64,000 bases of DNA from Acidobacteriota bacterium (lineage in GTDB: Bacteria; Acidobacteriota; Terriglobia; Bryobacterales; UBA6623), in contig WGMB01000004.1 in the NCBI GenBank assembly GCA_016125275.1, forward strand, positions 62,001-126,000, in the 5' to 3' direction. The position numbers were made by a program, and so were the translations under genes. Of the stretch, positions 1 through 64,000 are shown piece by piece. Under the pieces are notes generated by a model. The model saw only the letters and a list, made by a program, of their open reading frames with translations, did no database searches and was not told the DNA's origin. How positions within the stretch are numbered: the first letter of the stretch is position 1; each line of letters starts with the position of its first letter.

Positions 1-399
1 GGCCCGCAGCGGCTCGGGCCAGCCCAGGTGCCACTTGCCGATCGCAGCCGTGGCGTATCCGGCCGGTTTGAGCAGCTCCGCCAGCGTCAGCTCCTCCGGC
101 GGCAACCCGGTCCTCTCGGTCGGAAACAGGACGTTCGGCACGCCGGCCCGAACCGGCAGCCGCCCGGTCAAGATCGACGCCCGGGATGGGCTGCAAAACG
201 GCGCCGCCGCGTAGAAGTCCGTGAACCGCAGGCCCTCCCGGGCCATCCGGTCGAGCCGAGGCGTGCGGATCGTGGAGGAGCCGTACACGCCGAGGTCTCC
301 GTAGCCCAGGTCGTCGGCGAACAGGATGACGAAGTTCGGCTTCTGGGCGGCCAGCGGAGCGGCGGCCAGCAGCAGGAGGGCGGCGAGCAGGCGGAGCAC
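1..399 (-). CDS. Secreted sulfatase, N-terminal part (cut by window edge)
   Basis: Sulfatases of the alkaline-phosphatase superfamily hydrolyse sulfate esters using a formylglycine made from Cys in C-x-P-S-R. This fragment has a Sec-type signal (short n-region, Leu/Ala core ending near PLAAQ), the metal-binding start [15 protein letters not shown], and CSPSR followed by ASILTGR. IGKWHLG follows near the window edge. Only about 133 of the usual 450-500 residues are present because the gene runs off the left end. I chose the GTG at 399 because a TAGAGT -10 element ends seven bases before it and the signal peptide then starts cleanly; GTG at 408 is the alternative. It closely resembles the complete sulfatase at 13122-14528. 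The substrate cannot be told from sequence. Confidence 0.9.
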
Positions 400-406
400 G
401 GGCGCC

Positions 407-412
407 ACTCTA
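407..412 (-). promoter_or_regulatory. TANNNT -10 element, leaderless type
   Basis: TAGAGT on the minus strand, followed by seven bases and then GTG at 399. The same hexamer and nearly the same spacing precede the other sulfatase at 14528. No -35 is evident. Transcription would start at or next to the start codon. Confidence 0.5.
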
Positions 413-447
413 CCAGAACCGTCCCTGCTTCGCGCCCGCCCGGCTCT

Positions 448-2229
448 CTACGGCAAATCCGTGAAGTCGAGGACCCGCCGCTGCCCGCCATGCGTCAGCG
501 TCAGCTTGCGCCCCTGGGCGTCGGCGTTGAGGAAGGGGCCTTCGAAGCTCTTCCACCCGGCGTAGTCGAGCGGCCGGCCGTCGGCGCTGGGCGTCCGGCC
601 ATAGGTGAACGCCAGCTCGTGTCCGCGCAGCGAGCGGAAGCGCACCGTCGGGACCGGCTCGAGCGCAAACTCCAGCGGCAGGGCCGTGATCTTCCGCTGA
701 AACTCCTCGAAGCTCGCGAATTCCGACGCCGAAGCCGCTTGCAGGATCGTGCCGTTCCGCCGCGAAGGGCTGTAGAGCCGCCGGCCGCCCTTCTCGATCG
801 GCTTCCACTCATACGGCGCCAGCGGGCGGTAGGCCACATAGGCGTTGGAGGCGTGGGCGAAGATCCAGCCGGACTCATGCTCGACCAGCGCCTCGAGCCC
901 GTCGGGGAAGAAGCCGTTGATGTGCGGAAACTTCTCGCTCTCAGGGATGTCGTACAGCGCGATGACCGTGTCCTGGTCCTGAAAGATCTTCTCGAACGGC
1001 GATCCGCCCAGCAGCTTGTCCGGCGAGTCGTAGGTGGTCTTGGACCGCACCACGGCTTCCAGAAAGGCGTCCAGCATGGGCGGAAAGTACATCTGCAGCT
1101 CGTAGTTGCCCGAGTAGGGGTGCATCGAGAAGATCGTGTTGCGCACCCCGCGCGGGTCGTCCAGCGCCCAGGTCACGTCCCAGGAGTGCTGCTGGATCGG
1201 TTGCAGGATGCCGCCCTGGTCCGAGCCCACGGCGTAGTCCTTGCTCATGTAGGTCGTCTTGTAGACCGGCGCGTTGCGCACGTCGGTGAACCGCCAGCGG
1301 TGCCGCGTGCGCTTGAGCTCCTTGTGGAGATAGGGCTTGGAGCGGTCGGTGGCGATCCGCTGGATGATCTGCGGCGGCTCATAGGCCGAAGCCAGCGAAT
1401 ACAGCAGAGCGTAGAAGGCGGGGTAGGGCCGGTGCGGGTAGCCCTGCCCGAACAGCAGCCAAGCGAAGTCCGACGAGACGCCGTCCCACTTCTCCACCAC
1501 CTGTTTGTCGTCGGTGCGGGCGTGGGCGCCCACGTACACGCCGTCGAGGCTCTCCACGGCGAAGTCCGCCATGATCCACTCCATCATCCGCGTCGCCCGC
1601 TCGCGCATCACCGGGTTCTCCGACCAGGCGGCCAGATACGACAGCGGCAGCAGATAGACGCCGATGTAGTGCGTGCAGTCGTACTCGCCCTGGCCCAGCG
1701 TCGCCGTCAGATTCATCCAATCGAAGATGTACTCCTCGGCTTCGGCGCGGCTCTCCGCCGAGCTCTTGCCGGTGTACCAGGTCTCGGCCGGATCATCGGG
1801 ATAGAGCTGCGAGTAGAGATACAGCGAGGTGTAGTAGAGCAGCCAGTGGTTCTCGGTGTCGCCCCGGTAGGGCATGTAGGTCCGCCAAGCCTCGCGCAGC
1901 TTGCGGCGGGCTTCGTCGGTGAGCTGGCCCTGGTCCAGGTAGGCGATGGCAGTGACGGGGAACATCCAGAACATGTCGCCGCGCACATCGTCGAGCAGCT
2001 CGATCATGCGCCGCGAGCAGAGCTCGGGGTCCTCCTTTAGCGCCAGCTTGGCGGCGATCGTGCCGTAGCCCGCGCGGGGCAGGGCGTCGGCGGGCAGGTG
2101 CGCGTGGGACTCGATGATGTCCTTTACGCGCGCCGGGAAGTCCGGCGTCTGCGCGGCGGCGGGAATCGCCGGCGCGAGCAGTAGCGCCGTAAGCAGCGGG
2201 GCCGTGAACAGTAGAGCGGGGCGCTTCAT
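448..2229 (-). CDS. Secreted protein of unknown function, 593 aa
   Basis: I do not recognise the family. The product starts MKRPALLFTAPLLTALLLAP, a clear signal peptide ending near AAAQ, so it should be periplasmic or secreted. The body is rich in Tyr, Trp and amphipathic helices (for example around LLYYTSLYLYSQLYPDDP), which would suit an alpha/alpha-toroid such as those of polysaccharide lyases or GH families. The C-terminal 150 residues look more beta-rich. I see no catalytic signature. The ATG overlaps the stop of the upstream propeller gene by 4 bp (ATGA), so the two are translationally coupled. Its tail reads into the short gap before the sulfatase at 399. A carbohydrate- or polymer-related role is inference from neighbours only. 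Confidence 0.85.
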   Translation of the reverse strand: MKRPALLFTAPLLTALLLAPAIPAAAQTPDFPARVKDIIESHAHLPADALPRAGYGTIAAKLALKEDPELCSRRMIELLDDVRGDMFWMFPVTAIAYLDQGQLTDEARRKLREAWRTYMPYRGDTENHWLLYYTSLYLYSQLYPDDPAETWYTGKSSAESRAEAEEYIFDWMNLTATLGQGEYDCTHYIGVYLLPLSYLAAWSENPVMRERATRMMEWIMADFAVESLDGVYVGAHARTDDKQVVEKWDGVSSDFAWLLFGQGYPHRPYPAFYALLYSLASAYEPPQIIQRIATDRSKPYLHKELKRTRHRWRFTDVRNAPVYKTTYMSKDYAVGSDQGGILQPIQQHSWDVTWALDDPRGVRNTIFSMHPYSGNYELQMYFPPMLDAFLEAVVRSKTTYDSPDKLLGGSPFEKIFQDQDTVIALYDIPESEKFPHINGFFPDGLEALVEHESGWIFAHASNAYVAYRPLAPYEWKPIEKGGRRLYSPSRRNGTILQAASASEFASFEEFQRKITALPLEFALEPVPTVRFRSLRGHELAFTYGRTPSADGRPLDYAGWKSFEGPFLNADAQGRKLTLTHGGQRRVLDFTDLP

Positions 2230-3221
2230 CGCGTCGCCTCCGGGATGAACTCGAGCTCTCGCGTCACGCTGCCCTCCAGTCCGGCCGGCGTCCAGGAGTA
2301 GCCCAGGTCGTCGGAGACGTACACGGCTTGCTCGTGCACGCTGGCGTAGATCCGTCGGGGGTGATCGGGGTCGAACGCCACGCGCCAAACCCTCTTCGAC
2401 GGCAGCCCGTAGGTTCGATTCGACCAGCTCGCCCCGTCGTCCTCGGAGATCGCCACGCCCACGCCCCAGCCGGCCACCGCCAGACGGCCCGGCCGATGCC
2501 GGTCGAAGTCGGCGTTGTAGAGCGTGCCCTGCGGGTCCAGCGATTCGTTCGCGCGCCAACTGCGGCCCCCGTCGGCCGACAGCAGCAGTCCGCCGTTCTG
2601 CGTGGTCGCCGCCCAGCGGCGCGGCTCGGCGCGGGACTGGACCAGATGCGTGATCCAGTCGTCCTCGCCGCCGGCGTACTGCCAGCTCTTTCCCTCGTCG
2701 TTGCTCAGGAAGAGCCCGGTCTCGCCGCCCGCCAGCACGCGGCCGGCGCGGGTGCGGTCGACGACCACGTTTTGGAAATACTTGCGGCTGGTAAGCGGCG
2801 TGCGGCGTTCCCAGCTCCGGCCTTGGTCGGGGCTGAAGCCCAGCCCGTCGGGCAGGGCGATCCACAGGCTGTCCGGCCGATTGGGGTCCACGGCGACGTC
2901 CTGCAGCTCGGTCACCCGCCAGTCCGTGAGGATGCTCCAATCGCGCCCGGAGTCCGCGGCGCGGATGCAGCCGTTGCCGACCGCCAAGTACAGCACGCTG
3001 GGGTCGCGGGGGTCGTGGTCGACGGCGAGCACGGCCGGATTGGTGAACCCCAGGTCCAGCCACCGGCCCTGTTCGTCGAGCACGAACAAGCCGCTCTTCT
3101 GCAGCGGCGCGCCCACGACATACCCTTTCGTGCTGGCGCCGGCCGCGTACAGCCGATGTTCTCCAGCCCAGGCCGGCCGCATCAGGCAGCCGAAGACAAG
3201 GAAAGCGATCCAAGAGCGCAT
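2226..3221 (-). CDS. Secreted BNR/Asp-box beta-propeller protein
   Basis: A 331-residue exported protein with a signal peptide (MRSWIAFLVFGCLMRPAWAG). At least six Asp-box motifs of the S-x-D-x-G-x-x-W type are visible, such as SPDQGRSWE, SNDEGKSWQY, SADGGRSWRA, SEDDGASWSN and SDDLGYSWTP. Such repeats form sialidase- or VPS10-like propellers. The catalytic Arg triad of true sialidases is not evident, so it may bind rather than cleave. It is the first gene of a two-gene unit, its stop overlapping the start of the 593-aa protein by 4 bp. A GATACT sequence lies 14 bases before the ATG and may be the -10 element. Confidence 0.85.
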   Translation of the reverse strand: MRSWIAFLVFGCLMRPAWAGEHRLYAAGASTKGYVVGAPLQKSGLFVLDEQGRWLDLGFTNPAVLAVDHDPRDPSVLYLAVGNGCIRAADSGRDWSILTDWRVTELQDVAVDPNRPDSLWIALPDGLGFSPDQGRSWERRTPLTSRKYFQNVVVDRTRAGRVLAGGETGLFLSNDEGKSWQYAGGEDDWITHLVQSRAEPRRWAATTQNGGLLLSADGGRSWRANESLDPQGTLYNADFDRHRPGRLAVAGWGVGVAISEDDGASWSNRTYGLPSKRVWRVAFDPDHPRRIYASVHEQAVYVSDDLGYSWTPAGLEGSVTRELEFIPEATR

Positions 3222-3267
3222 GAGACGAAGGCCTCAGTATCGCTGTTTTCCCAGTCCTCCCTTCAAC

Positions 3268-4401
3268 CTACTGATTGAGATAGGCGATCAGATCGGCCAT
3301 CTCCTGCTCGCTGATCTGCGGCCACTCCGTCTCCAGGTAGTCCATGAACATCTTCATGTTCGGCCCATGGGTCCAGACCGTCGAAGCCATTTCGGCGGCC
3401 GAGTAGGGGCCCACCGAGGTCAAGTCCGGCGCCGGGATGTCGGGGTTGTTCGCGCCGTGGCACTGCGTGCACTTCTTCTCGGCGATCAGCTTCTCGCCGC
3501 GCGAGGCGTCGCCGCGGGTCTGGTAGTAGCCTTGCCGGAACAGATAGGTGGTCAGGTCGGCCATCTCGTCGAGCTCCAGCGGCTGGAAGCTCGCGCCGGC
3601 CTTGCGCATCAGCGGATAGTGGCTCCAAAGCGCCGCCGCCAAGCCGCTGAGCCGGGGCTCTTCGCGCGCCGTGGACAAAGTGCGCTTGCCCGCCTCCTCG
3701 CGGAAGCTGTGGCAGCCGGCGCAGCCTTGCTTGGCGAACACGGCTTCGCCATTGGCCGGGTCGCCCAGCCGGATGTACTCGACCAAACCGTCATGCGGCG
3801 GAATGGTCCGCACCAGGGCCACTACGTTCGCCATCTCCTCGGCCGTCAGCGTCGGCCACTCCATGCCGGCTGCCTCGACGGCGGCCCGCATCGCATCAGC
3901 GTGGTTCCACATCTCCTGCAGCCACAGCGTCGGGTCGGCCATGGAGGTCCAGCGGGCGACCGGGGCCCCCGGCATTTTGTCGTCGTCAGCGCCGGGCAGC
4001 GCGTGGCATTTCGCACAGCCCTTGGCTGAAAACACCCTCTTGCCGGCGTCCGCGTCGCCGGCCGGATCCTGGAACTCGAGCGAGTAGAAGAAGGCGTAGA
4101 GGTTGGCGATGTCGCTCACGCGCAACCCGGTCGGCGTCTTTCCCGAAGCCTCCATGGCCTGCCACATCTTCGGCGCATGGTCCCAGAGGGTGGCGGCCAA
4201 ACCGGCCGGCGAATAGCCCCCGGCGGGCATTTGGGCGAGGTCGGGAGCCGTCTTCCCGCCCTGGCCGGCCAGTGCATGGCAGTCGGTGCAACGCCGCATC
4301 TCCAGCAGCTCCTTGCCGGATTCCGCGTCGCCTCCCTGCGCCGAAAGCGGCCCCGTCGCCGCCAATGTCAGAACCAGAATCAACCACGCCGTTCGCGTCA
4401 T
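3268..4401 (-). CDS. Secreted tetraheme c-type cytochrome
   Basis: A 377-residue protein with a signal peptide ending near PLSAQ and four heme-binding CXXCH motifs: CTDCH (38-42), CAKCH (129-133), CAGCH (227-231) and CTQCH (311-315). It is built of four tandem cytochrome c modules of about 95 residues. Each module also carries a motif of the form W-x-H-x-x-x-M (LWDHAPKM, MWNHADAM, LWSHYPLM, VWTHGPNM), likely supplying the distal Met ligand. It should carry electrons in the periplasm. A good Shine-Dalgarno (GGAGG) precedes the ATG at 4401. It is divergent from the ligase/alcohol dehydrogenase operon, 93 bp apart, which suggests but does not prove a shared redox role. Confidence 0.93.
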   Translation of the reverse strand: MTRTAWLILVLTLAATGPLSAQGGDAESGKELLEMRRCTDCHALAGQGGKTAPDLAQMPAGGYSPAGLAATLWDHAPKMWQAMEASGKTPTGLRVSDIANLYAFFYSLEFQDPAGDADAGKRVFSAKGCAKCHALPGADDDKMPGAPVARWTSMADPTLWLQEMWNHADAMRAAVEAAGMEWPTLTAEEMANVVALVRTIPPHDGLVEYIRLGDPANGEAVFAKQGCAGCHSFREEAGKRTLSTAREEPRLSGLAAALWSHYPLMRKAGASFQPLELDEMADLTTYLFRQGYYQTRGDASRGEKLIAEKKCTQCHGANNPDIPAPDLTSVGPYSAAEMASTVWTHGPNMKMFMDYLETEWPQISEQEMADLIAYLNQ

Positions 4402-4494
4402 GGCAGCCTCCCTGGCTTTCGGCCCAAGAAAGCTGCAATCCGCGGTCCAACTTCGCTCGCGCGTCTTCGTTTTTGGGCACAATAGGGGAGACCT

Positions 4495-5589
4495 ATGGCG
4501 ACCGCGACCTCCACCGACCTGCAACCGCGCATCGACGAAGCGCGGGCCCGCCTCGATGCTCACGTGCGTGAGATCGTCCAGTGGCACTTCTCGCCGGAGA
4601 CCGGCTGCGAGTTTTGGCTCAACCGCGCCAAGGAGCTCGGCTTCGATCCGCGCGAGCAGGTGCACGGCTACGACGACCTGAAGAAGCTCGGCATGTTCCA
4701 GGACGAGTGGCTGCGCGGCGGCCCGGTGCGCAAGTGGGTCCCCAAGGGCTTGGCGCACAAGCCGGTCTACGTGTTCGAGACCGGCGGCACGACCGGCGTG
4801 CCGAAGACGCGCATCAACATCGACGACTTCCGCACCGACTATTCCGACTTCTCGAAGACTCTTCCCGACGAGTTCTTCCCGCCCGGCTCGGACTGGCTGC
4901 AGCTCGGTCCGACCGGCCCGCGCCGCTTGCGCTTGGCCATCGAGCACTTGGCGCAGGAGCGCGGCGGCATCTGCTTCGGCATCGACCTCGATCCCCGCTG
5001 GGTGGTCAAGCTGCTCAAGCGCGGCGAGATGGAAGAGGTCGAGCGCTACAAGAAGCACTGCATCGACCAGGCGATCACGATCCTGGGCGCGCACCCCAAC
5101 ATCAAGTGCGTGTTCACCACGCCGAAGCTGCTCGAGGCGCTGTGCGAGCGGATCTCGCTGAAAAAGCACGGCATTACCGGCGTGTTCTGCGGCGGCACCG
5201 AGATGACGCCGCAGTTCCACCGCTTCGCCGTGGAAGAGCTGCTCGAAGGCGCCTACTTCGCCGCCACCTACGGCAACACTCTGATGGGGCTGGCCTGTCA
5301 CAAGCCCTTCGATCCGGCCGACAACTACGCCATCATCTACTTCTCGCCGCAGCCGCGGGCGGTGACGCAGGTCGTCAACCCCGACGCGATGGACGAGGAG
5401 GTCGGCTACGGCGAGACCGGCCGCGTGCTGCTCACGACGCTCACCAAGGAGTTCTTCATGCCGCGCTTCCCCGAGCGCGACATGTGCGAACGTGAGCCGC
5501 CGTGCGAAGCCTATCCCTGGGACGGCGTGCGCAACGTTCGGCCATTCACCACGGCCAAGAGCGGCGCGGTCACCGTCGGCGTCTACTGA
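4495..5589 (+). CDS. Adenylate-forming ligase, PaaK/LuxE-like
   Basis: A 364-residue cytoplasmic protein of the ANL (acyl-adenylate) superfamily. The phosphate-binding signature is FETGGTTGVPKTR near residues 94-106, and the adenine-binding region is probably ATYGNTLMG near 258. Family members activate a carboxylic acid with ATP and pass it to CoA or a protein. It is shorter than phenylacetate-CoA ligase (about 430 residues) and ends soon after the A-core, so the mobile C-terminal domain is reduced or missing. A LuxE-type acyl-protein synthetase is possible by length, but I cannot identify the transfer Cys with confidence. It heads a plus-strand operon with the iron alcohol dehydrogenase 14 bp downstream. 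A purine-rich Shine-Dalgarno (AGGGGAG) precedes the ATG. Confidence 0.8.
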   Translation: MATATSTDLQPRIDEARARLDAHVREIVQWHFSPETGCEFWLNRAKELGFDPREQVHGYDDLKKLGMFQDEWLRGGPVRKWVPKGLAHKPVYVFETGGTTGVPKTRINIDDFRTDYSDFSKTLPDEFFPPGSDWLQLGPTGPRRLRLAIEHLAQERGGICFGIDLDPRWVVKLLKRGEMEEVERYKKHCIDQAITILGAHPNIKCVFTTPKLLEALCERISLKKHGITGVFCGGTEMTPQFHRFAVEELLEGAYFAATYGNTLMGLACHKPFDPADNYAIIYFSPQPRAVTQVVNPDAMDEEVGYGETGRVLLTTLTKEFFMPRFPERDMCEREPPCEAYPWDGVRNVRPFTTAKSGAVTVGVY

Positions 5590-5603
5590 CCGAGGGGCTC
5601 CGA

Positions 5604-6713
5604 GTGACCCCTTTCGACTTTCAACCCAGGACGCGCGTCGTCTTCGGCCCTGGTTCGCTCGACCGGATCGGCGGGCTGGCGGCGGAGCTCGGCGCGCGGC
5701 GGGCGCTGATCGTCTCCGACCCCGGCATCGTGCGGGCCGGCTATCCGGTGCGGGCGCAGCAGTCTCTCGACGCCGCAGGCGTCACCTCGTTCGTCTATCA
5801 CGAGGTCGGCGAAAACCCCACCACCGCCCACGTCGATCTGGCGACGATCTACGCCCGCGAGCGCGAGGTGGATCTGCTGATCGGGCTGGGCGGCGGCAGC
5901 TCCATGGACTGCGCCAAGGGCGTCAACTTTCTCTATACCAACGGCGGCGTGATGTCCGACTACTGGGGCGTGGGCAAGGCGGCCAAGCCGATGCTGCCCC
6001 TCATCGCCGTTCCGACCACCGCCGGCACCGGCAGCGAAGCCCAGTCGTTCGCCCTGATCTCCGACGCCCGCACGCACCGCAAGATGGCCTGCGGCGACCC
6101 CAAGGCGGCCCCCGCCGTTGCCATCCTCGACTCGGACCTGACCGCCTCGCAGCCGCCTGCGGTGGCGGCTCTGACGGCCATCGACGCCGTCACGCACGCG
6201 CTCGAAACCTGGGTCACCAACAAGCGCAATCCCGTCTCGGAAGCCTTCTCGCGCGAAGCCTGGCGGCTGATTTCCCGTAACCTTCAGCCGTCTCTCGACG
6301 ATCCAAGCAATGGAGAGGCCCGCGCCGGAATGCTTTTGGGAGCGCACTTTGCAGGAGCCGCCATCGAGAACTCGATGCTCGGAGCGGCCCACTCCTGCGC
6401 CAATCCGCTGACGATGCATTACGACGTGGTGCACGGCGCAGCCGTCGGCGCGATGATGCCGGCCATCATCCGCTTCAACGCCGAGGCGGTCGGCTCGCTC
6501 TATGACGAGCTGGGCGGGGCCGAATCGCTGGCTTCGACCATCGAAGGCTGGCTGGCGCACGCCGGGCTGCCCGTCCGGCTGCGCGATCACGGCGTGGAAG
6601 AGGCGAAGATCCCGGCCCTGGCGCAAGAAGCCGCCGCGCAATGGACTGCGCAGTTCAACCCCAGGGAGGTCGGCCCGGCGCAGCTCGAGGAGATCTACCG
6701 ATGCGCCTACTAG
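5604..6713 (+). CDS. Iron-containing alcohol dehydrogenase
   Basis: A 369-residue group III (Fe-ADH) dehydrogenase, interconverting alcohols and aldehydes with NAD(P)H in the cytoplasm. The dinucleotide-binding motif LGGGSSMDCAKG and the second signature PTTAGTGSE are both present. Metal ligands are expected in DAVTHALE and in the His-rich segment from GAAHSCANPL to VVHG. Length is normal for the family. I chose the GTG at 5604, giving the start TPFDFQPRTRVVFG typical of the family, with GAGGGG upstream; frames upstream of it are only the ligase gene. It is co-transcribed with the ligase before it, and its last 13 bases overlap the propeller gene after it. Together with an acyl-activating enzyme it could handle an aldehyde/alcohol pair. 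Confidence 0.92.
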   Translation: MTPFDFQPRTRVVFGPGSLDRIGGLAAELGARRALIVSDPGIVRAGYPVRAQQSLDAAGVTSFVYHEVGENPTTAHVDLATIYAREREVDLLIGLGGGSSMDCAKGVNFLYTNGGVMSDYWGVGKAAKPMLPLIAVPTTAGTGSEAQSFALISDARTHRKMACGDPKAAPAVAILDSDLTASQPPAVAALTAIDAVTHALETWVTNKRNPVSEAFSREAWRLISRNLQPSLDDPSNGEARAGMLLGAHFAGAAIENSMLGAAHSCANPLTMHYDVVHGAAVGAMMPAIIRFNAEAVGSLYDELGGAESLASTIEGWLAHAGLPVRLRDHGVEEAKIPALAQEAAAQWTAQFNPREVGPAQLEEIYRCAY

Positions 6714-7786
6714 CCGCCTGGCTGCTGCTGGCGGCCGCGCCGCTCTGGGCCGACTGGCCCTACTTTCTGGGCAACCAGAGCCGCAACTCGATCTCTTCCA
6801 CGCCCCTGGCGCCGCCGCTCGAGGTCGAGTGGACCTATGACGCGCCCGACGGCGTCGATTCGACAGCCATCATCGTTGACGGCACGGCCTACTTCGGCGA
6901 GATGAACGGCAAGTTCCACGCCGTAGACCTCGCCACGGGCAAGGGCAAATGGGTTTACCAAGCCGGGCTCGGCGTGCCCGCTTCCGGCTGCGTGCAGGAC
7001 GGCGTGGTCTTCTTCGGCGATGAGGACGGCGTCTTCCACGCCGTGGACATCGCAACGGGAAAAGCCAAGTGGACCCATCCGACCGGCGCGGAGATCCTCT
7101 CCTCGCCGATGTGTCTGCCCGATGCCATCCTGTTCGGCTCCTACGATTCCAACCTCTACAGCTTGAATCCCAAGACCGGCGAGAAGAACTGGAGCTATCA
7201 GACCGCCGACCGCGTCCATTGCAGCCCGGCCGTCAAGGAAGGCAAGACGTTCGTCACGGGCTGCGACGGTATCCTGCGCATCATCGACGTCAAGAGCGGC
7301 GTCGAAACCTCGTCCATCGAGCTCTCCGACTACATCGCCTCGACCCCGGCGCTGGTGGGTGACCACATCTACATCGGCACGATGGGCAACGAGGTCCTGT
7401 CCGTCGATTGGGCGCAGGGCAAAATCGACTGGCGCTATCACCACCCGACCACCGACTTCCAGTACTACTCCTCGCCCGTCGTCTCGCAGGGCAAAGTCAT
7501 CATCGGCGGACGCGACAAGCGGGTCCACGCCATCGACGAGAAGACCGGCCAGCTCGTCTGGGAGTTCCTGACGCGCTCGCGGGTGGACTCCTCGCCGGTG
7601 CTGGCCGGGAATGTGATCTGGGTCGGCTCGAACGACGGCAACCTCTACGCGCTCGACGTGAACACCGGCAAGGAGCTGTGGAAGTTCACCTTGGGCGGCG
7701 CGGTCGTGGCGCAGGCGGCCATCTCCGGCGACCGCCTGCTGATCGGCTCCCGCGATGGCGTGATGTACTGCCTGCGGAAGCAGTAG
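6701..7786 (+). CDS. Exported PQQ-like (BamB-type) beta-propeller
   Basis: A 361-residue protein with a signal peptide ([19 protein letters not shown]). About eight repeats of the pattern G-x-x-D-G-x-x-x-A-x-D-x-x-T-G-x-x-x-W follow, for example DGNLYALDVNTGKELWKF and DKRVHAIDEKTGQLVW. These are PQQ-type propeller blades, found in quinoprotein dehydrogenases and in the outer-membrane assembly factor BamB. At 361 residues it is BamB-sized and lacks the extra domains of a quinoprotein alcohol dehydrogenase, so binding of PQQ is doubtful. The ATG at 6701 lies inside the end of the alcohol dehydrogenase gene (13-bp overlap) behind a GAGGAG ribosome site. Its placement suggests a job tied to that operon, but a scaffold role is equally possible. 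Confidence 0.85.
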   Translation: MRLLAAWLLLAAAPLWADWPYFLGNQSRNSISSTPLAPPLEVEWTYDAPDGVDSTAIIVDGTAYFGEMNGKFHAVDLATGKGKWVYQAGLGVPASGCVQDGVVFFGDEDGVFHAVDIATGKAKWTHPTGAEILSSPMCLPDAILFGSYDSNLYSLNPKTGEKNWSYQTADRVHCSPAVKEGKTFVTGCDGILRIIDVKSGVETSSIELSDYIASTPALVGDHIYIGTMGNEVLSVDWAQGKIDWRYHHPTTDFQYYSSPVVSQGKVIIGGRDKRVHAIDEKTGQLVWEFLTRSRVDSSPVLAGNVIWVGSNDGNLYALDVNTGKELWKFTLGGAVVAQAAISGDRLLIGSRDGVMYCLRKQ

Positions 7787-7803
7787 ACCCCCGAGGGCGG
7801 GGT
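7787..7803. terminator. Small hairpin between convergent genes
   Basis: ACCCC and GGGGT arms separated by seven bases, followed on the plus strand by TTC. It fills the 18-bp gap between the propeller stop and the stop of the membrane protein at 7805. Weak terminator candidate. Confidence 0.3.
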
Positions 7804-7804
7804 T

Positions 7805-8386
7805 TCAATCCTGGGCGCCCAGCGCTTCCAACAGGTCGTCGCGCTGCTCGGCCAGCCGCTGCAACTCCTGGCGCTGCCGGATCACGCTGAGGTAGACCCA
7901 CGCCGCCGCCAGGATCGCGAGCGCAGTCACCTTCTGCGTGGTCTCCCCTCCGGTCTGTAGCGCACGCCACAGAGAGCTCCCGATGGGGATCAGGGCCCCG
8001 GCGAACGCGATCGTCACGAACGTGCGGCTCAGCCGCAGGAAGCGGATCTGACGGTCGAACTTCTCCGCCAGCGCCGCCCGAAAATCGCGCAGGCTCGCTT
8101 CCGGAGAGGGATCGGGCGCGACGCCCCCGCTGCGCCACAGGATCAGGGCCTTTCCGACGGCGGCGGCGCACAGCAGCGCTCCGGCGATCCGGTCGTCCCG
8201 AAACAGCAGGGCGCCCACGCACAGCAGCGCCAGCAAAGCGAGCCATTGGGCCCGGTTGCGTGTATCAATCCAGGTATCGAAACGGTTGGCCTTGGCCAGC
8301 GCCTGCTGCATCTTGAAGTCCTCCGGCTGCTGCGCCGGCGTCGACTCACGCCAGCGGTTGCGAAGCTCGTTCCAGTCCTGCGTCAT
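7805..8386 (-). CDS. Membrane protein coupled to ECF sigma factor (anti-sigma candidate)
   Basis: A 193-residue protein with a soluble N-terminus of about 45 residues and four hydrophobic segments (about 47-62, 66-84, 122-140 and 151-168), followed by a charged helical tail (RQRQELQRLAEQRDDLLEAL). Its start overlaps the end of the sigma factor gene by 4 bp. Position and topology suit an anti-sigma factor that holds the sigma at the membrane, but I see no zinc-binding HxxxCxxC motif and no RskA-like domain, so this is inference. The N-terminus, rich in Trp, Arg and Gln before the first segment, would be the sigma-binding part. Confidence 0.75.
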   Translation of the reverse strand: MTQDWNELRNRWRESTPAQQPEDFKMQQALAKANRFDTWIDTRNRAQWLALLALLCVGALLFRDDRIAGALLCAAAVGKALILWRSGGVAPDPSPEASLRDFRAALAEKFDRQIRFLRLSRTFVTIAFAGALIPIGSSLWRALQTGGETTQKVTALAILAAAWVYLSVIRQRQELQRLAEQRDDLLEALGAQD

Positions 8387-8907
8387 CGCGAGCCTCCTTG
8401 GTTTTGGATGTCATCCGCCAGCTTGTGGCGAATGCGGGTGAGCCGGGTCGCCACCGCGCCCGGCTGAAGACCGACCACGTCGGCGATCTCGGCGTTCGAG
8501 AGCTCCTCCAGATGCAGCATGGCGATTTGGAAGTCCAGCGTCGGCAGCCGCCGCAGGGCTTCCGTCAGCGCCGTGCGCCGCTGCCGCTGCTGCAAACGGC
8601 TTTCGGGGTTCTCCGGGCCGGCCGGCTGCTCCCCGCCGTCCCAGGCGACCTCGCGAGACTGTCGGCGCCGCGCCCGGAACCGCGCCGTGGACGCCACGTT
8701 GTGGGCGATGCGGTAGATCCAGGTCCGCTCGCCGGAGTCGCCTCGAAAGCGGGGCAGGGCGGTCCAGACCGCCGCTGCGATCTCCTGCAACAGATCCTGC
8801 CGCGCCGCCGCGTCCGGCTCATAGGCTGCCGCCAAGCGGCGCAGCCCGGCGCCGTACTCCTCGGTCAGCCGACGAAACCGCTCTTCCAGATCGACCTGCT
8901 CGGGCAT
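8383..8907 (-). CDS. ECF-type RNA polymerase sigma factor
   Basis: A 174-residue sigma-70 family protein lacking regions 1 and 3, as in the ECF group. Region 2 is seen at about 30-75 (DLLQEIAAAVWTALPRF and the core-binding/-10 helix with ERTWIYRIAHNVAS). Region 4, a helix-turn-helix that reads the -35, lies at about 120-165 (LSNAEIADVVGLQPGAVATR). The following gene overlaps by 4 bp and encodes a four-helix membrane protein, a typical sigma/anti-sigma arrangement. Target genes are unknown. The upstream sequence contains overlapping TATCTA and TAGTTT just before the ATG, so the mRNA leader is likely short. Confidence 0.93.
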   Translation of the reverse strand: MPEQVDLEERFRRLTEEYGAGLRRLAAAYEPDAAARQDLLQEIAAAVWTALPRFRGDSGERTWIYRIAHNVASTARFRARRRQSREVAWDGGEQPAGPENPESRLQQRQRRTALTEALRRLPTLDFQIAMLHLEELSNAEIADVVGLQPGAVATRLTRIRHKLADDIQNQGGSR

Positions 8908-9000
8908 CTTTGCGTCGCGAAACTAGATAGTCTCGGCCAGTCCCCGATCCTTACCGGCAATCCCGCAATCTTTTCGGGTTCGTCATACTTTGGGGCAGAG

Positions 9001-9951
9001 ATGGCGGGTCCCCGCAACTGGGCGCCGTTGGACTGGATCGTCGCCGGCTACACGGCGTGGATCGCGCTGCTGATTGTCGCCTTCTGGGACCGCTTCCGGA
9101 CGCCGGGGACGCTGCTGGCCGCGCACGCCGGCATCCTGGTCTTCCTGTGGGGGTTGCCCCGCCGCGGCGGAGCCTGGGAACGGCCGAGGCGGCGAGAGAC
9201 GCCGGTCGAGATCGCCGTGCGCTTTCTGCTGCGGTTTCTGCGCTACACCTATCCGCTGCTACTGGCCCTGTTCTTCTTCGAAGAAGCGCAGCAGACCGTC
9301 CGCGTCGTCTACCCGGACCACCCTTTCTGGTTCGAGACCTGGCTGTTCGCCTTCGACAAAGCGGTGTTCGGCGCCGAGCCGGTTCAACTGCTTGCGCCCT
9401 GGTCCACGCCGGCGCTCGACGAGCTGATGCACGCTCTGTACTTCAGCTACTACGTCACCATCTGCTTCGGGCCGATCTTCGCCTTCTTCGGACCGCGCCG
9501 CGAGATGCCGCCGGCCCCCGGCTTCGAAACCGTCATGACTGCGCTGATGACGTCCTATCTGCTCGCCTATCTGTGGTATCCCTTTCTGCCCGCGCGCGGC
9601 CCCTGGGAGCATCCGGAGGCGGTGGGAAACCTGGCGCCCTTCCACGGCTACTTCTTCACGGACGCCATTCAATCGATCATCGGGGCGGCGTCGGTCTCCG
9701 GCGCCTGCTTTCCCAGCGGGCACGCCGCCGGGGCTTGGGGCGCCTCCTTCGGGCTGATGCGCCGCTACCCTCGCGGCGGCGCCGTGGTGGCTTTCATCAC
9801 AGCCGGCATGTCTGTGGCGTGCGTTTACACGCGCTACCACCATGCGGCGGACGTGGCGGCGGGCTTTATCATGGCAGTCATCGGGGCCTGGATCAGTTGG
9901 CGCCTGACGCCTTCGCCCGCCGAGGAGGCTCGGTCGGCCGCCGGAGGGTGA
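9001..9951 (+). CDS. Integral-membrane PAP2-like phosphatase
   Basis: A 316-residue multi-spanning protein of the PAP2 superfamily, inositolphosphotransferase-like branch (PF14378 type). The conserved blocks are CFPSGHAAGAW (C2, catalytic His) and YTRYHHAADVAAG (C3 with its His and Asp). The first block is degenerate (FLPARGPW instead of K-x6-RP), as usual in this branch. Such proteins hydrolyse or transfer lipid phosphate groups at the membrane. The ATG at 9001 follows a GGGGCAG ribosome site, and CATACT ends eleven bases before it. It is divergent from the sigma factor gene (93 bp). Substrate unknown. Confidence 0.85.
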   Translation: MAGPRNWAPLDWIVAGYTAWIALLIVAFWDRFRTPGTLLAAHAGILVFLWGLPRRGGAWERPRRRETPVEIAVRFLLRFLRYTYPLLLALFFFEEAQQTVRVVYPDHPFWFETWLFAFDKAVFGAEPVQLLAPWSTPALDELMHALYFSYYVTICFGPIFAFFGPRREMPPAPGFETVMTALMTSYLLAYLWYPFLPARGPWEHPEAVGNLAPFHGYFFTDAIQSIIGAASVSGACFPSGHAAGAWGASFGLMRRYPRGGAVVAFITAGMSVACVYTRYHHAADVAAGFIMAVIGAWISWRLTPSPAEEARSAAGG

Positions 9952-9987
9952 TCCCGCGGTTGCCGTCTGTGCCAGACTCGGATTCTC

Positions 9988-10947
9988 ATGACCGAACTCG
10001 AAGCTGTCACCGCCGCGCGCGACGTCATCGCCGGCCGCCTGGTTCGCACGCCGGTTCTGCGCCTGGAAGGTCGCGCCTTCTCGCCCTATCTCGACGGCCT
10101 GAATCTCGTCTTCAAGCTCGAGATGTTCCAGCGAACCGGCTCGTTCAAGATCCGCGGCGTGCTCAACAAGCTGCACAACCTCTCCGCCGAGGAGAAGCAG
10201 CGGGGCGTCATCGGCCTCTCGTCGGGCAACCACGCCCAGGCGTTGGCCTACGGAGCGCGGTTGGAAGGCTTGGCGGCGACGATCGTCATGCCCAGCTTCG
10301 CGCCGCCGAACAAGGTGGAGGCCACGCGCGCCTACGGAGCCAAGGTCGAGATCGTTTCCGCCGAGGAGCTGCTGTCCTCGTTCGAGCGGATCCGCGACGA
10401 GCGCGGCCTGACGCCCGTACACCCCTTCAACGATGAACACATCGTCGCCGGCGCCGGGACGGCGGGCCTGGAGCTGCTCGAGGAGGTTCCCGAGGTGGAC
10501 GCCGTGCTGGCCGGTATCGGCGGAGGCGGCTGGATCTCCGGCGTCGCCACGGCCGTCAAGGGCCTCAAGCCCGGCTGCAAGGTCTATGGCGCGGAGCCCG
10601 AAGGCGCCCCCGTGGTGCGCAAGAGCCTCGACGCCGGCAGCGCGCAGAAGCTCGATCGCGTCGCCACCATCGCCGACGGCTTGGCCGCGCCGTTCACCGG
10701 CGAGCTGGTCCTGGACCGCATCCAACGGCTGGTCGACAACGTGGTCTTGGTGCGGGACGCCGAGATCCTGGAGGCGCTCAAAGCGATCCTGGAGAAGGTC
10801 AAGGCCGTCGTCGAGCCGTCCGGCGCCGCTTGCTTCGCGGCGTTGCTTTCCGGCCGTGTGCGGTTCCCGGAAGGCTCCACCGTCGCCCTCATGCTCTCCG
10901 GTGGCAACGTCGACGCGGCGCGGCTGCGGGATCTGCTGTCCTCCTAG
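9988..10947 (+). CDS. PLP-dependent threonine/serine dehydratase
   Basis: A 319-residue fold-type II PLP enzyme of the threonine dehydratase/serine racemase family. The cofactor lysine is K54 in GSFKIRG, the substrate loop is SSGNHAQALAYG, and the phosphate-binding glycine stretch is GIGGGGWISG, where Trp replaces the usual Leu. The length equals the catabolic (TdcB) or serine racemase type: there is no C-terminal ACT regulatory domain, so feedback inhibition by isoleucine is unlikely. It converts threonine or serine to 2-oxoacid and ammonia, or racemises serine. It stands alone; the next gene is convergent, 7 bp away. Confidence 0.9.
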   Translation: MTELEAVTAARDVIAGRLVRTPVLRLEGRAFSPYLDGLNLVFKLEMFQRTGSFKIRGVLNKLHNLSAEEKQRGVIGLSSGNHAQALAYGARLEGLAATIVMPSFAPPNKVEATRAYGAKVEIVSAEELLSSFERIRDERGLTPVHPFNDEHIVAGAGTAGLELLEEVPEVDAVLAGIGGGGWISGVATAVKGLKPGCKVYGAEPEGAPVVRKSLDAGSAQKLDRVATIADGLAAPFTGELVLDRIQRLVDNVVLVRDAEILEALKAILEKVKAVVEPSGAACFAALLSGRVRFPEGSTVALMLSGGNVDAARLRDLLSS

Positions 10948-10954
10948 CCTCGGC

Positions 10955-12010
10955 TCAGCGGACGAAGCCCGGCGGCGGCTCCCTGCCGGGCAGCACGCGC
11001 CGACGCAGCGCGGGGTCGAAGTAGTACAGGGCGTAGCCGGCGTAGCGACGCACGACCAGGTTGGGATGATCGAGGTATGGGGCGAGGGCGCGTAGCGCCC
11101 GGGCGTCGCGCAAGGCCAGCAGCGAGGGCAGATAGCTCGAGACGATCTCCGCCTCGTCGGCGGGCGGCTGCGCGGTCCACTTCGCAAGCCAAGCGGCTCG
11201 CTGCGACTCCGTTGCCGGCTCGAGCTCCAGCGACGTCCAAGCGGACTGCGCCGGCGGCAGCGGCGCGGCTCGGCCGGGCGGAGGGGGCCGCAGGTCCCGA
11301 AAGCGGATCTCGTAGCGGCCTGGCTGGTCCAGCGCGTAGAGAACGTGCAGCGGGACGCGGTTGAGCAAGCCGGGGGGCGGCTCTTGCGGCAGCGACACCC
11401 GCATCCCGTCTGGCGTGTTCGCCGGGCCGATGGTGGGCAGCGGCAACGGCTCGAGGAGCCGCCCGTCCCGCCGAACCTCCATCCAGACCGCCCCCATGTC
11501 CCACGGCTCGGTGTGGAAGGGATAACGCAGCTCGCCGAGCCCCCAGGGTCTCTCGATGCGAACCCAGACCGGCAGGCCTGCATACGCCGGGCCCTCCACC
11601 GCCAATGTCGTGCGGTCGTTGCCGAAGCGAACCGCGACCGGCGGCCCGGCCGAGCCGTCCCGCACCACCTGCACATCCACCCACTCGTCCTCCCAGGCGT
11701 GCTCCGGCAGGACCAGATTGATCTGGCCGCGGCTCACATAGAGGAGCCGGGCCGGCAAACCGCCCACCAGCACCTGCACGCCGCACAGCTCCGGCACGTA
11801 TGTGCCGGGGTCCATGGTGTTGCTGACCGTGCAGGCGGGGCTGGGGCCGAGGGATTCGCCAAAGATCCAGGCCGCCATGCCCGGCCGCAGCGGGTGCGGC
11901 TCGGCCGCCCCCTGCGGACGCACGTCCTCGGCGCGGAACGACGGCGGCGCGGCGCACAACCAGGGCGCCCCCGCCAGCGTTGCCGCGAGCCATAGGGCTG
12001 CACTTCGCAT
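10955..12010 (-). CDS. Secreted TIGR03437-like/HEAT protein
   Basis: A 351-residue exported protein (MRSAALWLAATLAGAPWLCA signal). Residues about 40-140 match the immunoglobulin-like domain known as TIGR03437 from Solibacter-type Acidobacteria: a PGMAAWIFGESLGP block, then CGVQVLVGGLPARLLYVS and RGQINLVLP. The usual order is propeller then this domain at the C-terminus; here it sits at the N-terminus and is followed by a beta-rich middle part and a C-terminal helical repeat (LPSLLALRDARALRALAPYL and VVRRYAGYALYYFDP) resembling HEAT repeats. No catalytic motif is visible. Probably a cell-surface or periplasmic binding protein. Confidence 0.82.
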   Translation of the reverse strand: MRSAALWLAATLAGAPWLCAAPPSFRAEDVRPQGAAEPHPLRPGMAAWIFGESLGPSPACTVSNTMDPGTYVPELCGVQVLVGGLPARLLYVSRGQINLVLPEHAWEDEWVDVQVVRDGSAGPPVAVRFGNDRTTLAVEGPAYAGLPVWVRIERPWGLGELRYPFHTEPWDMGAVWMEVRRDGRLLEPLPLPTIGPANTPDGMRVSLPQEPPPGLLNRVPLHVLYALDQPGRYEIRFRDLRPPPPGRAAPLPPAQSAWTSLELEPATESQRAAWLAKWTAQPPADEAEIVSSYLPSLLALRDARALRALAPYLDHPNLVVRRYAGYALYYFDPALRRRVLPGREPPPGFVR

Positions 12011-12057
12011 CTGGCAGGCTCAGACGCCGCCGTGCGCGAATTTGTTCCCGGAGCCGC

Positions 12058-13125
12058 CTATCTTGCGGCCGGCGGACCCTGGAAGCGCGCCGCCGCCAAC
12101 TTGTCGATGCCGCGCTCGGTCAACTGGTAGGCGGCCACCCGGTCGTCGGAAACGCCTTCGTGGGTCATCACCCGGGAGGTCGTCTCGGTCCGCTCGATCC
12201 AGCCCCAGGCCAGGAACTGCAGAAAGATCGACTGCAGGCTCGACTCGGCGATGCGGAAGTCCCTCTCCTGCGGTTCGCGTCCGATGGTTTCGATGAGCTT
12301 CGCCCAGCGTTCGGAGCCGTGAAAGAGCTCGTAGCCCAGCCGCCGAAACAGGTTGGCCGTCGAGATCACCGGCAGCGGATTGACCAGCAGCGGCCCGACC
12401 GCATAGAACAGTCCGTTCCACGTGCTGGGCAGGCGCAGCGGCTCGCCTTCCAGACGGGGCGCGTCGTAGCCGATCTCGACCGTTTCGTCGCCGTGGATGT
12501 CCCGCACGGCCATCGGCTCCAACTCGCGCAGCCGCGCTTCGAGCTCCCCGATGCGGGCCAGCGCTGCGGCGTGGCTCTCCTGCGCCTTGGCCAGCTTGGC
12601 CATCACGCCGGGGTCCTCGGCCCGGTCTCCGCGCACGTATCCCAGCGCCGGGTGCGTGGCGATCAGGTGCGTGATTCCCACGATCACCTGCGACTTCAGC
12701 TCCAATGCGCTCAGCCAGTACTTGCAGTGCCGCGCGGCGATCCGGCCGCGAAAGGCTTCCAGCCGTTCCCGCGCCGCCGGGTCCTGGTCGACGTTCTTCG
12801 ACGGCAGCTCGCCGGCGTCCTTGTGCAGAAAGGCCAGGATCGGCTTGCCCGTCTTCTCGGCGTAGGAGTACTCCCGCTCGGTGTAGCTCACGCCCTCGGC
12901 GTCGATCGAACCGTAGCGGCCGCCCACGATGACGACGTAGTAGTCCGAGGCGTCGATGACCGACTCGATCACCTCCCACGGCGTGTCGTCGGCGGCCGGA
13001 AAGACCTCCATGCCGGCCGGAATGTGGCCGAGCTCGAGCACCGCCTGCAAGACTTGCTGCCGCTCTTCGATGAGGTCGCGGAACGTCGAGCTGACGAAGA
13101 TTTGGTAGCGGCGCTCGGCGATCAT
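12058..13125 (-). CDS. DUF4062 protein with coiled coil and winged-helix-like C-terminus
   Basis: A 355-residue cytoplasmic protein. The N-terminal 90 residues are a DUF4062 domain, recognisable by RYQIFVSSTFRDLIEERQ and the later DYYVVIVGGRYGS; this fold is TIR/flavodoxin-like and is found fused to signalling or immunity modules in bacteria. A predicted coiled coil follows at about 180-210 (AKAQESHAAALARIGELEAR). The C-terminal 100 residues look like a winged helix, ending in YQLTERGIDKLAA. The start overlaps the stop of the upstream sulfatase by 4 bp, an unexpected partner. No nuclease or protease domain is seen. Function is unknown; a sensor or defence role would be speculation. Confidence 0.82.
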   Translation of the reverse strand: MIAERRYQIFVSSTFRDLIEERQQVLQAVLELGHIPAGMEVFPAADDTPWEVIESVIDASDYYVVIVGGRYGSIDAEGVSYTEREYSYAEKTGKPILAFLHKDAGELPSKNVDQDPAARERLEAFRGRIAARHCKYWLSALELKSQVIVGITHLIATHPALGYVRGDRAEDPGVMAKLAKAQESHAAALARIGELEARLRELEPMAVRDIHGDETVEIGYDAPRLEGEPLRLPSTWNGLFYAVGPLLVNPLPVISTANLFRRLGYELFHGSERWAKLIETIGREPQERDFRIAESSLQSIFLQFLAWGWIERTETTSRVMTHEGVSDDRVAAYQLTERGIDKLAAARFQGPPAAR

Positions 13126-14528
13126 GGCGTCTTGCCGGCCTTGGCCTTGGCCCGCTGCTCGGCTCGCGACACGCCGCCGTTGCGCGGCGAGCCGGGCGAA
13201 CCCGGCGGGAAGTGCACCGGCGGCAGCGCGCCCATCTCCGTCTCGGCGTGGAACTTCTTCGCCTTGGCCGTCAGCCGCTCCACGATCTCGGGGTGGTCGG
13301 CCTTGAGGTCGAAGCGCTCCGAGGGGTCCTCCTCCAGGTCATACAGCTCGGTCGCCTGAAAGGTCTTCTGGGGCCACTCGTACAGATCCTTGAAGTGCAG
13401 CTTCCAACGCTCCTCGCGTACGGCCAGCAACTGCGGCTCGCTCTCCCAGTTGTGGCTCCAGTAGTAGAGGTCGCGGCGCGGCGACGAGCCGTCGCCCCAC
13501 AGCAGCGAGCCGATGTCCAAGCCGTCGAACGGCCGGTCCGACGGCGGAGCGCCGCCGGCCAGCTTCACCAGCGTCGGGAAAAGGTCCATCGTGCAGGCGA
13601 TGCCGTGGCGAACCGTTGCCGCCGGGACCTTGCCGGGCCAGCGCACCAGAAAGGGCTCGCGCATGCCGCCCTCGTAGACCTGCCCCTTGAAGCCCCGCAG
13701 GGTTCCGTTGCTGCCCGCTCCCTGGCGTCCAGAGCCGCCGTTGTCGCTGGTGAAGACGACCAGCGTGTCCTCGCGCAGGCCCAGCCGGTCCAGGGCGTCG
13801 AGCAGCCGGCCCACGTTGGCGTCGATCTCTTCGATCGCGTCGCCGTAAGGGCCTTTGGGCGAGCGCCCGTCGAACTCCTCGGTGGCGAACCACGGCCAGT
13901 GCGGCATGGAGAACGGCAGGTACAGGAAGAACGGTTTCTGCCGGTTTTCCTCGACGAACGCGATGGCGCGATCCACGTAGCGCCGGGTCAGCGTCGCCTG
14001 GTCCACGCCTTCCTCGAGCACGTCGTCCTGGGTATAGAGCCGCAGCGGCTCCGGCCAAGTCGTGTGCGGGCGCGTCATGTCGTTGGAGAAGGGCAGCCCG
14101 AAGCGTACGTCGAAGCCGTGGCGCAGCGGGCTGTGCTCGGGCCGATCGCCCAGATGCCACTTGCCGATCAGAGCTGTGGCATAGCCCTGCTTTTGCAGCG
14201 CTTCGGCCACGGTGACCTCGCTCGCTGGCAGCCCGGCCTCCTCGCGGGGAAACAGCACCCGCACCATGCCCGAGCGGACCGGATAGCGGCCGGTCAACAG
14301 CCCCGCGCGCGACGGCGTGCAGACCGGCGAGACCGCGTAGAAGTCCGTCAGCTTCACGCCTTCGGCGGCCAGCCGGTCGATCCGCGGCGTGCGGATATTG
14401 GGCGAGCCGTAGACGCTGAGGTCGCCGTAGCCCAGATCGTCGGCGAACAGGACGATGAAGTTGGGCTTGTCGGCCGCTCCCGCCGCGGCGGCGAGCAACA
14501 GGGTCGAGACGAGAAGGCGCGCGAGCAT
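13122..14528 (-). CDS. Secreted sulfatase
   Basis: A complete 468-residue arylsulfatase-type enzyme. The signal peptide MLARLLVSTLLLAAAAGA is followed by [15 protein letters not shown] (metal Asp pair) and CTPSRAGLLTGRYPVR, whose Cys is the formylglycine precursor. LIGKWHLG, SMPHWPW and TSDNGGSGRQG provide the other expected active-site residues. Length is typical. It should hydrolyse sulfate esters in the periplasm or outside. Activity requires a maturase, which is not in this window. A TAGAGT -10 element ends eight bases before the ATG with no Shine-Dalgarno, so the mRNA is probably leaderless. The Lys/Ala-rich tail (RAEQRAKAKAGKTP) is unusual. It leads an operon with the DUF4062 gene. Confidence 0.95.
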   Translation of the reverse strand: MLARLLVSTLLLAAAAGAADKPNFIVLFADDLGYGDLSVYGSPNIRTPRIDRLAAEGVKLTDFYAVSPVCTPSRAGLLTGRYPVRSGMVRVLFPREEAGLPASEVTVAEALQKQGYATALIGKWHLGDRPEHSPLRHGFDVRFGLPFSNDMTRPHTTWPEPLRLYTQDDVLEEGVDQATLTRRYVDRAIAFVEENRQKPFFLYLPFSMPHWPWFATEEFDGRSPKGPYGDAIEEIDANVGRLLDALDRLGLREDTLVVFTSDNGGSGRQGAGSNGTLRGFKGQVYEGGMREPFLVRWPGKVPAATVRHGIACTMDLFPTLVKLAGGAPPSDRPFDGLDIGSLLWGDGSSPRRDLYYWSHNWESEPQLLAVREERWKLHFKDLYEWPQKTFQATELYDLEEDPSERFDLKADHPEIVERLTAKAKKFHAETEMGALPPVHFPPGSPGSPRNGGVSRAEQRAKAKAGKTP

Positions 14529-14536
14529 CGCCCGAC

Positions 14537-14542
14537 ACTCTA
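14537..14542 (-). promoter_or_regulatory. TANNNT -10 element, leaderless type
   Basis: TAGAGT on the minus strand with eight bases to the sulfatase ATG at 14528. No convincing -35 at 16-18 bp. It lies in the 25-bp gap behind the SMP-30 gene. Confidence 0.5.
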
Positions 14543-14553
14543 CCCCAAAAGCG

Positions 14554-15459
14554 CTATCGCAATGCCGGAAACAGCAGCCGACCGCGGCGATTCGTCTCCG
14601 CGCGGAACAGGTGGCCGTGGGTCGTGGTCACGTACAGCGTCGACAGCTCGGGACCGGCGAAGGTGCAGTTGGTCGGCCGATCGGCGGGAACCGGATGGCG
14701 CTCCAACACCTCTCCGTCGGGCGAAAACACGTAGATCGAGCCGCCCGGCCCGCCGAGCTCCCAGCCCGCGGTGGCCACGATGACGCCGTCCGCGTCCAAC
14801 ACCATGCCGTCGATGCCGCGATTCTCGCCAAAGTCGTGCAGCACCCGCATCGGCCCCAGGGAGCCGTCGCCCAGCACCGGATAGGCGCGCAATTGCCGCG
14901 TCTCGTCGGCTCGGCGTCCGCTCTGGGCCACGTACAGCGTGCGGTAGTCGAGCGAGAACAGCAGGCCGTTGGGGCGCGTCGTGTCAAACGTCACGCGCGC
15001 CACGCTCCAGCCGCCGTCGGGCTGCGGGTCGCAGCGGTAGACCGATTCGTGGTCCAGCTCCATCTGGCCGCGGGTGGCGGTCCAGGGCCCGGCGGCGTCT
15101 TCATAGAACGGGTCTGTGAACCACAGCCGCCCATTGGGCTCGAAAGCCAGGTCATTGGGGATGTTGTAGCGGCGGCCGTCGAAGCGGTCGGTCACCACGC
15201 TGGTCGAGCCGTCGGGTTCGTAGCGCACCACCCGGCGGGCGTCGCCTTCGCAGCCGTAGAGCCGGCCTTCGGCGTCGAAATTCAGGCCGTTGCAGTAGTT
15301 CGCGCCGCCGCGCTCGGTGGAGATGATTCCGGTGGCGGGATCGAGCGAGAGGATGCGGCTGGCGAAGATGTCAGTGAACAGCAGCCGCCGACCGTCCCAG
15401 GCGGGGCCTTCGGTCACGGCGCCCAGCGGGCCGTGCAGCAGATCGAATTTCCAGGACAT
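14554..15459 (-). CDS. SMP-30/gluconolactonase family protein
   Basis: A 301-residue six-bladed propeller of the SMP-30/gluconolaconase/LRE-like family, calcium-dependent lactonases. Family hallmarks are GPAWDGRRLLFTDI near the start (metal Glu region), NGLNFDAEGRLYGCEGD, the metal-binding Asn in PNDLAFEPNGRLWFTDP, RPNGLLFSLDYRTLYVAQSG, and DGMVLDADG. It has no signal peptide, so it should act in the cytoplasm, perhaps on sugar lactones. It lies 25 bp upstream of the sulfatase on the same strand, with its own promoter; the sulfatase also has one. Confidence 0.9.
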   Translation of the reverse strand: MSWKFDLLHGPLGAVTEGPAWDGRRLLFTDIFASRILSLDPATGIISTERGGANYCNGLNFDAEGRLYGCEGDARRVVRYEPDGSTSVVTDRFDGRRYNIPNDLAFEPNGRLWFTDPFYEDAAGPWTATRGQMELDHESVYRCDPQPDGGWSVARVTFDTTRPNGLLFSLDYRTLYVAQSGRRADETRQLRAYPVLGDGSLGPMRVLHDFGENRGIDGMVLDADGVIVATAGWELGGPGGSIYVFSPDGEVLERHPVPADRPTNCTFAGPELSTLYVTTTHGHLFRAETNRRGRLLFPALR

Positions 15460-15468
15460 CGTCCCGAG

Positions 15469-15498
15469 AGCTTAGCAGCGGGCCGGGATTGCCGTCAG
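15469..15498 (-). promoter_or_regulatory. Promoter for SMP-30 gene, nearly leaderless
   Basis: TAAGCT (15469-15474) ends nine bases before the ATG at 15459, and CTGACG (15493-15498) lies 18 bp upstream as a 4/6 match to the -35 consensus. The predicted leader is only one or two bases. Confidence 0.5.
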
Positions 15499-15531
15499 GC
15501 GCCGCCCTCGGTCACACTGGATTCGTCCGCT

Positions 15532-16185
15532 ATGGCCATTTTGCGCTGCGACTGCGGAGCCGAGTACACCGCCGGCGCCGAGTATTGTCCCAACTGCGGG
15601 CGTCCGCTCACCGAAGAAGCGCTGGCCAAGGAGCGGGCTCTCAACGCCTTTCCGCGTGAGCCCGAGGACGCTCCCAAGGCTCTGCCGCCGGTCTCGTTCG
15701 GCAATGTGGACGCCCTGCGCGCCTGCTACTGGCCCGGCGCCCTGGCGGCGCTGCTGGTCAGCCTGCCGCTGTTCGGCGTTCTCTGCTGGGTTTGGTACCC
15801 GGCGGCGGGCTTTTCCGCCGTGGCGAGCTATCGCAAGCGCTCGGGGGCGAACCTGACGGTGGCGGAGGGGGCCAAGCTGGGCTGGATCGCCGGCGTCATC
15901 ACCTTCACGCTGAGCTTGGTTCTGGGAGCGCTGGCGAGCTTGGTGGGCGAAGGTTTTGGGCCCGCGCTCGAGCAGTTGCGCAAGCAGTTCGCCGAGCAGG
16001 GCGAAGCCGAGATGGCTGAAGTCGTCGCGAAGCTGGCCGCCGATCCGGCGACGCTGGCGACGGTCATCCTGATCGGGCTGGCGCTGACCTTCCTGTTCGT
16101 CACCTCCATGACCACCTTGGGCGGCTCACTCGGCGCGCGCATCCTCTACGACAAAAACGCGGACGCGCCGCCTTCGGTGCGGTAG
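15532..16185 (+). CDS. Zinc-ribbon membrane protein
   Basis: A 217-residue protein starting with a zinc ribbon (CDCG and CPNCG, residues about 6-24), a linker, then hydrophobic segments near 63-90 and 115-140 and a last one near 185-200. The part between the second and third segments is helical and charged (LEQLRKQFAEQGEAEMAEVV). The layout, a cytoplasmic zinc ribbon followed by a small polytopic domain, is common in proteins of unknown function. The stop TAG at 16183 is also the start of a TAGAAT sequence that may be the -10 element of the next gene. Role unknown. Confidence 0.8.
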   Translation: MAILRCDCGAEYTAGAEYCPNCGRPLTEEALAKERALNAFPREPEDAPKALPPVSFGNVDALRACYWPGALAALLVSLPLFGVLCWVWYPAAGFSAVASYRKRSGANLTVAEGAKLGWIAGVITFTLSLVLGALASLVGEGFGPALEQLRKQFAEQGEAEMAEVVAKLAADPATLATVILIGLALTFLFVTSMTTLGGSLGARILYDKNADAPPSVR

Positions 16186-16204
16186 AATACCGGCGGATTC
16201 CGCC

Positions 16205-17605
16205 GTGCCGGCCTTCGTCATTCCCTCTTCGGTCTCTCGCCGACGCTTTCTGCGCGGGCTGGGCGTCGCCATGGCCCTGCCTTGGCTCGAATCGACGGCG
16301 CCGGCGGCCGTGGGGCCCGACGGTTCGCTGCGCTTGTCCGAGCCGCCGCTGCGCATGGCCTTCCTGTTCATGCCCAACGGCGTGCGGCCCGACCACTGGA
16401 CCCCCGAAGGCGATGCGGAAGACTACCGGATCACGCCGCACCTGACGGCGCTGGAGCCGCACAAGAGCGAGTTTCTGCTGCTCGAGAACCTGTGGCACGA
16501 GAAGACCGTGGGCCGCAACGGTCACTGGCCCAAGGTGCCGGCCTGGCTGTCGGGCGGCTTTGTGGAGCGCTCCACCGGCCGCGACCTCGACACCGGCGGC
16601 GTTTCGGTGGATCAGGTCGCCGCCAACCACATCGGGACGCTCACGCCGCTGCCGACCTTCGAGCTGGGCCTGGACGCTCCGCGCACCGGCGTCGACAACA
16701 TCGGCGGCGGCTTCGCCCGCATGTACGGCTCCTACATCTCCTGGCGCGACCCGCACACGCCGGCGCCGAAGGAGATCATGCCGCAGCTCGCCTTCGATCG
16801 CCTGTTCCGCACCGGCGGCCGAGCCCCGGCGGGCATATCGAGCGTCGACCCGCAGCACCCTTCCGCCATGGCTTCGCTGCAGCGCGACGACCAGAGCGTG
16901 CTCGACCTGGTGCTGGAGGACGCCAAGGCCTTGCGCGCCAAGGGCAGCGTGGCGGACCGCGCCAAGATCGACGAGTACCTCGAGTCGGTGCGCTCGGTGG
17001 AGCGGCGCATGGAGGCGGCGCTGAAGCCGCAGAAGCGCTGGATCAACGAAGGGAAGTTCGACGTGCCGCGCCCCGGCCCGGGCATTCCCGAAGACCACCT
17101 CGAGCACACCCGCTTGATGCTCGACATTCTGCTGCTGGCGTTCTGGACCGACACGACCCGGGTGGCGACGTTCATGTTCGGCGACGCCCAGACCGGCCGC
17201 GATTTCTCCTTCATCCCCGGCGTGAAGGGCAACTTCCACGGCATCTCGCACCATCGCAACGAGCCCGGCCAGCGCGCCCAGTACGAGGCGATCGTCAACT
17301 GGCACATGGATCAGATCGGCTGGCTGCTGGGCCGGATGTGCGGCCTGGACGAGGGCGGCAAGTCCTTGCTGGACAACTCGATGCTGATGTTCGGTTCGTC
17401 GCTCAAGGACGGTAACCGTCACGACCCCGAAAATTTGCCGCTGATCCTCGCCGGCCGAGCCAAGGGCAAGCTGCGCCCCGGCCGCCGCGTGCGCGCGCCC
17501 GAGAAGACGCCGCTGTGCAATCTGTACTTGACGATGCTCGACATGATGGGCGTCCACGAGGAACGGTTCGGCGATTCCACCGGCCTGCTCGAAGGGCTGT
17601 CCTGA
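16205..17605 (+). CDS. DUF1552 protein with Tat-type signal
   Basis: A 466-residue exported protein of the DUF1552 family. The N-terminus carries a twin-arginine signal (SRRRFLRGLGVAMALPWLES). The body has the family features MAFLFMPNGVRPDHW, a central helical segment (VRSVERRMEAAL) and a C-terminal region with ATFMFGDAQTGRDFSF, HHRNEPGQRAQYE and LMFGSSLKDGNRHDPENLP. The fold is related to DUF1501 and the alkaline phosphatase/sulfatase superfamily; enzyme activity is not established. DUF1552 genes usually sit next to a DUF1592/DUF1588-type cytochrome gene, absent here. Start is GTG at 16205; TAGAAT ends 16 bases upstream. Confidence 0.9.
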   Translation: MPAFVIPSSVSRRRFLRGLGVAMALPWLESTAPAAVGPDGSLRLSEPPLRMAFLFMPNGVRPDHWTPEGDAEDYRITPHLTALEPHKSEFLLLENLWHEKTVGRNGHWPKVPAWLSGGFVERSTGRDLDTGGVSVDQVAANHIGTLTPLPTFELGLDAPRTGVDNIGGGFARMYGSYISWRDPHTPAPKEIMPQLAFDRLFRTGGRAPAGISSVDPQHPSAMASLQRDDQSVLDLVLEDAKALRAKGSVADRAKIDEYLESVRSVERRMEAALKPQKRWINEGKFDVPRPGPGIPEDHLEHTRLMLDILLLAFWTDTTRVATFMFGDAQTGRDFSFIPGVKGNFHGISHHRNEPGQRAQYEAIVNWHMDQIGWLLGRMCGLDEGGKSLLDNSMLMFGSSLKDGNRHDPENLPLILAGRAKGKLRPGRRVRAPEKTPLCNLYLTMLDMMGVHEERFGDSTGLLEGLS

Positions 17606-17608
17606 AGC

Positions 17609-18010
17609 GTGAGCTCCAATCCCATCCTCGGTGCGGCCTTCGGGCTCCTGGCCTTCGTGGTGGTCGGCTTTGCGGCCGCCCTGGGCTACCTGTTTCTGAT
17701 GGGTGGGGCGCTGGACCGCCACGGTCTGGAGAACGTGGGCGCCATCGTCACGCTCCCGATGTTCGCGCTGTTCGCGGGCGGTTTCTGGGTCGCGCTCGAC
17801 TGGATTTTGAGCCGCCGCCGCGGCCCTGTCAGCCCCGGGCGGGCGGCCGGGTACGGCGCGCTGATCGGCCTGGGATTCAGCCTGGTGATCGCCGGTCCCC
17901 AGGGTTTTGGGACGACGGGCGGTTCGGCCTTCGCCAACTACTTCCTCATCGCGGTGACGAGCGGCGGCGCCTGGCTGCACCGTTTGCTGGCCAGCCGGGC
18001 GGAGCGGTAA
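17609..18010 (+). CDS. Small four-helix membrane protein
   Basis: A 133-residue hydrophobic protein beginning at GTG, three bases after the DUF1552 stop. Four membrane segments are expected at about 8-32, 44-68, 80-98 and 108-124. I see no known motif. It is probably co-transcribed with DUF1552. It ends three bases before the stop of the convergent NHL gene. Confidence 0.7.
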   Translation: MSSNPILGAAFGLLAFVVVGFAAALGYLFLMGGALDRHGLENVGAIVTLPMFALFAGGFWVALDWILSRRRGPVSPGRAAGYGALIGLGFSLVIAGPQGFGTTGGSAFANYFLIAVTSGGAWLHRLLASRAER

Positions 18011-18013
18011 GGG

Positions 18014-20839
18014 TCACGGTCGCTCGACGTAGATCGTGAAGGGAACCGACGGTCCGCTGCTAAGCCCGAACACCCCGTAGCCCGCCGGCTCGCCCTCTTC
18101 GAGCGAGGGCATCGAGAATCGCACGCCGATCACGCTCTCCGGCAACCCCTCGACGGTGCGGACCGAAAGGACTTCCGCCTCAACGTCTCGCTCCGCCCCA
18201 TTGAAGAGGACCCGGACGCCCTCGGAAGAGAGCTCCCGAGCCTCCCGCCCGATCGCGGCCGGATCGACGACTCCGGCGACTCCGAGCCCGGTGACCAGGA
18301 ACGTAATCTCGCCTTCGGGCGGGCCGGGCTGTTCGTATAGGTTGCGGGAGCCGTCCGGATTCAAGATGGCCAGCAACTGTGGCGCCGAGGGCGCCATCGC
18401 GATCCCCTCCGCCTCCGACTCCACGCCGTCCACTGTCACACGGACCGTGGCCCTGCCTTCGGAGGAGGTCTCCGCCGGCAGGACGGCGTTGATCTGGCCG
18501 TCGGAGGCGAATAGCAAGGGCGCCGGACGCCCGTCGACCGTCACCGTGACGCCGCCGAGCTCCAGCGGCAGCTGCTGGGACGTTGCGAGATCCGCCGCCA
18601 ATGGCTCGGTCGGTCCCAACCTCACGCCGTAGATCGACACGATCGAGCCCGGCGCGGCGGTCGTTGGGCCGCCATTGGGAAGCCCCAAAAGGAAGTCCGC
18701 GAACGACGAGGCGACTCTCGCGCCCTCGACGCCGTCCAGCTTGATCTGCGGCCGGATCACGTGGTCGCAAGCCTCCGGGGCGACAACCCCTCGCACGACG
18801 TTCGCTTCCGGGTCGGCGATCAACAGGTCGCCGTCGGCCGTCAGCGCCAGTCCGGCCGGCGCTTGGAGCAGCGCTGCGGAGGCGGGGCCCCCATCGCCGG
18901 TGTAACCGGAGCGGTCCGGCTGTCCGGCGATCGTGTTGAGGACGCCCTCGGGCGTCAATCGCCGCACGGTTTCGTCGCGGCTGAAGTAGACGTTGCCGGA
19001 GGCATCGCCCACCAGTCCCGCCGGAGCCCCTCGATCGAGCGAGCTCACAAAGCCGTACGATCCCGAGACCGCCCGGCTCGAGTTTCGGTTCAGGCGCCAC
19101 AGATTGGACTGGATCGGGTTCGACGCCAGCACGCCGCCGGAAGCATCCGGTCCGATCGCAACCTGGTTCCAAAAGAGTCGCTGGTCCGGGATCACCGAGC
19201 CGACTTCGCCGTCGGGAGAGATAGTCCGTACGTTCAGGCGGAGGTCGATGGTGATGGAGGACTCCAAGGAGGGGAGCGTGGCGGGTCGGTCCAGCAGGTA
19301 CACCGTGCCGTCCGTGCCCGCGGCCATCGGACCGAAGCCTTTGAAGCTCGCCTCCCGCAACGGCCCGCCGTCGCCGCAGTCAGTGTCGTCCTCGGCGCAA
19401 GGGCGGAAGGCCGCGATCTGCTCCAGCAGTCCGCTCGACCGCATCCGCAGAATCTCGTCCGCCGTGGAGATGTAGACGTTGTCTTTGGGATCGATCGCCA
19501 GATGCGCGTTGGACAGGTCTCTCGGCAGCGACCGGATCACGCCGGCGCGGTCGATCCAGCGGACGCGCTCCTTCTCGGCGATGAAAATCTCTCCCGAACG
19601 CCGCGCCACGACCTCGCGCGGCTCGAACAGCCGGGCCTCCGCACCGGGCCCGCCATCGCCGCCGGGGCCGTCGAAGCCCAGGCCCGCCAACAATTCCGGG
19701 GCCTCGTTCTCCGCCGTCGGGATCGTGGCGGCAAACAGGCGATCCTGCTCGTCCGCAAACAAGACCCGTCCATCCGCCAGCAACCCGACGCTTCGGGGAC
19801 TCGGCAGATCGAAGCCGAGCTGCAACGTCAACGGAGCCGACAAACTATAGCGCCGGATGACCGGTCCCAATGAGACGGCCCCAATGTCGATCACGATCTG
19901 TTGCGGCCCCGTGGGCGCCGCGGCAACGCGCAGCGGGACCGGGGTGAAGATGACTCCGGGGAACACCCCGCCAATGCCACGCACCGAATCCCCCGGGTCC
20001 AAAAGCACATCCGTATACCCATCGCCAACGGCCAGGCGAATCGGCCTTGAGGGCCCAGCCGATTCGCCCAGCCAGCCCAGCAGCCCCGACGCATAGGTGC
20101 GGGAGAGCCCCGGAATCCCGATGATCCCGAGGTCCAGGTGCGTCCCCATCGTTCCATCCGCGAACACTCGCCGAATCCGCCTCGCCCCCGTCTCGGCAAT
20201 GTAAACCGACCCATCCGGCCCCACCGCCACGTCCCGGGGATCGTTGAGCGGCGTGGCGATCGCCGGTCCGCCGACAGCGTTGATGGAGGGATCCGCCCGC
20301 TCCCCGGTCCCGGCGAAAGGCGTCAGCTCGCCTTCGGCGTCCAGCCGCCAGACGCGGTGATGCTCCGGGTCGGCCAGATACAGTGCGCCGTCCGCTCCCG
20401 CCGCCGGCCCCACTTCGAGGCCCAGGCCCGCTCGGCGCGCGTCGAACAAGCTCGTGGCGGTCCCATCCGCGCCGATGCGCCAAACCCGCCGGGCCCCCCG
20501 GTCGCAGGCATAAACGACGCCCTCGGGCGAAACCGCCAGCCGCGTCGGCTCCCGCAGTCCGGCGGCCGGTCCCGCCAGCGTGGTCACCAAGCCGTCCGGG
20601 GTGATCCGCCGCACCCGCCCGTTGCCGGAATCCGCCGCGTAGATCGAGCCGTCCGGACCGGCTACCGCGTCGGTCAGCCCGTCGAACTCCGCATGGACGG
20701 CCGGTCCCCCGTCGCCGCTGAAGCTGCGCCCGCCGCCGGCGATCGTATCGATCGAGCAGCCCGGGCTTGTCTCGTCCGCCCAGGCGGGCAGGCAGAACAA
20801 CAGCGCCAAGGCGCTCCATCGTCGGATTCGGCTCGTCAC
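18014..20839 (-). CDS. Secreted NHL-repeat protein with TIGR03437 C-terminal domain
   Basis: A 941-residue exported protein. After a signal peptide (RRWSALALLFCLPAWA) come NHL-type propeller repeats over about 700 residues, with recurring GDGGPA blocks (GGGRSFSGDGGPAVHAEF, GLGFDGPGGDGGPGAEARLF, GYTGDGGPASAALLQAPAGL) and D-G-x-x-Y-x-A-D strands. Residues about 715-935 contain the TIGR03437 domain (GSIVSIYGVRLGPTEPLAA, VTVDGRPAPLLFASDGQINA). That architecture is a hallmark of Solibacter-type Acidobacteria. Likely surface-exposed; ligand unknown. I prefer the GTG at 20839; a TTG at 20866 would add nine residues to the signal peptide. The intervening 78 bases before 20918 hold no gene. Confidence 0.9.
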   Translation of the reverse strand: MTSRIRRWSALALLFCLPAWADETSPGCSIDTIAGGGRSFSGDGGPAVHAEFDGLTDAVAGPDGSIYAADSGNGRVRRITPDGLVTTLAGPAAGLREPTRLAVSPEGVVYACDRGARRVWRIGADGTATSLFDARRAGLGLEVGPAAGADGALYLADPEHHRVWRLDAEGELTPFAGTGERADPSINAVGGPAIATPLNDPRDVAVGPDGSVYIAETGARRIRRVFADGTMGTHLDLGIIGIPGLSRTYASGLLGWLGESAGPSRPIRLAVGDGYTDVLLDPGDSVRGIGGVFPGVIFTPVPLRVAAAPTGPQQIVIDIGAVSLGPVIRRYSLSAPLTLQLGFDLPSPRSVGLLADGRVLFADEQDRLFAATIPTAENEAPELLAGLGFDGPGGDGGPGAEARLFEPREVVARRSGEIFIAEKERVRWIDRAGVIRSLPRDLSNAHLAIDPKDNVYISTADEILRMRSSGLLEQIAAFRPCAEDDTDCGDGGPLREASFKGFGPMAAGTDGTVYLLDRPATLPSLESSITIDLRLNVRTISPDGEVGSVIPDQRLFWNQVAIGPDASGGVLASNPIQSNLWRLNRNSSRAVSGSYGFVSSLDRGAPAGLVGDASGNVYFSRDETVRRLTPEGVLNTIAGQPDRSGYTGDGGPASAALLQAPAGLALTADGDLLIADPEANVVRGVVAPEACDHVIRPQIKLDGVEGARVASSFADFLLGLPNGGPTTAAPGSIVSIYGVRLGPTEPLAADLATSQQLPLELGGVTVTVDGRPAPLLFASDGQINAVLPAETSSEGRATVRVTVDGVESEAEGIAMAPSAPQLLAILNPDGSRNLYEQPGPPEGEITFLVTGLGVAGVVDPAAIGREARELSSEGVRVLFNGAERDVEAEVLSVRTVEGLPESVIGVRFSMPSLEEGEPAGYGVFGLSSGPSVPFTIYVERP

Positions 20840-20917
20840 GAAATTGCAGACCCCCGCGGAAATCAATAGCAGCTCGTCACTACACGCCGACGAGGCGGAC
20901 GCCAGCTTCCCGCTCCG

Positions 20918-22480
20918 CTAGCCCTTCGCCTTGATCGGTAAACCGCCTTCCTTCAGCCGCGCCTGGACTTCGCTCACGTTGACTTCATGAGCGCCTACGC
21001 CGGCCTTGGACGCCAAAGCCGCCGCCGCGCCCGCCGCCTCGCCCAGCGCCATCCAAGTGGGCTCCACACGCACCGAGCAGAAGGCCACCCGCGACGCCGA
21101 CAGGCCCACCGGCGCCAGCAGGTTCGTGCACTCGCTCTTCTTGGGCAGCAGCGCTCGGTAGGGCAGCTCGTAGACCGGGCAATGCACCAGGAAGCCCCCT
21201 TCGTTGATCACGCCTTCCTTGGTCGCCAGCCGCCGCACGGCGTGGGAGTCGACCGGAAAGCTCCCCAGTGCGATCGAGTCTTCCTTGCGGTTGTCCTCGT
21301 AGAGGTCCTTCTGCGTCAGCACGAAGTCCCCGACCAGCCGCCGGCCCTCGCGCACGTAGAGCCCGCGCGGCCAGTTGTCGTTGTCGGTGAACTCGTCCTT
21401 CGCCAGGCCCCACTCCCGCATGCTCTCGCGGAGGGCTTCGGGCACGGCGGGCTCGTTCTGTAGGAACCAGATCAGCCGCTCGGTGTAGCCTTTGTGGCGC
21501 TCCCACAGCTCGCGCCGCGAGGTCATGTTGGCCTGCGGGTAGCCGTCGCAGCCGCCCACGTAGCCCCAGTGCACCAGCCGCGCGATCGACTCGTTCATCT
21601 TGCCCTTGTCGTTCGGGATCGCGCCGAAGCCGTAGCGCAGCTCCGGCAGCCGGGCCAGCTCCCGCGCCAGGATCTCGAACTCCGCCGGTGAATAGGCCCG
21701 GGGTTGCTTCTCGAACGGAACCCGGTTGTCGGGATTCTTGGACATGCAGGCCAGCAGATTGGCGGCCTGGAGGTGAGGATCTTCCGAACCGTCCGGGCGC
21801 GCGCCGTCGGACATGCCGTGCAGCATCGGGACCAGAAAGTCCTCGCCGCGGAACGGGCTCACCGGGCTGTGAAAGACGGGAATCTCGAGCTCGCCGGGCG
21901 GATTCTCGATCACCCGGCGCACTCCGGCCAGGGACTCGTTGTACTGCGCGGCGCCTTCCCGGCCCAGCTTCCAAGACGAGCCGGCCTGGCCCAGCAGATC
22001 GCCCATGTAGGTGGCGTCGATGAAGATCTGCGCCTCCAAGCGTCGCCCGTCGGCTCCGCCCAGCGCCGCCAGCGTGCCGCCGGCGCGCTCGAGCCGGGCG
22101 GAGCCGAAGCCGTCCAGCAGCTCCACCCGCTCGGCTTCGAGCCAGGCGCGCAACAGCTTTTCGTGGACGCCCGGCTCGGGCAGCAAGGTTGGAGCGCCGT
22201 AGTGCTCGTCGACCTTGGCGCGCAAGGCGCTGAACAGGCCCCCGTAGGAGCTCTCGTCCATGCGGTTGATCTCGTCGAAGCCCAGCGCGTCGGAGAAGCG
22301 TCCGCCCACATGCCCGCCCGGTTCGACCAAGCCGACCCGGGCGCCAGTCCGCGCCGCGGCGATGGCCGCGGCCACGCCCGCCGGCGTGGAACCGTAGACC
22401 AGGACGTTGAAGCGCGACTGGGCGACGACCGGCCGGGCGACGGCCGCGCCGGCCAGAAAGAAGAACGTTCTCCGCAGCAT
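20918..22480 (-). CDS. Exported FAD-dependent oxidoreductase
   Basis: A 520-residue flavoprotein of the PF12831 (FAD-dependent oxidoreductase) family. A signal peptide (MLRRTFFFLAGAAVARPVVA, with twin Arg at 3-4) precedes the Rossmann motif VLVYGSTPAGVAAAIAAARTG and VGLVEPGGHVGG. IFIDATYMGDLL and a C-terminal LLAPVGLSASRVA block match the family. Members are found in polysaccharide and sugar-acid utilisation loci of Bacteroidetes, Planctomycetes and Acidobacteria; the substrate is unknown. TAAGCT, overlapping the stop codon of the upstream gene, ends seven bases before the ATG. It lies 10 bp downstream of the small secreted protein at 22491. Confidence 0.88.
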   Translation of the reverse strand: MLRRTFFFLAGAAVARPVVAQSRFNVLVYGSTPAGVAAAIAAARTGARVGLVEPGGHVGGRFSDALGFDEINRMDESSYGGLFSALRAKVDEHYGAPTLLPEPGVHEKLLRAWLEAERVELLDGFGSARLERAGGTLAALGGADGRRLEAQIFIDATYMGDLLGQAGSSWKLGREGAAQYNESLAGVRRVIENPPGELEIPVFHSPVSPFRGEDFLVPMLHGMSDGARPDGSEDPHLQAANLLACMSKNPDNRVPFEKQPRAYSPAEFEILARELARLPELRYGFGAIPNDKGKMNESIARLVHWGYVGGCDGYPQANMTSRRELWERHKGYTERLIWFLQNEPAVPEALRESMREWGLAKDEFTDNDNWPRGLYVREGRRLVGDFVLTQKDLYEDNRKEDSIALGSFPVDSHAVRRLATKEGVINEGGFLVHCPVYELPYRALLPKKSECTNLLAPVGLSASRVAFCSVRVEPTWMALGEAAGAAAALASKAGVGAHEVNVSEVQARLKEGGLPIKAKG

Positions 22481-22487
22481 CCCTACT

Positions 22488-22493
22488 AGCTTA
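22488..22493 (-). promoter_or_regulatory. Possible internal -10 element
   Basis: TAAGCT on the minus strand, of which TAA is the stop codon of the upstream gene, with seven bases to the ATG at 22480. It could drive the FAD oxidoreductase alone or be a coincidence of the stop codon. Confidence 0.35.
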
Positions 22494-23072
22494 CGACTTG
22501 GGTTTCGGCGGGCTCATCATGATGTGCGCGCCGGCGGTTCCGGGATACATCAGCCACGGATGCGCCCCGGGCTCGATGGACAGGCCGGTGGATTCCGGCG
22601 TGGCGTAAGGGCTGTAGATGACCCAGCGGAGGTAAGGGTTGACGACTTCGCCCTTGGCGGCGTCCCAGCCGTCGCCGGTGAGCACGTAGAGCAGGCGCGG
22701 CTCGCGCGGCATCGCCACCTTGCCCTCGTCGACTTCCTTCCAGCGGACCTCATGGCGCTCCTTGCCCTTGACGCCTTCGGCGGCGAGCTCGCGGCCGCGC
22801 TTCATGAACGGTTCGAGGTCTTTGTGGTAGCAGGCCACCGAGAAATTCTCGTCCCGCGGGTCGTCGGCCAGACAGATCAGGTCGTTGGAGCCGGCCCGCA
22901 GCTCGACCACCTTGCCGTCGGCCTCCCAGCCGAGCACCGCGGCGGCGTCGCGCCGTTCCGCCGGCGCGGCGGCCAGCGCCGAGGCGATCTGCTGCTTGGC
23001 GGGCAAGGGCTCGCCGGCTTGCAGGAAGGGCGCCGCCAGCAGCGCGGGCAGCAACAGAATCCAAGCTTTCAT
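22491..23072 (-). CDS. Small secreted protein of unknown function
   Basis: A 193-residue protein with a clear signal peptide (MKAWILLLPALLAAPFLQAG). The mature part contains two Cys (LICLADDP and VACYHKD) and a C-terminal His-Trp-rich stretch (PGAHPWLMYPGTAGAHIMM). I do not recognise a family with certainty. It is transcribed toward the FAD oxidoreductase and shares an operon with it. A TATCAT sequence lies about 21 bases upstream of the ATG, giving a leader of perhaps 14 bases with GGAGA as ribosome site. It is divergent from the PHP hydrolase gene. Confidence 0.8.
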   Translation of the reverse strand: MKAWILLLPALLAAPFLQAGEPLPAKQQIASALAAAPAERRDAAAVLGWEADGKVVELRAGSNDLICLADDPRDENFSVACYHKDLEPFMKRGRELAAEGVKGKERHEVRWKEVDEGKVAMPREPRLLYVLTGDGWDAAKGEVVNPYLRWVIYSPYATPESTGLSIEPGAHPWLMYPGTAGAHIMMSPPKPKS

Positions 23073-23155
23073 GCGGTTCGATCTCCGGCGAACATGATAG
23101 CGCCAATCCGGGGCGCGGACACGCGGCCTGCAACGGCGGCGTAACCCTGCGTCGC

Positions 23156-23161
23156 TACCCT
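23156..23161 (+). promoter_or_regulatory. TANNNT -10 element
   Basis: TACCCT, followed by six bases and the GTG at 23168. No -35 seen. The spacing predicts a leaderless mRNA. Confidence 0.4.
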
Positions 23162-23167
23162 GGCGGG

Positions 23168-25699
23168 GTGCAGACGATTCTTCGCAGGCTCTCGCTGGTC
23201 GTGGCGTTCTCCGCGACGGGCTGGCTCGCCCTGACGGCCGAACGCTCCGGCGTGGAGGCTTGCGAGCTCCATCGCGGAAACTTGGCCGAGGCCCCGAGCG
23301 GCAAGGAGGCCGACGGCATCGCCGGCGACTTCGTGCTGCGCAACGACGAGATCGAGCTGCTCATCGGCGGCAACCAGCCCTTGCGTCGCCCCAACATGAA
23401 GATCCTGCCGGAGCATCCCACGCCCGGCTCGCTCTACGACCTCGACCGGCGCGGCGCCGGCAACGACCAGCTCACGGCCTTCCGGCCCGGCGCGGAGAAG
23501 GGAGCGGTCTCGTTCGTCCGCCTCGCAGAGCCCGGTCCAGGCGGAGAGAGGGCGGTCGAAACCGTCCGGACGGCCGCGCTCGGGGAGGGACTGGGCGTGA
23601 CGCATCGCTACGGGCTGCGCCCCGGGGCGCGCCACGTGGAGATCGACTCGACCTGGACGAACGAGAGCGCCGAGCCGCGGAAGATCGACCCGCGTCCGGC
23701 CTGGCACGGTCTCGACAACGAGGCCCGCGCGGGCGCGGTTCGCACCGGCGACTCGGTCGACCCGTTCGACAAGCGCGGCTACGCCTGGGCGCCGTTGGAG
23801 CCGGCCGAGCTGCCCGACGCGTTGACCCTGCAGCCGGGCGAATCCGCGACCGTGCGGCTGGCGCTGGCCGTGGCCGGCTCTCCGCTGGAGGCCTACGGCG
23901 TGATCGCGGATCTGCTGGGCCCCGCCCTCGCCGTCAGCGGCCGCGCCGTCGACCGCGAGGGCCGCCCGGCCCTTCACGGCGCCGTCTTCGCCACCGTCGC
24001 CGGAACCCGCTTGACGGCCTACCCCGACGCTGAGGGCCGCTACGCCTTTCGGCTGCCGCCGGGCGCCTATGAGGTGACCTTCGAGGACCTCGGCCGGCCG
24101 TCCCAGACCAAGCGCGTCGAGCTGAGCCGCTCCGACATCGAGCTCGACTGGGACCTGCCGCCGGCCTCGCGCGTGGAGGTCACGATTCGCGACGCCGAGG
24201 GCCGTCCGTCGCCCGGCAAAGTGCAGTTTCTGGGCGAGGGCTCCACGCCGAATCCCGACTTCGGTACGCCGCGGCGGGCGCACGGCGCCAGCCACCAGTA
24301 TCAGACGCACGACGGCCGCTTCGAGCAGCAGATCCCGCCCGGCGACTACCTGTTGCGCGTGACGCTGGGGCCGGGGTACGACCTGTTCGAGCAGCGGATC
24401 TCGGTTCCCCCGGGCGAGAGCGTCCGGGCGGAGGCGCGCCTGGAACGCGTGGTCGATACGACGGGCTGGGTCTCCACCGACTTCCACGCCCACTCCACCC
24501 CCTCGGGCGACAACTATTGCCGCACCGAGGATCGCCTGATCAACCTGGCCGCCGAGCACATCGAGTTCGCGCCGACCACCGAGCACAACCGTATCTACGA
24601 CTGGCAGCCGTTGATCGACCGGTTGGGGCTCGGCGACCGCATCCGGACCATTCCCGGCATCGAGCTCACCGGCTGGGGACAGCACTTCAACGCCTTTCCG
24701 CTGCGGCCCGACCCGGCCGTGCAGAACGGCGGCGCTCCAATGTGGCAATACGATCCGCGCCTGACCGCTATCGTATTGCGCGACTGGAACACGCCCACCC
24801 TCGGCGGCGAGGATCAGCTAGACATCGAGGCCAACGCCAACGCCCGCCGGGGCGCGCCGGTCCCGGTCACCCTCGACCGCTGGGTGCAGGCCAACCACCC
24901 GGACGTGCAGCACGTCTTCTTCGATCGCGACCAGGACGGCGTGGCCGACGGCGGATTTCAGGGCTTCGAGCGGCTCATCGACGCCGCTGAAGTCTGGAGT
25001 GCGGAGATCCTCAACCCCCAACCCTACGTCGAATCGCCCCGCCGCCCCGGGCGCCGGTTTGCGAACCGCACCTTCTACTGGCTGCAAATGCTCAAACAGG
25101 GCCGACACGTCTGGTGCGTGGCCGTCTCCGACGCGCACGGCATCTTTGGCGGCGGCGTGGGGGCCTGGCGCACCTACGCGCCGAGCTCGCACGACGAGCC
25201 CGGCGCCATCGACCCTGCGGAGATCATCCGCAACGCCAAGGCCGGCCAGATGATGATCACCAACGGACCGTTTCTCACCGTGGAGACCGCCGACGGCCGT
25301 CCGATCGGCTCCACCATCCACGCCGAGGGCTTCGTCGACCTGAAGGTCAAGGTGCAAGCGGCGAACTGGATCGACGTCGATCGCGTGCAGGTGCTGGTCA
25401 ACGGCCGCATGCCCGCCGCGCGCAACTTCACCGCGCGGACCCACCCGTCGATGTTTCGGCCCGGCGTCGTCCGATTCGAGCAGACGATCCGTGTGCCGCT
25501 CCAGGAAGACGCCCACCTGATCGTGGCGGCAGTGGGCGAGAACGCCTCGGTCTCCAAAGGTTGGGGGCTCAACCCGCAAGGCCGAATGAGGCCCACGGCC
25601 TACACCAACCCCGTCTACGTCGACGTGGGCCACGACGGCTTCCGCGCCAACGGCGATACGCTGGGGCATCCGCTGCCGGTCTGGCGCGACGGCGACTAG
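23168..25699 (+). CDS. Exported CehA/McbA-type PHP-fold metallohydrolase
   Basis: An 843-residue secreted protein. After a signal peptide the N-terminal 250 residues are beta-rich, residues about 260-340 form a carboxypeptidase-regulatory-like domain (AVDREGRPALHGAVFATVAG, YAFRLPPGAYEVTFEDLG), and a PHP-type hydrolase domain starts near 440. Metal-binding motifs are DFHAHSTPSGDN, APTTEHNRI, IPGIELTGWGQHFN, ANHPD and VSDAHGIFGGG. The family includes carbaryl and methyl-carbamate hydrolases, but most members are of unknown substrate. Its end overlaps the convergent GNAT gene by a shared CTAG. The start is GTG. Confidence 0.87.
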   Translation: MQTILRRLSLVVAFSATGWLALTAERSGVEACELHRGNLAEAPSGKEADGIAGDFVLRNDEIELLIGGNQPLRRPNMKILPEHPTPGSLYDLDRRGAGNDQLTAFRPGAEKGAVSFVRLAEPGPGGERAVETVRTAALGEGLGVTHRYGLRPGARHVEIDSTWTNESAEPRKIDPRPAWHGLDNEARAGAVRTGDSVDPFDKRGYAWAPLEPAELPDALTLQPGESATVRLALAVAGSPLEAYGVIADLLGPALAVSGRAVDREGRPALHGAVFATVAGTRLTAYPDAEGRYAFRLPPGAYEVTFEDLGRPSQTKRVELSRSDIELDWDLPPASRVEVTIRDAEGRPSPGKVQFLGEGSTPNPDFGTPRRAHGASHQYQTHDGRFEQQIPPGDYLLRVTLGPGYDLFEQRISVPPGESVRAEARLERVVDTTGWVSTDFHAHSTPSGDNYCRTEDRLINLAAEHIEFAPTTEHNRIYDWQPLIDRLGLGDRIRTIPGIELTGWGQHFNAFPLRPDPAVQNGGAPMWQYDPRLTAIVLRDWNTPTLGGEDQLDIEANANARRGAPVPVTLDRWVQANHPDVQHVFFDRDQDGVADGGFQGFERLIDAAEVWSAEILNPQPYVESPRRPGRRFANRTFYWLQMLKQGRHVWCVAVSDAHGIFGGGVGAWRTYAPSSHDEPGAIDPAEIIRNAKAGQMMITNGPFLTVETADGRPIGSTIHAEGFVDLKVKVQAANWIDVDRVQVLVNGRMPAARNFTARTHPSMFRPGVVRFEQTIRVPLQEDAHLIVAAVGENASVSKGWGLNPQGRMRPTAYTNPVYVDVGHDGFRANGDTLGHPLPVWRDGD

Positions 25700-26535
25700 A
25701 CGGCCCGCGCCGGCCCGGGACCCGGCCAGCGGCCCCACTTGATGCGGGTGTAGGCCACCTGGAAGCCGTAGCGCTGGGCGTTGCGCTGCGAGACGCTCCC
25801 CGGGGTTGCGCACAGCATCGCCAGGTCGCAGCCCTCGTCCACGGCTCGGGCCAGCCGCGCCGCCAGCAAGGCGCGCTGCGCCCCGCGCCGGCGCGCCTCC
25901 GGGATCGTGCTGGCGCCGGCCAGCAGCGCCACGCGGTCTTGGATCTGCAGCATCGCCGTCGCCACCGGCCGGCCGTCGAGCTCCGCCACGAAGGGCATCG
26001 CGCAGGGCATCCGCGCCGAGATCCGCAGCAGGTCCAGCACCTGATCGGCGTATTCGGAAAACTCCGCCCAGCCCGTCGCGCCCACCCGGGCCCAAGCCTC
26101 GGCCTCGGCCTTGTCCGCCGCCCGCGCCGGCAGGCCTTCGCCCGCAAGCTGCCGCGGCAGGTTCTTCGCTTTCAGCCGTAGGCACAGCACGTTCGAGAGC
26201 TCCATCGGGCGATAGCCGCGGGCGGCCAAGCGATCGAGCAGCTCGAAGTCGATCAGCGGGCTCATCTCATGGAAGACCGGCGCGCCGCGCTTCTCGAAAA
26301 AGTGCTCGACGGCGTCGAGATCGTCCTCGGAGGGGTCGCCCAGCACGCCCATGCCGAAGGTTTGGGTGAGCGCCGAATCAGCGCCGTCGAACATCGCGTA
26401 GGCGCCGGCCACCGACATCCATTCCGAGCCTCGCGCCGGGTCGACCGCCCGGCGGGTCTCCACGAACTCCGCGTTCGTGCGACCCTCGGCACCCTCCAAT
26501 CGCCGCGCCAGAGCGCGGTCGGCAAACAGCGTCAC
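25696..26535 (-). CDS. GNAT-family N-acetyltransferase
   Basis: A 279-residue protein whose C-terminal half has the GNAT acetyl-CoA site (GASTIPEARRRGAQRALL, with the R/Q-x-x-G-x-A/G pattern) and the following NAQRYGFQVAYTRIKW segment. The N-terminal half (about 1-130) looks like a degenerate second GNAT domain, a common arrangement in double-domain acetyltransferases. No signal peptide. The ATG overlaps the stop of the upstream hydrolase gene by 4 bp, so it is translationally coupled to it. Acceptor substrate unknown. Confidence 0.85.
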   Translation of the reverse strand: MTLFADRALARRLEGAEGRTNAEFVETRRAVDPARGSEWMSVAGAYAMFDGADSALTQTFGMGVLGDPSEDDLDAVEHFFEKRGAPVFHEMSPLIDFELLDRLAARGYRPMELSNVLCLRLKAKNLPRQLAGEGLPARAADKAEAEAWARVGATGWAEFSEYADQVLDLLRISARMPCAMPFVAELDGRPVATAMLQIQDRVALLAGASTIPEARRRGAQRALLAARLARAVDEGCDLAMLCATPGSVSQRNAQRYGFQVAYTRIKWGRWPGPGPARAV

Positions 26536-28553
26536 TCGACTCGCTCCTTCCAGCGCTCGGCGGACTCCTCGAGCACCGCCGCGGCGTCGCCCTCGAGCAG
26601 ATAGCCCTGCTCCACCAGATCGAGCGTTGCGGCGGCCGCCCGGCCTAGATACTCGTCCCGGTTGGCGTAGCGCTCTTCGATCGACAGGCGCGGGTCCCCG
26701 GACTTCTCGCGCTCGGCCTTGGTGCCGGCGAACGGAATCCAGGAGCCTTGCATCGACGAGATCTGATCGGCTGGCCCGGCCTTGCCGTTGAACATGTTCC
26801 AGCCGGTGTGCGTCGCCAGCGGCGCAGCCACCAGCGGCAGTCGAATGCCGGCCTTCTCGTTGCCGTCGGCGTCGACCGCCGGCACCAGCACGGGGTAGGA
26901 GCCGTCGATCTTCGGCGGCTCGTTATCGACGATGCCCTGCGAGTAGAAGCGCGGCCCGTAGTCGGCGCGATAGGCCTGGTGGACCTTCGTGGACGTCCGT
27001 ACGCCGGGAATCGCCGGCCAGCCCAGCTTCTCCGGGGCGACCAGCGTGCCATCGGCGATCTTGCCGTAGCGGCTCGGCGGGGGCTCCTTGTCCTCGCGGA
27101 TCCAGCCATCGAGCGCCGCCAGCAAGCCCCGCAGGGCCCAGCGATAGTCGACCGCGTTGCCCGGCTGGTCGCCGATCGTCCGGCGCGGCGGGTAGGAACC
27201 GGGCCCGTGCTGCGTGCCGGCGATGTGGTAGATCCGCACGTTGTCGGGGATCTCCAAGTCGCGCTTGCCGTCGAGGGTGGTGTGGATCAGCGAAGCCGCG
27301 CGCCCCCAGTACTCATACGAAGAGTTGGTGTAGAAGATCTTCGGCAGCAGCCAAGGACGGTCGGAATAGGTCGCCAGCAGACCGTCCTCCCAGCCGTTGC
27401 GAGGGTCCTTCTGCACCACGTCGCTGAAGGGGAAGATGTCGGTGGGGTGGAAGAAGTTCATGTACGGGTGGCCGTCGCGGGAGGCCTGCGCGAAGCGGTG
27501 GTTGAAGCTGCCGCGGCCGGCTCCGGCCACGTGCGCCATCACGCCGTCCATCACCTTGCGCCCCTGCTCGTCCTCGTTGAAGCCGTAGTACAGGAACGTG
27601 CGCAGGAAGCGCCCGCTCTGCGACACCCCAAAGGCCATCGTGCGGTCGATCGCGCCCGGCTCCACCCGCAACGCCTCGCTCGACTCGTACTTGAGGTAGG
27701 AGAGGAAGTCGCGTACGGCCGTCGGCCCCAGCCCGACCAGCGGAGGGTTCTCGGCGACGTAGACGACCTCGTAGATCTTGCCCGGCTCGAAGCCGCCCTC
27801 CAGCCAGACTTGGCTGCGATCCTCGGCCGGCTTGCCGTCCGCCATGTGGGCGAAGCGCCACTTCTCGCGCGGAATCGTCCGGCGCGGCGCCTCCACGTCA
27901 TCGCGCACCGTGAGGACGTTCTCCGGGGCGTCGGGGTCGGCGACCGGATAGGCCACGTGATCCCGGTCCGCCAGCGAATGCGAGAACTCCCGGTCGGTCT
28001 TGACGAAGTCCGCGCGCGCCAGGCCGCGGATCGGCGCGCCGTCGCGGCCCCGAGCGGTCGGCGGAAATAGGTGCATCAGGTCCTGCGCGACCGGCGGATC
28101 GAACTGCCAACCGACCCAGACGAGCGTGTAGCCCTGCTCGAGCAGCAGACCGTCGCCAAAGTGTTCCGCCGTGACGGGATCGTACGACCCCGCCGCCCGG
28201 TTGAACATCGACAGCATGCCCTTCTTGCCGCGGTTGTTGATCTCGAGCAGCGCCGCGCCGTTGCCTTTGGCGAGGTCGACGGGTTTGATCACGTAGATGT
28301 CGGAGACGAACTCCACCTCGCCCTCGCCGTTGACCGGCGCCAGCTTCAGGTCGGCAATGCGCTGGTTGGCGAGGTTCTTGGGATCGACGGCAAAGTAGGC
28401 CTTTCCCTTGATGAGCTCGTAGGGGCCGGCCAGGCCGAAGGGCTTGCCGCCCAGCACCTCGCGCCGCTCGGCGATCTCCAACCGCACGACCCGCGCGCCG
28501 AGCGACGGGAGCAGCAGAGCCAGGGCCAGCAGTCCGACCGTGAGGTTTCGCAT
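26532..28553 (-). CDS. Secreted alpha/beta-hydrolase-like protein (PF20091 type)
   Basis: A 673-residue exported protein (MRNLTVGLLALALLLPSLGA). The sequence matches alpha/beta hydrolase domain 10 proteins: an N-terminal beta-rich part (RVVRLEIAERREVLGGKPFG), the nucleophile elbow FGVSQSGRFLRTFLYYGFN and a late His in YHIAGTQHGPGSY. The probable activity is ester or amide hydrolysis in the periplasm, of unknown substrate. The ATG was chosen for the signal peptide and because the frame upstream has no support. TCTAAT ends six bases before the ATG, again suggesting a very short leader. It leads a two-gene unit with the acetyltransferase. Confidence 0.85.
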   Translation of the reverse strand: MRNLTVGLLALALLLPSLGARVVRLEIAERREVLGGKPFGLAGPYELIKGKAYFAVDPKNLANQRIADLKLAPVNGEGEVEFVSDIYVIKPVDLAKGNGAALLEINNRGKKGMLSMFNRAAGSYDPVTAEHFGDGLLLEQGYTLVWVGWQFDPPVAQDLMHLFPPTARGRDGAPIRGLARADFVKTDREFSHSLADRDHVAYPVADPDAPENVLTVRDDVEAPRRTIPREKWRFAHMADGKPAEDRSQVWLEGGFEPGKIYEVVYVAENPPLVGLGPTAVRDFLSYLKYESSEALRVEPGAIDRTMAFGVSQSGRFLRTFLYYGFNEDEQGRKVMDGVMAHVAGAGRGSFNHRFAQASRDGHPYMNFFHPTDIFPFSDVVQKDPRNGWEDGLLATYSDRPWLLPKIFYTNSSYEYWGRAASLIHTTLDGKRDLEIPDNVRIYHIAGTQHGPGSYPPRRTIGDQPGNAVDYRWALRGLLAALDGWIREDKEPPPSRYGKIADGTLVAPEKLGWPAIPGVRTSTKVHQAYRADYGPRFYSQGIVDNEPPKIDGSYPVLVPAVDADGNEKAGIRLPLVAAPLATHTGWNMFNGKAGPADQISSMQGSWIPFAGTKAEREKSGDPRLSIEERYANRDEYLGRAAAATLDLVEQGYLLEGDAAAVLEESAERWKERVE

Positions 28554-28597
28554 GCCGCCATTAGACAGCCGGCGCGGGGACGGGGTCAATGCCCTCT

Positions 28598-29041
28598 TCA
28601 GGAAGCCCGGACTTGGGCGGCGGCGGCGCGGTTGGCGCGGCCGTGGGCGCGATGCGCCACCAGGTCGGCAATCTGCGTCAGCAACAGGTGGATGTCCACC
28701 GGCGCGACCAGCACCTCGCCTTCCTGCAGATCGTCTTGGGGCAGCTCGTGGCTCACGTGCAGCGTAGCCGTGGCGGGGCGGTGCGGCTGCGCCGCTGCAA
28801 AGCGCCGCAACTCGGAGCAATCCCGTTCGAGATCGCACAATACCAAGTCATATTGCTGGGATTCGAGTTGCTCCATCGCGTCGGCGGCCGACACGGCGGA
28901 ATCGACGGCATAGCCGCTCTTTTCGAGAACCGCCTCCAGGGTCAGTCGCGCAGCGACGCGATCCGACGCCAGAAGCACGCGAACCGAACCTGCGGCCCCG
29001 AAGGGTTCCACGGCTCGTCGGATGATGGATGGGGCGCTCAT
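28598..29041 (-). CDS. Degenerate CheY-like receiver protein
   Basis: A 147-residue stand-alone receiver fold. VRVLLASDRVAARLTLEAVL replaces the usual acidic pair by Ser-Asp, DLVLCDLE keeps the phospho-acceptor Asp (near 66), and the conserved Lys of the K-P motif is replaced: VAPVDIHLLLTQIADLV has Ala-Pro. Loss of the Lys and one acidic residue suggests weak or no phosphorylation, so it may be a pseudo-receiver that binds a partner. The basic tail (AHGRANRAAAAQVRAS) is unusual. No output domain is present. It has its own promoter and a structured 5' leader, unlike most genes in this window. Confidence 0.8.
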   Translation of the reverse strand: MSAPSIIRRAVEPFGAAGSVRVLLASDRVAARLTLEAVLEKSGYAVDSAVSAADAMEQLESQQYDLVLCDLERDCSELRRFAAAQPHRPATATLHVSHELPQDDLQEGEVLVAPVDIHLLLTQIADLVAHRAHGRANRAAAAQVRAS

Positions 29042-29061
29042 CAGGAAGTCTCCGACAGAAT

Positions 29062-29080
29062 ACCCTGAAAATTACAGGGT
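29062..29080 (-). promoter_or_regulatory. Leader hairpin or operator near receiver gene start
   Basis: Perfect inverted repeat ACCCTG/CAGGGT with a seven-base A/T loop, 21 bases upstream of the ATG at 29041. It could be an RNA hairpin in the leader or a palindromic protein site. Confidence 0.45.
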
Positions 29081-29089
29081 TCCAAGGGA

Positions 29090-29115
29090 AAAGGTATCTG
29101 ATGAGATACGCCTTT
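29090..29115 (-). promoter_or_regulatory. Second leader hairpin
   Basis: AAAGG-TATCT pairs with AGATA-CCTTT around a GATG loop, with a two-base bulge (CG) on one side. Together with the repeat at 29062-29080 it makes the predicted leader of the receiver gene highly structured. Confidence 0.4.
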
Positions 29116-29130
29116 CACCCAAGTGTAGGG

Positions 29131-29139
29131 ATGATAGCA
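29131..29139 (-). promoter_or_regulatory. Extended -10 promoter for receiver gene
   Basis: TGCTATCAT on the minus strand matches the extended -10 consensus TGNTATAAT with one mismatch. No good -35 is present, as expected for extended -10 promoters. Transcription would begin near 29124, giving a leader of about 80 bases that includes both hairpins. Confidence 0.5.
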
Positions 29140-29158
29140 AGATAGGAGTATGCCGTCG

Positions 29159-29178
29159 AACTCCCCGAGGAGTTTTTC
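29159..29178. terminator. Hairpin downstream of purB
   Basis: AACTCC/GGAGTT stem with CCGA loop, followed on the plus strand by a run of T. On the minus strand, the direction of purB, the T run precedes the stem, so its value as a purB terminator is doubtful. Confidence 0.3.
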
Positions 29179-29197
29179 GCAAGGCGAGGTGACGAGC

Positions 29198-30517
29198 CTA
29201 GTTTATTTCGCCTGAGAAAACGCGCTCGAAGATGCTTCCAACGTGCCGGAGTTGGTGTTCGAGCGAGAACGCCCGGTCGTAGTCGGCCGGTTCCAGCGCG
29301 CCGCTGATGTCTGGGTCGTTTTCGACCAGCGAGCGGAAGTTGCCGTCCTGCTCCCAAGCCTCCAGCGCATTGCGCTGAACCCAGCGGTAGGCCGTTTCGC
29401 GCAGCACGCCCTTCTGGGTGAGCTCGAGCAGAAGCTGCCCGGAATAGATCAAGCCGCCGCCCACTTCCAGGTTTTTCTTCATCCGCTCGGGATAGACGAT
29501 CAAACGCCGGACCAGGTCCGCCGTCTTCACCAGCAGATAGTCGACCAGGATGGTCGAGTCCGGCAGAATCACCCGTTCGACTGAAGAGTGCGAAATATCC
29601 CTTTCATGCCAGAGCGCAATGTTCTCGAAGGCGGCCTGAGCGTTCGAACGCACGACTCGCGCCAAGCCGCAAATTTGCTCGGAAGTAATCGGGTTCTTCT
29701 TGTGCGGCATCGCCGAAGAGCCCTTCTGCGATTTCGAGAAATACTCCTGCGCCTCGCGCACCTCGGTCCGCTGCAGATGGCGGACCTCCAGAGCGATCTT
29801 CTCGCACGTGGCCGCGATCAGCGCCAAGGTCGAGATGAAGTGCGCGTGGCGGTCGCGCTGAATGACCTGCGTCGAGATCGGCGCGGCCTTCAGCCCCAGC
29901 CGCTCGCAGATCTTCTCCTCGGCCGCCGGGCTGATATGGGCGAAGGTGCCGACGGCGCCGGAGATCTTGCCTACGCGGATCTGCTCGCGCGCCTCGAAGA
30001 AGCGGTCGATGTTGCGGCGAACCTCGGCGTAGAAGTTCGCCAGCACCAGCCCGAAGGTCGTGGGCTCGGCGTGTACGCCGTGCGTGCGGCCGACCATCAC
30101 GGTGTCCTGGAACTCGTGCGCCCGCTCGTGCAGGGCGACCCGCAACTCCTCCAGCCCGGCGGCGATCGGCGCGCAGGACTGTTGGATCAATAGCGCCTGA
30201 GCGGTGTCGACCACATCGTTCGAGGTCAGCCCGAAGTGCAGCCAGCGGGAGTGCTCGGCGGCGTCGGCTTCGGCCATCTTCTCGGCGACCGCCGTGGTGA
30301 AGGCGATCACGTCGTGGCGCACTTCGCGCTCGATGGCGTTGATCCGCTCGACGTCGAAGTCCGCGTTGGCCCGCAGAGCGGCGGCCGCTTCGGCCGGCAC
30401 GTCGCCGAGCTCGGCCAGCGCCTCCGAGGCGGCCAGCTCGACCTCCAGCCATTGCCGAAAGCGATTCTCTTCGGACCAGATGCGGCCCATCTCCGGGCGT
30501 GTGTAGCGCGCGATCAA
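29198..30517 (-). CDS. purB: Adenylosuccinate lyase
   Basis: A 439-residue enzyme of the fumarase/aspartase superfamily. PurB removes fumarate from SAICAR and from adenylosuccinate, two steps of purine synthesis. Diagnostic blocks are RYTRPEMGRIWSEENRF at the N-terminus, HFGLTSNDVVDTAQ, VGRTHGVHAEPTTFG (catalytic His) and the signature GSSAMPHKKNPITSEQ with the catalytic Ser loop. Length and start fit the bacterial short form. Its start overlaps the stop of the upstream metallo-hydrolase by 4 bp, so the two are coupled. Confidence 0.97.
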   Translation of the reverse strand: MIARYTRPEMGRIWSEENRFRQWLEVELAASEALAELGDVPAEAAAALRANADFDVERINAIEREVRHDVIAFTTAVAEKMAEADAAEHSRWLHFGLTSNDVVDTAQALLIQQSCAPIAAGLEELRVALHERAHEFQDTVMVGRTHGVHAEPTTFGLVLANFYAEVRRNIDRFFEAREQIRVGKISGAVGTFAHISPAAEEKICERLGLKAAPISTQVIQRDRHAHFISTLALIAATCEKIALEVRHLQRTEVREAQEYFSKSQKGSSAMPHKKNPITSEQICGLARVVRSNAQAAFENIALWHERDISHSSVERVILPDSTILVDYLLVKTADLVRRLIVYPERMKKNLEVGGGLIYSGQLLLELTQKGVLRETAYRWVQRNALEAWEQDGNFRSLVENDPDISGALEPADYDRAFSLEHQLRHVGSIFERVFSGEIN

Positions 30518-31290
30518 AACTCGAAAACCTCGCTGGGTTGATCCTGAGCCGCCACCAGCAGCCGCGTATCCGCCGCGCCGGCCCGGCCCAGCGCCTGCTC
30601 GGCGAACATGCGGGCGATCTCGGGATGGTTGTTGTTGCCGCTCAGATGCGCCAGCACCACCGTGCGCGTCGAGCGGTCGAAGTCCGAAGCCAGAAAGTCT
30701 CCCACCGCCTGGTTCGACAGGTGGCCCACCCGGCTCATCACGCGCTGCTTCACCGACCAGGGGTAGGGGCCGACCTTGAGCATCTCCAGGTCATGGTTCG
30801 ACTCGAGCATCAGCAAGTCGCAACCCTGGATGCGGTGCTTGATCGACGCCGTCACGTAGCCCAGATCCGTCACCAGCCCGACCTTGAAGCCGTTCTGCCG
30901 CACGCAGAATCCGACCGGGTCGACCGCGTCGTGCGGAATCGTGAAGGTGTCGATCTCGAGATCGCCGATCGAGAGCCGCGAGCCCGCCGCGAAGGTCTCC
31001 ACATGCGGCGGCTTGACGCCCCAGGCCATCGCGTCGGCCGTCATCTCGGTCATGTAGATCGGCGCGCCCACCTTGCGAGCCAGCACCTCGAGCCCGGCGA
31101 CGTGATCGGAGTGCTCGTGCGAGATCAGCACCGCGTCGAGGTTCTCGATCGACTCGCCGATCGCCGCCATGCGCTTGTTCAACTGCCGAAAGCTGAAGCC
31201 GGCGTCGACCAGCACGCGCGCGTTGCTGCTCGCCAGGAACGCCGCGTTGCCGCTGCTCCCGCTGCCCAGAATGGAAAACCGCAAGCTCAC
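30514..31290 (-). CDS. WalJ/YycJ-like metallo-beta-lactamase-fold hydrolase
   Basis: A 258-residue MBL-fold protein. The motif HEHSDH (two-metal site) lies near residue 58, preceded by SILGSGSSGNAAFLASSNAR, and DLGYVTASIKHRIQGCDLLMLESNHD and LAHLSGNNNHPEIA give the remaining ligands. This matches the YycJ/WalJ/ExoA group, associated in other bacteria with DNA processing or cell-wall coordination, often a 5'-3' exonuclease. It starts at GTG. Coupling to purB by a 4-bp overlap is clear, but I know of no functional link between the two. Confidence 0.9.
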   Translation of the reverse strand: MSLRFSILGSGSSGNAAFLASSNARVLVDAGFSFRQLNKRMAAIGESIENLDAVLISHEHSDHVAGLEVLARKVGAPIYMTEMTADAMAWGVKPPHVETFAAGSRLSIGDLEIDTFTIPHDAVDPVGFCVRQNGFKVGLVTDLGYVTASIKHRIQGCDLLMLESNHDLEMLKVGPYPWSVKQRVMSRVGHLSNQAVGDFLASDFDRSTRTVVLAHLSGNNNHPEIARMFAEQALGRAGAADTRLLVAAQDQPSEVFEF

Positions 31291-31345
31291 CGGAGGGTCG
31301 TTTCGAGAGTAAATCGGATGGGCGCGGGAGTCAAGCCGACCACAA

Positions 31346-31351
31346 ATTGTA
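31346..31351 (-). promoter_or_regulatory. Possible -10 for the metallo-hydrolase/purB unit
   Basis: TACAAT on the minus strand, 5/6 match to consensus, with TTGTAG 19 bp upstream. The predicted leader to the GTG at 31290 is about 50 bases. A TACTCT closer to the start is an alternative. Confidence 0.35.
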
Positions 31352-31420
31352 GAGAATCGCCTGGTCCATGCTACAAGATCCAGGGCCCGTCTCGAACTGC
31401 GGACGGCTCTCGCGCAACGC

Positions 31421-31426
31421 TAGAAT
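31421..31426 (+). promoter_or_regulatory. Possible -10 for selA
   Basis: TAGAAT, 23 bases before the GTG at 31450, giving a leader of about 16 bases. No clear -35 or Shine-Dalgarno. Confidence 0.35.
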
Positions 31427-31449
31427 CAATCGACGGTCCTCGAGCCACC

Positions 31450-32813
<1,364 letters not shown>

Positions 32814-32817
<4 letters not shown>

Positions 32818-33377
32818 TTGGCGCGGCCGGAGTAGCTGCCGTCGGCCGTGTTGACCTTGATCTTTTCGCCTTCCTTGATAAACGGCGGAACCTGCACCAC
32901 CAGCCCCGTGTCGGTCTTGGCCGGCTTGGTCACGTTGGTGACCGTGGCGCCCTTGATGCCCGGCTCGGTCTCCATCACGGTCAGCTCGATCAACTGCGGC
33001 AGATCCACGCTGAACGGCTTGTCCTCGTACCACTGCACGCTCACGGTCGTGTTCGGCAGCAGATAGTTCACCTGATCGCCGAGTTGGTCGCCGGAGATGC
33101 CGACCTGCTCGTAGGTCTCGGTGTTCATGAAGTAGTACAGATCGCCGTCGGCGTACAGGTACTCCATCTCATGCGTCTCCATCTGGACGCGCTCGACGAA
33201 ATCTTCCGACGAAAAGCGGTTGTCGAACGACGAGCCGGTGCGCACGTTGCGCAGCCAGGCGCGGACGAAGCCGCGCAGATTGCCCGGCGTGCGGTGCTCG
33301 GTCTTTTGGACCTGCATGAGCTCGTTGTTGAACTTGATCAGGTTGCCCGGACGCAACTGTGTCGCTTGCACTTGCAC
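32814..33377 (-). CDS. efp: Elongation factor P with non-lysine loop tip
   Basis: A 187-residue EF-P, which rescues ribosomes stalled at polyproline. Three OB-like domains are present: KOW-like N-terminal (VQATQLRPGNLIKFNNELMQ), central (EYLYADGDLYYFMNTETYEQ) and C-terminal (IKEGEKIKVNTADGSYSGR). In the loop that reaches the peptidyl-transferase centre the E. coli sequence is KPGKGQAF; here it is TPGNLRGF, so Asn33 sits where the modified Lys is expected. No lysine is available for EpmA-type lysylation, and EarP rhamnosylation needs Arg at that position. Start is GTG at 33377 with GAGGT upstream. Confidence 0.95.
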
Positions 33378-33441
33378 GAAATGAGACCTCGAAAGGGGGA
33401 TTAGGCCGGCGCCGAGTCGCGCCGAGAACGCCCAAGTTTTC

Positions 33442-33447
33442 AGTATA
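33442..33447 (-). promoter_or_regulatory. -10 element for efp
   Basis: TATACT on the minus strand, 5/6 match, in an AT-richer patch of the 182-bp gap between efp and the divergent glycosyltransferase. Predicted leader about 58 bases, which includes the ribosome site. Confidence 0.45.
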
Positions 33448-33559
33448 GCCGACCCGCCGCCGGGCCATCGAGTTCATTGCAAAGGGGGCGGTTTGAGAGC
33501 GAGCGCGCCGATCGCCGGAGGTGAGCGCGAGCGGCCGGGCGTGAGAAGCTGAGGAAAGA

Positions 33560-35260
33560 ATGGCCGTCGCAGCCAAATCCGCGGGCAAGCGCGCCCCCGG
33601 GCGCTCGAAGCCTACGGCCTCAGCGCCCGAGGCCGCTCCCCCTGCCGGACCGGCGACGCGCTACCCCTTGCTGCCGGTCGAGGCCGGCGCCCGCTGGACG
33701 CTGTTCGGCCTGCTCGCCGTGGCGTTGGGGCTGCGCACGGTGAACCTGACCGGGATGTTTCCGATCCTGGTGGACGAAGCCATCTACCTGCGCTGGGCGG
33801 AGATCATCCAGCACCAGGGGCAATGGTTCATCTCGCTGCTGGACGGCAAACCGCCTCTGTCGTACTGGTTTCTGGCTCTGGCGCGTTTCGTCTCCGGCGC
33901 CGACCCGTTGCTGCAGGGCCGCTTGATCTCGGCGCTGGCCGGCACGGCCGCCACGTTTGGGATCTTCCAGGTCGGCCGGCGCATCGCCGAGCCGGAGTCG
34001 TCCGAGCGCGCCGGGCTGGCGGCGGCGGGGCTGTACGCCGTCTTCCCCTGGGCGCTGCTGTATGACCGGCTGGCCTACACCGAGGCCTGGGTCAACCTGT
34101 TCGGCGTCGCCATTGCGTGGACCTCACTGCTCTGCTTCGAGCAGATCGGCCGCAACTGGTCGCGCGAGGTTCCGCCGGGCTTGGCGCTGGGGCTGGGGTT
34201 GTTCACCAAGCAGACGGCGATTCTGTTCGGGCTGGTCCCGCTGGCGGCGGCGTACTTCTACGGACGCGGCGGGTCGCGGAGCTGGATCGTCCGGGCGGCG
34301 GTTATCTACGCCATCGCGGCGCTGTTCCTGGCGGCCAACTTCATCTTGACCCCCGAGGCGCCCACGCTGGCTACGCATGACGCGGTGCTGCACCACACCG
34401 GCTTCTTCGCCAATCCTCAGGAGCTGATGGCCGACCCGTTCGTGGCGGCGCGCTCCAACTTCCCCAAGCTGCTGTCCTACATCGGGACCTACGTCACTTG
34501 GCCGGCGGCGCTGGCGGCTTTGGCCTCGGCGGTCTGGCTGGCTCGGCGACGCAGCTTCGCGCCGTGGCTGCTGCTGGCCGGAGCGCTCGTCCCGGTCACG
34601 GCGGAGGCGTTCCTGCTGGAGCTGATGTTCCCGTCGCGCTACCCCTTTCCGCACTTCTGGCCCTGGCTGGCCGTGGCGGCGGTCGGCGTGACGGCGGCGG
34701 CGGACGAGCTGGCGCCGGCGGGCAAGAAGGCCTTGGCGTGGGCGGGGCTGCTGGCGCTGGTCGCCGCGCCCTTGCTGTGGCGCGACGCCCGGATGCTCGG
34801 CGAGCCCGAGCAGGGCCTGCACGCCTCCGACGCCGAGGGCTTTCTGGGCGACCACGCTCACGTCGGCTACGGCATCGCCGAGGCCATCGACTTCCTGCGC
34901 AACGAAGCCCGCTCGGGCCCCTACGTGCTGCTGACCGATCCCATCTGGGGGCCGCCGGCCGACGCGATCTTTCCGTATCTGAACCAGCGCTACGGCATCC
35001 GCGTCTTCGAGGCTTGGTGGACGCAGCTCAGCCCCAACCACTCCATCCTGCCGCAGGGCGAAGCCGAGGTGCTGCGTTCGCACTACGAGCGCGTCTCGGC
35101 CGGCAGCGTCGACTTTCGGCAGGTTCCGCGCGTGTTCTATGTGACCGACACGCACTACTACCCGCGCGAAGCCGTGCTCATCCGCCAGCCGAACGCCCAA
35201 CTCGTCGCCTCGTTCCCCAAGCGCAACGGGCACTCGATCGACGTCTACCGTCTGAAGTAA
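33560..35260 (+). CDS. GT-C family membrane glycosyltransferase (GT39/ArnT-like)
   Basis: A 566-residue integral membrane protein. The first loop after the first membrane segment has the acidic pair ILVDEAIYLRW typical of GT39/ArnT-like enzymes that use lipid-linked sugars. KPPLSYWFLALA follows, as in the family. About ten membrane segments end near residue 415, followed by a soluble C-terminal domain. The N-terminal 35 residues are a low-complexity Ala/Pro/Lys extension. Likely transfers a sugar from a polyprenyl-phosphate donor to an envelope acceptor; substrate unknown. GAGG precedes the ATG at good spacing. Confidence 0.82.
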   Translation: MAVAAKSAGKRAPGRSKPTASAPEAAPPAGPATRYPLLPVEAGARWTLFGLLAVALGLRTVNLTGMFPILVDEAIYLRWAEIIQHQGQWFISLLDGKPPLSYWFLALARFVSGADPLLQGRLISALAGTAATFGIFQVGRRIAEPESSERAGLAAAGLYAVFPWALLYDRLAYTEAWVNLFGVAIAWTSLLCFEQIGRNWSREVPPGLALGLGLFTKQTAILFGLVPLAAAYFYGRGGSRSWIVRAAVIYAIAALFLAANFILTPEAPTLATHDAVLHHTGFFANPQELMADPFVAARSNFPKLLSYIGTYVTWPAALAALASAVWLARRRSFAPWLLLAGALVPVTAEAFLLELMFPSRYPFPHFWPWLAVAAVGVTAAADELAPAGKKALAWAGLLALVAAPLLWRDARMLGEPEQGLHASDAEGFLGDHAHVGYGIAEAIDFLRNEARSGPYVLLTDPIWGPPADAIFPYLNQRYGIRVFEAWWTQLSPNHSILPQGEAEVLRSHYERVSAGSVDFRQVPRVFYVTDTHYYPREAVLIRQPNAQLVASFPKRNGHSIDVYRLK

Positions 35261-35278
35261 ACGCCTTGGCTCTCGGGG

Positions 35279-35644
35279 CTACTGCGCGGGCTGGTCGGTC
35301 CACACCGCCAGCACGTTGCCGTTGGGGTCCTGGAAGTGGAAGCGTCGGCCGCCGGGGAAGTCGAACGTGGGCTTGACGATGGTTCCGCCGGCCGCCCGGA
35401 CTTTCTCGAGCACGGCTTCCAGGTCCACGGCGTAGAGCACCACCAGGGGGCCGCCTCCCTTGGGGATCTCGTCGGTCTTGGCGAAGCCGCCGTCCAGCCG
35501 TCCGTCCTGGAAAGCCGTGTAGCCGGGGCCGTAATCCTGGAAGGTCCAGCCGAACGCGTCGCTGTAGAACGCTTTGGTCGCCTCCAGATCCACGGCCTGA
35601 AACTCGATGTAGTCGATGCGGCGGTCGTTCTCCGGCAGGCTCAT
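35279..35644 (-). CDS. VOC (glyoxalase-like) family protein
   Basis: A 121-residue single-domain protein of the vicinal oxygen chelate superfamily. Halves DYIEFQAVDLEATKAFYSDA and LVVLYAVDLEAVLEKVRAAG show the duplicated beta-alpha-beta-beta-beta pattern; the end RRFHFQDPNGNVLAVW is typical of glyoxalase-like proteins. Expected metal or substrate residues include an early Glu and the late Asp-Pro-Asn-Gly loop. Without a known partner the substrate cannot be given. TACGTT ends seven bases before the ATG. Confidence 0.9.
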   Translation of the reverse strand: MSLPENDRRIDYIEFQAVDLEATKAFYSDAFGWTFQDYGPGYTAFQDGRLDGGFAKTDEIPKGGGPLVVLYAVDLEAVLEKVRAAGGTIVKPTFDFPGGRRFHFQDPNGNVLAVWTDQPAQ

Positions 35645-35651
35645 GGCACTC

Positions 35652-35657
35652 AACGTA
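35652..35657 (-). promoter_or_regulatory. TANNNT -10 element, leaderless type
   Basis: TACGTT on the minus strand, seven bases before the VOC ATG at 35644. No -35 visible. Part of a 51-bp divergent region with the phoD promoter. Confidence 0.45.
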
Positions 35658-35680
35658 ACACGATCGTTTTCCGACAGGAG

Positions 35681-35686
35681 TATCCT
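35681..35686 (+). promoter_or_regulatory. TANNNT -10 element, nearly leaderless
   Basis: TATCCT, nine bases before the phoD ATG at 35696. No recognisable -35. Confidence 0.45.
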
Positions 35687-35695
35687 GATCAGGTC

Positions 35696-37225
35696 ATGAC
35701 TCGACGTGAGCTGCTGGCCGCTCTGGCCTCTCTTCCCGCCCTTGCCGCCGCCCCTGGTCGCGCCGCCACCGGGCGTCCTACGTTCTCCGACTATCCGTTC
35801 TCGCTCGGCGTCGCCTCGGGCGATCCGGACCCTCGCGGCTTCGTGTTGTGGACGCGCCTGGCGCCCAAGCCGCTCACCGGCGGAGGCATGGCCGACGAGG
35901 ACGTGAAAGTGGCCTGGGAAGTGGCCTCCGACGAAGGGTTCACGAAGATCGTGGCGCGGGGCGAGACCGACGCCAAGCGCGAGCTGGCGCACGCCGTCCA
36001 CGTGGAGGTCGAGGGCCTCGAGCCCGATCACTGGTACTTCTACCGCTTCCACGCCGGCTCGGAGGTTTCGCCGACCGCCCGCGCCCGCACCGCCCCGGCG
36101 GCCGGCGCCATGAGCGACAAAGTGCGCCTGGCCTTCGCCTCCTGCCAGCACTATGAGACCGGCTACTACACCGCCTACGAGCACATGGCGGCCGAGCCGC
36201 TCGATCTGATCGTGCACCTGGGCGACTACATCTACGAGAAGGAAGGCGTCGACGGGCGGGTCCGCAAGCACACCGGCGACGAGATCATGACGGTCGAGGA
36301 CTACCGCAACCGGCACGCCTTGTACCGCTCCGACAAGCTCCTGCAGGCCGCCCATCATCTGTGCCCTTGGCTGGTGACTTGGGACGACCACGAGGTCGAC
36401 AACAACTACTCCGACCGCTGGTCCGAAGAGCTCGACGTCTCCCCGGACGAGTTCCTGACGCGCCGCGCGCACGCCTACCAGGCCTATTACGAGCACATGC
36501 CTCTGCGGCTGCCGGCCAAGCCGGTCGGCGACAAAATGCAGCTCTACCGGCGCGTGCCCTTCGGCCGTCTGCTGGACTTTCAGGTGCTCGACACGCGCCA
36601 GTACCGCACCGACCAGCCGTGCGGCGACAAGAACGGGCCGGAGTGCCCGGACGTGTTCCGCGCCGACGCGACCATCCTCGGGCCGCGCCAGGAGAAGTGG
36701 CTCTACCAGGCGCTCGAGAAGTCGCCGGCGCTGTGGAACTGCATGGCGCAGCAGGTGATGGTGGCGCGGGTGGACCGCGAGCCGGGTCCGGACGAAGCCT
36801 ACTCGATGGATAAGTGGGCGTCGTACCGGCCCATGCTCGACCGCTTCCTGAAGTTCCTGGGCGACAGCAAGCCGTCCAACCCGATCGTGCTCACCGGCGA
36901 CATCCACTCCAACTGGGTGTGCGACTTGCCGTCCGACCTCAAGCGCGAAGACTCCCCGACGGTGGCCACCGAGTTCATCGGCACCTCGATCACCTCGGCC
37001 GGCGACGGCGACCAGGCGCTGGACTACGCCGCCGCCGTGGAAGCCGAGAATCCGACCGTGAAGTTCTTCAACCGCGAGCGCGGCTACGTCTCCTGCACGG
37101 TGACGCCGAAGGAGTGGCGCGCGGACTATCACACCGTCGAGTACGTGACCAAGCCGGGCGCGCCCAAGAAGACGCGGGCTTCGTTCCGGGTGGAAGCCGG
37201 CAAACGCGGCGTCGAACGGGTTTGA
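35696..37225 (+). CDS. phoD: PhoD-type alkaline phosphatase/phosphodiesterase
   Basis: A 509-residue exported metallophosphatase. The signal begins MTRRELLAALASLPALAAAP, a possible Tat signal, typical of PhoD. The N-terminal fibronectin-like domain (FSLGVASGDPDPRGFVLWTRL) is followed by the calcineurin-like core: RLAFASCQHYETGYY, IVHLGDYIYE, LVTWDDHEVDNNYSD, WNCMAQQVMVAR and LTGDIHSNW. These give the metal ligands of PhoD (Asp, Asn, His, and a Cys replacing a ligand in SCQ). It hydrolyses phosphate mono- or diesters outside the cytoplasm. A sulfatase follows 36 bp downstream with its own promoter. Confidence 0.94.
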   Translation: MTRRELLAALASLPALAAAPGRAATGRPTFSDYPFSLGVASGDPDPRGFVLWTRLAPKPLTGGGMADEDVKVAWEVASDEGFTKIVARGETDAKRELAHAVHVEVEGLEPDHWYFYRFHAGSEVSPTARARTAPAAGAMSDKVRLAFASCQHYETGYYTAYEHMAAEPLDLIVHLGDYIYEKEGVDGRVRKHTGDEIMTVEDYRNRHALYRSDKLLQAAHHLCPWLVTWDDHEVDNNYSDRWSEELDVSPDEFLTRRAHAYQAYYEHMPLRLPAKPVGDKMQLYRRVPFGRLLDFQVLDTRQYRTDQPCGDKNGPECPDVFRADATILGPRQEKWLYQALEKSPALWNCMAQQVMVARVDREPGPDEAYSMDKWASYRPMLDRFLKFLGDSKPSNPIVLTGDIHSNWVCDLPSDLKREDSPTVATEFIGTSITSAGDGDQALDYAAAVEAENPTVKFFNRERGYVSCTVTPKEWRADYHTVEYVTKPGAPKKTRASFRVEAGKRGVERV

Positions 37226-37251
37226 CCCCGAGGCGGCGGTCGGCATACTCT
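37222..37251 (+). promoter_or_regulatory. Sigma-70-like promoter at the end of phoD
   Basis: TTGACC (37222-37227) is a 5/6 -35 match, overlapping the phoD stop codon; 18 bp downstream is TACTCT (37246-37251). The ATG of the sulfatase lies ten bases after it, so the leader is about three bases. Confidence 0.55.
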
Positions 37252-37261
37252 GTGCGGCGAG

Positions 37262-38764
37262 ATGACGCCGCACCTCTCCCGCCGTGCGTTCCTGGGCCTG
37301 GCCGCCGCCGGCTGGGCGGCCTGTGGCAGGTCGGCCCCCGATCCCAAGCAGCGGCCGAACGTTTTGTTCGTGGCGGTCGATGACCTGCGGCCGGACCTGG
37401 GCTGCTACGGTCATCCGGTCGTCAAGACGCCGCACATCGACCGGCTGGCGTCGCAAGGTCTGCTGTTCCGGCGGGCCTATTGCCAGCAAGCGGTTTGCTG
37501 CCCGTCGCGCACGTCGGTCATCACCGGCCTGCGCCCGGACTCCACCGGCGTCCACAACAACGCGGTCTTCTATCGCGCCGTTGCTCCGGACGTGGTGACG
37601 CTGCCGCAGCACTTCATGGCGCACGGCTACTTCGCGCAGTCGCTGGGCAAGATCATTCACGGCAAGATGGACGATCCGGCGAGCTGGTCCGTGCCGGCTT
37701 GGCCGGAAGGCGGCGTCCACGCCGGCATGCAGTACATCGACCTGGAGGGCCTGGAAGCGCTGCGAGCGGCCCACCCCGATACGCCGCTGGAAGAGCTCGA
37801 GATCCCGGTCTCGACCTGGAAGAAGAAGAGCTCCTGGCAGGCCCCGGACGTGCCCGACAGCGCCCTGCAGGACGGCGAGACGGCGGACCGGGCCATCGCC
37901 GCGCTCGAAGGCTTTGGGGATCGGCCGTTCTTTCTGGCCGTCGGCTTCCAGAAGCCGCATCTGCCCTTCACGGCGCCCAAGCGCTACTGGGACTTGTATT
38001 CGCCCGACGAGGTGACCGCGGCGGCGAACCCGCAGCGTCCCGAAGGCGCCCCGGAGCTGGCCTTCACCGACTGGGCGGAGCTGCGCGGCTACAAGGACAT
38101 TCCGCGCGAAGGGCCGCTGCCGCCGGGCAAGGAGCGGGAGCTGCGCCACGGCTACCTGGCGGCGACCAGCTATACCGACGCGCAGATCGGCCGCGTCCTC
38201 GCCGCCGTCGATCGCCTCGGCTTGGCTGACAACACCGTCGTCGTCCTGTGGGGCGACCACGGCTATCACCTCGGCGAGCAGGACCAGTGGGCCAAGGACA
38301 CCAACTTCGAGCTCGACGCCCGCGTGCCCTTGATTTTGCGGACCCCCGGCGGCGTCCGTGGCGCGCAGACCGACGCCTTGGTCGAGCTGGTGGACCTCTA
38401 CCCTACGCTGAGCGAAGCCTGTGGGTTGCCGCTGCGGCCGGAGAACGAGAGCTGCAGCTTCCTGCCGTTGGCGACCGACCCTTCGCGCGAGTGGAAGTCC
38501 GCCGCGTTCTCGCAGTTTCCCCGACCCTGGTCCAACGCCACCGTCTGGGAGCAGATGGGCTACAGCCTGCGCACGGACCGCTACCGCTACACCGAGTGGG
38601 TGGACCGGCAACGCAAGGTGGTGGCGCGAGAGCTCTACGACCACCGGCAGGACCCGGCTGAAACGCTCAACATCGCCGAGCGGCCGGACGCCGCCGAGGC
38701 CGTTGCGGCCTGCTCGAAGCAGCTCGCGGCCGGCTGGCGCGCGGCCCTGCCGGAGTCGGCCTAG
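37262..38764 (+). CDS. Exported sulfatase (iduronate-2-sulfatase-like)
   Basis: A 500-residue sulfatase. The N-terminus is a twin-arginine signal with a possible lipobox ([17 protein letters not shown]). [20 protein letters not shown] and [20 protein letters not shown] (formylglycine Cys in C-C-P-S-R) resemble the iduronate-2-sulfatase branch. Later parts [20 protein letters not shown] and [17 protein letters not shown] contain the other conserved residues. It should remove sulfate esters from sulfated glycans or similar compounds in the periplasm. Its end shares CTAG with the convergent esterase gene. Confidence 0.95.
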
Positions 38765-39672
38765 ATTCCCAGCCGCAGCTCGAAGAAGTCCGCCGCCATC
38801 CGCCACAGCTTCTCGGAGCCGAACTCCCCGCCGCGGCCGTGTTCTCCGCCGACGACCTTGTAGAGGCTCACCGGCACGCCGGCCTTTTCGAGCGCCGCTT
38901 CCAGCAGCTCGCTCTGGTGGAACGGCACCAGCGGGTCCTTGTCGCCGTGCACGATCAGGAACGGCGGATCGTCGGGCGTGACGTAGCTGATCGGGTTGAG
39001 CCGGGCGACCTTGTCGGGGTGGTCCTGGATGGGGCCGCCGATCAGCAGCGATTCGGGCGATTGCGGCGCGTCATGGACGATCCTCTTGCTGATCGAATGA
39101 GCGTCCATCTGGAGCAGGTCCGTGGGGCCGTAGAAGTCGCAGACCGCCTGCACGGCCGAGGAGAACCGCAGATTGCCGCCCACGTCGCCTTCGAGCTCCC
39201 GCACGCCGCCCGACGTCCCCAGCAGCGCCACCAGGTGGCCGCCGGCCGAAGAGCCCCAAACGCCCACACGCCGCGGGTCGATGCCGTACTCGTCGGCGTG
39301 GGCCCGCAGCCAGCGCAGCGCGCCCTTGCAGTCGTGGATCTGCGCCGGAAACGTCGCGTCGCCGCTGAGGCGGTAGTTGATGGAGGCCACCACGTAGCCT
39401 TGCGGTACGAGCGGGACGGCCAGCCGAGCCTGCTCCTTGGAGCCGTTGCGCCAGCCGCCGCCGTGGATCCACACCACCAGCGGCAGCCGCTCGGCCGGCG
39501 GCTGCTCCGGCCGGTAGAGGTCCAGCCGTAGCTCTTTCTGCGGCGTGGAGGCGTAGACCAAGTCCGGCTCGAGCCGCACTCCGGCGGGCAGCGGCGGCCT
39601 CGACGGCGCCTGCTGCGCGGAAGCCGCCGTGGCCGAAGCGGCCGCGGCCCACAGGAATTGCCGGCGAAGCAT
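38761..39672 (-). CDS. Exported alpha/beta-hydrolase esterase
   Basis: A 303-residue serine hydrolase of the carboxylesterase/BD-FAE type. A signal peptide ([18 protein letters not shown]) is followed by the oxyanion motif [11 protein letters not shown], the nucleophile elbow [14 protein letters not shown], Asp in [15 protein letters not shown] and His in [10 protein letters not shown]. This set of motifs suits de-acetylation or de-esterification of carbohydrates. Twin Arg at positions 3-4 may signal Tat export. TAGAAT ends six bases before the ATG. Confidence 0.9.
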
Positions 39673-39678
39673 GGCCCT

Positions 39679-39684
39679 ATTCTA
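39679..39684 (-). promoter_or_regulatory. TANNNT -10 element, leaderless type
   Basis: TAGAAT on the minus strand, six bases before the esterase ATG at 39672. No -35. Confidence 0.5.
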
Positions 39685-39720
39685 GAGCCGCCGGACGCGT
39701 CCGGGGCGGCGCCAACCGTC

Positions 39721-39726
39721 TACAAT
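39721..39726 (+). promoter_or_regulatory. TANNNT -10 element, nearly leaderless
   Basis: TACAAT, nine bases before the ATG at 39736; a GAGAGG sequence lies between them, so either a very short leader or a Shine-Dalgarno that overlaps the start site. Confidence 0.45.
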
Positions 39727-39735
39727 TCGAGAGGC

Positions 39736-40392
39736 ATGCGAATCGCCCTCCTCCTGGCGCTGACCCTGGCCGCGGGCGCAACCGGCTGCACCTGGATCAC
39801 CGACCAGATCTACTACGCCGGCATGGAGAAGCTGGGGCGCGAGAAGCGCGACATCCTGGCCAAGCGCGTGGCCGCCGGCCGCGAGGACCAGGAAAAGGCC
39901 AAGGAGCAGTTCCAGACCACCCTGGAAGCCTTCCAGGCGCTGACCGGCTTCGATGGCGGCGACCTCGAAAAGGTCTACAAGAAGCTCGACGGCGAGCTGA
40001 AGCGCTCGAAGAACCGCGCCGAGAAGGTGCGCGAGCGCATCGACGGCATCGAGCGCGTGGCGCGCGACCTGTTCCGCGAATGGGACGGCGAGATCGAGAA
40101 GATCTCCAGCGCCGACCTGCGCAACCGCAGCCGCACGCTGCGGCAGGAGACCGAGGAGCGCTACGGACAGCTCATCGCCAAGATGAAGCAGGCCGAAGCC
40201 AAGATGGAGCCGGTGCTGACGGCGTTCGAGGACCAGGTTCTGTTCCTCAAGCACAACCTCAACGCCCGGGCCATTCAGTCGCTGGGCTCGACGGCGCTGG
40301 AGATCGACGGCGAGGTCGCCGCGCTGGTCGCCGACATCGAAGCTTCGATCGCCGAAGCGGACGCTTTCGTCGACTCCCTGTCGGGCTCTTAG
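39736..40392 (+). CDS. DUF2959 family lipoprotein
   Basis: A 218-residue predicted lipoprotein: the signal MRIALLLALTLAAGATGCTW ends in a lipobox with Cys18. The mature part is almost wholly alpha-helical, with long charged heptad-like stretches (KLDGELKRSKNRAEKVRERI, LRQETEERYGQLIAKMKQAE), so it should form an extended coiled coil or bundle in the periplasm. This matches the DUF2959 family. Function is unknown. Confidence 0.88.
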   Translation: MRIALLLALTLAAGATGCTWITDQIYYAGMEKLGREKRDILAKRVAAGREDQEKAKEQFQTTLEAFQALTGFDGGDLEKVYKKLDGELKRSKNRAEKVRERIDGIERVARDLFREWDGEIEKISSADLRNRSRTLRQETEERYGQLIAKMKQAEAKMEPVLTAFEDQVLFLKHNLNARAIQSLGSTALEIDGEVAALVADIEASIAEADAFVDSLSGS

Positions 40393-40422
40393 CCGCCGGT
40401 TCGGCTCCGCGACGGCGTGTGG

Positions 40423-40428
40423 TAGCCT
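40423..40428 (+). promoter_or_regulatory. TANNNT -10 element, leaderless type
   Basis: TAGCCT, seven bases before the hspQ GTG at 40436. No -35 or Shine-Dalgarno. Confidence 0.45.
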
Positions 40429-40435
40429 GAACGCC

Positions 40436-40756
40436 GTGTCGGTCGGCGGCGAAGCCAAGTTTTCGATCGGGCAGGTCGTGGAGCACAAGCTCTTCGGCTA
40501 CCGCGGCGTGATCTACGACGCCGACCCGGTCTACTGCGGCACGCCGGAATGGTACGAGCAGATGGCGCGCTCGCGACCGCCCAAGAACAAGCCCTGGTAC
40601 AAGGTTCTGGTGCACGACGCAGCCCACGAGACCTATGTGGCCGAGCGCAATCTCGAGCCCGATTCGAGCGCCGCGGAGATCCGCCACCCCGGCGTGGCCT
40701 TGCTGTTCGACGGCTTTGCCGACGGCGCCTACCAGCCCAGGCGGCGCGTGGTCTAG
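40436..40756 (+). CDS. hspQ: HspQ/YccV-like heat-shock protein
   Basis: A 106-residue protein of the hemimethylated-DNA-binding/HspQ (YccV) family. The core FSIGQVVEHKLFGYRGVIYD, DPVYCGTPEWYEQ and PWYKVLVHD, AAHETYVAERNLEP covers the whole domain. In E. coli HspQ tunes Lon protease and binds hemimethylated oriC DNA. Length is typical. Start is GTG. The next gene starts 98 bp downstream. Confidence 0.9.
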   Translation: MSVGGEAKFSIGQVVEHKLFGYRGVIYDADPVYCGTPEWYEQMARSRPPKNKPWYKVLVHDAAHETYVAERNLEPDSSAAEIRHPGVALLFDGFADGAYQPRRRVV

Positions 40757-40854
40757 CGAAGATGGCGACGCCGCATGCGCAACAGCCTGGGACCGGGCGC
40801 CGCCGGACAAGAGTGTTCGGCCCACTGAGGCTGCAATCTTCCCTCTGAGACCGC

Positions 40855-42087
40855 ATGGACTTCGAAGCCCTGTTCTCCGCCGACGCGAGGGTCATGCAAC
40901 CCTCGCTCATCCGTCGCCTGACCGGCTTGGTCAACCAGCCCGACGTCATCAGCTTCGCCGCCGGCTCGCCCAGTGCGGAGACCTTTCCCTACAGCCGGCT
41001 GACGGAGATCTACCACGACCTGGCCACGGTCGAGAAGGGCCGGCTGTTTCAGTACAGCGTCACGCGCGGCAACGCCGAGCTGGTGGAGGCGGTCCGTGAG
41101 CGGACCGCCCGGGTCCAGGGCGTGGCCGCCTCGGCCGACGAGACGATGATCGTGTCGGGCTCGCAGCAAGGGCTCGATTTCATCGGCCGCGTGCTGCTCG
41201 ATCCCGGCGACGCGGCGTTCGTGGAGAAGCCCAGTTTCCCCGGCGGCATCGACACCTTCGCCACCTACCGGGCGCGGCTGTTCGGGGTGACCTCGCACGA
41301 CGACGGCATGGACGCCGAGGACTTGGCGCGCCGGGTGCGCGAAGCCCGCGCCGCCGGCCATCGCCCCAAGCTCGTCTACGTAATCCCGAACTTCCAGAAC
41401 CCCTCCGGCCGGCTGTGGTCGCTGGAGCGCCGGCGGGCGCTGCTGGAGGTCGCCCGCGCCGAAAATCTGCTGATCGTCGAGGATGACGCCTACGGCGAGC
41501 TCTACTTCGACGGCGTGACGACCGAGCAGCGCTCGCGGCTCAAGGCGCTCGACCCGGAAGCGCCGATTCTGTACATGTCCACCTACTCGAAGACCCTGGC
41601 CGCCGGCCTGCGGGTGGCCTGGATCATGGGGCCGGCGCCGGTGATCAGCCGGCTGGTGCTGGCCAAGGAGGTCGGCGACCTGTGCACCTCCACCTTGAGC
41701 CAGAAGCTGACGCTCGAGTTCCTGCGGCGCGGCTGGATGGATGAGCACCTGCCCGGCGTGCGCGCCTTCTACCAGCACAAGGCGCAGCTCGTCGACGCCG
41801 CTCTGCACAAGCATTTCCGGGGCCTGGGCCGCTGGACCCCGCCGCGCGGCGGGCTGTTCGTCTGGGTGGAGCTCGAAAGCGCCTACGCCATCGACACTTG
41901 GCCGGTTCTGGAAGCCTCGGTGGCCGAGGACAAGGTGGCTTTCATCCCCGGCAAGCCGTTCTTCGTCGGAGGCGTCGGCCGCCACTGCCTGCGGCTTTCC
42001 TATTCCAACGTCACCGACGACAATATAGACAAGGGGCTCGAAAAACTGAGCCGCCGCCTTCGCGCCGCTCGAGAGTCTGTCGTTTGA
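40855..42087 (+). CDS. PLP aminotransferase (2-aminoadipate/MocR-like)
   Basis: A 410-residue fold-type I aminotransferase of the AAT_I class, closest in features to 2-aminoadipate transaminase (LysN/ARO8-like). Signature parts are ISFAAGSPSAETFP, YSVTRGNAELVEAVRE, SGSQQGLDFIGRVLLDPGD, IPNFQNPSGRLWSLERRRAL and the PLP lysine in MSTYSKTLAAGLRVAW. No N-terminal helix-turn-helix, so it is the enzyme and not a MocR regulator. The FAD/Fe-S dehydrogenase starts on the very next base after its stop, so both are one operon. The donor may be a branched-chain, aromatic or 2-aminoadipate amino acid. Confidence 0.9.
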   Translation: MDFEALFSADARVMQPSLIRRLTGLVNQPDVISFAAGSPSAETFPYSRLTEIYHDLATVEKGRLFQYSVTRGNAELVEAVRERTARVQGVAASADETMIVSGSQQGLDFIGRVLLDPGDAAFVEKPSFPGGIDTFATYRARLFGVTSHDDGMDAEDLARRVREARAAGHRPKLVYVIPNFQNPSGRLWSLERRRALLEVARAENLLIVEDDAYGELYFDGVTTEQRSRLKALDPEAPILYMSTYSKTLAAGLRVAWIMGPAPVISRLVLAKEVGDLCTSTLSQKLTLEFLRRGWMDEHLPGVRAFYQHKAQLVDAALHKHFRGLGRWTPPRGGLFVWVELESAYAIDTWPVLEASVAEDKVAFIPGKPFFVGGVGRHCLRLSYSNVTDDNIDKGLEKLSRRLRAARESVV

Positions 42088-45000
42088 ATGAGTTACCCCG
42101 TAGAGCTAGCTGACGCCTTCCGTCAGGTCGTGGACGGTGAAGTCCGTTTCGACCGCTATTCGAAGATTCTCTACTCGACCGACGCGAGCGTCTGGCAGAT
42201 CGAGCCGGTCGGCGCGATCATCCCCAAGCACGCCGGCGACGTGGTGGAGACCGTGAAGCTGTGCGCCCGGCACCGCGTGCCGGTGCTGGCGCGCGGCGGC
42301 GCCACCAGCCTCTCGGGACAGACCGTCGGCGAAGCCGTGCACATCGACTTCGCCAAGTACATGAACCAGATCCTCGAGCTCAACGTCGAGGAGCGCTGGG
42401 TGCGGGTGCAGCCGGGGGTGGTGCAGGACCAGCTCGGCCGCTTCCTCAAGCCGCACGGGCTGCTGTTTGGGCCGGCCACCTCGTCGGCCAGCCGGGCCAC
42501 CCTGGGCGGCATGATCGGCAACAACTCGGCCGGATCGCACTCGATCCGCTGGGGCAAGACGATCGACCACGTACTGGAGCTGAAGGTCGTGCTGGCCGAC
42601 GGTTCCGAAGCCTGGTTCCGCCCCGTCGAGAACGGCCGCCTGGAAAGCCTCGCCAAGGGCGACTCCTTCGAGTCCAAGCTCTACCGCGGCTCGCTGGCGA
42701 TCGGCGAGAAGTACAAAGATCTGGTGCTCGAGAAGTTTCCCCGCATCCTGCGCCGGGTCTCGGGCTACAACCTCGACGAGCTTTTGGCGCGCGACGGCGT
42801 CTTTGGGGCGGGGTACTCCTCCAAGACCGGTCCGCTGAACCTGGGCCGCGCCGTGGTGGGCAGCGAAGGCACTCTCGGCGTCGTCGTCGAGGCCAAGCTC
42901 AACCTGGTGCCGACCCCCAAGCACAAGTCACTGCTGGTGGTGCACTACAAGTCTCTGTTCGAGGCGGTCGATTCCACCGAGACCATCGTCGAGACGAACC
43001 CCGCGGCGGCCGAGCTGATCGACGACTTCATCCTGTCGAAAGCGCGCCACATCGAAGACTTCAAGGCCCGCATCTCCTTCCTGGATCTCGACGCCGACGC
43101 CATCATGGTCGTCGAGTATTACGGCGACTCCGACGCCGAAGTCTCGGGTAAGGTCGCCCAGCTCAAGCGCATTCTCGAATCGAAAGGGATGGGCTACGGC
43201 TACCTCGAAGTCAGCGACGCGCGCATGATGGCCAACATCTGGCAGACGCGCAAGGAAGCCCTCGGCATTATGATGTCGGTGAAGGGCGACCACAAGCCGA
43301 TCGCCTTCGTGGAAGACCCGGCGGTGCCGCTCAAGGAGATGCCGCAGTTCCTGCGCGGCTTCCGCGAGATCCTGGGCAAGCACGACGCCCACGGCGGCTA
43401 CTACGGCCACGCCTCGGTGGGCTGCCTGCACGTGCGCCCGATGGTCAACCTGAAGACCGCCGACGGCGTCCAGAAGATGGCCACGATCGCCGACGAGGTT
43501 TTTGGCCTCGTGATGCAGCACGGCGGCTCGATGAGCGGCGAGCACGGCGACGGCATCGCGCGCTCCAAGTACAACCAGTGGCTTTTTGGCGAGGAGATCT
43601 ACAAGGGCTTCCAGGAGCTCAAGACCCTCTGGGACCCGGACAACATCCTCAACCCGGGCAAGGTCGTCAATGCGCCGGAGCTGACCGAGAACCTGCGCTG
43701 GGGCCCGAGTTATCAGCCCATCCAGATTCAGACGCACCTGGACTTCGGCCGCGAGGGCGGCTTCGCGCGGGCGATCGAGATGTGCAACGGCGCCGGCGTG
43801 TGCCGCAAGCGCGAAGTGGGCACGATGTGCCCGTCCTACCACGCCACGATGGAGGAGGAGCACTCCACCCGCGGCCGGGCGAACCTGCTGCGGGCGGCCT
43901 TGTCGGGCAATCTGCCGCACGAGGAATTCACCTCCGAGCGGATGTACGAGGCCCTCGACCTGTGCCTGGAGTGCAAGGGCTGCAAGCGCGAATGTCCCTC
44001 CAACGTGGACATGGCGAAGATCAAGTACGAGTTCCTGGCGCAGTACTACGCCAAGAACGGCACGCCGCTGCGGGCCAAGTTCTTCGCCAATGCCGAGACG
44101 CTCAACAAGGTCGGCTCGGCCTTCGCGCCGCTGTCGAACTGGATGCTCGGGCTGGCTCCGGTGCGCAAGCTCAACGAGGCCGTGCTAGGCGTCGACGCCC
44201 GGCGTCAACTGCCGCCGTTCGCTCCGCAGACCTTCACCACGTGGTTTTCCAAGCGCTCGGGCGGCAATGGCTCCGGCTCGAAGCCCCAGGCGGCGCTGTT
44301 CGTCGACTGCTTCATGAACTGGAACTACCCGGAGGTCGGCCGGGCCGCCGTGGCCGTGCTCGAAGCGTCCGGCTACGAGGTCCTGCTGGCGGAGAAGACC
44401 TGCTGCCAGCGGCCCGCGATCTCCAAGGGCTTGCTCGAGGACGCCCGCGCCGGGGCGGAGAAGAACGTACGGCTGCTGTCGCGCTACGCCGCCGAAAAGA
44501 TTCCGGTGCTCGGCTGCGAGCCCAGTTGCATCCTCACCCTCCGCGACGACTACCTGGACCTGGCGAAGGGCGACGAGGTGGAGAAGGTCGCGTCCAACGC
44601 TTGGCTGGTCGACGAGTTCCTGGTTGCCCAGGCCAAGGCCGGCAAGCTGGTCTCGCCGTTTCGCGATAAGGTGAAGAAAGCGCTGCTGCACGGGCACTGC
44701 CACCAGAAGGCGCACATCGGCACGGCTCCCAGCATCGCGGCGCTCGAGCTGATTCCGGGCTGTCAGGTGGCCGAGGTCAACTCCGGCTGCTGCGGCATGG
44801 CGGGCTCGTTCGGGTTCGAGAAGGAGCACTACGAGATCTCGGAGAAGATCGGGCGCGAACGGCTGTTTCCGGCCGTCGACGGCGCCGATTCGGAGACGGC
44901 GATCGCGGTGACCGGCGTGTCGTGCCGGCAGCAGATCGGCCACTTTACCAAGCGTCAGCCTCGCCACGTAGTCGAGATTCTGGCTGACGCGCTCGGCTGA
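42088..45000 (+). CDS. FAD-linked oxidase/Fe-S fusion (D-2-hydroxyacid dehydrogenase type)
   Basis: A 970-residue fusion. Residues about 20-250 form a FAD_binding_4 domain (ARGGATSLSGQTVG, GPATSSASRATLGGMIGNNS), 250-530 the FAD-linked oxidase C-terminus (MSGEHGDGIARSKYN near 485). A ferredoxin region follows, with an atypical first cluster (CNGAGVCRKREVGTMCP) and CLECKGCKRECPSNVD. The C-terminal part has CCG domains (FVDCFMNWNYPEVG, CCQRPAISKG, HGHCHQKAHIG, NSGCCGMAGSFG). It resembles D-lactate dehydrogenase/GlpC-type fusions that oxidise D-2-hydroxyacids to 2-oxoacids and feed quinones. Coupled to the aminotransferase before it; exporters follow. Confidence 0.92.
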   Translation: MSYPVELADAFRQVVDGEVRFDRYSKILYSTDASVWQIEPVGAIIPKHAGDVVETVKLCARHRVPVLARGGATSLSGQTVGEAVHIDFAKYMNQILELNVEERWVRVQPGVVQDQLGRFLKPHGLLFGPATSSASRATLGGMIGNNSAGSHSIRWGKTIDHVLELKVVLADGSEAWFRPVENGRLESLAKGDSFESKLYRGSLAIGEKYKDLVLEKFPRILRRVSGYNLDELLARDGVFGAGYSSKTGPLNLGRAVVGSEGTLGVVVEAKLNLVPTPKHKSLLVVHYKSLFEAVDSTETIVETNPAAAELIDDFILSKARHIEDFKARISFLDLDADAIMVVEYYGDSDAEVSGKVAQLKRILESKGMGYGYLEVSDARMMANIWQTRKEALGIMMSVKGDHKPIAFVEDPAVPLKEMPQFLRGFREILGKHDAHGGYYGHASVGCLHVRPMVNLKTADGVQKMATIADEVFGLVMQHGGSMSGEHGDGIARSKYNQWLFGEEIYKGFQELKTLWDPDNILNPGKVVNAPELTENLRWGPSYQPIQIQTHLDFGREGGFARAIEMCNGAGVCRKREVGTMCPSYHATMEEEHSTRGRANLLRAALSGNLPHEEFTSERMYEALDLCLECKGCKRECPSNVDMAKIKYEFLAQYYAKNGTPLRAKFFANAETLNKVGSAFAPLSNWMLGLAPVRKLNEAVLGVDARRQLPPFAPQTFTTWFSKRSGGNGSGSKPQAALFVDCFMNWNYPEVGRAAVAVLEASGYEVLLAEKTCCQRPAISKGLLEDARAGAEKNVRLLSRYAAEKIPVLGCEPSCILTLRDDYLDLAKGDEVEKVASNAWLVDEFLVAQAKAGKLVSPFRDKVKKALLHGHCHQKAHIGTAPSIAALELIPGCQVAEVNSGCCGMAGSFGFEKEHYEISEKIGRERLFPAVDGADSETAIAVTGVSCRQQIGHFTKRQPRHVVEILADALG

Positions 45001-45004
45001 GGTC

Positions 45005-45023
45005 CGCGCCCGCGAAGGGCGCG
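45005..45023 (+). terminator. Intergenic hairpin
   Basis: Perfect 7-bp stem CGCGCCC/GGGCGCG with loop GCGAA between the dehydrogenase stop and the first EamA gene. No T-tract follows, so it may reduce read-through rather than end transcription. Confidence 0.35.
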
Positions 45024-45035
45024 GCGCAGACAAGC

Positions 45036-45977
45036 ATGAATCCGCAAGCGATGACAGCGGCGACAGCCGCGCTGGGGCTCTTCGTCTCGATGCTCTGGGG
45101 CGGCAACGTCATTGCGCTCAAGTACGGGCTCGATACGTTCCCGCCGCTGTGGAGCGCCTTCTGGCGCTTCCTTTCCGGCGCCGTGGCGGTCATCGTGTGG
45201 GCCAAGCTGCAGGGCGTGCGGCTCTGGCCGGACCGGCGGGACTGGCGGGCTGTCGTGCTGCTCGGCGTGCTGTTCACCCTCCAGATCACCTGCCTGAACT
45301 TCGGCGTCGGCTGGACCTCGGCCGCCTTCGCCGTGGTTCTGCTGAACTCGCACCCGGTCTTCACCAACTTGCAAGGCCACTTCGCCGACTCCGAGGAGAA
45401 GCTCAACGGCCGTCGCCTGTTCGGGCTGGCTCTGGCTTTTGGCGGAATCTGCTGGGTGGCCGCCGGCAAGCCCTCGGTGGCCAAGGCGCCGTTGCCCATC
45501 TGGGGCAACGTGCTGATGATCGTGTCCGCCAATCTGCTGGCGCTGCGCGTGATCTACACCCGCCGGCTGGTGCAGTCGACGCATCCGACGCGTCCGGTCG
45601 TCTGGCAGATGGTCTTCTCGCTGCCGTTCTTTCTGGGAGGGGCTTGGGTGCTGGAGCCACCGACGCTGCAGCCGGTGCGCTGGGAGCCGGTGGCGGCGAT
45701 CCTCTACCAGGGCGTGGTCATCGCAGGCTTCTGCTTCGTGGCTTGGACGACCCTGCTGCGCAGCTTCAGCGCCTCCACGCTGTCGATGTTCGCTTTCACG
45801 GTGCCGTTTTTCGGCGTGTTGCTCAGCGCCGTCGTGCTGGACGAAGCGATCCCGCCGTCCCTGCTGCTAGGCGCCTTGCTGGTCACCGCCGGCATCGTGA
45901 TCGTCACGCGCAGCGCCCAAGCTCCGGCGCGCAAGCCGCCCAAGGAGTCGCCCGCGCCCGGAGCCGTCCGCGGATGA
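45036..45977 (+). CDS. EamA (DMT superfamily) transporter, copy 1
   Basis: A 313-residue drug/metabolite transporter with ten membrane segments in two EamA repeats. The first repeat starts near LGLFVSMLWGGNVIALKYG; the second near NVLMIVSANLLALRVIYTRR. Many EamA proteins export amino acids or related metabolites. A second, similar transporter overlaps its 3' end by 4 bp: a tandem duplicate. Position after an aminotransferase and a hydroxyacid dehydrogenase suggests that the substrate could be an amino or 2-oxo/hydroxy acid, but that is inference. Confidence 0.88.
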   Translation: MNPQAMTAATAALGLFVSMLWGGNVIALKYGLDTFPPLWSAFWRFLSGAVAVIVWAKLQGVRLWPDRRDWRAVVLLGVLFTLQITCLNFGVGWTSAAFAVVLLNSHPVFTNLQGHFADSEEKLNGRRLFGLALAFGGICWVAAGKPSVAKAPLPIWGNVLMIVSANLLALRVIYTRRLVQSTHPTRPVVWQMVFSLPFFLGGAWVLEPPTLQPVRWEPVAAILYQGVVIAGFCFVAWTTLLRSFSASTLSMFAFTVPFFGVLLSAVVLDEAIPPSLLLGALLVTAGIVIVTRSAQAPARKPPKESPAPGAVRG

Positions 45978-46897
45978 CCCTGCGCGATGAGCCGCGGACC
46001 ATCGGCGCCCGGACCGTGGCGCTGGCGGTGCTGATCGCGGCCATGTGGGGCGGCAACATCGTCTGCACCAAGATCACGCTGGAAGCCTTTCCACCCATCT
46101 GGAACGCCTTCTTCCGGATGCTCTTCGGGTTGCCGACGCTGCTGATGTGGGCCCGGACCGGCGGCGTGCGGCTGTGGCCGGAGCGGGATCAGTGGCGTCC
46201 GCTGCTGCTGCTGGGCGTGCTGTTCTCGGTGCAGATCCTGCTGCTGTACTTCAGCATCCAGCTCACGTCGGCCGCTTATTCCGCGGTGCTCATCAACGCC
46301 TCGCCGGTGCTCACGAGCCTGATCGCACACTACTTCGTGCCCGGCGACCGCTTGTCGCCCATGCGCATGATGGGGCTGGGCGTGGCCTTCCTGGGGGTGT
46401 TCGCGGTGCTGGGCGGCAAGCCCGACCCGCGCTTGGCGCCGGCGCCCTTGCTCGGCAACATCTTGTCGCTGGCGACCGCGGCGCTCATCGCCGTTCGCAT
46501 GGTCTACACCCAGCGGCTGGTGCAGAACCTCGACTCCACCAAGACGATCGTTTGGCAGGTGACCTTCACCCTGCCGATCTTCCTGACGGCGGCGGCGCTG
46601 ACGGAGCCGCATCTGGTGATCGGGCCGGCCACGGTCCGCGTGCTGGCCGCTTTCCTCTACTGCAGTTGGGGCGTGGTGGGCATCGCCTTCATCCTGTGGG
46701 TGCGGCTGCTGCAAAAGCATCCGCCGGGCCTGATCTCGGTCTTCGTCTTCCCCACGCCGCTTTTCGGCGTCTTGTTCAGCGCGCTGCTGTTCGGCGAACG
46801 CATCACCCCGGCGCTCGGTCTGGGCGTGGCGGCGGTAGCCGCGGGCGTCTTGCTGGTGACGCTCGAGAAGCGTTCGCTACGACCCGCCGGAAAGTAG
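45974..46897 (+). CDS. EamA (DMT superfamily) transporter, copy 2
   Basis: A 307-residue paralog of the preceding transporter. Shared blocks show the duplication: MWGGNIVCTKITLEAFPPIWNAF here against LWGGNVIALKYGLDTFPPLWSAF before, and VRLWPERDQWRPLLLLGVLF against VRLWPDRRDWRAVVLLGVLF. Ten membrane segments. The ATG lies in the ATGA overlap with copy 1. The two proteins might act as a heterodimer or have diverged in substrate. Its final 21 bases overlap the tail of the convergent glycosyltransferase-like gene. Confidence 0.88.
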   Translation: MTLRDEPRTIGARTVALAVLIAAMWGGNIVCTKITLEAFPPIWNAFFRMLFGLPTLLMWARTGGVRLWPERDQWRPLLLLGVLFSVQILLLYFSIQLTSAAYSAVLINASPVLTSLIAHYFVPGDRLSPMRMMGLGVAFLGVFAVLGGKPDPRLAPAPLLGNILSLATAALIAVRMVYTQRLVQNLDSTKTIVWQVTFTLPIFLTAAALTEPHLVIGPATVRVLAAFLYCSWGVVGIAFILWVRLLQKHPPGLISVFVFPTPLFGVLFSALLFGERITPALGLGVAAVAAGVLLVTLEKRSLRPAGK

Positions 46898-48262
46898 CGG
46901 CGCCAGCAGCGGCAGCTTGTCGGCGAGCAGATGGCCGCTCAGCCAGGCCGCGTCCACCACATAGAGAGCTCCCAGGCACAGCCCGGACGCCCACAGCGCC
47001 CGCCCACCCGGGCCGGCGAGCCGGCGGTCGGCCTCGGCGGCGAGCGCGTAGACGAAGCCGCCCAGCCCGGCCAGCAGGTAGATCGCCTTCATCGACGTGA
47101 AGTCGCGGTACACCAGGCAGAAGTTCATCAGGAACACGATCTGCGCCACCGCGGCCAGCACCGCCGGCGCGGCCTCCGGCTCCTTCCACCGAGCCGCGCG
47201 AAAGCTCTGCCGCGCCAGCCCCACGACCATCAGCGCCGACCATGGCAGGCCCAGGATGTAGAGCGTGCGGCCGATCCACTGCAGGACGGGGTTCGTTGTG
47301 ATCCACGTGGGCGGGTGATTGTCATAGTGCGCAAAGTGAGCCCGAGCGTGAAGCTGCGTCCACAGCGAGGTGCGGTGCAGCTCGTAGTCGGGACGTTCGG
47401 CCGGCCGGGCGATTTGCGGGTGGCGCAGCAGATCGAGCAGCCGGAACGTCCCCAGAGCCTCCACGATCGAGCGCGCCCCGGGGCGTCGTTCCTCGGTCCG
47501 CTCCAGCCAGTGCGGCCGGGGATTGGTCGGCAGGTTCAGCTTCCAGGGGTCCCCGTACTTGCGCCAATGCTTGCCGTAAGGTCCCACGGCGAATGCGGCT
47601 CCGAAGGTCACGCCCAGGAAGACCGCTGCCAAGCCCAAGGTCGCCAGTGGCCGAGCCGCCCTACGATGGATGACCTGAAGCCCGAAGCAGGCTGCGATGG
47701 CGCAGACAGCCAAAAAACCGTTCGCCTTGGCCAACGGCGCCAGCGTCGCCGGCAGCAGCATCGCGCCGAAACGAGCCGGCGACGGGGCGGAGAAGTAGCG
47801 GCCGGCGGCCATCAGGGCTGCCAGGGCCAGAAAAGCCAAGAACGTGTCGTTGGTGGCCTGCGCATTCAAACCAGCCAGCCGCGGGTTGAGCGCGACCAGC
47901 CCGAACAGCAGCGTACGGGTCGGCTCCGTCAGCGCAAAGCGCTCCAGCCAGCGGCGCACCAGCAGCAGCGTCCACACGCCCACCGCCACGTTGAGCAGTT
48001 GCGCCACGCGGATCAGTACGTAGCGCGAGTCCGTCGGTGACAGCTTCCACAGCAGGGCCACGGTGGTGTGATAGAGCTTGGCGTGGTAGGCCTGGAACGT
48101 GTCCTCCAGCTCCGGGACGCGGTTCTCGAACGCCAGGATCTCGACCACGGCCAGATGGTTGTCGTTGGCGTCAGTGTTGACGAGCGCCAGCACGACCCGC
48201 AGCGCCAGGGCCAACAGCAGGATCCAGCGACGCGCCCGGGCGTGATCGAAGGCAGCAGGCAA
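46877..48262 (-). CDS. GT-C-like integral membrane protein (glycosyltransferase candidate)
   Basis: A 461-residue membrane protein with about ten segments. After the first one, NTDANDNHLAVVEIL resembles the acidic loop of GT-C glycosyltransferases; AKLYHTTVALLWKL and LNAQATNDTFLAFLALAALM follow as in ArnT/PMT-like proteins. I find no firm family match, so only the fold class is suggested. The only usable start is TTG at 48262, with TAGACT ten bases upstream. Its 3' end overlaps the second EamA gene by 21 bp on the opposite strand. Confidence 0.75.
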   Translation of the reverse strand: MPAAFDHARARRWILLLALALRVVLALVNTDANDNHLAVVEILAFENRVPELEDTFQAYHAKLYHTTVALLWKLSPTDSRYVLIRVAQLLNVAVGVWTLLLVRRWLERFALTEPTRTLLFGLVALNPRLAGLNAQATNDTFLAFLALAALMAAGRYFSAPSPARFGAMLLPATLAPLAKANGFLAVCAIAACFGLQVIHRRAARPLATLGLAAVFLGVTFGAAFAVGPYGKHWRKYGDPWKLNLPTNPRPHWLERTEERRPGARSIVEALGTFRLLDLLRHPQIARPAERPDYELHRTSLWTQLHARAHFAHYDNHPPTWITTNPVLQWIGRTLYILGLPWSALMVVGLARQSFRAARWKEPEAAPAVLAAVAQIVFLMNFCLVYRDFTSMKAIYLLAGLGGFVYALAAEADRRLAGPGGRALWASGLCLGALYVVDAAWLSGHLLADKLPLLAPLLSGGS

Positions 48263-48272
48263 TCCACCCGCC

Positions 48273-48278
48273 AGTCTA
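48273..48278 (-). promoter_or_regulatory. TANNNT -10 element
   Basis: TAGACT on the minus strand, ten bases before the TTG at 48262; leader of about three bases. No -35. Confidence 0.35.
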
Positions 48279-48315
48279 TCCGCACCGCGCCGCCGCCCGC
48301 GCCGGAACGCCCACG

Positions 48316-48321
48316 TATAAT
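48316..48321 (+). promoter_or_regulatory. Consensus -10 element, leaderless type
   Basis: Perfect TATAAT, six bases before GTG 48328 and nine before ATG 48331. No -35. Transcription would begin on or beside the start codon. Confidence 0.55.
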
Positions 48322-48327
48322 GACCGG

Positions 48328-50877
48328 GTGATGCTCGCTCGTCTCGCCGTCTGCTCTCTGCTGGTCGCCGCCGCTCTGCCGGCCGTGGACTTTGTAGCCG
48401 ACATCGAGCCGATCTTCCACCAGCGCTGCTTCGCTTGCCACGGCCCCTCGATGCAGATGAGCGACTTCCGTCTCGACGATCGCGAGGCGGCGCTCAAGGG
48501 CGGCTATTCCGGCGCCGTGATCGTTCCGGGAGACGCCGGGGCCAGCAAGCTGATCGAGCGCGTCTCGAGCGACAAACAGAACTTTCAGATGCCGCCGGCC
48601 GGTCCGCGCCTGAGCGAGGCCGAGGTCGCCGCGCTGCGGGCCTGGATCGACGAAGGCGCCAAGTGGCCCGAGCGAGCGCCTACCAAGAAGCTGACGCAGG
48701 AGCAGCGGAGCCGGCATTGGTCCTTCCAGCCGATCCAGCGGCCCGCGCCGCCGAAGGTCGACGACTCCTCCTGGGCGCGCAACCCGATCGACCTGTTCGT
48801 GCTGGCTAAGCTGGAAGCCGAAGGCGTCAAGCCGTCGCCGGAAGCCGACAAGGTCACTCTTCTGCGCCGAATCTCGTTCGACTTGGTGGGTTTGCCGCCG
48901 ACGCCGGAGCAGGTGGAGCGGTTTCTCGCCGACGACAGCCCGCAGGCCTACGAGAAGGTCGTCGACGAGCTGCTCGATTCCAAGCACTACGGCGAGCGTT
49001 GGGCGATTCCTTGGCTCGACGCGGCCCGCTACGCCGATTCCGACGGCTACGAGCGCGACCCGATCCGGCCCTACGCCTGGCGCTGGCGGCAGTGGGCCAT
49101 CGGCGCCATCAACCAGGACATGCCGTTCGACGAGTTCACCGTGGAGCAGATCGCCGGCGACCTGCTGCCCGGGGCGACCCTCGAGCAGCGCGTGGCGACC
49201 GGCTTTCTGCGCAACGGCATCAAGAACCGCGAAGCCGGCGTGAAGAACGAAGAGAAGCGCTTCGAGGAGACCCTGGACCGCACCGCCACCATCGGCAAGG
49301 TCTGGCTGGGGCTGACCGTGGGCTGCGCGCAGTGCCACGACCACAAGTACGATCCGATCAGCCAGAAGGAGCTCTATCAGCTCTACGCCTTCTTCAATAA
49401 CGCCGTCGAGCGCGACATCGACGCGCCGGTCCAGGGCGAGCTCGGCGTGCTGCTGCGGGCCCTGCCGGAGTATCGCCGCCGCCGCGCCGAAATCCTGAAA
49501 GAGGCCGATGTGGAGCCGCACTATCAGCAGTGGCGCAAGGAGATGATCGAGGCCATGGATCATCCCGGCGAGCGCACCGACTGGGACTTCAGCCTGACCG
49601 AGTGGCGAGCCTCGATGGACCGCGCCGACTGGCTCATGCGCGCCTCCGACGACGAGCTCAGCGAGATCGAGCGCGAGGGGCGCGTGGACAAGTTCCTGGC
49701 GCGGCTCGGCCCGGACATCTCCAAGCAGGAAGAGCTGGCCAAGAAGCTCAAGGAGACCAAGGAGAAGCTCGACGCCTTGGAGAAGGAAGTCTTCCCCGTC
49801 CGCACGCTGGCCTACACGATGATCGAGCGCGACGCCGCCCATCGTGAGCCGACCTATATCGCCTTGCGCGGCGACTGGCGCGCGCCGGGCGTGGAGGTGC
49901 AGCCGCTGACCCCGGCCGTGCTGCCGGCGATGGAGCAAAGCGACCCGAAGCACCCTCGGCTGGAGCTGGCTCGCTGGCTGGTGGACCCCAAGAATCCCTT
50001 GACCGCCCGCGTGACCGTCAACCGCTGGTGGCAGGAGCTGTTTGGAAAGGGCCTGGTGAGCACGGCGGACGATTTCGGCACCCAGGGCGCCCCGCCGACG
50101 CACCCCGAGCTGCTCGACTGGCTCGCGTCCGAGCTCGTGCGCAAGGATTGGAGCCGCAAGGCCATGCTGCGGCTGATGGTCACCTCGGCGGCCTACCGGC
50201 AGGCCTCCCACGACCGGCCGGACTTGCGCGATCGCGACCCGGACAACAAGTGGCTGGCGCGCCAGAACCGCTTGCGGCTGCCGGCCGAGCTGGTGCGCGA
50301 CAACGCCCTGGCCGTCAGCGGTCTGCTCAACCCGGAGATCGGCGGGCCGAGCGTGCATCCGCCGCAGCCGGCCGGCGTCTCCGAGCTGGGCTACGCCAAG
50401 AAGGCCTGGCCGGAAGATCAGGGGCCGGAGCGCTACCGCCGGGGTCTCTACATCTTCTTCCAGCGCACCACGCCGTACCCGTTCCTGACGAACTTCGACG
50501 CGACCGACACGTTGACCTCGAAGGTCACCCGCGAGCGTTCGAACACGCCCCTCCAGGCGCTCAACGTGCTCAACGATCGGGTCTTTCTGGAGGCCGCGCA
50601 GGCGCTCGCGCTGCAGACCGTGCTGGACCGCCAAGGCTTCGACGCCCGGCTCGACGAGATGTTCCTGCGGGCCTTGAGCCGCAAGCCGGAAGCGAGCGAG
50701 CGAGACCGCGTCGCCACCTATCTGGCCAAGCAGAAGGAGATCCTGGCGGCTGAGCCCGGCGCCGCGGAGAAGCTCGCGCCGCTGGTCCCGTCCGACGAAG
50801 ACCCGCTCGAGATGGCCGCCTGGACGGGCGTCGCCCGCGGGCTGCTGAACCTCGACGAGATGATGGTGCGCGAGTAG
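48328..50877 (+). CDS. DUF1549/DUF1553 protein with planctomycete-type cytochrome domain
   Basis: An 849-residue exported protein of the PSD1/planctomycete cytochrome type. After the signal (ARLAVCSLLVAAALPAVD) comes a heme-binding C-type cytochrome domain (FHQRCFACHGPSMQMSDFRL), the DUF1549 domain at about 150-360 with a second CXXCH in VGCAQCHDHKYDPISQ, and the DUF1553 domain at about 530-790 (LARWLVDPKNPLTARVTVNR, ERSNTPLQALNVLND). The two heme motifs suggest an electron-transfer role; the substrate is unknown. Start is GTG 48328 or ATG 48331. The DUF1501 partner gene that usually follows is absent: a terminator comes next. Confidence 0.92.
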   Translation: MMLARLAVCSLLVAAALPAVDFVADIEPIFHQRCFACHGPSMQMSDFRLDDREAALKGGYSGAVIVPGDAGASKLIERVSSDKQNFQMPPAGPRLSEAEVAALRAWIDEGAKWPERAPTKKLTQEQRSRHWSFQPIQRPAPPKVDDSSWARNPIDLFVLAKLEAEGVKPSPEADKVTLLRRISFDLVGLPPTPEQVERFLADDSPQAYEKVVDELLDSKHYGERWAIPWLDAARYADSDGYERDPIRPYAWRWRQWAIGAINQDMPFDEFTVEQIAGDLLPGATLEQRVATGFLRNGIKNREAGVKNEEKRFEETLDRTATIGKVWLGLTVGCAQCHDHKYDPISQKELYQLYAFFNNAVERDIDAPVQGELGVLLRALPEYRRRRAEILKEADVEPHYQQWRKEMIEAMDHPGERTDWDFSLTEWRASMDRADWLMRASDDELSEIEREGRVDKFLARLGPDISKQEELAKKLKETKEKLDALEKEVFPVRTLAYTMIERDAAHREPTYIALRGDWRAPGVEVQPLTPAVLPAMEQSDPKHPRLELARWLVDPKNPLTARVTVNRWWQELFGKGLVSTADDFGTQGAPPTHPELLDWLASELVRKDWSRKAMLRLMVTSAAYRQASHDRPDLRDRDPDNKWLARQNRLRLPAELVRDNALAVSGLLNPEIGGPSVHPPQPAGVSELGYAKKAWPEDQGPERYRRGLYIFFQRTTPYPFLTNFDATDTLTSKVTRERSNTPLQALNVLNDRVFLEAAQALALQTVLDRQGFDARLDEMFLRALSRKPEASERDRVATYLAKQKEILAAEPGAAEKLAPLVPSDEDPLEMAAWTGVARGLLNLDEMMVRE

Positions 50878-50909
50878 CCCGGCCGTCGCGACCCGCAAAG
50901 CGCAAAAGG

Positions 50910-50942
50910 AAAGAGCCCGGGACGCCGCGTCCCGGGCTCTTT
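50910..50942. terminator. Bidirectional intrinsic terminator
   Basis: Perfect 15-bp inverted repeat (AAAGAGCCCGGGACG and its complement) around a 3-base loop, with T-rich bases after it on both strands. It lies between the convergent DUF1553 and RNase E/G genes and fits both. Confidence 0.8.
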
Positions 50943-50946
50943 GCCG

Positions 50947-50965
50947 TTCAGGCTCCAGGCCTGAA
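50947..50965 (-). terminator. Second hairpin just after the RNase gene
   Basis: TTCAGGC/GCCTGAA 7-bp stem with a 5-base loop, starting two bases past the RNase stop codon, in tandem with the stronger terminator. It may protect the mRNA 3' end or help termination. Confidence 0.45.
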
Positions 50966-50967
50966 AG

Positions 50968-53778
50968 CTAGTTGACGTCGAAGTTCTCGCGGTGCAGCGA
51001 CACGTCGCTGCGCACCAGAACGTGAGCCCCGAAGGTCTCCTCGAGCTCTTGCAGGAAGGTGTTGTCGCGGGACTTCAGCGCCCGCGCCACGTCGGGGTTC
51101 ACCCGCAGCGTCAGGTCCTTCTTGGACTTCAGCTTCGGGGCCATGCGCTTGGCCTGCTCCAGGATCTCGAGGATGACCGTGTTGGTCGCCTTGACGAAGC
51201 CCGAGCCTTCGCAGGCCGGGCAGGGCGAGCAAAGGCTCCGCTCGAGCGACTGCTTGACGCGCTTGCGCGTAATGGCGATCAATCCGAAGTCGTTGAACTG
51301 CAGGACCTTCGAGGGAGCCCGGTCGTGGCGCAGCTCGTTCTCGAGCGCCTGGGCCACCTTCTTGCGATTGGCCTTGTCGTCCATGTCGATGAAGTCGACG
51401 ACGATGATGCCGCCAAGATCGCGCAGTCGAACCTGGCGAACGATCTCCTCGGCCGCCTCCAGGTTGGTCTTGACGATCGTATCTTCCAGGCGGTCGGACT
51501 TGCCGACGTACTTGCCGGTGTTGATGTCGATCGCCACCAGCGCCTCGGTCTGGTTGATCACGATGTAGCCGCCGGACTTGAGCCACACCTTGGGCCGCAG
51601 AGCCTTCTCGATCTCCTGCGTGATGTTGAGCTCGTCGAAGATCGGCTTCGAGCGGGTGTAGAGCTTCACACAGGGAACCAGATCGGGCTGGAACCGCTCG
51701 CAGAAGCGCAGGATCGACTCGTAATGGTCTTCCGAATCGACCCAGATCGACTTGAAGTTCTGGCCCAATTGGTCGCGCAGGATGCGCTCGACCACGTCCA
51801 GGTCCTGGTGCAGCAAGGCCGGCGCCGGCGTGCGGTCCGCCTTCTCCTTGATGACCTTCCACAGGTTGGCCAGGAAGCGCATGTCCTCGGCCAGATCCTC
51901 ATCGCTGGCGCCGGCTCCGGCCGTGCGCACGATGAAGCCGCCGGGAATGCCTTCCATGTTGCCCTTGATCACCCGGCGCAGCCGCGCGCGCTCGGCGTCG
52001 GAGCCGATCTTGCGCGAAACGCCCACGTGCGGCGAGGTCGGCATGTAGACCAGGTGCCGCCCGGGCAGCGCCACGTGGGTGGTGATGCGGGCGCCCTTCT
52101 TGCCCAGCGGCTCCTTGGCGATCTGAACGATCAGCTCTTGGCCAGCCTTGAGCAGATCGGCGATGCGCACGTCGCTCTCGTTGCCGGCGCCCCGCTCGCT
52201 GCGATCTCCCTTCTCGGAACGCTCGCCGCGCTCGGAGCGTTCGCCCCGCGAGGGGCGTTCGGAGCGGGCCGGCTGCTCGTCCGGCTGAGCCTCGACAGCG
52301 GTCTCCTCGGAGTCCGTTGCCGCGGAGGAGGATTCACCCGTCTGGGGCGAGCCGGATTCGTCGCGCCCACGGCGGCGTCCGCGACGGCGGCCCCGGCGTC
52401 CGCGGCGAAGCTGCCGCGAGCCGGACTCATCGCGCACCGAGGCTTCGATCGGCGCTTCGCCGCCGGCGCCGGCGCGGTCGAGAATCTCGCCCACTGCCCG
52501 GTCGGCCTCTTCCTCGACGTCGGCGTCGAACAGGCGGCGCTTCGGCGGCGCCGAGCCGTCCTCGTCCTCGTCGCTGTCGGCGGCTTCCGCCGCGAGCGCG
52601 GCCGCCTCTTCCTCGTCCCGATTGGCTTCGGCGATGGCCTGCGCCTCGTCGGCCGCCTCGTCCTCGAAGCTGATCTCGGGCTCTTCTTCGGATTCTTCTT
52701 CCGAGCTTTCGTCGTCCGACTCCTCCTCGTCATCCGAGTCTTCCTCGTCCGCGGAGTCGTCGTGGTCCTCTTCCTCTTCGTCGGGCTCTTCGTCCGCCTC
52801 GTCGCTGTCGTCGTCGGACTCTTCGTCGTCCGATTCCTCGACGACGGCCTCGATCTCCTCGTCGACCTCGGCTTCCTCGTCGACTTCGCTCTCGTCGGCA
52901 GCTTCCTCGTCTTCGTCGGGATGCTCGTCTTCGTCCTCGTCCTCGAAGCGTGAGGCGCCCACGGCCAGCCGCTCGTCTTCCTCGTCCGCCGAGTCCTCGA
53001 CGTCGTCTTCGTGGGCGGGCTTGCCAGCGTACTTCGCCAGCGACTCGCCGGGCAGGGGAGTCAGGCCGTAGTTGTCGTCCTCATCGTCTTCGGGCTCGGG
53101 CGCGGCCTGGCGCGAACGGCCTTCCAGCGCTTGGGCCTCGGCGTGGCCGTCGACGACGGCAAACTTCGACTCCGGCAGCAGGCTATCGTTGCGGCCTCCG
53201 CGGCGGCGGCGGCCCCGGCGGCCTCGCTCGCGGCGGCCCGACGGACGCTCGTCGTCGGAACGGCGCTCGGAGCGCTCGGTCCGATCACCGGCCGCGGCTT
53301 CCTCGCCGCGCTCGGACTTCTCGCCCCGCTCGGGTCTGTCGCTGCGGTCGGACCGGTCGCTACGGTCGGATCTCTCGCTACGGTCGCTGCGGTCGGACCG
53401 ATCGCCGCGATCCCCGCGGGAGGAGCGATCGCCACGCTTGTCGCCGCGGGATCGACCGCGCCGCGAGGGCTCGGCGTCGGCCGCCGGCGCGGAGCCGGCC
53501 ACTAAACTGTCTTCTTCGTCGTCGAGTTGGCCGCTCTCGAGGTCGGCCGTTTCATCGAGAACGTCGGAGACGTAGAGGAACGCGTCGCGCTCCAGGCCGA
53601 GTTTGACGAACGCGGACTGCATGCCGGGGAGCACCCGGCTGACGCGTCCTTTGTAAACACTGCCCGCCAGAGCATGCTCGGCGGTGCGCTCGATGGTGAT
53701 TTCGACCAGACGGTCGTCTTCCAGGAGCGCGACACGGGTCTCATGCCGATTGGCTGAGACGACCAGTTCTTTTGACAC
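50968..53778 (-). CDS. rng: RNase E/G family endoribonuclease with a large charged insertion in its S1 domain
   Basis: A 936-residue Rne/Rng-family enzyme that cleaves single-stranded RNA in mRNA decay and rRNA processing. Residues 1-73 hold the N-terminal strands and first part of the S1 domain (GSVYKGRVSRVLPGMQSAFV). Residues about 74-536 are low complexity: R-S-D/R-G-D/R-S-E runs, then an Asp/Glu-rich stretch, then an Arg/Gly-rich part. The S1 domain resumes at VRIADLLKAGQELIV (537) and the catalytic core follows: ALVAIDINTGKYVGK and GGIIVVDFIDM with the metal Asps, and the zinc link CSPCPACEGSG. The start is GTG at 53778 behind GGAGGA. It follows rodA on the same strand, as rng follows mre genes in other bacteria. 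Confidence 0.93.
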   Translation of the reverse strand: MSKELVVSANRHETRVALLEDDRLVEITIERTAEHALAGSVYKGRVSRVLPGMQSAFVKLGLERDAFLYVSDVLDETADLESGQLDDEEDSLVAGSAPAADAEPSRRGRSRGDKRGDRSSRGDRGDRSDRSDRSERSDRSDRSDRSDRPERGEKSERGEEAAAGDRTERSERRSDDERPSGRRERGRRGRRRRGGRNDSLLPESKFAVVDGHAEAQALEGRSRQAAPEPEDDEDDNYGLTPLPGESLAKYAGKPAHEDDVEDSADEEDERLAVGASRFEDEDEDEHPDEDEEAADESEVDEEAEVDEEIEAVVEESDDEESDDDSDEADEEPDEEEEDHDDSADEEDSDDEEESDDESSEEESEEEPEISFEDEAADEAQAIAEANRDEEEAAALAAEAADSDEDEDGSAPPKRRLFDADVEEEADRAVGEILDRAGAGGEAPIEASVRDESGSRQLRRGRRGRRRGRRRGRDESGSPQTGESSSAATDSEETAVEAQPDEQPARSERPSRGERSERGERSEKGDRSERGAGNESDVRIADLLKAGQELIVQIAKEPLGKKGARITTHVALPGRHLVYMPTSPHVGVSRKIGSDAERARLRRVIKGNMEGIPGGFIVRTAGAGASDEDLAEDMRFLANLWKVIKEKADRTPAPALLHQDLDVVERILRDQLGQNFKSIWVDSEDHYESILRFCERFQPDLVPCVKLYTRSKPIFDELNITQEIEKALRPKVWLKSGGYIVINQTEALVAIDINTGKYVGKSDRLEDTIVKTNLEAAEEIVRQVRLRDLGGIIVVDFIDMDDKANRKKVAQALENELRHDRAPSKVLQFNDFGLIAITRKRVKQSLERSLCSPCPACEGSGFVKATNTVILEILEQAKRMAPKLKSKKDLTLRVNPDVARALKSRDNTFLQELEETFGAHVLVRSDVSLHRENFDVN

Positions 53779-54136
53779 CCAAAGTCCTCCCTCTCGCTGG
53801 GGAGGGCCCTGCGCGGCCACGGCCGGCGTTCGACGGTTGGATTCAGTGCGCGCTCCGGAAGAACGACGAAACCTGCGCTGTTCCTTTGCACTCGCCCACG
53901 ACCCCTAACAGGCCGCGAACGCGCCAACCATCCCAAAAATCCTGCCCGCCGACGGAGCGCTCGACCTCGTCCCGCTCAAACGCCGACAGCCGTTCAGCCG
54001 CCCCTCGCCCTCAAACAACCGGCGAGCGGCCCTTCACCCAGCAATCCTTCCTACAACGCGGCGCCGGTCCCAATACCGGCGTCGAAACTCGTTTTTCCGG
54101 CGGTTTCCCGCCTCTGCCCCTTCGACGGTCGCCCAC
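53779..54136 (-). other. 358-bp non-coding region before the RNase gene
   Basis: Gap between rodA and the RNase gene, both on the minus strand. It holds the Shine-Dalgarno GGAGGA at 53785-53790. A small hairpin (GGCGG, GAAA loop, CCGCC) is at 54099-54112 and a GCCGGT/ACCGGC repeat at 54063-54080. No open frame here has convincing codon use, and I see no clear promoter. If transcribed with the RNase gene, it would be an exceptionally long leader for this window, a possible site for autoregulation as known for E. coli rne. Confidence 0.5.
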
Positions 54137-55231
54137 CTAGTTCGCGAACCGTCGCATTCGCACATTGTTGACCAACCCAAGCAATGCGAACGTCGACAGC
54201 AACCCGGACCCGCCGTAGCTCATCAGAGGCAGCGGCAAACCCGTCACCGGCATGCGGTTCACCACCATGCCGACGTTGACCGTTATGTGAAACAACAATA
54301 GCGCCGCCACTCCCATGCAGAGTTGAGCGCCCGCCGCATCGACGGCTGTCTGCGCATTGTGCACGATCTTCATCAAAACTGCAAAGTACAATGTCATCGC
54401 CACCAGGATTCCGACGAATCCGGTCTCCTCGGCGAACGACGCCAAGACGAAATCCGTGTGCGCTTCCGGCAGGAACCGCAACTGCGTCTGCGCTCCCCGG
54501 GCGAAGCCCTGGCCCCACAGTCCGCCCGAGCCCACCGCGATCTTCGACTGCAACGATTGGTAGCCGCGGCCGCGCGGATCCTTCTCCGGCTCCATGAAGA
54601 CCGTCAGCCGATCCTTCTGGTAGGGAGTGAGCACCCGCCAGCCGATCGGAGACAGGATCACCGCCAGCAAGCCGACGCTCAGGACCCAGCGCCAGCGCAG
54701 GCCGTTCAAAAAGATCCCCATGCCCAGGATCGGAAGATAGCTTAGCCCCGTGCTCAGATCGGGCTGTTTGATCACAAGCAGGACCGGAATTGCGAACAAT
54801 CCGGTGATCTTGGCGAGCTGCGGCAGCGTCACGCCGCCGCGCGGCGGCTCGGAAAAGAAGCGCGCCACCAGCAGCACCAGCGCCCCCTTCACGAACTCCG
54901 AGACTTGGAGATCGGGCAGGCCCGGCAAAGGCAGCCAACGCCGCGACCCATTCACATACGGCGCAAACAACAGCACGGCCGCCAGCCCGGTCACCGCCGC
55001 CACGTAGAACACCGGCGCCTGGCCGACCAGCCAGCGGTAATCCACGCTCGAGGCGAACCAGAACGCCCCGAGCCCCAACGTGATCCAGATCATCTGGCGC
55101 AGGTGAGCGTCCTGCCAAGCCGTCGCCCGGGTCGCGCTGTAGATCTCGAGCACGCCCAGGGTGGCGATGGCCAGCGTCAGCAGCAGCAGCAGCCAGTCGA
55201 AGTCGCGCCAGCTGGAGGCTCGTTCCGTCAT
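54137..55231 (-). CDS. rodA: Peptidoglycan glycosyltransferase RodA
   Basis: A 364-residue SEDS-family protein with about ten membrane segments. RodA polymerises peptidoglycan during lateral growth with PBP2. Signature pieces are NGSRRWLPLPGLPDLQVSEF (loop with the conserved RW-L), IKQPDLSTGLSYLP (catalytic Asp), QGFARGAQTQLRFLPEAHTDF and MPVTGLPLPLMSYGGSGLLS. The start overlaps the stop of mrdA by 4 bp. Last gene of the rod-shape operon before the RNase gene. Confidence 0.96.
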   Translation of the reverse strand: MTERASSWRDFDWLLLLLTLAIATLGVLEIYSATRATAWQDAHLRQMIWITLGLGAFWFASSVDYRWLVGQAPVFYVAAVTGLAAVLLFAPYVNGSRRWLPLPGLPDLQVSEFVKGALVLLVARFFSEPPRGGVTLPQLAKITGLFAIPVLLVIKQPDLSTGLSYLPILGMGIFLNGLRWRWVLSVGLLAVILSPIGWRVLTPYQKDRLTVFMEPEKDPRGRGYQSLQSKIAVGSGGLWGQGFARGAQTQLRFLPEAHTDFVLASFAEETGFVGILVAMTLYFAVLMKIVHNAQTAVDAAGAQLCMGVAALLLFHITVNVGMVVNRMPVTGLPLPLMSYGGSGLLSTFALLGLVNNVRMRRFAN

Positions 55232-57096
55232 GGCCTGCTCCCGTCGGCCAGAGCCGGCTGCTGCGGCTGGTCGGGCTCCTGCGGCTGGCGCCGCGCCCAC
55301 TCCAGGCGCTGGCGCTTGTCGAAGTAGGCCTTGATCACGTCGCGTACGATCGGCGCGGCCAGGGGACCGTGCTCGCCGTTCTCGAATAGAGCCGCTACCA
55401 CGATCTCCGGCTCGCGGCAGGGCGCGAAGCCCACGAACCAGGCGTCGTCGAGCAGCCGCGGGTCGTCATTGCGCATCGCGAAGCTGCGGGAAACGCGCTG
55501 GGCGCTGCCGGTCTTGCCGCAGACCTCCACGGTCGACAGGGAGGCGGAGCCGCCGGTGCCGCCGCCGTTGACCACGCCCCACAGCCCCCGCCGGACGGCT
55601 TGCAGCGCCGACGGCGAAATCTGCGCCACATCGGGCTCGGGCCGCTGAAAGTCCGGGTAGAGCTGCTCCATCTCCTCGTAAGGCAGCAGGTGCGGGCGGT
55701 GCCAGACGCCGCCGATCGCCAAGCCGCCGATGGCGTGCGCCGCCTGCAACGGCGTGACCGTCAGCGCGCCCTGGCCGATCGAGACCGAGATCGTCTCGCC
55801 GGCGTACCAGCGGTCTCGGAAGAAGCGCGCCTTCCAGGTCGCCGAGGGCACGATGCCCTCCTGCTCGTTCGGCAGGTCGACGCCGGTCACCCGGCCCAGC
55901 CCGGCGATCGAGGCGTACTTGGCGATGCGGTCGATCCCCAGGTCCTTGCCCAGGTTGTAGAAATACACGTCGCAGGACTGCGCCAGGGCCTTCTCCAGGT
56001 CCACCCAGCCGTGGCCGCCGGCGCGGTGGCAGCGGTGATAGTGGCCGTAAAACGACGCTCCGCCGCTGCAATGCACCTGGAAGCTGGGGTCCACCACGCC
56101 CTCGGCCAGCGCCGCCCAGGCGACGATCGGCTTGAAGATCGAGCCCGGCGCCAACTGCGCCTGGATGGCGCGGTTGAGCAGCGGCTTGTCGGGGTCGTTC
56201 ATGACCGCCTGCCAGTCCTCTACGCTGATGCCGCCCACAAAGCGGTTCAGGTCGTAGGTCGGCGCGCTGGCCATCGCCAGCACTTCGCCGTTGCGCGGAT
56301 CGAGCGCCACCACGGCGCCGCGGCGGCCTTCGAGCGACAGCTCGGCTACCGCTTGCAGGTCCAAATCGAGCGTCAGGGCGATCGTGCGGCCGGGCTTGGC
56401 GTCCACCACGTCCAGGTCGCGCACGCGCCGCGAACGGCTGTCGACCAGCACCATGCGGCTGCCGTCGGAGCCGCTGAGGGCGTCGTTGTACTGCCGCTCG
56501 AGGCCGGCTTTGCCGACCTCGGCGCCGGATTCGTAGAGCACGAAGGCTTCCTGCTCCAGCTCTTCCTCGCTGATCTCGCCCACGTAGCCGATCACGTGCG
56601 CCGCCAGCCCGTCTTGCGGATACAGCCGCTGCTGCGAGCGCAACAGCTCCAGCTCCCGCAGCTCGGCGCGGTGCGACTCCAGGAACGCCACCTCCTGGTG
56701 CGCCAGGTTCTCCTTGAGGATCACCCGCTGGTACTCCGGCGAGCTCTCGATCTCCCGGATGCGGCCCTGCAGCCGTTCGTAGGGAATCTGCAGGCCTTCG
56801 GCCACCAACGGCAGGTGGTCGCGCTCGAGCTCGGCGCGCGAGAGCATCACCTTGAAGCTCGGCCAGTTGTCCACCAGGATGCGGCCGTCGCGGTCGACGA
56901 TCTTGCCACGCGGCGCCAGGATCGGCAGCGAGCGGATGCGGTTCATCGCCGCCCGCTCCTCGTAGACCTCGGTGTTCTGGACCTGCAACTGCCAGAAGCC
57001 GCTCAGCAGCCACAGAAAGACGAAAGCGGCGACATACTGGAACGCCGTCGTCTCCACGTCCCGCGCCGAGCGGGGCTCTTTGGAGAACTCGTTCAC
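55228..57096 (-). CDS. mrdA: Penicillin-binding protein 2 (peptidoglycan transpeptidase)
   Basis: A 622-residue class B PBP. A short cytoplasmic N-terminus and one membrane segment (about 20-38) lead to the dimerisation domain (PILAPRGKIVDRDGRILVDN). The transpeptidase domain carries LAPGSIFKPIVAWAAL (Ser-x-x-Lys), AQSCDVYFYNLG (S-C-D in place of S-x-N) and VEVCGKTGSAQ (K-T-G). It cross-links peptidoglycan during elongation, with RodA. Start is GTG in the GTGA overlap with mreD. The Pro/Gln-rich tail (RRQPQEPDQPQQPAL) is extra compared with E. coli. Confidence 0.95.
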   Translation of the reverse strand: MNEFSKEPRSARDVETTAFQYVAAFVFLWLLSGFWQLQVQNTEVYEERAAMNRIRSLPILAPRGKIVDRDGRILVDNWPSFKVMLSRAELERDHLPLVAEGLQIPYERLQGRIREIESSPEYQRVILKENLAHQEVAFLESHRAELRELELLRSQQRLYPQDGLAAHVIGYVGEISEEELEQEAFVLYESGAEVGKAGLERQYNDALSGSDGSRMVLVDSRSRRVRDLDVVDAKPGRTIALTLDLDLQAVAELSLEGRRGAVVALDPRNGEVLAMASAPTYDLNRFVGGISVEDWQAVMNDPDKPLLNRAIQAQLAPGSIFKPIVAWAALAEGVVDPSFQVHCSGGASFYGHYHRCHRAGGHGWVDLEKALAQSCDVYFYNLGKDLGIDRIAKYASIAGLGRVTGVDLPNEQEGIVPSATWKARFFRDRWYAGETISVSIGQGALTVTPLQAAHAIGGLAIGGVWHRPHLLPYEEMEQLYPDFQRPEPDVAQISPSALQAVRRGLWGVVNGGGTGGSASLSTVEVCGKTGSAQRVSRSFAMRNDDPRLLDDAWFVGFAPCREPEIVVAALFENGEHGPLAAPIVRDVIKAYFDKRQRLEWARRQPQEPDQPQQPALADGSRP

Positions 57097-57632
57097 GGCG
57101 TGGTCCTCCGCGAGCGGTCCAGCGCCGGGAACAGCACCAGCGCCAAGCCCGCGTGCACCGCGCACAGCATCAGCGCGCGGGCCGGGTCGACCGACACGTG
57201 CCGGCCCAACAGCCCGCCCACCAGCAGCCAGAAGACGGTCTGGTGGACCAGGAAGAAGAAGCCCGTCAGCACGCTGCGCGCGCCGGGATAGTCCATCTCC
57301 ACGTACAGGCTCAGCGAAGCCACGGCGTAGCCCACGATCGTCTTGGTGATGCCGAAGATCCCGATCGGCCCGTGCGTCAAGCCGTCCTGCGCCACTCCGA
57401 TCACCAGACCTACCAGCATGCCGATCAATACGTGCCGACGCAGTGACGCCAAGTACACCACCACCAGCAACGGCAAATCGAGCAGCCGCGCTGAAGGGAT
57501 GTAGGCCGGCAGGAAGACTTGCAACGAGAGCGCGCTGATCGCCAGCGCCAGCGTGGCCCCCGGATGCAGCAGGGTCGGCTGGCGCAGCGGCTTTGCCAGC
57601 GGAGAGCGTCCGACCACGCGGGAAGGCATCAT
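57093..57632 (-). CDS. mreD: Rod shape-determining protein MreD
   Basis: A 179-residue membrane protein with about five segments, standing between mreC and mrdA as MreD does in other bacteria. Blocks such as LLDLPLLVVVYLASLRRHVLIG, GIAQDGLTHGPIGIFGITKTI (here GVAQDGLTHGP) and the helical pair at the end fit the family, which is poorly conserved. Both ends overlap neighbours by 4 bp. It links MreC and PBP2/RodA at the membrane. Confidence 0.9.
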   Translation of the reverse strand: MMPSRVVGRSPLAKPLRQPTLLHPGATLALAISALSLQVFLPAYIPSARLLDLPLLVVVYLASLRRHVLIGMLVGLVIGVAQDGLTHGPIGIFGITKTIVGYAVASLSLYVEMDYPGARSVLTGFFFLVHQTVFWLLVGGLLGRHVSVDPARALMLCAVHAGLALVLFPALDRSRRTTP

Positions 57633-58804
57633 GGCTGGGGCTCGCTGGTCGCCACCGCCGGAGCCGAAGAAGTCGGCGCTCCCGGCGCGGGGGCCGGCTC
57701 CGCGGTCGGCGCCGCCGGCTCGGTCTCGCCTTCGACCGGCGCTCCGGCGTTGAAGTCCGGCGGACCGGCGCCGATCTTCGCCTCGCCCAGGCGCACGCCC
57801 TGCGAGGCGGCGATGTCACGGTAGCGCTTCTTGATGCGGTCGGCGTCGGTCAACAGCCCTTGCGGCCTCTGCGCCGGGTTGCGGTCGTCCGGCGGCGCCG
57901 CTTCGGTCAAGGTCTCGCCGGGAGCGGAAGGCTCGAGCGGAGGCAGCGGCAGCAAGGTCTCCGGCAACTGCGGCCGCCGCGGCGGCAACTCCTCGTGCAC
58001 GCCTTCCACGATCACCAGCACCTCGTCGAGGCGGTCCAGCGGCGCGTAGGGGACGGCGTAGATCTCTTGGAAGTCCGTGCCGGACTCGACGCGCGTCACG
58101 CGTCCCACCGGCAGCCCCTTGGGGAAGATCCGGTCCTCGCCCGAGGTCAGCACCTCTTCGCCGATGCTCACCTTCACCTCATGCTCCACGTAGTCGATCA
58201 GGCACTCGCGCTCGCCTTGGCCGCGCAGCAGGCCGCGCACCCGCGAATCGGCCAGGATCACGCCGGCGCCGGAGTCGGCGTCGTCGATCAGCAGCGCCAG
58301 GGCGGAGCCGGGATAGGCCGCCAAGACCTTGCCGACGATGCCGTCGGCCACCACGATCGCCATGCCCGGCAGCACGCCGTCGCGCCGGCCGCGGTTGAGG
58401 ATGATCTCCTTGGAATTGGCGTTGGCGCCGCCGCCGATCACCTCCGCCAGAATCGTTTTCGAGGCGATCCGCTCTTGGTAGGAGATCAGCGTTTGCTCGC
58501 GCTGCAACTGCGCCAGGTCGCGCCGCAGCTCCTGGTTCTCCAGCCGCACCTTGTCCAAATCGCGCTGCAACTGCTCGTTCTCGTCGCGCGCGCCGATCAG
58601 CCAGACGTAACCCGTCCAGCCCTCGGCCACGAAGTCGAACGAGGAGTGCAGCCCTTTGTTGATCGGAGCGATCGCGCCCATCGTCCAGGCGCGCAGCAGC
58701 GTCATGTCGTCGTCACGACGCACCTGGTAGCCGAGCAGCACCAGTTGCAGCCCAACCGCCAGGATCAGGGCGGCCGTATTGTAGTAACGCGCCCAAAAAC
58801 TCAC
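57629..58804 (-). CDS. mreC: Rod shape-determining protein MreC
   Basis: A 391-residue protein with one N-terminal membrane segment (about 9-26), a coiled coil (about 75-110, ENEQLQRDLDKVRLENQELR) and the beta-rich periplasmic core (about 115-270) with KEIILNRGRRDGVLPGMAIV, DGIVGKVLAAYP and IDYVEHEVKVSIGEEVLTSG. The Ala/Pro-rich C-terminal tail of about 110 residues (with APAPGAPTSSAPAVATSEPQ) is longer than in E. coli MreC. It bridges MreB and the wall-synthesis enzymes. Start is GTG at 58804. Confidence 0.95.
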   Translation of the reverse strand: MSFWARYYNTAALILAVGLQLVLLGYQVRRDDDMTLLRAWTMGAIAPINKGLHSSFDFVAEGWTGYVWLIGARDENEQLQRDLDKVRLENQELRRDLAQLQREQTLISYQERIASKTILAEVIGGGANANSKEIILNRGRRDGVLPGMAIVVADGIVGKVLAAYPGSALALLIDDADSGAGVILADSRVRGLLRGQGERECLIDYVEHEVKVSIGEEVLTSGEDRIFPKGLPVGRVTRVESGTDFQEIYAVPYAPLDRLDEVLVIVEGVHEELPPRRPQLPETLLPLPPLEPSAPGETLTEAAPPDDRNPAQRPQGLLTDADRIKKRYRDIAASQGVRLGEAKIGAGPPDFNAGAPVEGETEPAAPTAEPAPAPGAPTSSAPAVATSEPQP

Positions 58805-58822
58805 CGCGACCTCGTTCCCTTC

Positions 58823-59848
<1,026 letters not shown>

Positions 59849-60039
59849 CCGAACGAATCCGATTCCCCGCCCCGACCTGAGCCCGTCCCGGAACGAGGCG
59901 GCGCACACCCGCCCCGTCGGCAGACCGACGGCAGGCCGAAAGGCTGAACAATGAAGAACTTGCGCTTCCGGGCGACGCGCAGGCTCCGCGGGCGCGGCTC
60001 ACCGACTAGTGTAAACCCTGAGAGGGCCGCCGTTGGGGC

Positions 60040-60732
60040 TCAGGCCGGGCTTTTCCAGTTGCGTTCGGCGTCCGGCCTACGAATGTAGTTCGCATCGGCC
60101 GCTTCAGGGGCTCCGGCGGAGCCCGAACCGCGCTCGGAGGCCAGCCAAGCCACCGCGCCGGCCGTGTCCTCGATCACCGCCAAACGCCCTTCCAGCCCCG
60201 TTTCCAGGGCCAAAGGGGCCGCTCCGCCAGCTTCGAAGATCTCGCGCTGTGCGGAAACCCACAGTGGATCGAAAGACTCGGCCCGCCGCCGGAATTCCGC
60301 CCAGCCTTCCACCCTCGGCTCGACCAGCGGGCTGAGGTCTTCGCCGTAGACGGCCCCGTAGACCTCTCCCCGGCGGGCGTCGAGCACGACGGCGCACGGC
60401 CGGCCCGCCCCCGACATTCGCAATGCCGCGAAGGCCAGCGCCTCCAGGTTCGAGACTCCCGCGACCGGTTTGCGCAGCGCTTCGCCGAGCGCCTTGGCTG
60501 CCGTCAGGCCGACCCGCACGCCGGTGAACGAGCCTGGGCCCGAGGCGGCGGCGAACAGGTCGATCTCGCCGAGCCGTACGCCGGCCGCCGCCAGCGTCTC
60601 CTCGATCAGCGGATACAGGAGCTCTCCGAAGCCCTTGGGCGCCTCGGCCGAGCGGGAGGCGGCCGTCGCGCCGTCCACTACGACCGCCACGCCTCCGCGG
60701 CGCGCGGTCGTGTCGATTCCCAGCGTCTTCAC
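60040..60732 (-). CDS. tsaB: tRNA threonylcarbamoyladenosine biosynthesis protein TsaB
   Basis: A 230-residue ASKHA-fold protein. TsaB partners TsaD in attaching threonylcarbamoyl to A37 of tRNAs that read ANN codons. Diagnostic parts are MKTLGIDTTARRGGVAVV and the phosphate-loop-like ASGPGSFTGVRVGLTAAKALG, plus LDARRGEVYGAVY. The start overlaps the end of the upstream glycosidase-like gene by 4 bp, an unusual partner. The 191 bases between its stop and mreB hold no gene. Confidence 0.93.
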   Translation of the reverse strand: MKTLGIDTTARRGGVAVVVDGATAASRSAEAPKGFGELLYPLIEETLAAAGVRLGEIDLFAAASGPGSFTGVRVGLTAAKALGEALRKPVAGVSNLEALAFAALRMSGAGRPCAVVLDARRGEVYGAVYGEDLSPLVEPRVEGWAEFRRRAESFDPLWVSAQREIFEAGGAAPLALETGLEGRLAVIEDTAGAVAWLASERGSGSAGAPEAADANYIRRPDAERNWKSPA

Positions 60733-62630
60733 TGCCCGTCCGCTTCCTTTTCCAGGCGGAAGGCCTTGAAGGCCTCATAGAGATGTCCGGCGCCGTCGAG
60801 GCCGAGCAGTCGAATCGAGAGCGTCGCCGGGTAGTGGTCGGCCAGGTTCTTGGGGATCTTGAACTGCCCGAACTGCTCGGTTCCGATGATGCGGCGGGCC
60901 TTGCTCGAACCGGCTACCTCGCCGTTCCAGACCCACAGCATCTGCTTGGCGGCGCGGGTGGATTTGGTGAGGGTGGCGTTGAACTCGTAGGTCTGGCCGG
61001 CCGTCAGCGCCTGCTGATCGGGGAACTGGATTTCGTAGGGCACCTCCGAGGTCGCCGCCTCCACTTCCTTCAGCTTCACGCCGCGCGCCTCCAGGTAGTA
61101 CTTCTTGTTGAAGCTCTCCTTCTTACCCTCGCGCCGTACGTACAGCACCCAGTCGTGCTCGTTGTCCGGGGTGGGGCTCTGGAAGCGCTCGCCCTTGTAC
61201 TTCTTCTTCTGGTCGAGCCAGGTTCCGTCGATCGGGTTGAACCAGCTCACGTCGTAGCTGTTCTTGGGCACGATCAGGTCGACCGCGCCGGGCTCCTCGA
61301 CGTACACGATGTATTCGATGCCGACGTACTCTTCGCCCAGATACGGCGTGTACTGCAACGACAGCGCCACGCCGCCTTCCACCCGGTAGTAGGGTTGCAG
61401 GTCGAAGTAGCGCGTCTGCGTCATGAAGTCGTGGAAGTGACCCATGTAGGTCACGCCCGGCGCGTCCAGATACTTCAGATCCACCGGGAACTTGCGGCCG
61501 CCGTAGACGCCGGTGTTGCCGTAGGTGGTGGAGTGGCCGCGCATGGCCATCGACCACAGCCGCTTGCGGAACTCATCGCTCGACACGTGGTGGTCGTGAG
61601 AGGCGCCCGCGCCGGAATTCTCATAGCCGAACTCGGCGTTCACCACCGGCATGCCGTGCAGCTCGTAGTCGATGGAAGCCAGCGACGGCGCGGAGTTCTG
61701 CTGCACGATGTAGGTCATCCAGCCGTCTTCGACCAGCGGGCTCGAGGTGGCGACGGTGTGGGTGGAGCGGGGGTGCTGGTGCGGGTCCCACTCCTTGATC
61801 ACGCCGTTGATCTCCTTGAGCAGCTTGCGGCCTTCGGGATACTCCTCGAACTCCTGCACGCCTTGCCACACGATGTTGTAGGCGGCGTAGCGGGCGCACA
61901 GGTAGCGCACGTAGCGCTCGCGCTGCTTGCGGTCGGGCAGCAGCTCGGCCAGCTCGTTCTGGTCGCCGCCCAGCAGCACGTCGTAGATGAGGCCCTTGGA
62001 GTTGAGATAGACGATCCGCCGCTCGACCTCGCGGAAGTGCTCGATCAGCGGCTGATCCGGGTCGGCCAGCACCTTGCGGGCGGTCTCCTCCCAGCCCAGC
62101 AGCAACCCGCGGACGTGGTTGAACTTCTGCTCGGCCCGCGCGTCGGCGTAGCGCGTGAAGGTCTCCCAGGGAACCTCGGCAAAGCGGTAGAACGTGTCGC
62201 CCATCCAGAAGTGGCCCTCGTTGGGACCGGGATAGCGAAAGTAGCGGGTGTTGAAGACCTCGATGAAGCCCGGCGTGCGCGCCGCGGTCCCCTGGAACGA
62301 AGCGACCTTGCCGTTCACACTCTCCAGGTTCGACAGCACCCGGAAGTCCCAGCGCCCCTCGGCGTCCGGGCTGAAGCGAAAGCGGAACAGGCGTCCGCCG
62401 TCCCAAAACCCCGAGGCCACCCGCGTGCGCCCGCCGTCGGGCGACCGGAACTCCGCCCGCAGCTCGACCGACACGTAAGGGTTGGGGTGCTGGGCCGCCT
62501 CCGCCTCGCTGATCTCGAACGAGATCTCGCACGGCTCGTAGAGCGGCACGCTCTCACAAACCTTCAACTGCCCGGCCGCCGGCCACGCCGCGGCGACCAG
62601 CAACCAACCCAACAGCATCCGCCGACGCAT
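60729..62630 (-). CDS. Exported apiosidase-like glycoside hydrolase (DUF5060/DUF4038 type)
   Basis: A 633-residue secreted protein. Signal MRRRMLLGWLLVAAAWPAAG; residues about 25-110 look like DUF5060 (immunoglobulin-like, EISFEISEAEAAQHPNPYVS), followed from about 130 by a TIM-barrel part (FRYPGPNEGHFWMGDTFYRF, VWQGVQEFEEYPEGRKLLKE, MPVVNAEFGYENSG) similar to DUF4038/GH140-like enzymes. The acidic residues in GVQEFEEY and NAEFGYEN are the likely catalytic pair. Possible C-terminal carbohydrate-binding domain. TATCCT ends seven bases before the ATG. Coupled to tsaB by 4 bp. Confidence 0.85.
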   Translation of the reverse strand: MRRRMLLGWLLVAAAWPAAGQLKVCESVPLYEPCEISFEISEAEAAQHPNPYVSVELRAEFRSPDGGRTRVASGFWDGGRLFRFRFSPDAEGRWDFRVLSNLESVNGKVASFQGTAARTPGFIEVFNTRYFRYPGPNEGHFWMGDTFYRFAEVPWETFTRYADARAEQKFNHVRGLLLGWEETARKVLADPDQPLIEHFREVERRIVYLNSKGLIYDVLLGGDQNELAELLPDRKQRERYVRYLCARYAAYNIVWQGVQEFEEYPEGRKLLKEINGVIKEWDPHQHPRSTHTVATSSPLVEDGWMTYIVQQNSAPSLASIDYELHGMPVVNAEFGYENSGAGASHDHHVSSDEFRKRLWSMAMRGHSTTYGNTGVYGGRKFPVDLKYLDAPGVTYMGHFHDFMTQTRYFDLQPYYRVEGGVALSLQYTPYLGEEYVGIEYIVYVEEPGAVDLIVPKNSYDVSWFNPIDGTWLDQKKKYKGERFQSPTPDNEHDWVLYVRREGKKESFNKKYYLEARGVKLKEVEAATSEVPYEIQFPDQQALTAGQTYEFNATLTKSTRAAKQMLWVWNGEVAGSSKARRIIGTEQFGQFKIPKNLADHYPATLSIRLLGLDGAGHLYEAFKAFRLEKEADGQ

Positions 62631-62637
62631 ACCTAGG

Positions 62638-62666
62638 AGGATAGAGCCCCGGCGGGCGGGGAGCAA
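62638..62666 (-). promoter_or_regulatory. Promoter for the glycosidase/tsaB unit, leaderless type
   Basis: TATCCT (62638-62643) lies seven bases before the ATG at 62630, and TTGCTC (62661-62666) 17 bp upstream matches the first three bases of the -35. There is no Shine-Dalgarno on this strand. Confidence 0.5.
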
Positions 62667-62677
62667 CGCGGCCCGTC

Positions 62678-63451
62678 TCAGCTCAGCCGTCCCGGCAGGC
62701 GCGTGGCGTCGTCGATCTCGCACAACTCCAACTGCCGAACCGTCAGACCCACGGCGTCGCTCAGGTCCGCGCCTTCGAGCCGCGTGCCGACCATGCGGGC
62801 GCCGCTGAGCTGCGCTCCCACCAGCTTGGCGCCGCGCAGATCGGCCGAAGCCAGGTCCGCTCGGCTGAGGTCGGCGCCGCTCAGACGGGTTTCGAGCAGC
62901 AGCGCCCGGTGCAGGTCGGCGTCCACCAGCAGCGCCTTGGTCAGGTCCGCTTGGCTGAGATTCGACTTGTACAGATCCGCCCCGGAAAGATCCGCGCCGG
63001 CCATCCGGCATTCCCGCAAGTCCACGCCCTCCAACGCCCGGCCCTTCAGCCGCACGCCTTCCAGTCGCGGCACGACGTCGGTGTACTTCTTGCGCCACAG
63101 ATTCCAGGCGGCCACGCCCTCGGCCAGGACCTCGAGGGGGTTCGGGCCGGCGGTGCGGGTCTCGTACTGCGCCGGCTCGTAGCTCGGTCCGGACCGCGAG
63201 GGGTCCGCTTTGGCGCTTCCACGGGTCAGCGCCTGGTAGGCCTCGTTGATCCGTTTGAGCCGCTCCTGCGCTTTGCTCTGGAGCCGCTCGTTGCCGGGAA
63301 AGCGGTCCGGGTGCCAGACCTGGGCCAGGTCGCGCCAAGCCTGTCGAACCTGGTCGGCCGTCGCCTCCGGATCGATCTCGAGCTCGCGATAGCACTCCGC
63401 GCGGGTCAAGGGCTTCAGTTCCCTTATCGCTCGCCGGCGCGCGGATGTCAC
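62678..63451 (-). CDS. J-domain/pentapeptide-repeat fusion protein
   Basis: A 257-residue protein. Residues about 18-76 are a J-domain with the HPD motif intact (AQVWHPDRFPGNERL, then RLKRINEAYQALT), so it should stimulate an Hsp70/DnaK. A linker of about 45 residues leads to pentapeptide repeats over about 130-235 (AGADLSGADLYKSNLSQADL and GADLSRADLASADLRGAKLV), a right-handed beta-helix. The combination could deliver clients to DnaK or act as scaffold; no partner is visible. Start is GTG. Nine bases separate it from the zinc-ribbon gene upstream. Confidence 0.88.
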   Translation of the reverse strand: MTSARRRAIRELKPLTRAECYRELEIDPEATADQVRQAWRDLAQVWHPDRFPGNERLQSKAQERLKRINEAYQALTRGSAKADPSRSGPSYEPAQYETRTAGPNPLEVLAEGVAAWNLWRKKYTDVVPRLEGVRLKGRALEGVDLRECRMAGADLSGADLYKSNLSQADLTKALLVDADLHRALLLETRLSGADLSRADLASADLRGAKLVGAQLSGARMVGTRLEGADLSDAVGLTVRQLELCEIDDATRLPGRLS

Positions 63452-63460
63452 TCGGCGGAA

Positions 63461-63766
63461 TTACTTAAACAGGTCGTCGAACTGCTTGCGCGCGTCCACG
63501 CCCGGCCGCGCCGCGCCGCCGCTGAGGTCGACCGTCGTACGGGGCTCGAAGAAGTCGCAGAAGTTGCGGTTCTCCTTGTTGGTGACCCACTCGGCTTGCG
63601 ATTCGGCGCACTGGTTGTGGCGGCCGGGGTCGAAGTAGCGACAGTTCAGGCAGCACAGCAGATCCGAGCCGCACTTGTCGCACTCGTGATGCCGCATCAC
63701 TTTTTCTCCCGGACTCAGCGGAATCGCCGAGCCGCATTGATGGCAGCGAAACACGAGTTTGGACAT
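63461..63766 (-). CDS. Small zinc-ribbon protein
   Basis: A 101-residue protein with four CXXC-type pairs: FRCHQCGS, HECDKCGS, CCLNCRYFDP and, further on, single Cys in NQCAES and NFCDFFEP. Such spacing suggests two zinc sites. The C-terminal 25 residues are charged. It is the first gene of a two-gene unit with the J-domain fusion and is divergent from a lipoprotein gene. Function unknown. TAAGCT lies nine bases before the ATG. Confidence 0.85.
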   Translation of the reverse strand: MSKLVFRCHQCGSAIPLSPGEKVMRHHECDKCGSDLLCCLNCRYFDPGRHNQCAESQAEWVTNKENRNFCDFFEPRTTVDLSGGAARPGVDARKQFDDLFK

Positions 63767-63775
63767 AATGGAGGC

Positions 63776-63804
63776 AGCTTACCGGACCCGATGCACCTCT
63801 TCAA
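63776..63804 (-). promoter_or_regulatory. Promoter for the zinc-ribbon/J-domain unit
   Basis: TAAGCT (63776-63781), nine bases before the ATG at 63766, and TTGAAG (63799-63804) 17 bp upstream, a 4/6 match to the -35. The -35 lies inside the coding sequence of the divergent lipoprotein gene. Confidence 0.55.
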
Positions 63805-64000
63805 GGCGATTGTTTCCGCCGCGCTGTTGCTGATGGCGCTCTCTTGCGGCGGCGGGAAGATTCCGCCCACGCACTACTACGCCTTGGACCTGCCGCCGGC
63901 CCCCAAACCGCAGGTCTCGGCCTCCGGCAAGACGCTGGTGGTCGCCTCGGTCACCGCCGCCGATCCGCTCACCCAGGACCGCATCGTCTACCGCCCGACC
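63791..64000 (+). CDS. PqiC/ABC-transport auxiliary lipoprotein, N-terminal part
   Basis: The first 70 residues of a lipoprotein, cut by the window edge and too short to have been listed as a complete frame. The signal ends in a lipobox (LLLMALSCGGG, Cys19). The mature part begins PPTHYYALDLPPAP and continues to LVVASVTAADPLTQDRIVYR, matching the family of ABC-type transport auxiliary lipoproteins (PqiC, PF03886). Such proteins work with MCE/PqiB or MlaD-type lipid transport across the envelope. The downstream partners lie outside the window. The ATG is 24 bp from the divergent zinc-ribbon gene. Confidence 0.75.
   Translation, partial: MHLFKAIVSAALLLMALSCGGGKIPPTHYYALDLPPAPKPQVSASGKTLVVASVTAADPLTQDRIVYRPT

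Follow-up and report, generated by a model that had tools for sequence, protein, structure and literature searches.

Insertions in the S1 domain of RNase E have been described for alphaproteobacteria and plants, where they are charged, disordered and 50–150 aa long (PMC4245959). In the crystal structure of Caulobacter crescentus RNase E a helix of this insert protrudes into the RNA site, where its Asp/Glu residues could mimic RNA; RhlB binds to the S1/5'-sensor part of the same enzyme, and deletion of the S1 insertion of the Arabidopsis enzyme reduces its activity (PMC4245959). Charge patches are reported to be both necessary and sufficient for the formation of condensates by C. crescentus RNase E (PMC12691583). 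Recruitment of PNPase by a conserved motif that lies within disordered sequence of cyanobacterial RNase E is mentioned in PMC4435900. For the Fibrobacteres/Acidobacteria group, a survey from 2011 gave an enzyme of 511 aa with no predicted degradosome potential (PMC3071783), and in the open literature searched we found no specific description of an acidobacterial RNase E/G degradosome, of an S1 arm or of the motif LPGESLAKY reported below.

The gene studied here (50968..53778; reverse strand, as are all features below unless stated otherwise) lies in a window, i.e., the whole stretch of DNA that was analysed, of 64,000 nucleotides. It is an rng/rne-type gene, which encodes a protein of 936 aa of the RNase E/G family in an uninterrupted frame from a GTG start codon. 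The placement of this start is supported by the relatives, whose proteins begin, as MSKELV, at the same residue, and a Shine-Dalgarno-like GGGAGGA (53785..53791) was found by direct reading 6 nt 5' of the GTG. A Pfam search with the full protein returned PF10150 (335.9 bits) and a match to PF20833, and TIGR00757 scored 497 bits. Upstream on the same strand are mreC, mreD, the PBP2 gene (mrdA) and rodA (54140..58804), recognised by their Pfam matches (MreC; MreD, weak at 18.1 bits; transpeptidase/PBP_dimer; FTSW_RODA_SPOVE). A neighbourhood of this mre/rodA type is known for rng in E. coli. On the other side, a convergent gene on the forward strand (48328–50874) carries PSCyt1, PSCyt2 (DUF1549) and PSD1 (DUF1553) domains. 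The RNase E/G gene is the sole PF10150 gene of its genome, in which we also found a single gene each for an RNase J-type enzyme and for PNPase, and no match to RNase Y.

Alignment to E. coli RNase E indicated that residues 1–75 (53554..53778) form the N-terminal part and the first half of the S1 domain. Since residues 3–75 and 538–883 align to chain residues 10–82 and 96–441 of the E. coli enzyme, 462 residues (76–537; 52168..53553), delimited by alignment, composition and AlphaFold, stand in place of an E. coli loop of 13 residues. The chain of C. crescentus RNase E (4OXP) is interrupted at the same break, from residue 94 to 166. The full-length protein gave no match to the Pfam S1 domain; when residues 76–537 were removed, a match that spans the junction appeared at 18.9 bits, just below the cut-off of 22 bits. 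The core (RNase_E_G by Pfam, residues 571–841; 51256..52068) contains the catalytic residues D751 and D795, and alignment to E. coli RNase E locates the Zn-link CPAC with C853 and C856 (51211..51222); these four residues are invariant among 36 aligned proteins (alignment A1), and together the PF10150 core, the Asp pair and the cysteines place the protein in the RNase E/G family. The Pfam domain RNase_E_G_Thio (residues 852–935; 50974..51225) reaches residue 935 of 936 and, therefore, there is no C-terminal tail and no degradosome scaffold in the form of disorder after the catalytic domain. The preliminary description, which had placed the disorder in the S1 domain (at 52171–53559, correct to within a few bases) and reported an intact active site and zinc link and a missing C-terminal scaffold, is thus borne out.

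The architecture combines features of several described enzymes. As in C. crescentus and plant chloroplast RNase E, it is the S1 loop that is enlarged, and the insert is likewise charged, predicted to be disordered and variable in length, but its 462 residues exceed the range of the alphaproteobacterial and plant insertions, and C. crescentus RNase E possesses a C-terminal scaffold in addition, which the acidobacterial enzyme does not. With the C-tail of gammaproteobacterial RNase E, including that of E. coli, it shares long disorder, two Arg-rich blocks, low-complexity repeats in tandem and short lineage-specific motifs (PMC4435900), although here the disorder sits inside the S1 loop and the host enzyme is RNase G-like; inspection of the insert by eye revealed neither a membrane-targeting motif nor any of the known motifs for helicase, enolase or PNPase. 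The likeness to E. coli RNase G (rng/cafA) consists of the PF20833 C-terminus, the mre/rodA-type neighbours and the best equivalog score, that for PRK11712, although this score (482.1 bits, with a match broken by the insert) remains below the cut-off of 594. E. coli RNase G, however, is compact, whereas the acidobacterial enzyme is the only RNase E/G of its genome and carries an arm. The cyanobacterial PNPase-binding microdomain is comparable in being a conserved motif within disorder, in a phylum far from the Proteobacteria. That microdomain is placed after the catalytic domain. Since S1 insertions have already been described for alphaproteobacteria and plants (PMC4245959), the location in the S1 loop is in itself not new; the novelty lies in how large the insert is, in the phylum, in the RNase G context and in the set of motifs.

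The insert contains 167 D/E and 70 K/R residues (63 of them R) and neither W nor C, with 0.51 of its residues charged. It contains RSD/RGD/RSE repeats (residues 108–181; 53236..53457; mean top-residue frequency 0.23 in alignment A1), for which the RSD units are encoded by differing codons (CGGTCCGAC, CGCAGCGAC, AGATCCGAC, CGTAGCGAC), so that neither a newly arisen DNA repeat nor an assembly slip accounts for the insert. Then follow a first Arg-rich block (residues 183–195, RERGRRGRRRRGG; 53194..53232), in which R188, R190 and R191 are invariant, the heptapeptide LPESKFA (residues 201–207; 53158..53178), detected by motif search as an instance of [LF]P[ED]SK[YF], and LPGESLAKY (residues 242–250; 53029..53055), detected by motif search, in alignment A1 and with a DNA pattern in the genome. 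By composition, residues 252–420 (52519..53025) form an Asp/Glu-rich tract, unconserved in sequence, in which the net charge per residue falls as low as −0.76. The second Arg-rich block (residues 458–472, RRGRRGRRRGRRRGR; 52363..52407), with R464 and R465 invariant, precedes RSE/RGE repeats (residues 505–530; 52189..52266; composition and codon check), after which the S1 domain resumes. The repeats, the acidic tract and the Arg-rich tract had been recognised beforehand, but the most informative feature, LPGESLAKY, had been overlooked.

In 89 inserts the motif search found the elements in a constant order, i.e., Arg block 1, [LF]P[ED]SK[YF]A, VLPGESLAKY, acidic tract and Arg block 2, with VLPGESLAKY at a relative position of 0.37 (s.d. 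0.04). LPGESLAKY was present in all 89, and LPGE[ST][LI]xK[YH] in all 75 complete loci of named relatives. For [LF]P[ED]SK[YF], 82 of the 89 inserts outscored every shuffled control, which is a rough guide as the model used to score these controls had itself been fitted on the real inserts; the alignment result is independent of this. In alignment A1, L242, P243, G244, E245, K249 and Y250 are invariant, and conservation, expressed as mean top-residue frequency, reaches 0.97 in LPGESLAKY and 0.83 in the catalytic part; the two Arg blocks have 0.78 and 0.64, the whole insert 0.33 and the acidic tract 0.25. Judged by this alignment, LPGESLAKY is more conserved than the catalytic domain and kept as strictly as the active site, inside an insert that otherwise drifts fast. 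Of 61 genomes of the class, 47 contained a match to a degenerate DNA pattern of the motif, in most cases a single one and with varied codons, while the other 14 may carry variants outside the pattern; the reversed pattern, used as a control, matched in one of the 61. The possibility that LPGESLAKY is shared with a second protein of the same genome was rejected, as the single match there was the RNase E/G site. The few off-site matches in other genomes resemble chance (e.g., PGERLGKY).

LPGES is doubled or tripled in a number of relatives (L063, L064, L206, L045, L048, L227 and L228), including a direct tandem, LPGESLAKYVLPGESLAKY. One enzyme of the same class (L086, family f4) has an S1 insert of 620 aa in which the LPGES pattern was unmatched, apparently a degenerate case; a more tolerant motif search scored an LPGES-related segment in all 15 inserts of family f4. 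LPGES was absent from the loci read in other classes of the phylum. The S1 inserts of sister lineages carry strict motifs of their own instead, LLKDAxxQEKI, FERVTDED, VGSL and RRGGRGRR, in all 13 inserts examined (L046, L052, L053, L105, L109, L110, L119 and L122–L127), a replacement with the same pattern of turnover as that of RNase E C-tail microdomains (PMC4435900).

The comparison across Acidobacteriota that had been suggested as a check revealed an insert of 298–597 aa at the same place in every one of the 75 loci of named relatives that were complete, nearly all of which are of the Bryobacterales/Terriglobia type. With few exceptions, the genomes of this family and this order have long open frames, and across the class the insert measures 246–871 aa, the maximum being reached in family f4. 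These sequence comparisons show the insert to be class-wide, ancient and selectively maintained, with a fixed order of elements, and its RSD and D/E stretches drift nonetheless. In the remaining classes of the phylum, S1 inserts measure 87–544 aa, and compact enzymes (loops of ca. 10–50 aa), C-tails of 149–322 aa and N-extensions occur as well. The latter, of ca. 300–890 aa as judged from open-frame lengths, were seen at L252, L248, L253, L108, L236 and L245, and some of these enzymes share their genome with a C-tailed copy. No RNase E/G match at all was obtained for 41 of 297 genomes of the phylum, many of them nearly complete, and likewise for one genome of the same order (G047).

In a quick, midpoint-rooted tree of the catalytic domain, with some long branches and with E. 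coli sequences not included, the S1-insert enzymes grouped with only three label changes and the C-tailed enzymes formed a separate, fully supported group. The RNase_E_G_Thio C-terminus, the lack of a C-tail and the position apart from the C-tailed enzymes put our enzyme on the RNase G-like side; as E. coli sequences are outside the tree, "E" and "G" are used here as labels of architecture. None of the 14 two-copy genomes for which both copies were read has an S1 insert, and one of their copies is usually C-tailed; genomes with an S1 insert are single-copy in our counts, except for one (G320) with two long copies, of which one was read. This separation of S1 insert and C-tail is a pattern of the sample rather than a tested law. 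Some compact single-copy enzymes in the phylum have no long disordered region and, consequently, a scaffold is not obligatory.

On balance we favour the interpretation that the sole RNase E/G of this bacterium is an endonuclease of the RNase G-like kind, in which the S1 loop became extended to form a long and disordered arm for interactions. Because the insert is ancient and class-wide and keeps LPGESLAKY as strictly as the active site, the arm probably serves, to judge from its sequence, for the docking of RNA and partner proteins and is not filler. Like AR1 and AR2 in the tail of E. coli RNase E, the Arg blocks would bind RNA, here close to the entrance at the S1 domain and 5' sensor, and LPGES[LI]xKY would dock a partner in RNA decay, with PNPase, a DEAD-box helicase and RNase J, all of them near-universal, as first candidates. 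The acidic tract may hold the arm extended and could rival RNA in binding to the Arg blocks and to the surface of the S1 domain, by which activity would be tuned. At the RNA entrance, the arm would do the job of the C-terminal scaffold of RNase E. A docking arm at this site is favoured by the likeness to AR1/AR2 and to microdomains, by the proximity of the S1 loop to the entrance and by the C. crescentus precedent, and the presence of RNase J and PNPase, the lack of an RNase Y match and the single PF10150 gene fit with it. Against it speak the weak AlphaFold models and the ease with which low-complexity sequence of the Arg-rich and acidic kinds evolves in genomes of high GC content, whereas the compact single-copy enzymes without long disorder argue against an obligatory scaffold. 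The preliminary description had suggested that degradosome functions moved into the S1 loop. The two conserved Arg blocks, the near-invariant motif and, in the genomes read, the separation from the C-tailed type fit with such functions residing there; given the position of the enzyme in the tree, among the RNase G-like proteins, this gene need never have had a C-tail of the E. coli type from which they could have moved. That this class of Acidobacteriota built a degradosome independently on an RNase G-like S1 loop, at the RNA entrance and with LPGES[LI]xKY as the recruitment motif, while sister lineages did so with other sets of motifs, is a tentative proposal, to which we would give slightly less than an even chance.

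Structure prediction, which had been proposed as a further check, indicated disorder of the insert, with pLDDT below 50 almost throughout; LPGESLAKY, with a short helix at residues 247–250, is the only stretch of the insert where block pLDDT comes near 60. The rise occurs in both models (of the window protein and of a relative, L208), which are themselves weak (pTM 0.31–0.32, shallow alignment, folded domains only moderately modelled too). These models suggest that the insert is unstructured with LPGESLAKY as a segment of raised confidence; they give no docking site for the motif, their overall confidence being too low for a docking claim. The local rise would also suit an insert that acts mainly on its own enzyme, with LPGESLAKY as a latch that clamps onto its catalytic domain from within, the acidic segments mimicking RNA to cover the S1/5'-sensor groove, and the Arg blocks cancelling these segments in the absence of RNA. 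The C. crescentus helix and the Arabidopsis deletion (PMC4245959) lend this cis-regulatory reading a precedent. However, the tandem or multiple copies of the motif (up to three) in many relatives suit partner docking better, and the length of the insert varies widely within the class (263–871 aa by one of the counts), so that we regard a mainly cis-acting arm as unlikely.

The charge-patterning analysis bears on another explanation, that the alternating charge blocks drive phase separation, as do the patches in the C-tail of alphaproteobacterial RNase E (PMC12691583). The segregation of charge in the insert exceeded that in all 1000 shuffles at every blob size, and the segregated charge patches that mark BR-body formers are present. 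Among relatives, however, charge content is strongly variable, with net basic inserts in L075, L076 and L079 of the same family, and the constant element is a short motif rather than charge; condensation as the main role of the insert seems, therefore, distinctly improbable. It is still harder to believe that the insert is a neutral low-complexity expansion, kept as harmless in a permissive surface loop: this loop is the natural insertion site of the RNase E/G family and the RSD/RSE and D/E stretches drift freely, but the near-invariant LPGESLAKY, the Arg blocks and the order of elements fixed across the class do not agree with such drift. A recent expansion of a DNA repeat was rejected as the whole story, as codons vary and relatives share the architecture. 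A frameshift, chimaera or assembly artefact, for which nothing was found in favour, was rejected as next to impossible, as the frame is open here and the same holds, with identical boundaries, for over 100 relatives.

In the class examined, each complete locus that we read encodes a long-armed enzyme, against the enzyme of 511 aa without predicted degradosome potential of the 2011 survey (PMC3071783). In a phylum that is among the commonest in soil, LPGESLAKY provides a near-invariant handle of nine residues for finding partners in RNA decay. It can now be tested whether a scaffold inside the RNA-binding domain controls the entry of substrate, and whether the position of the scaffold is interchangeable in evolution, as all three arrangements (S1 loop, C-tail and N-extension) are represented within a single phylum. 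Three records named as Arcobacter sp., Acidimicrobiia and Nevskia soli (L197, L208 and L213) contain a Bryobacterales-type enzyme with the full insert and are probably mislabelled or misbinned.
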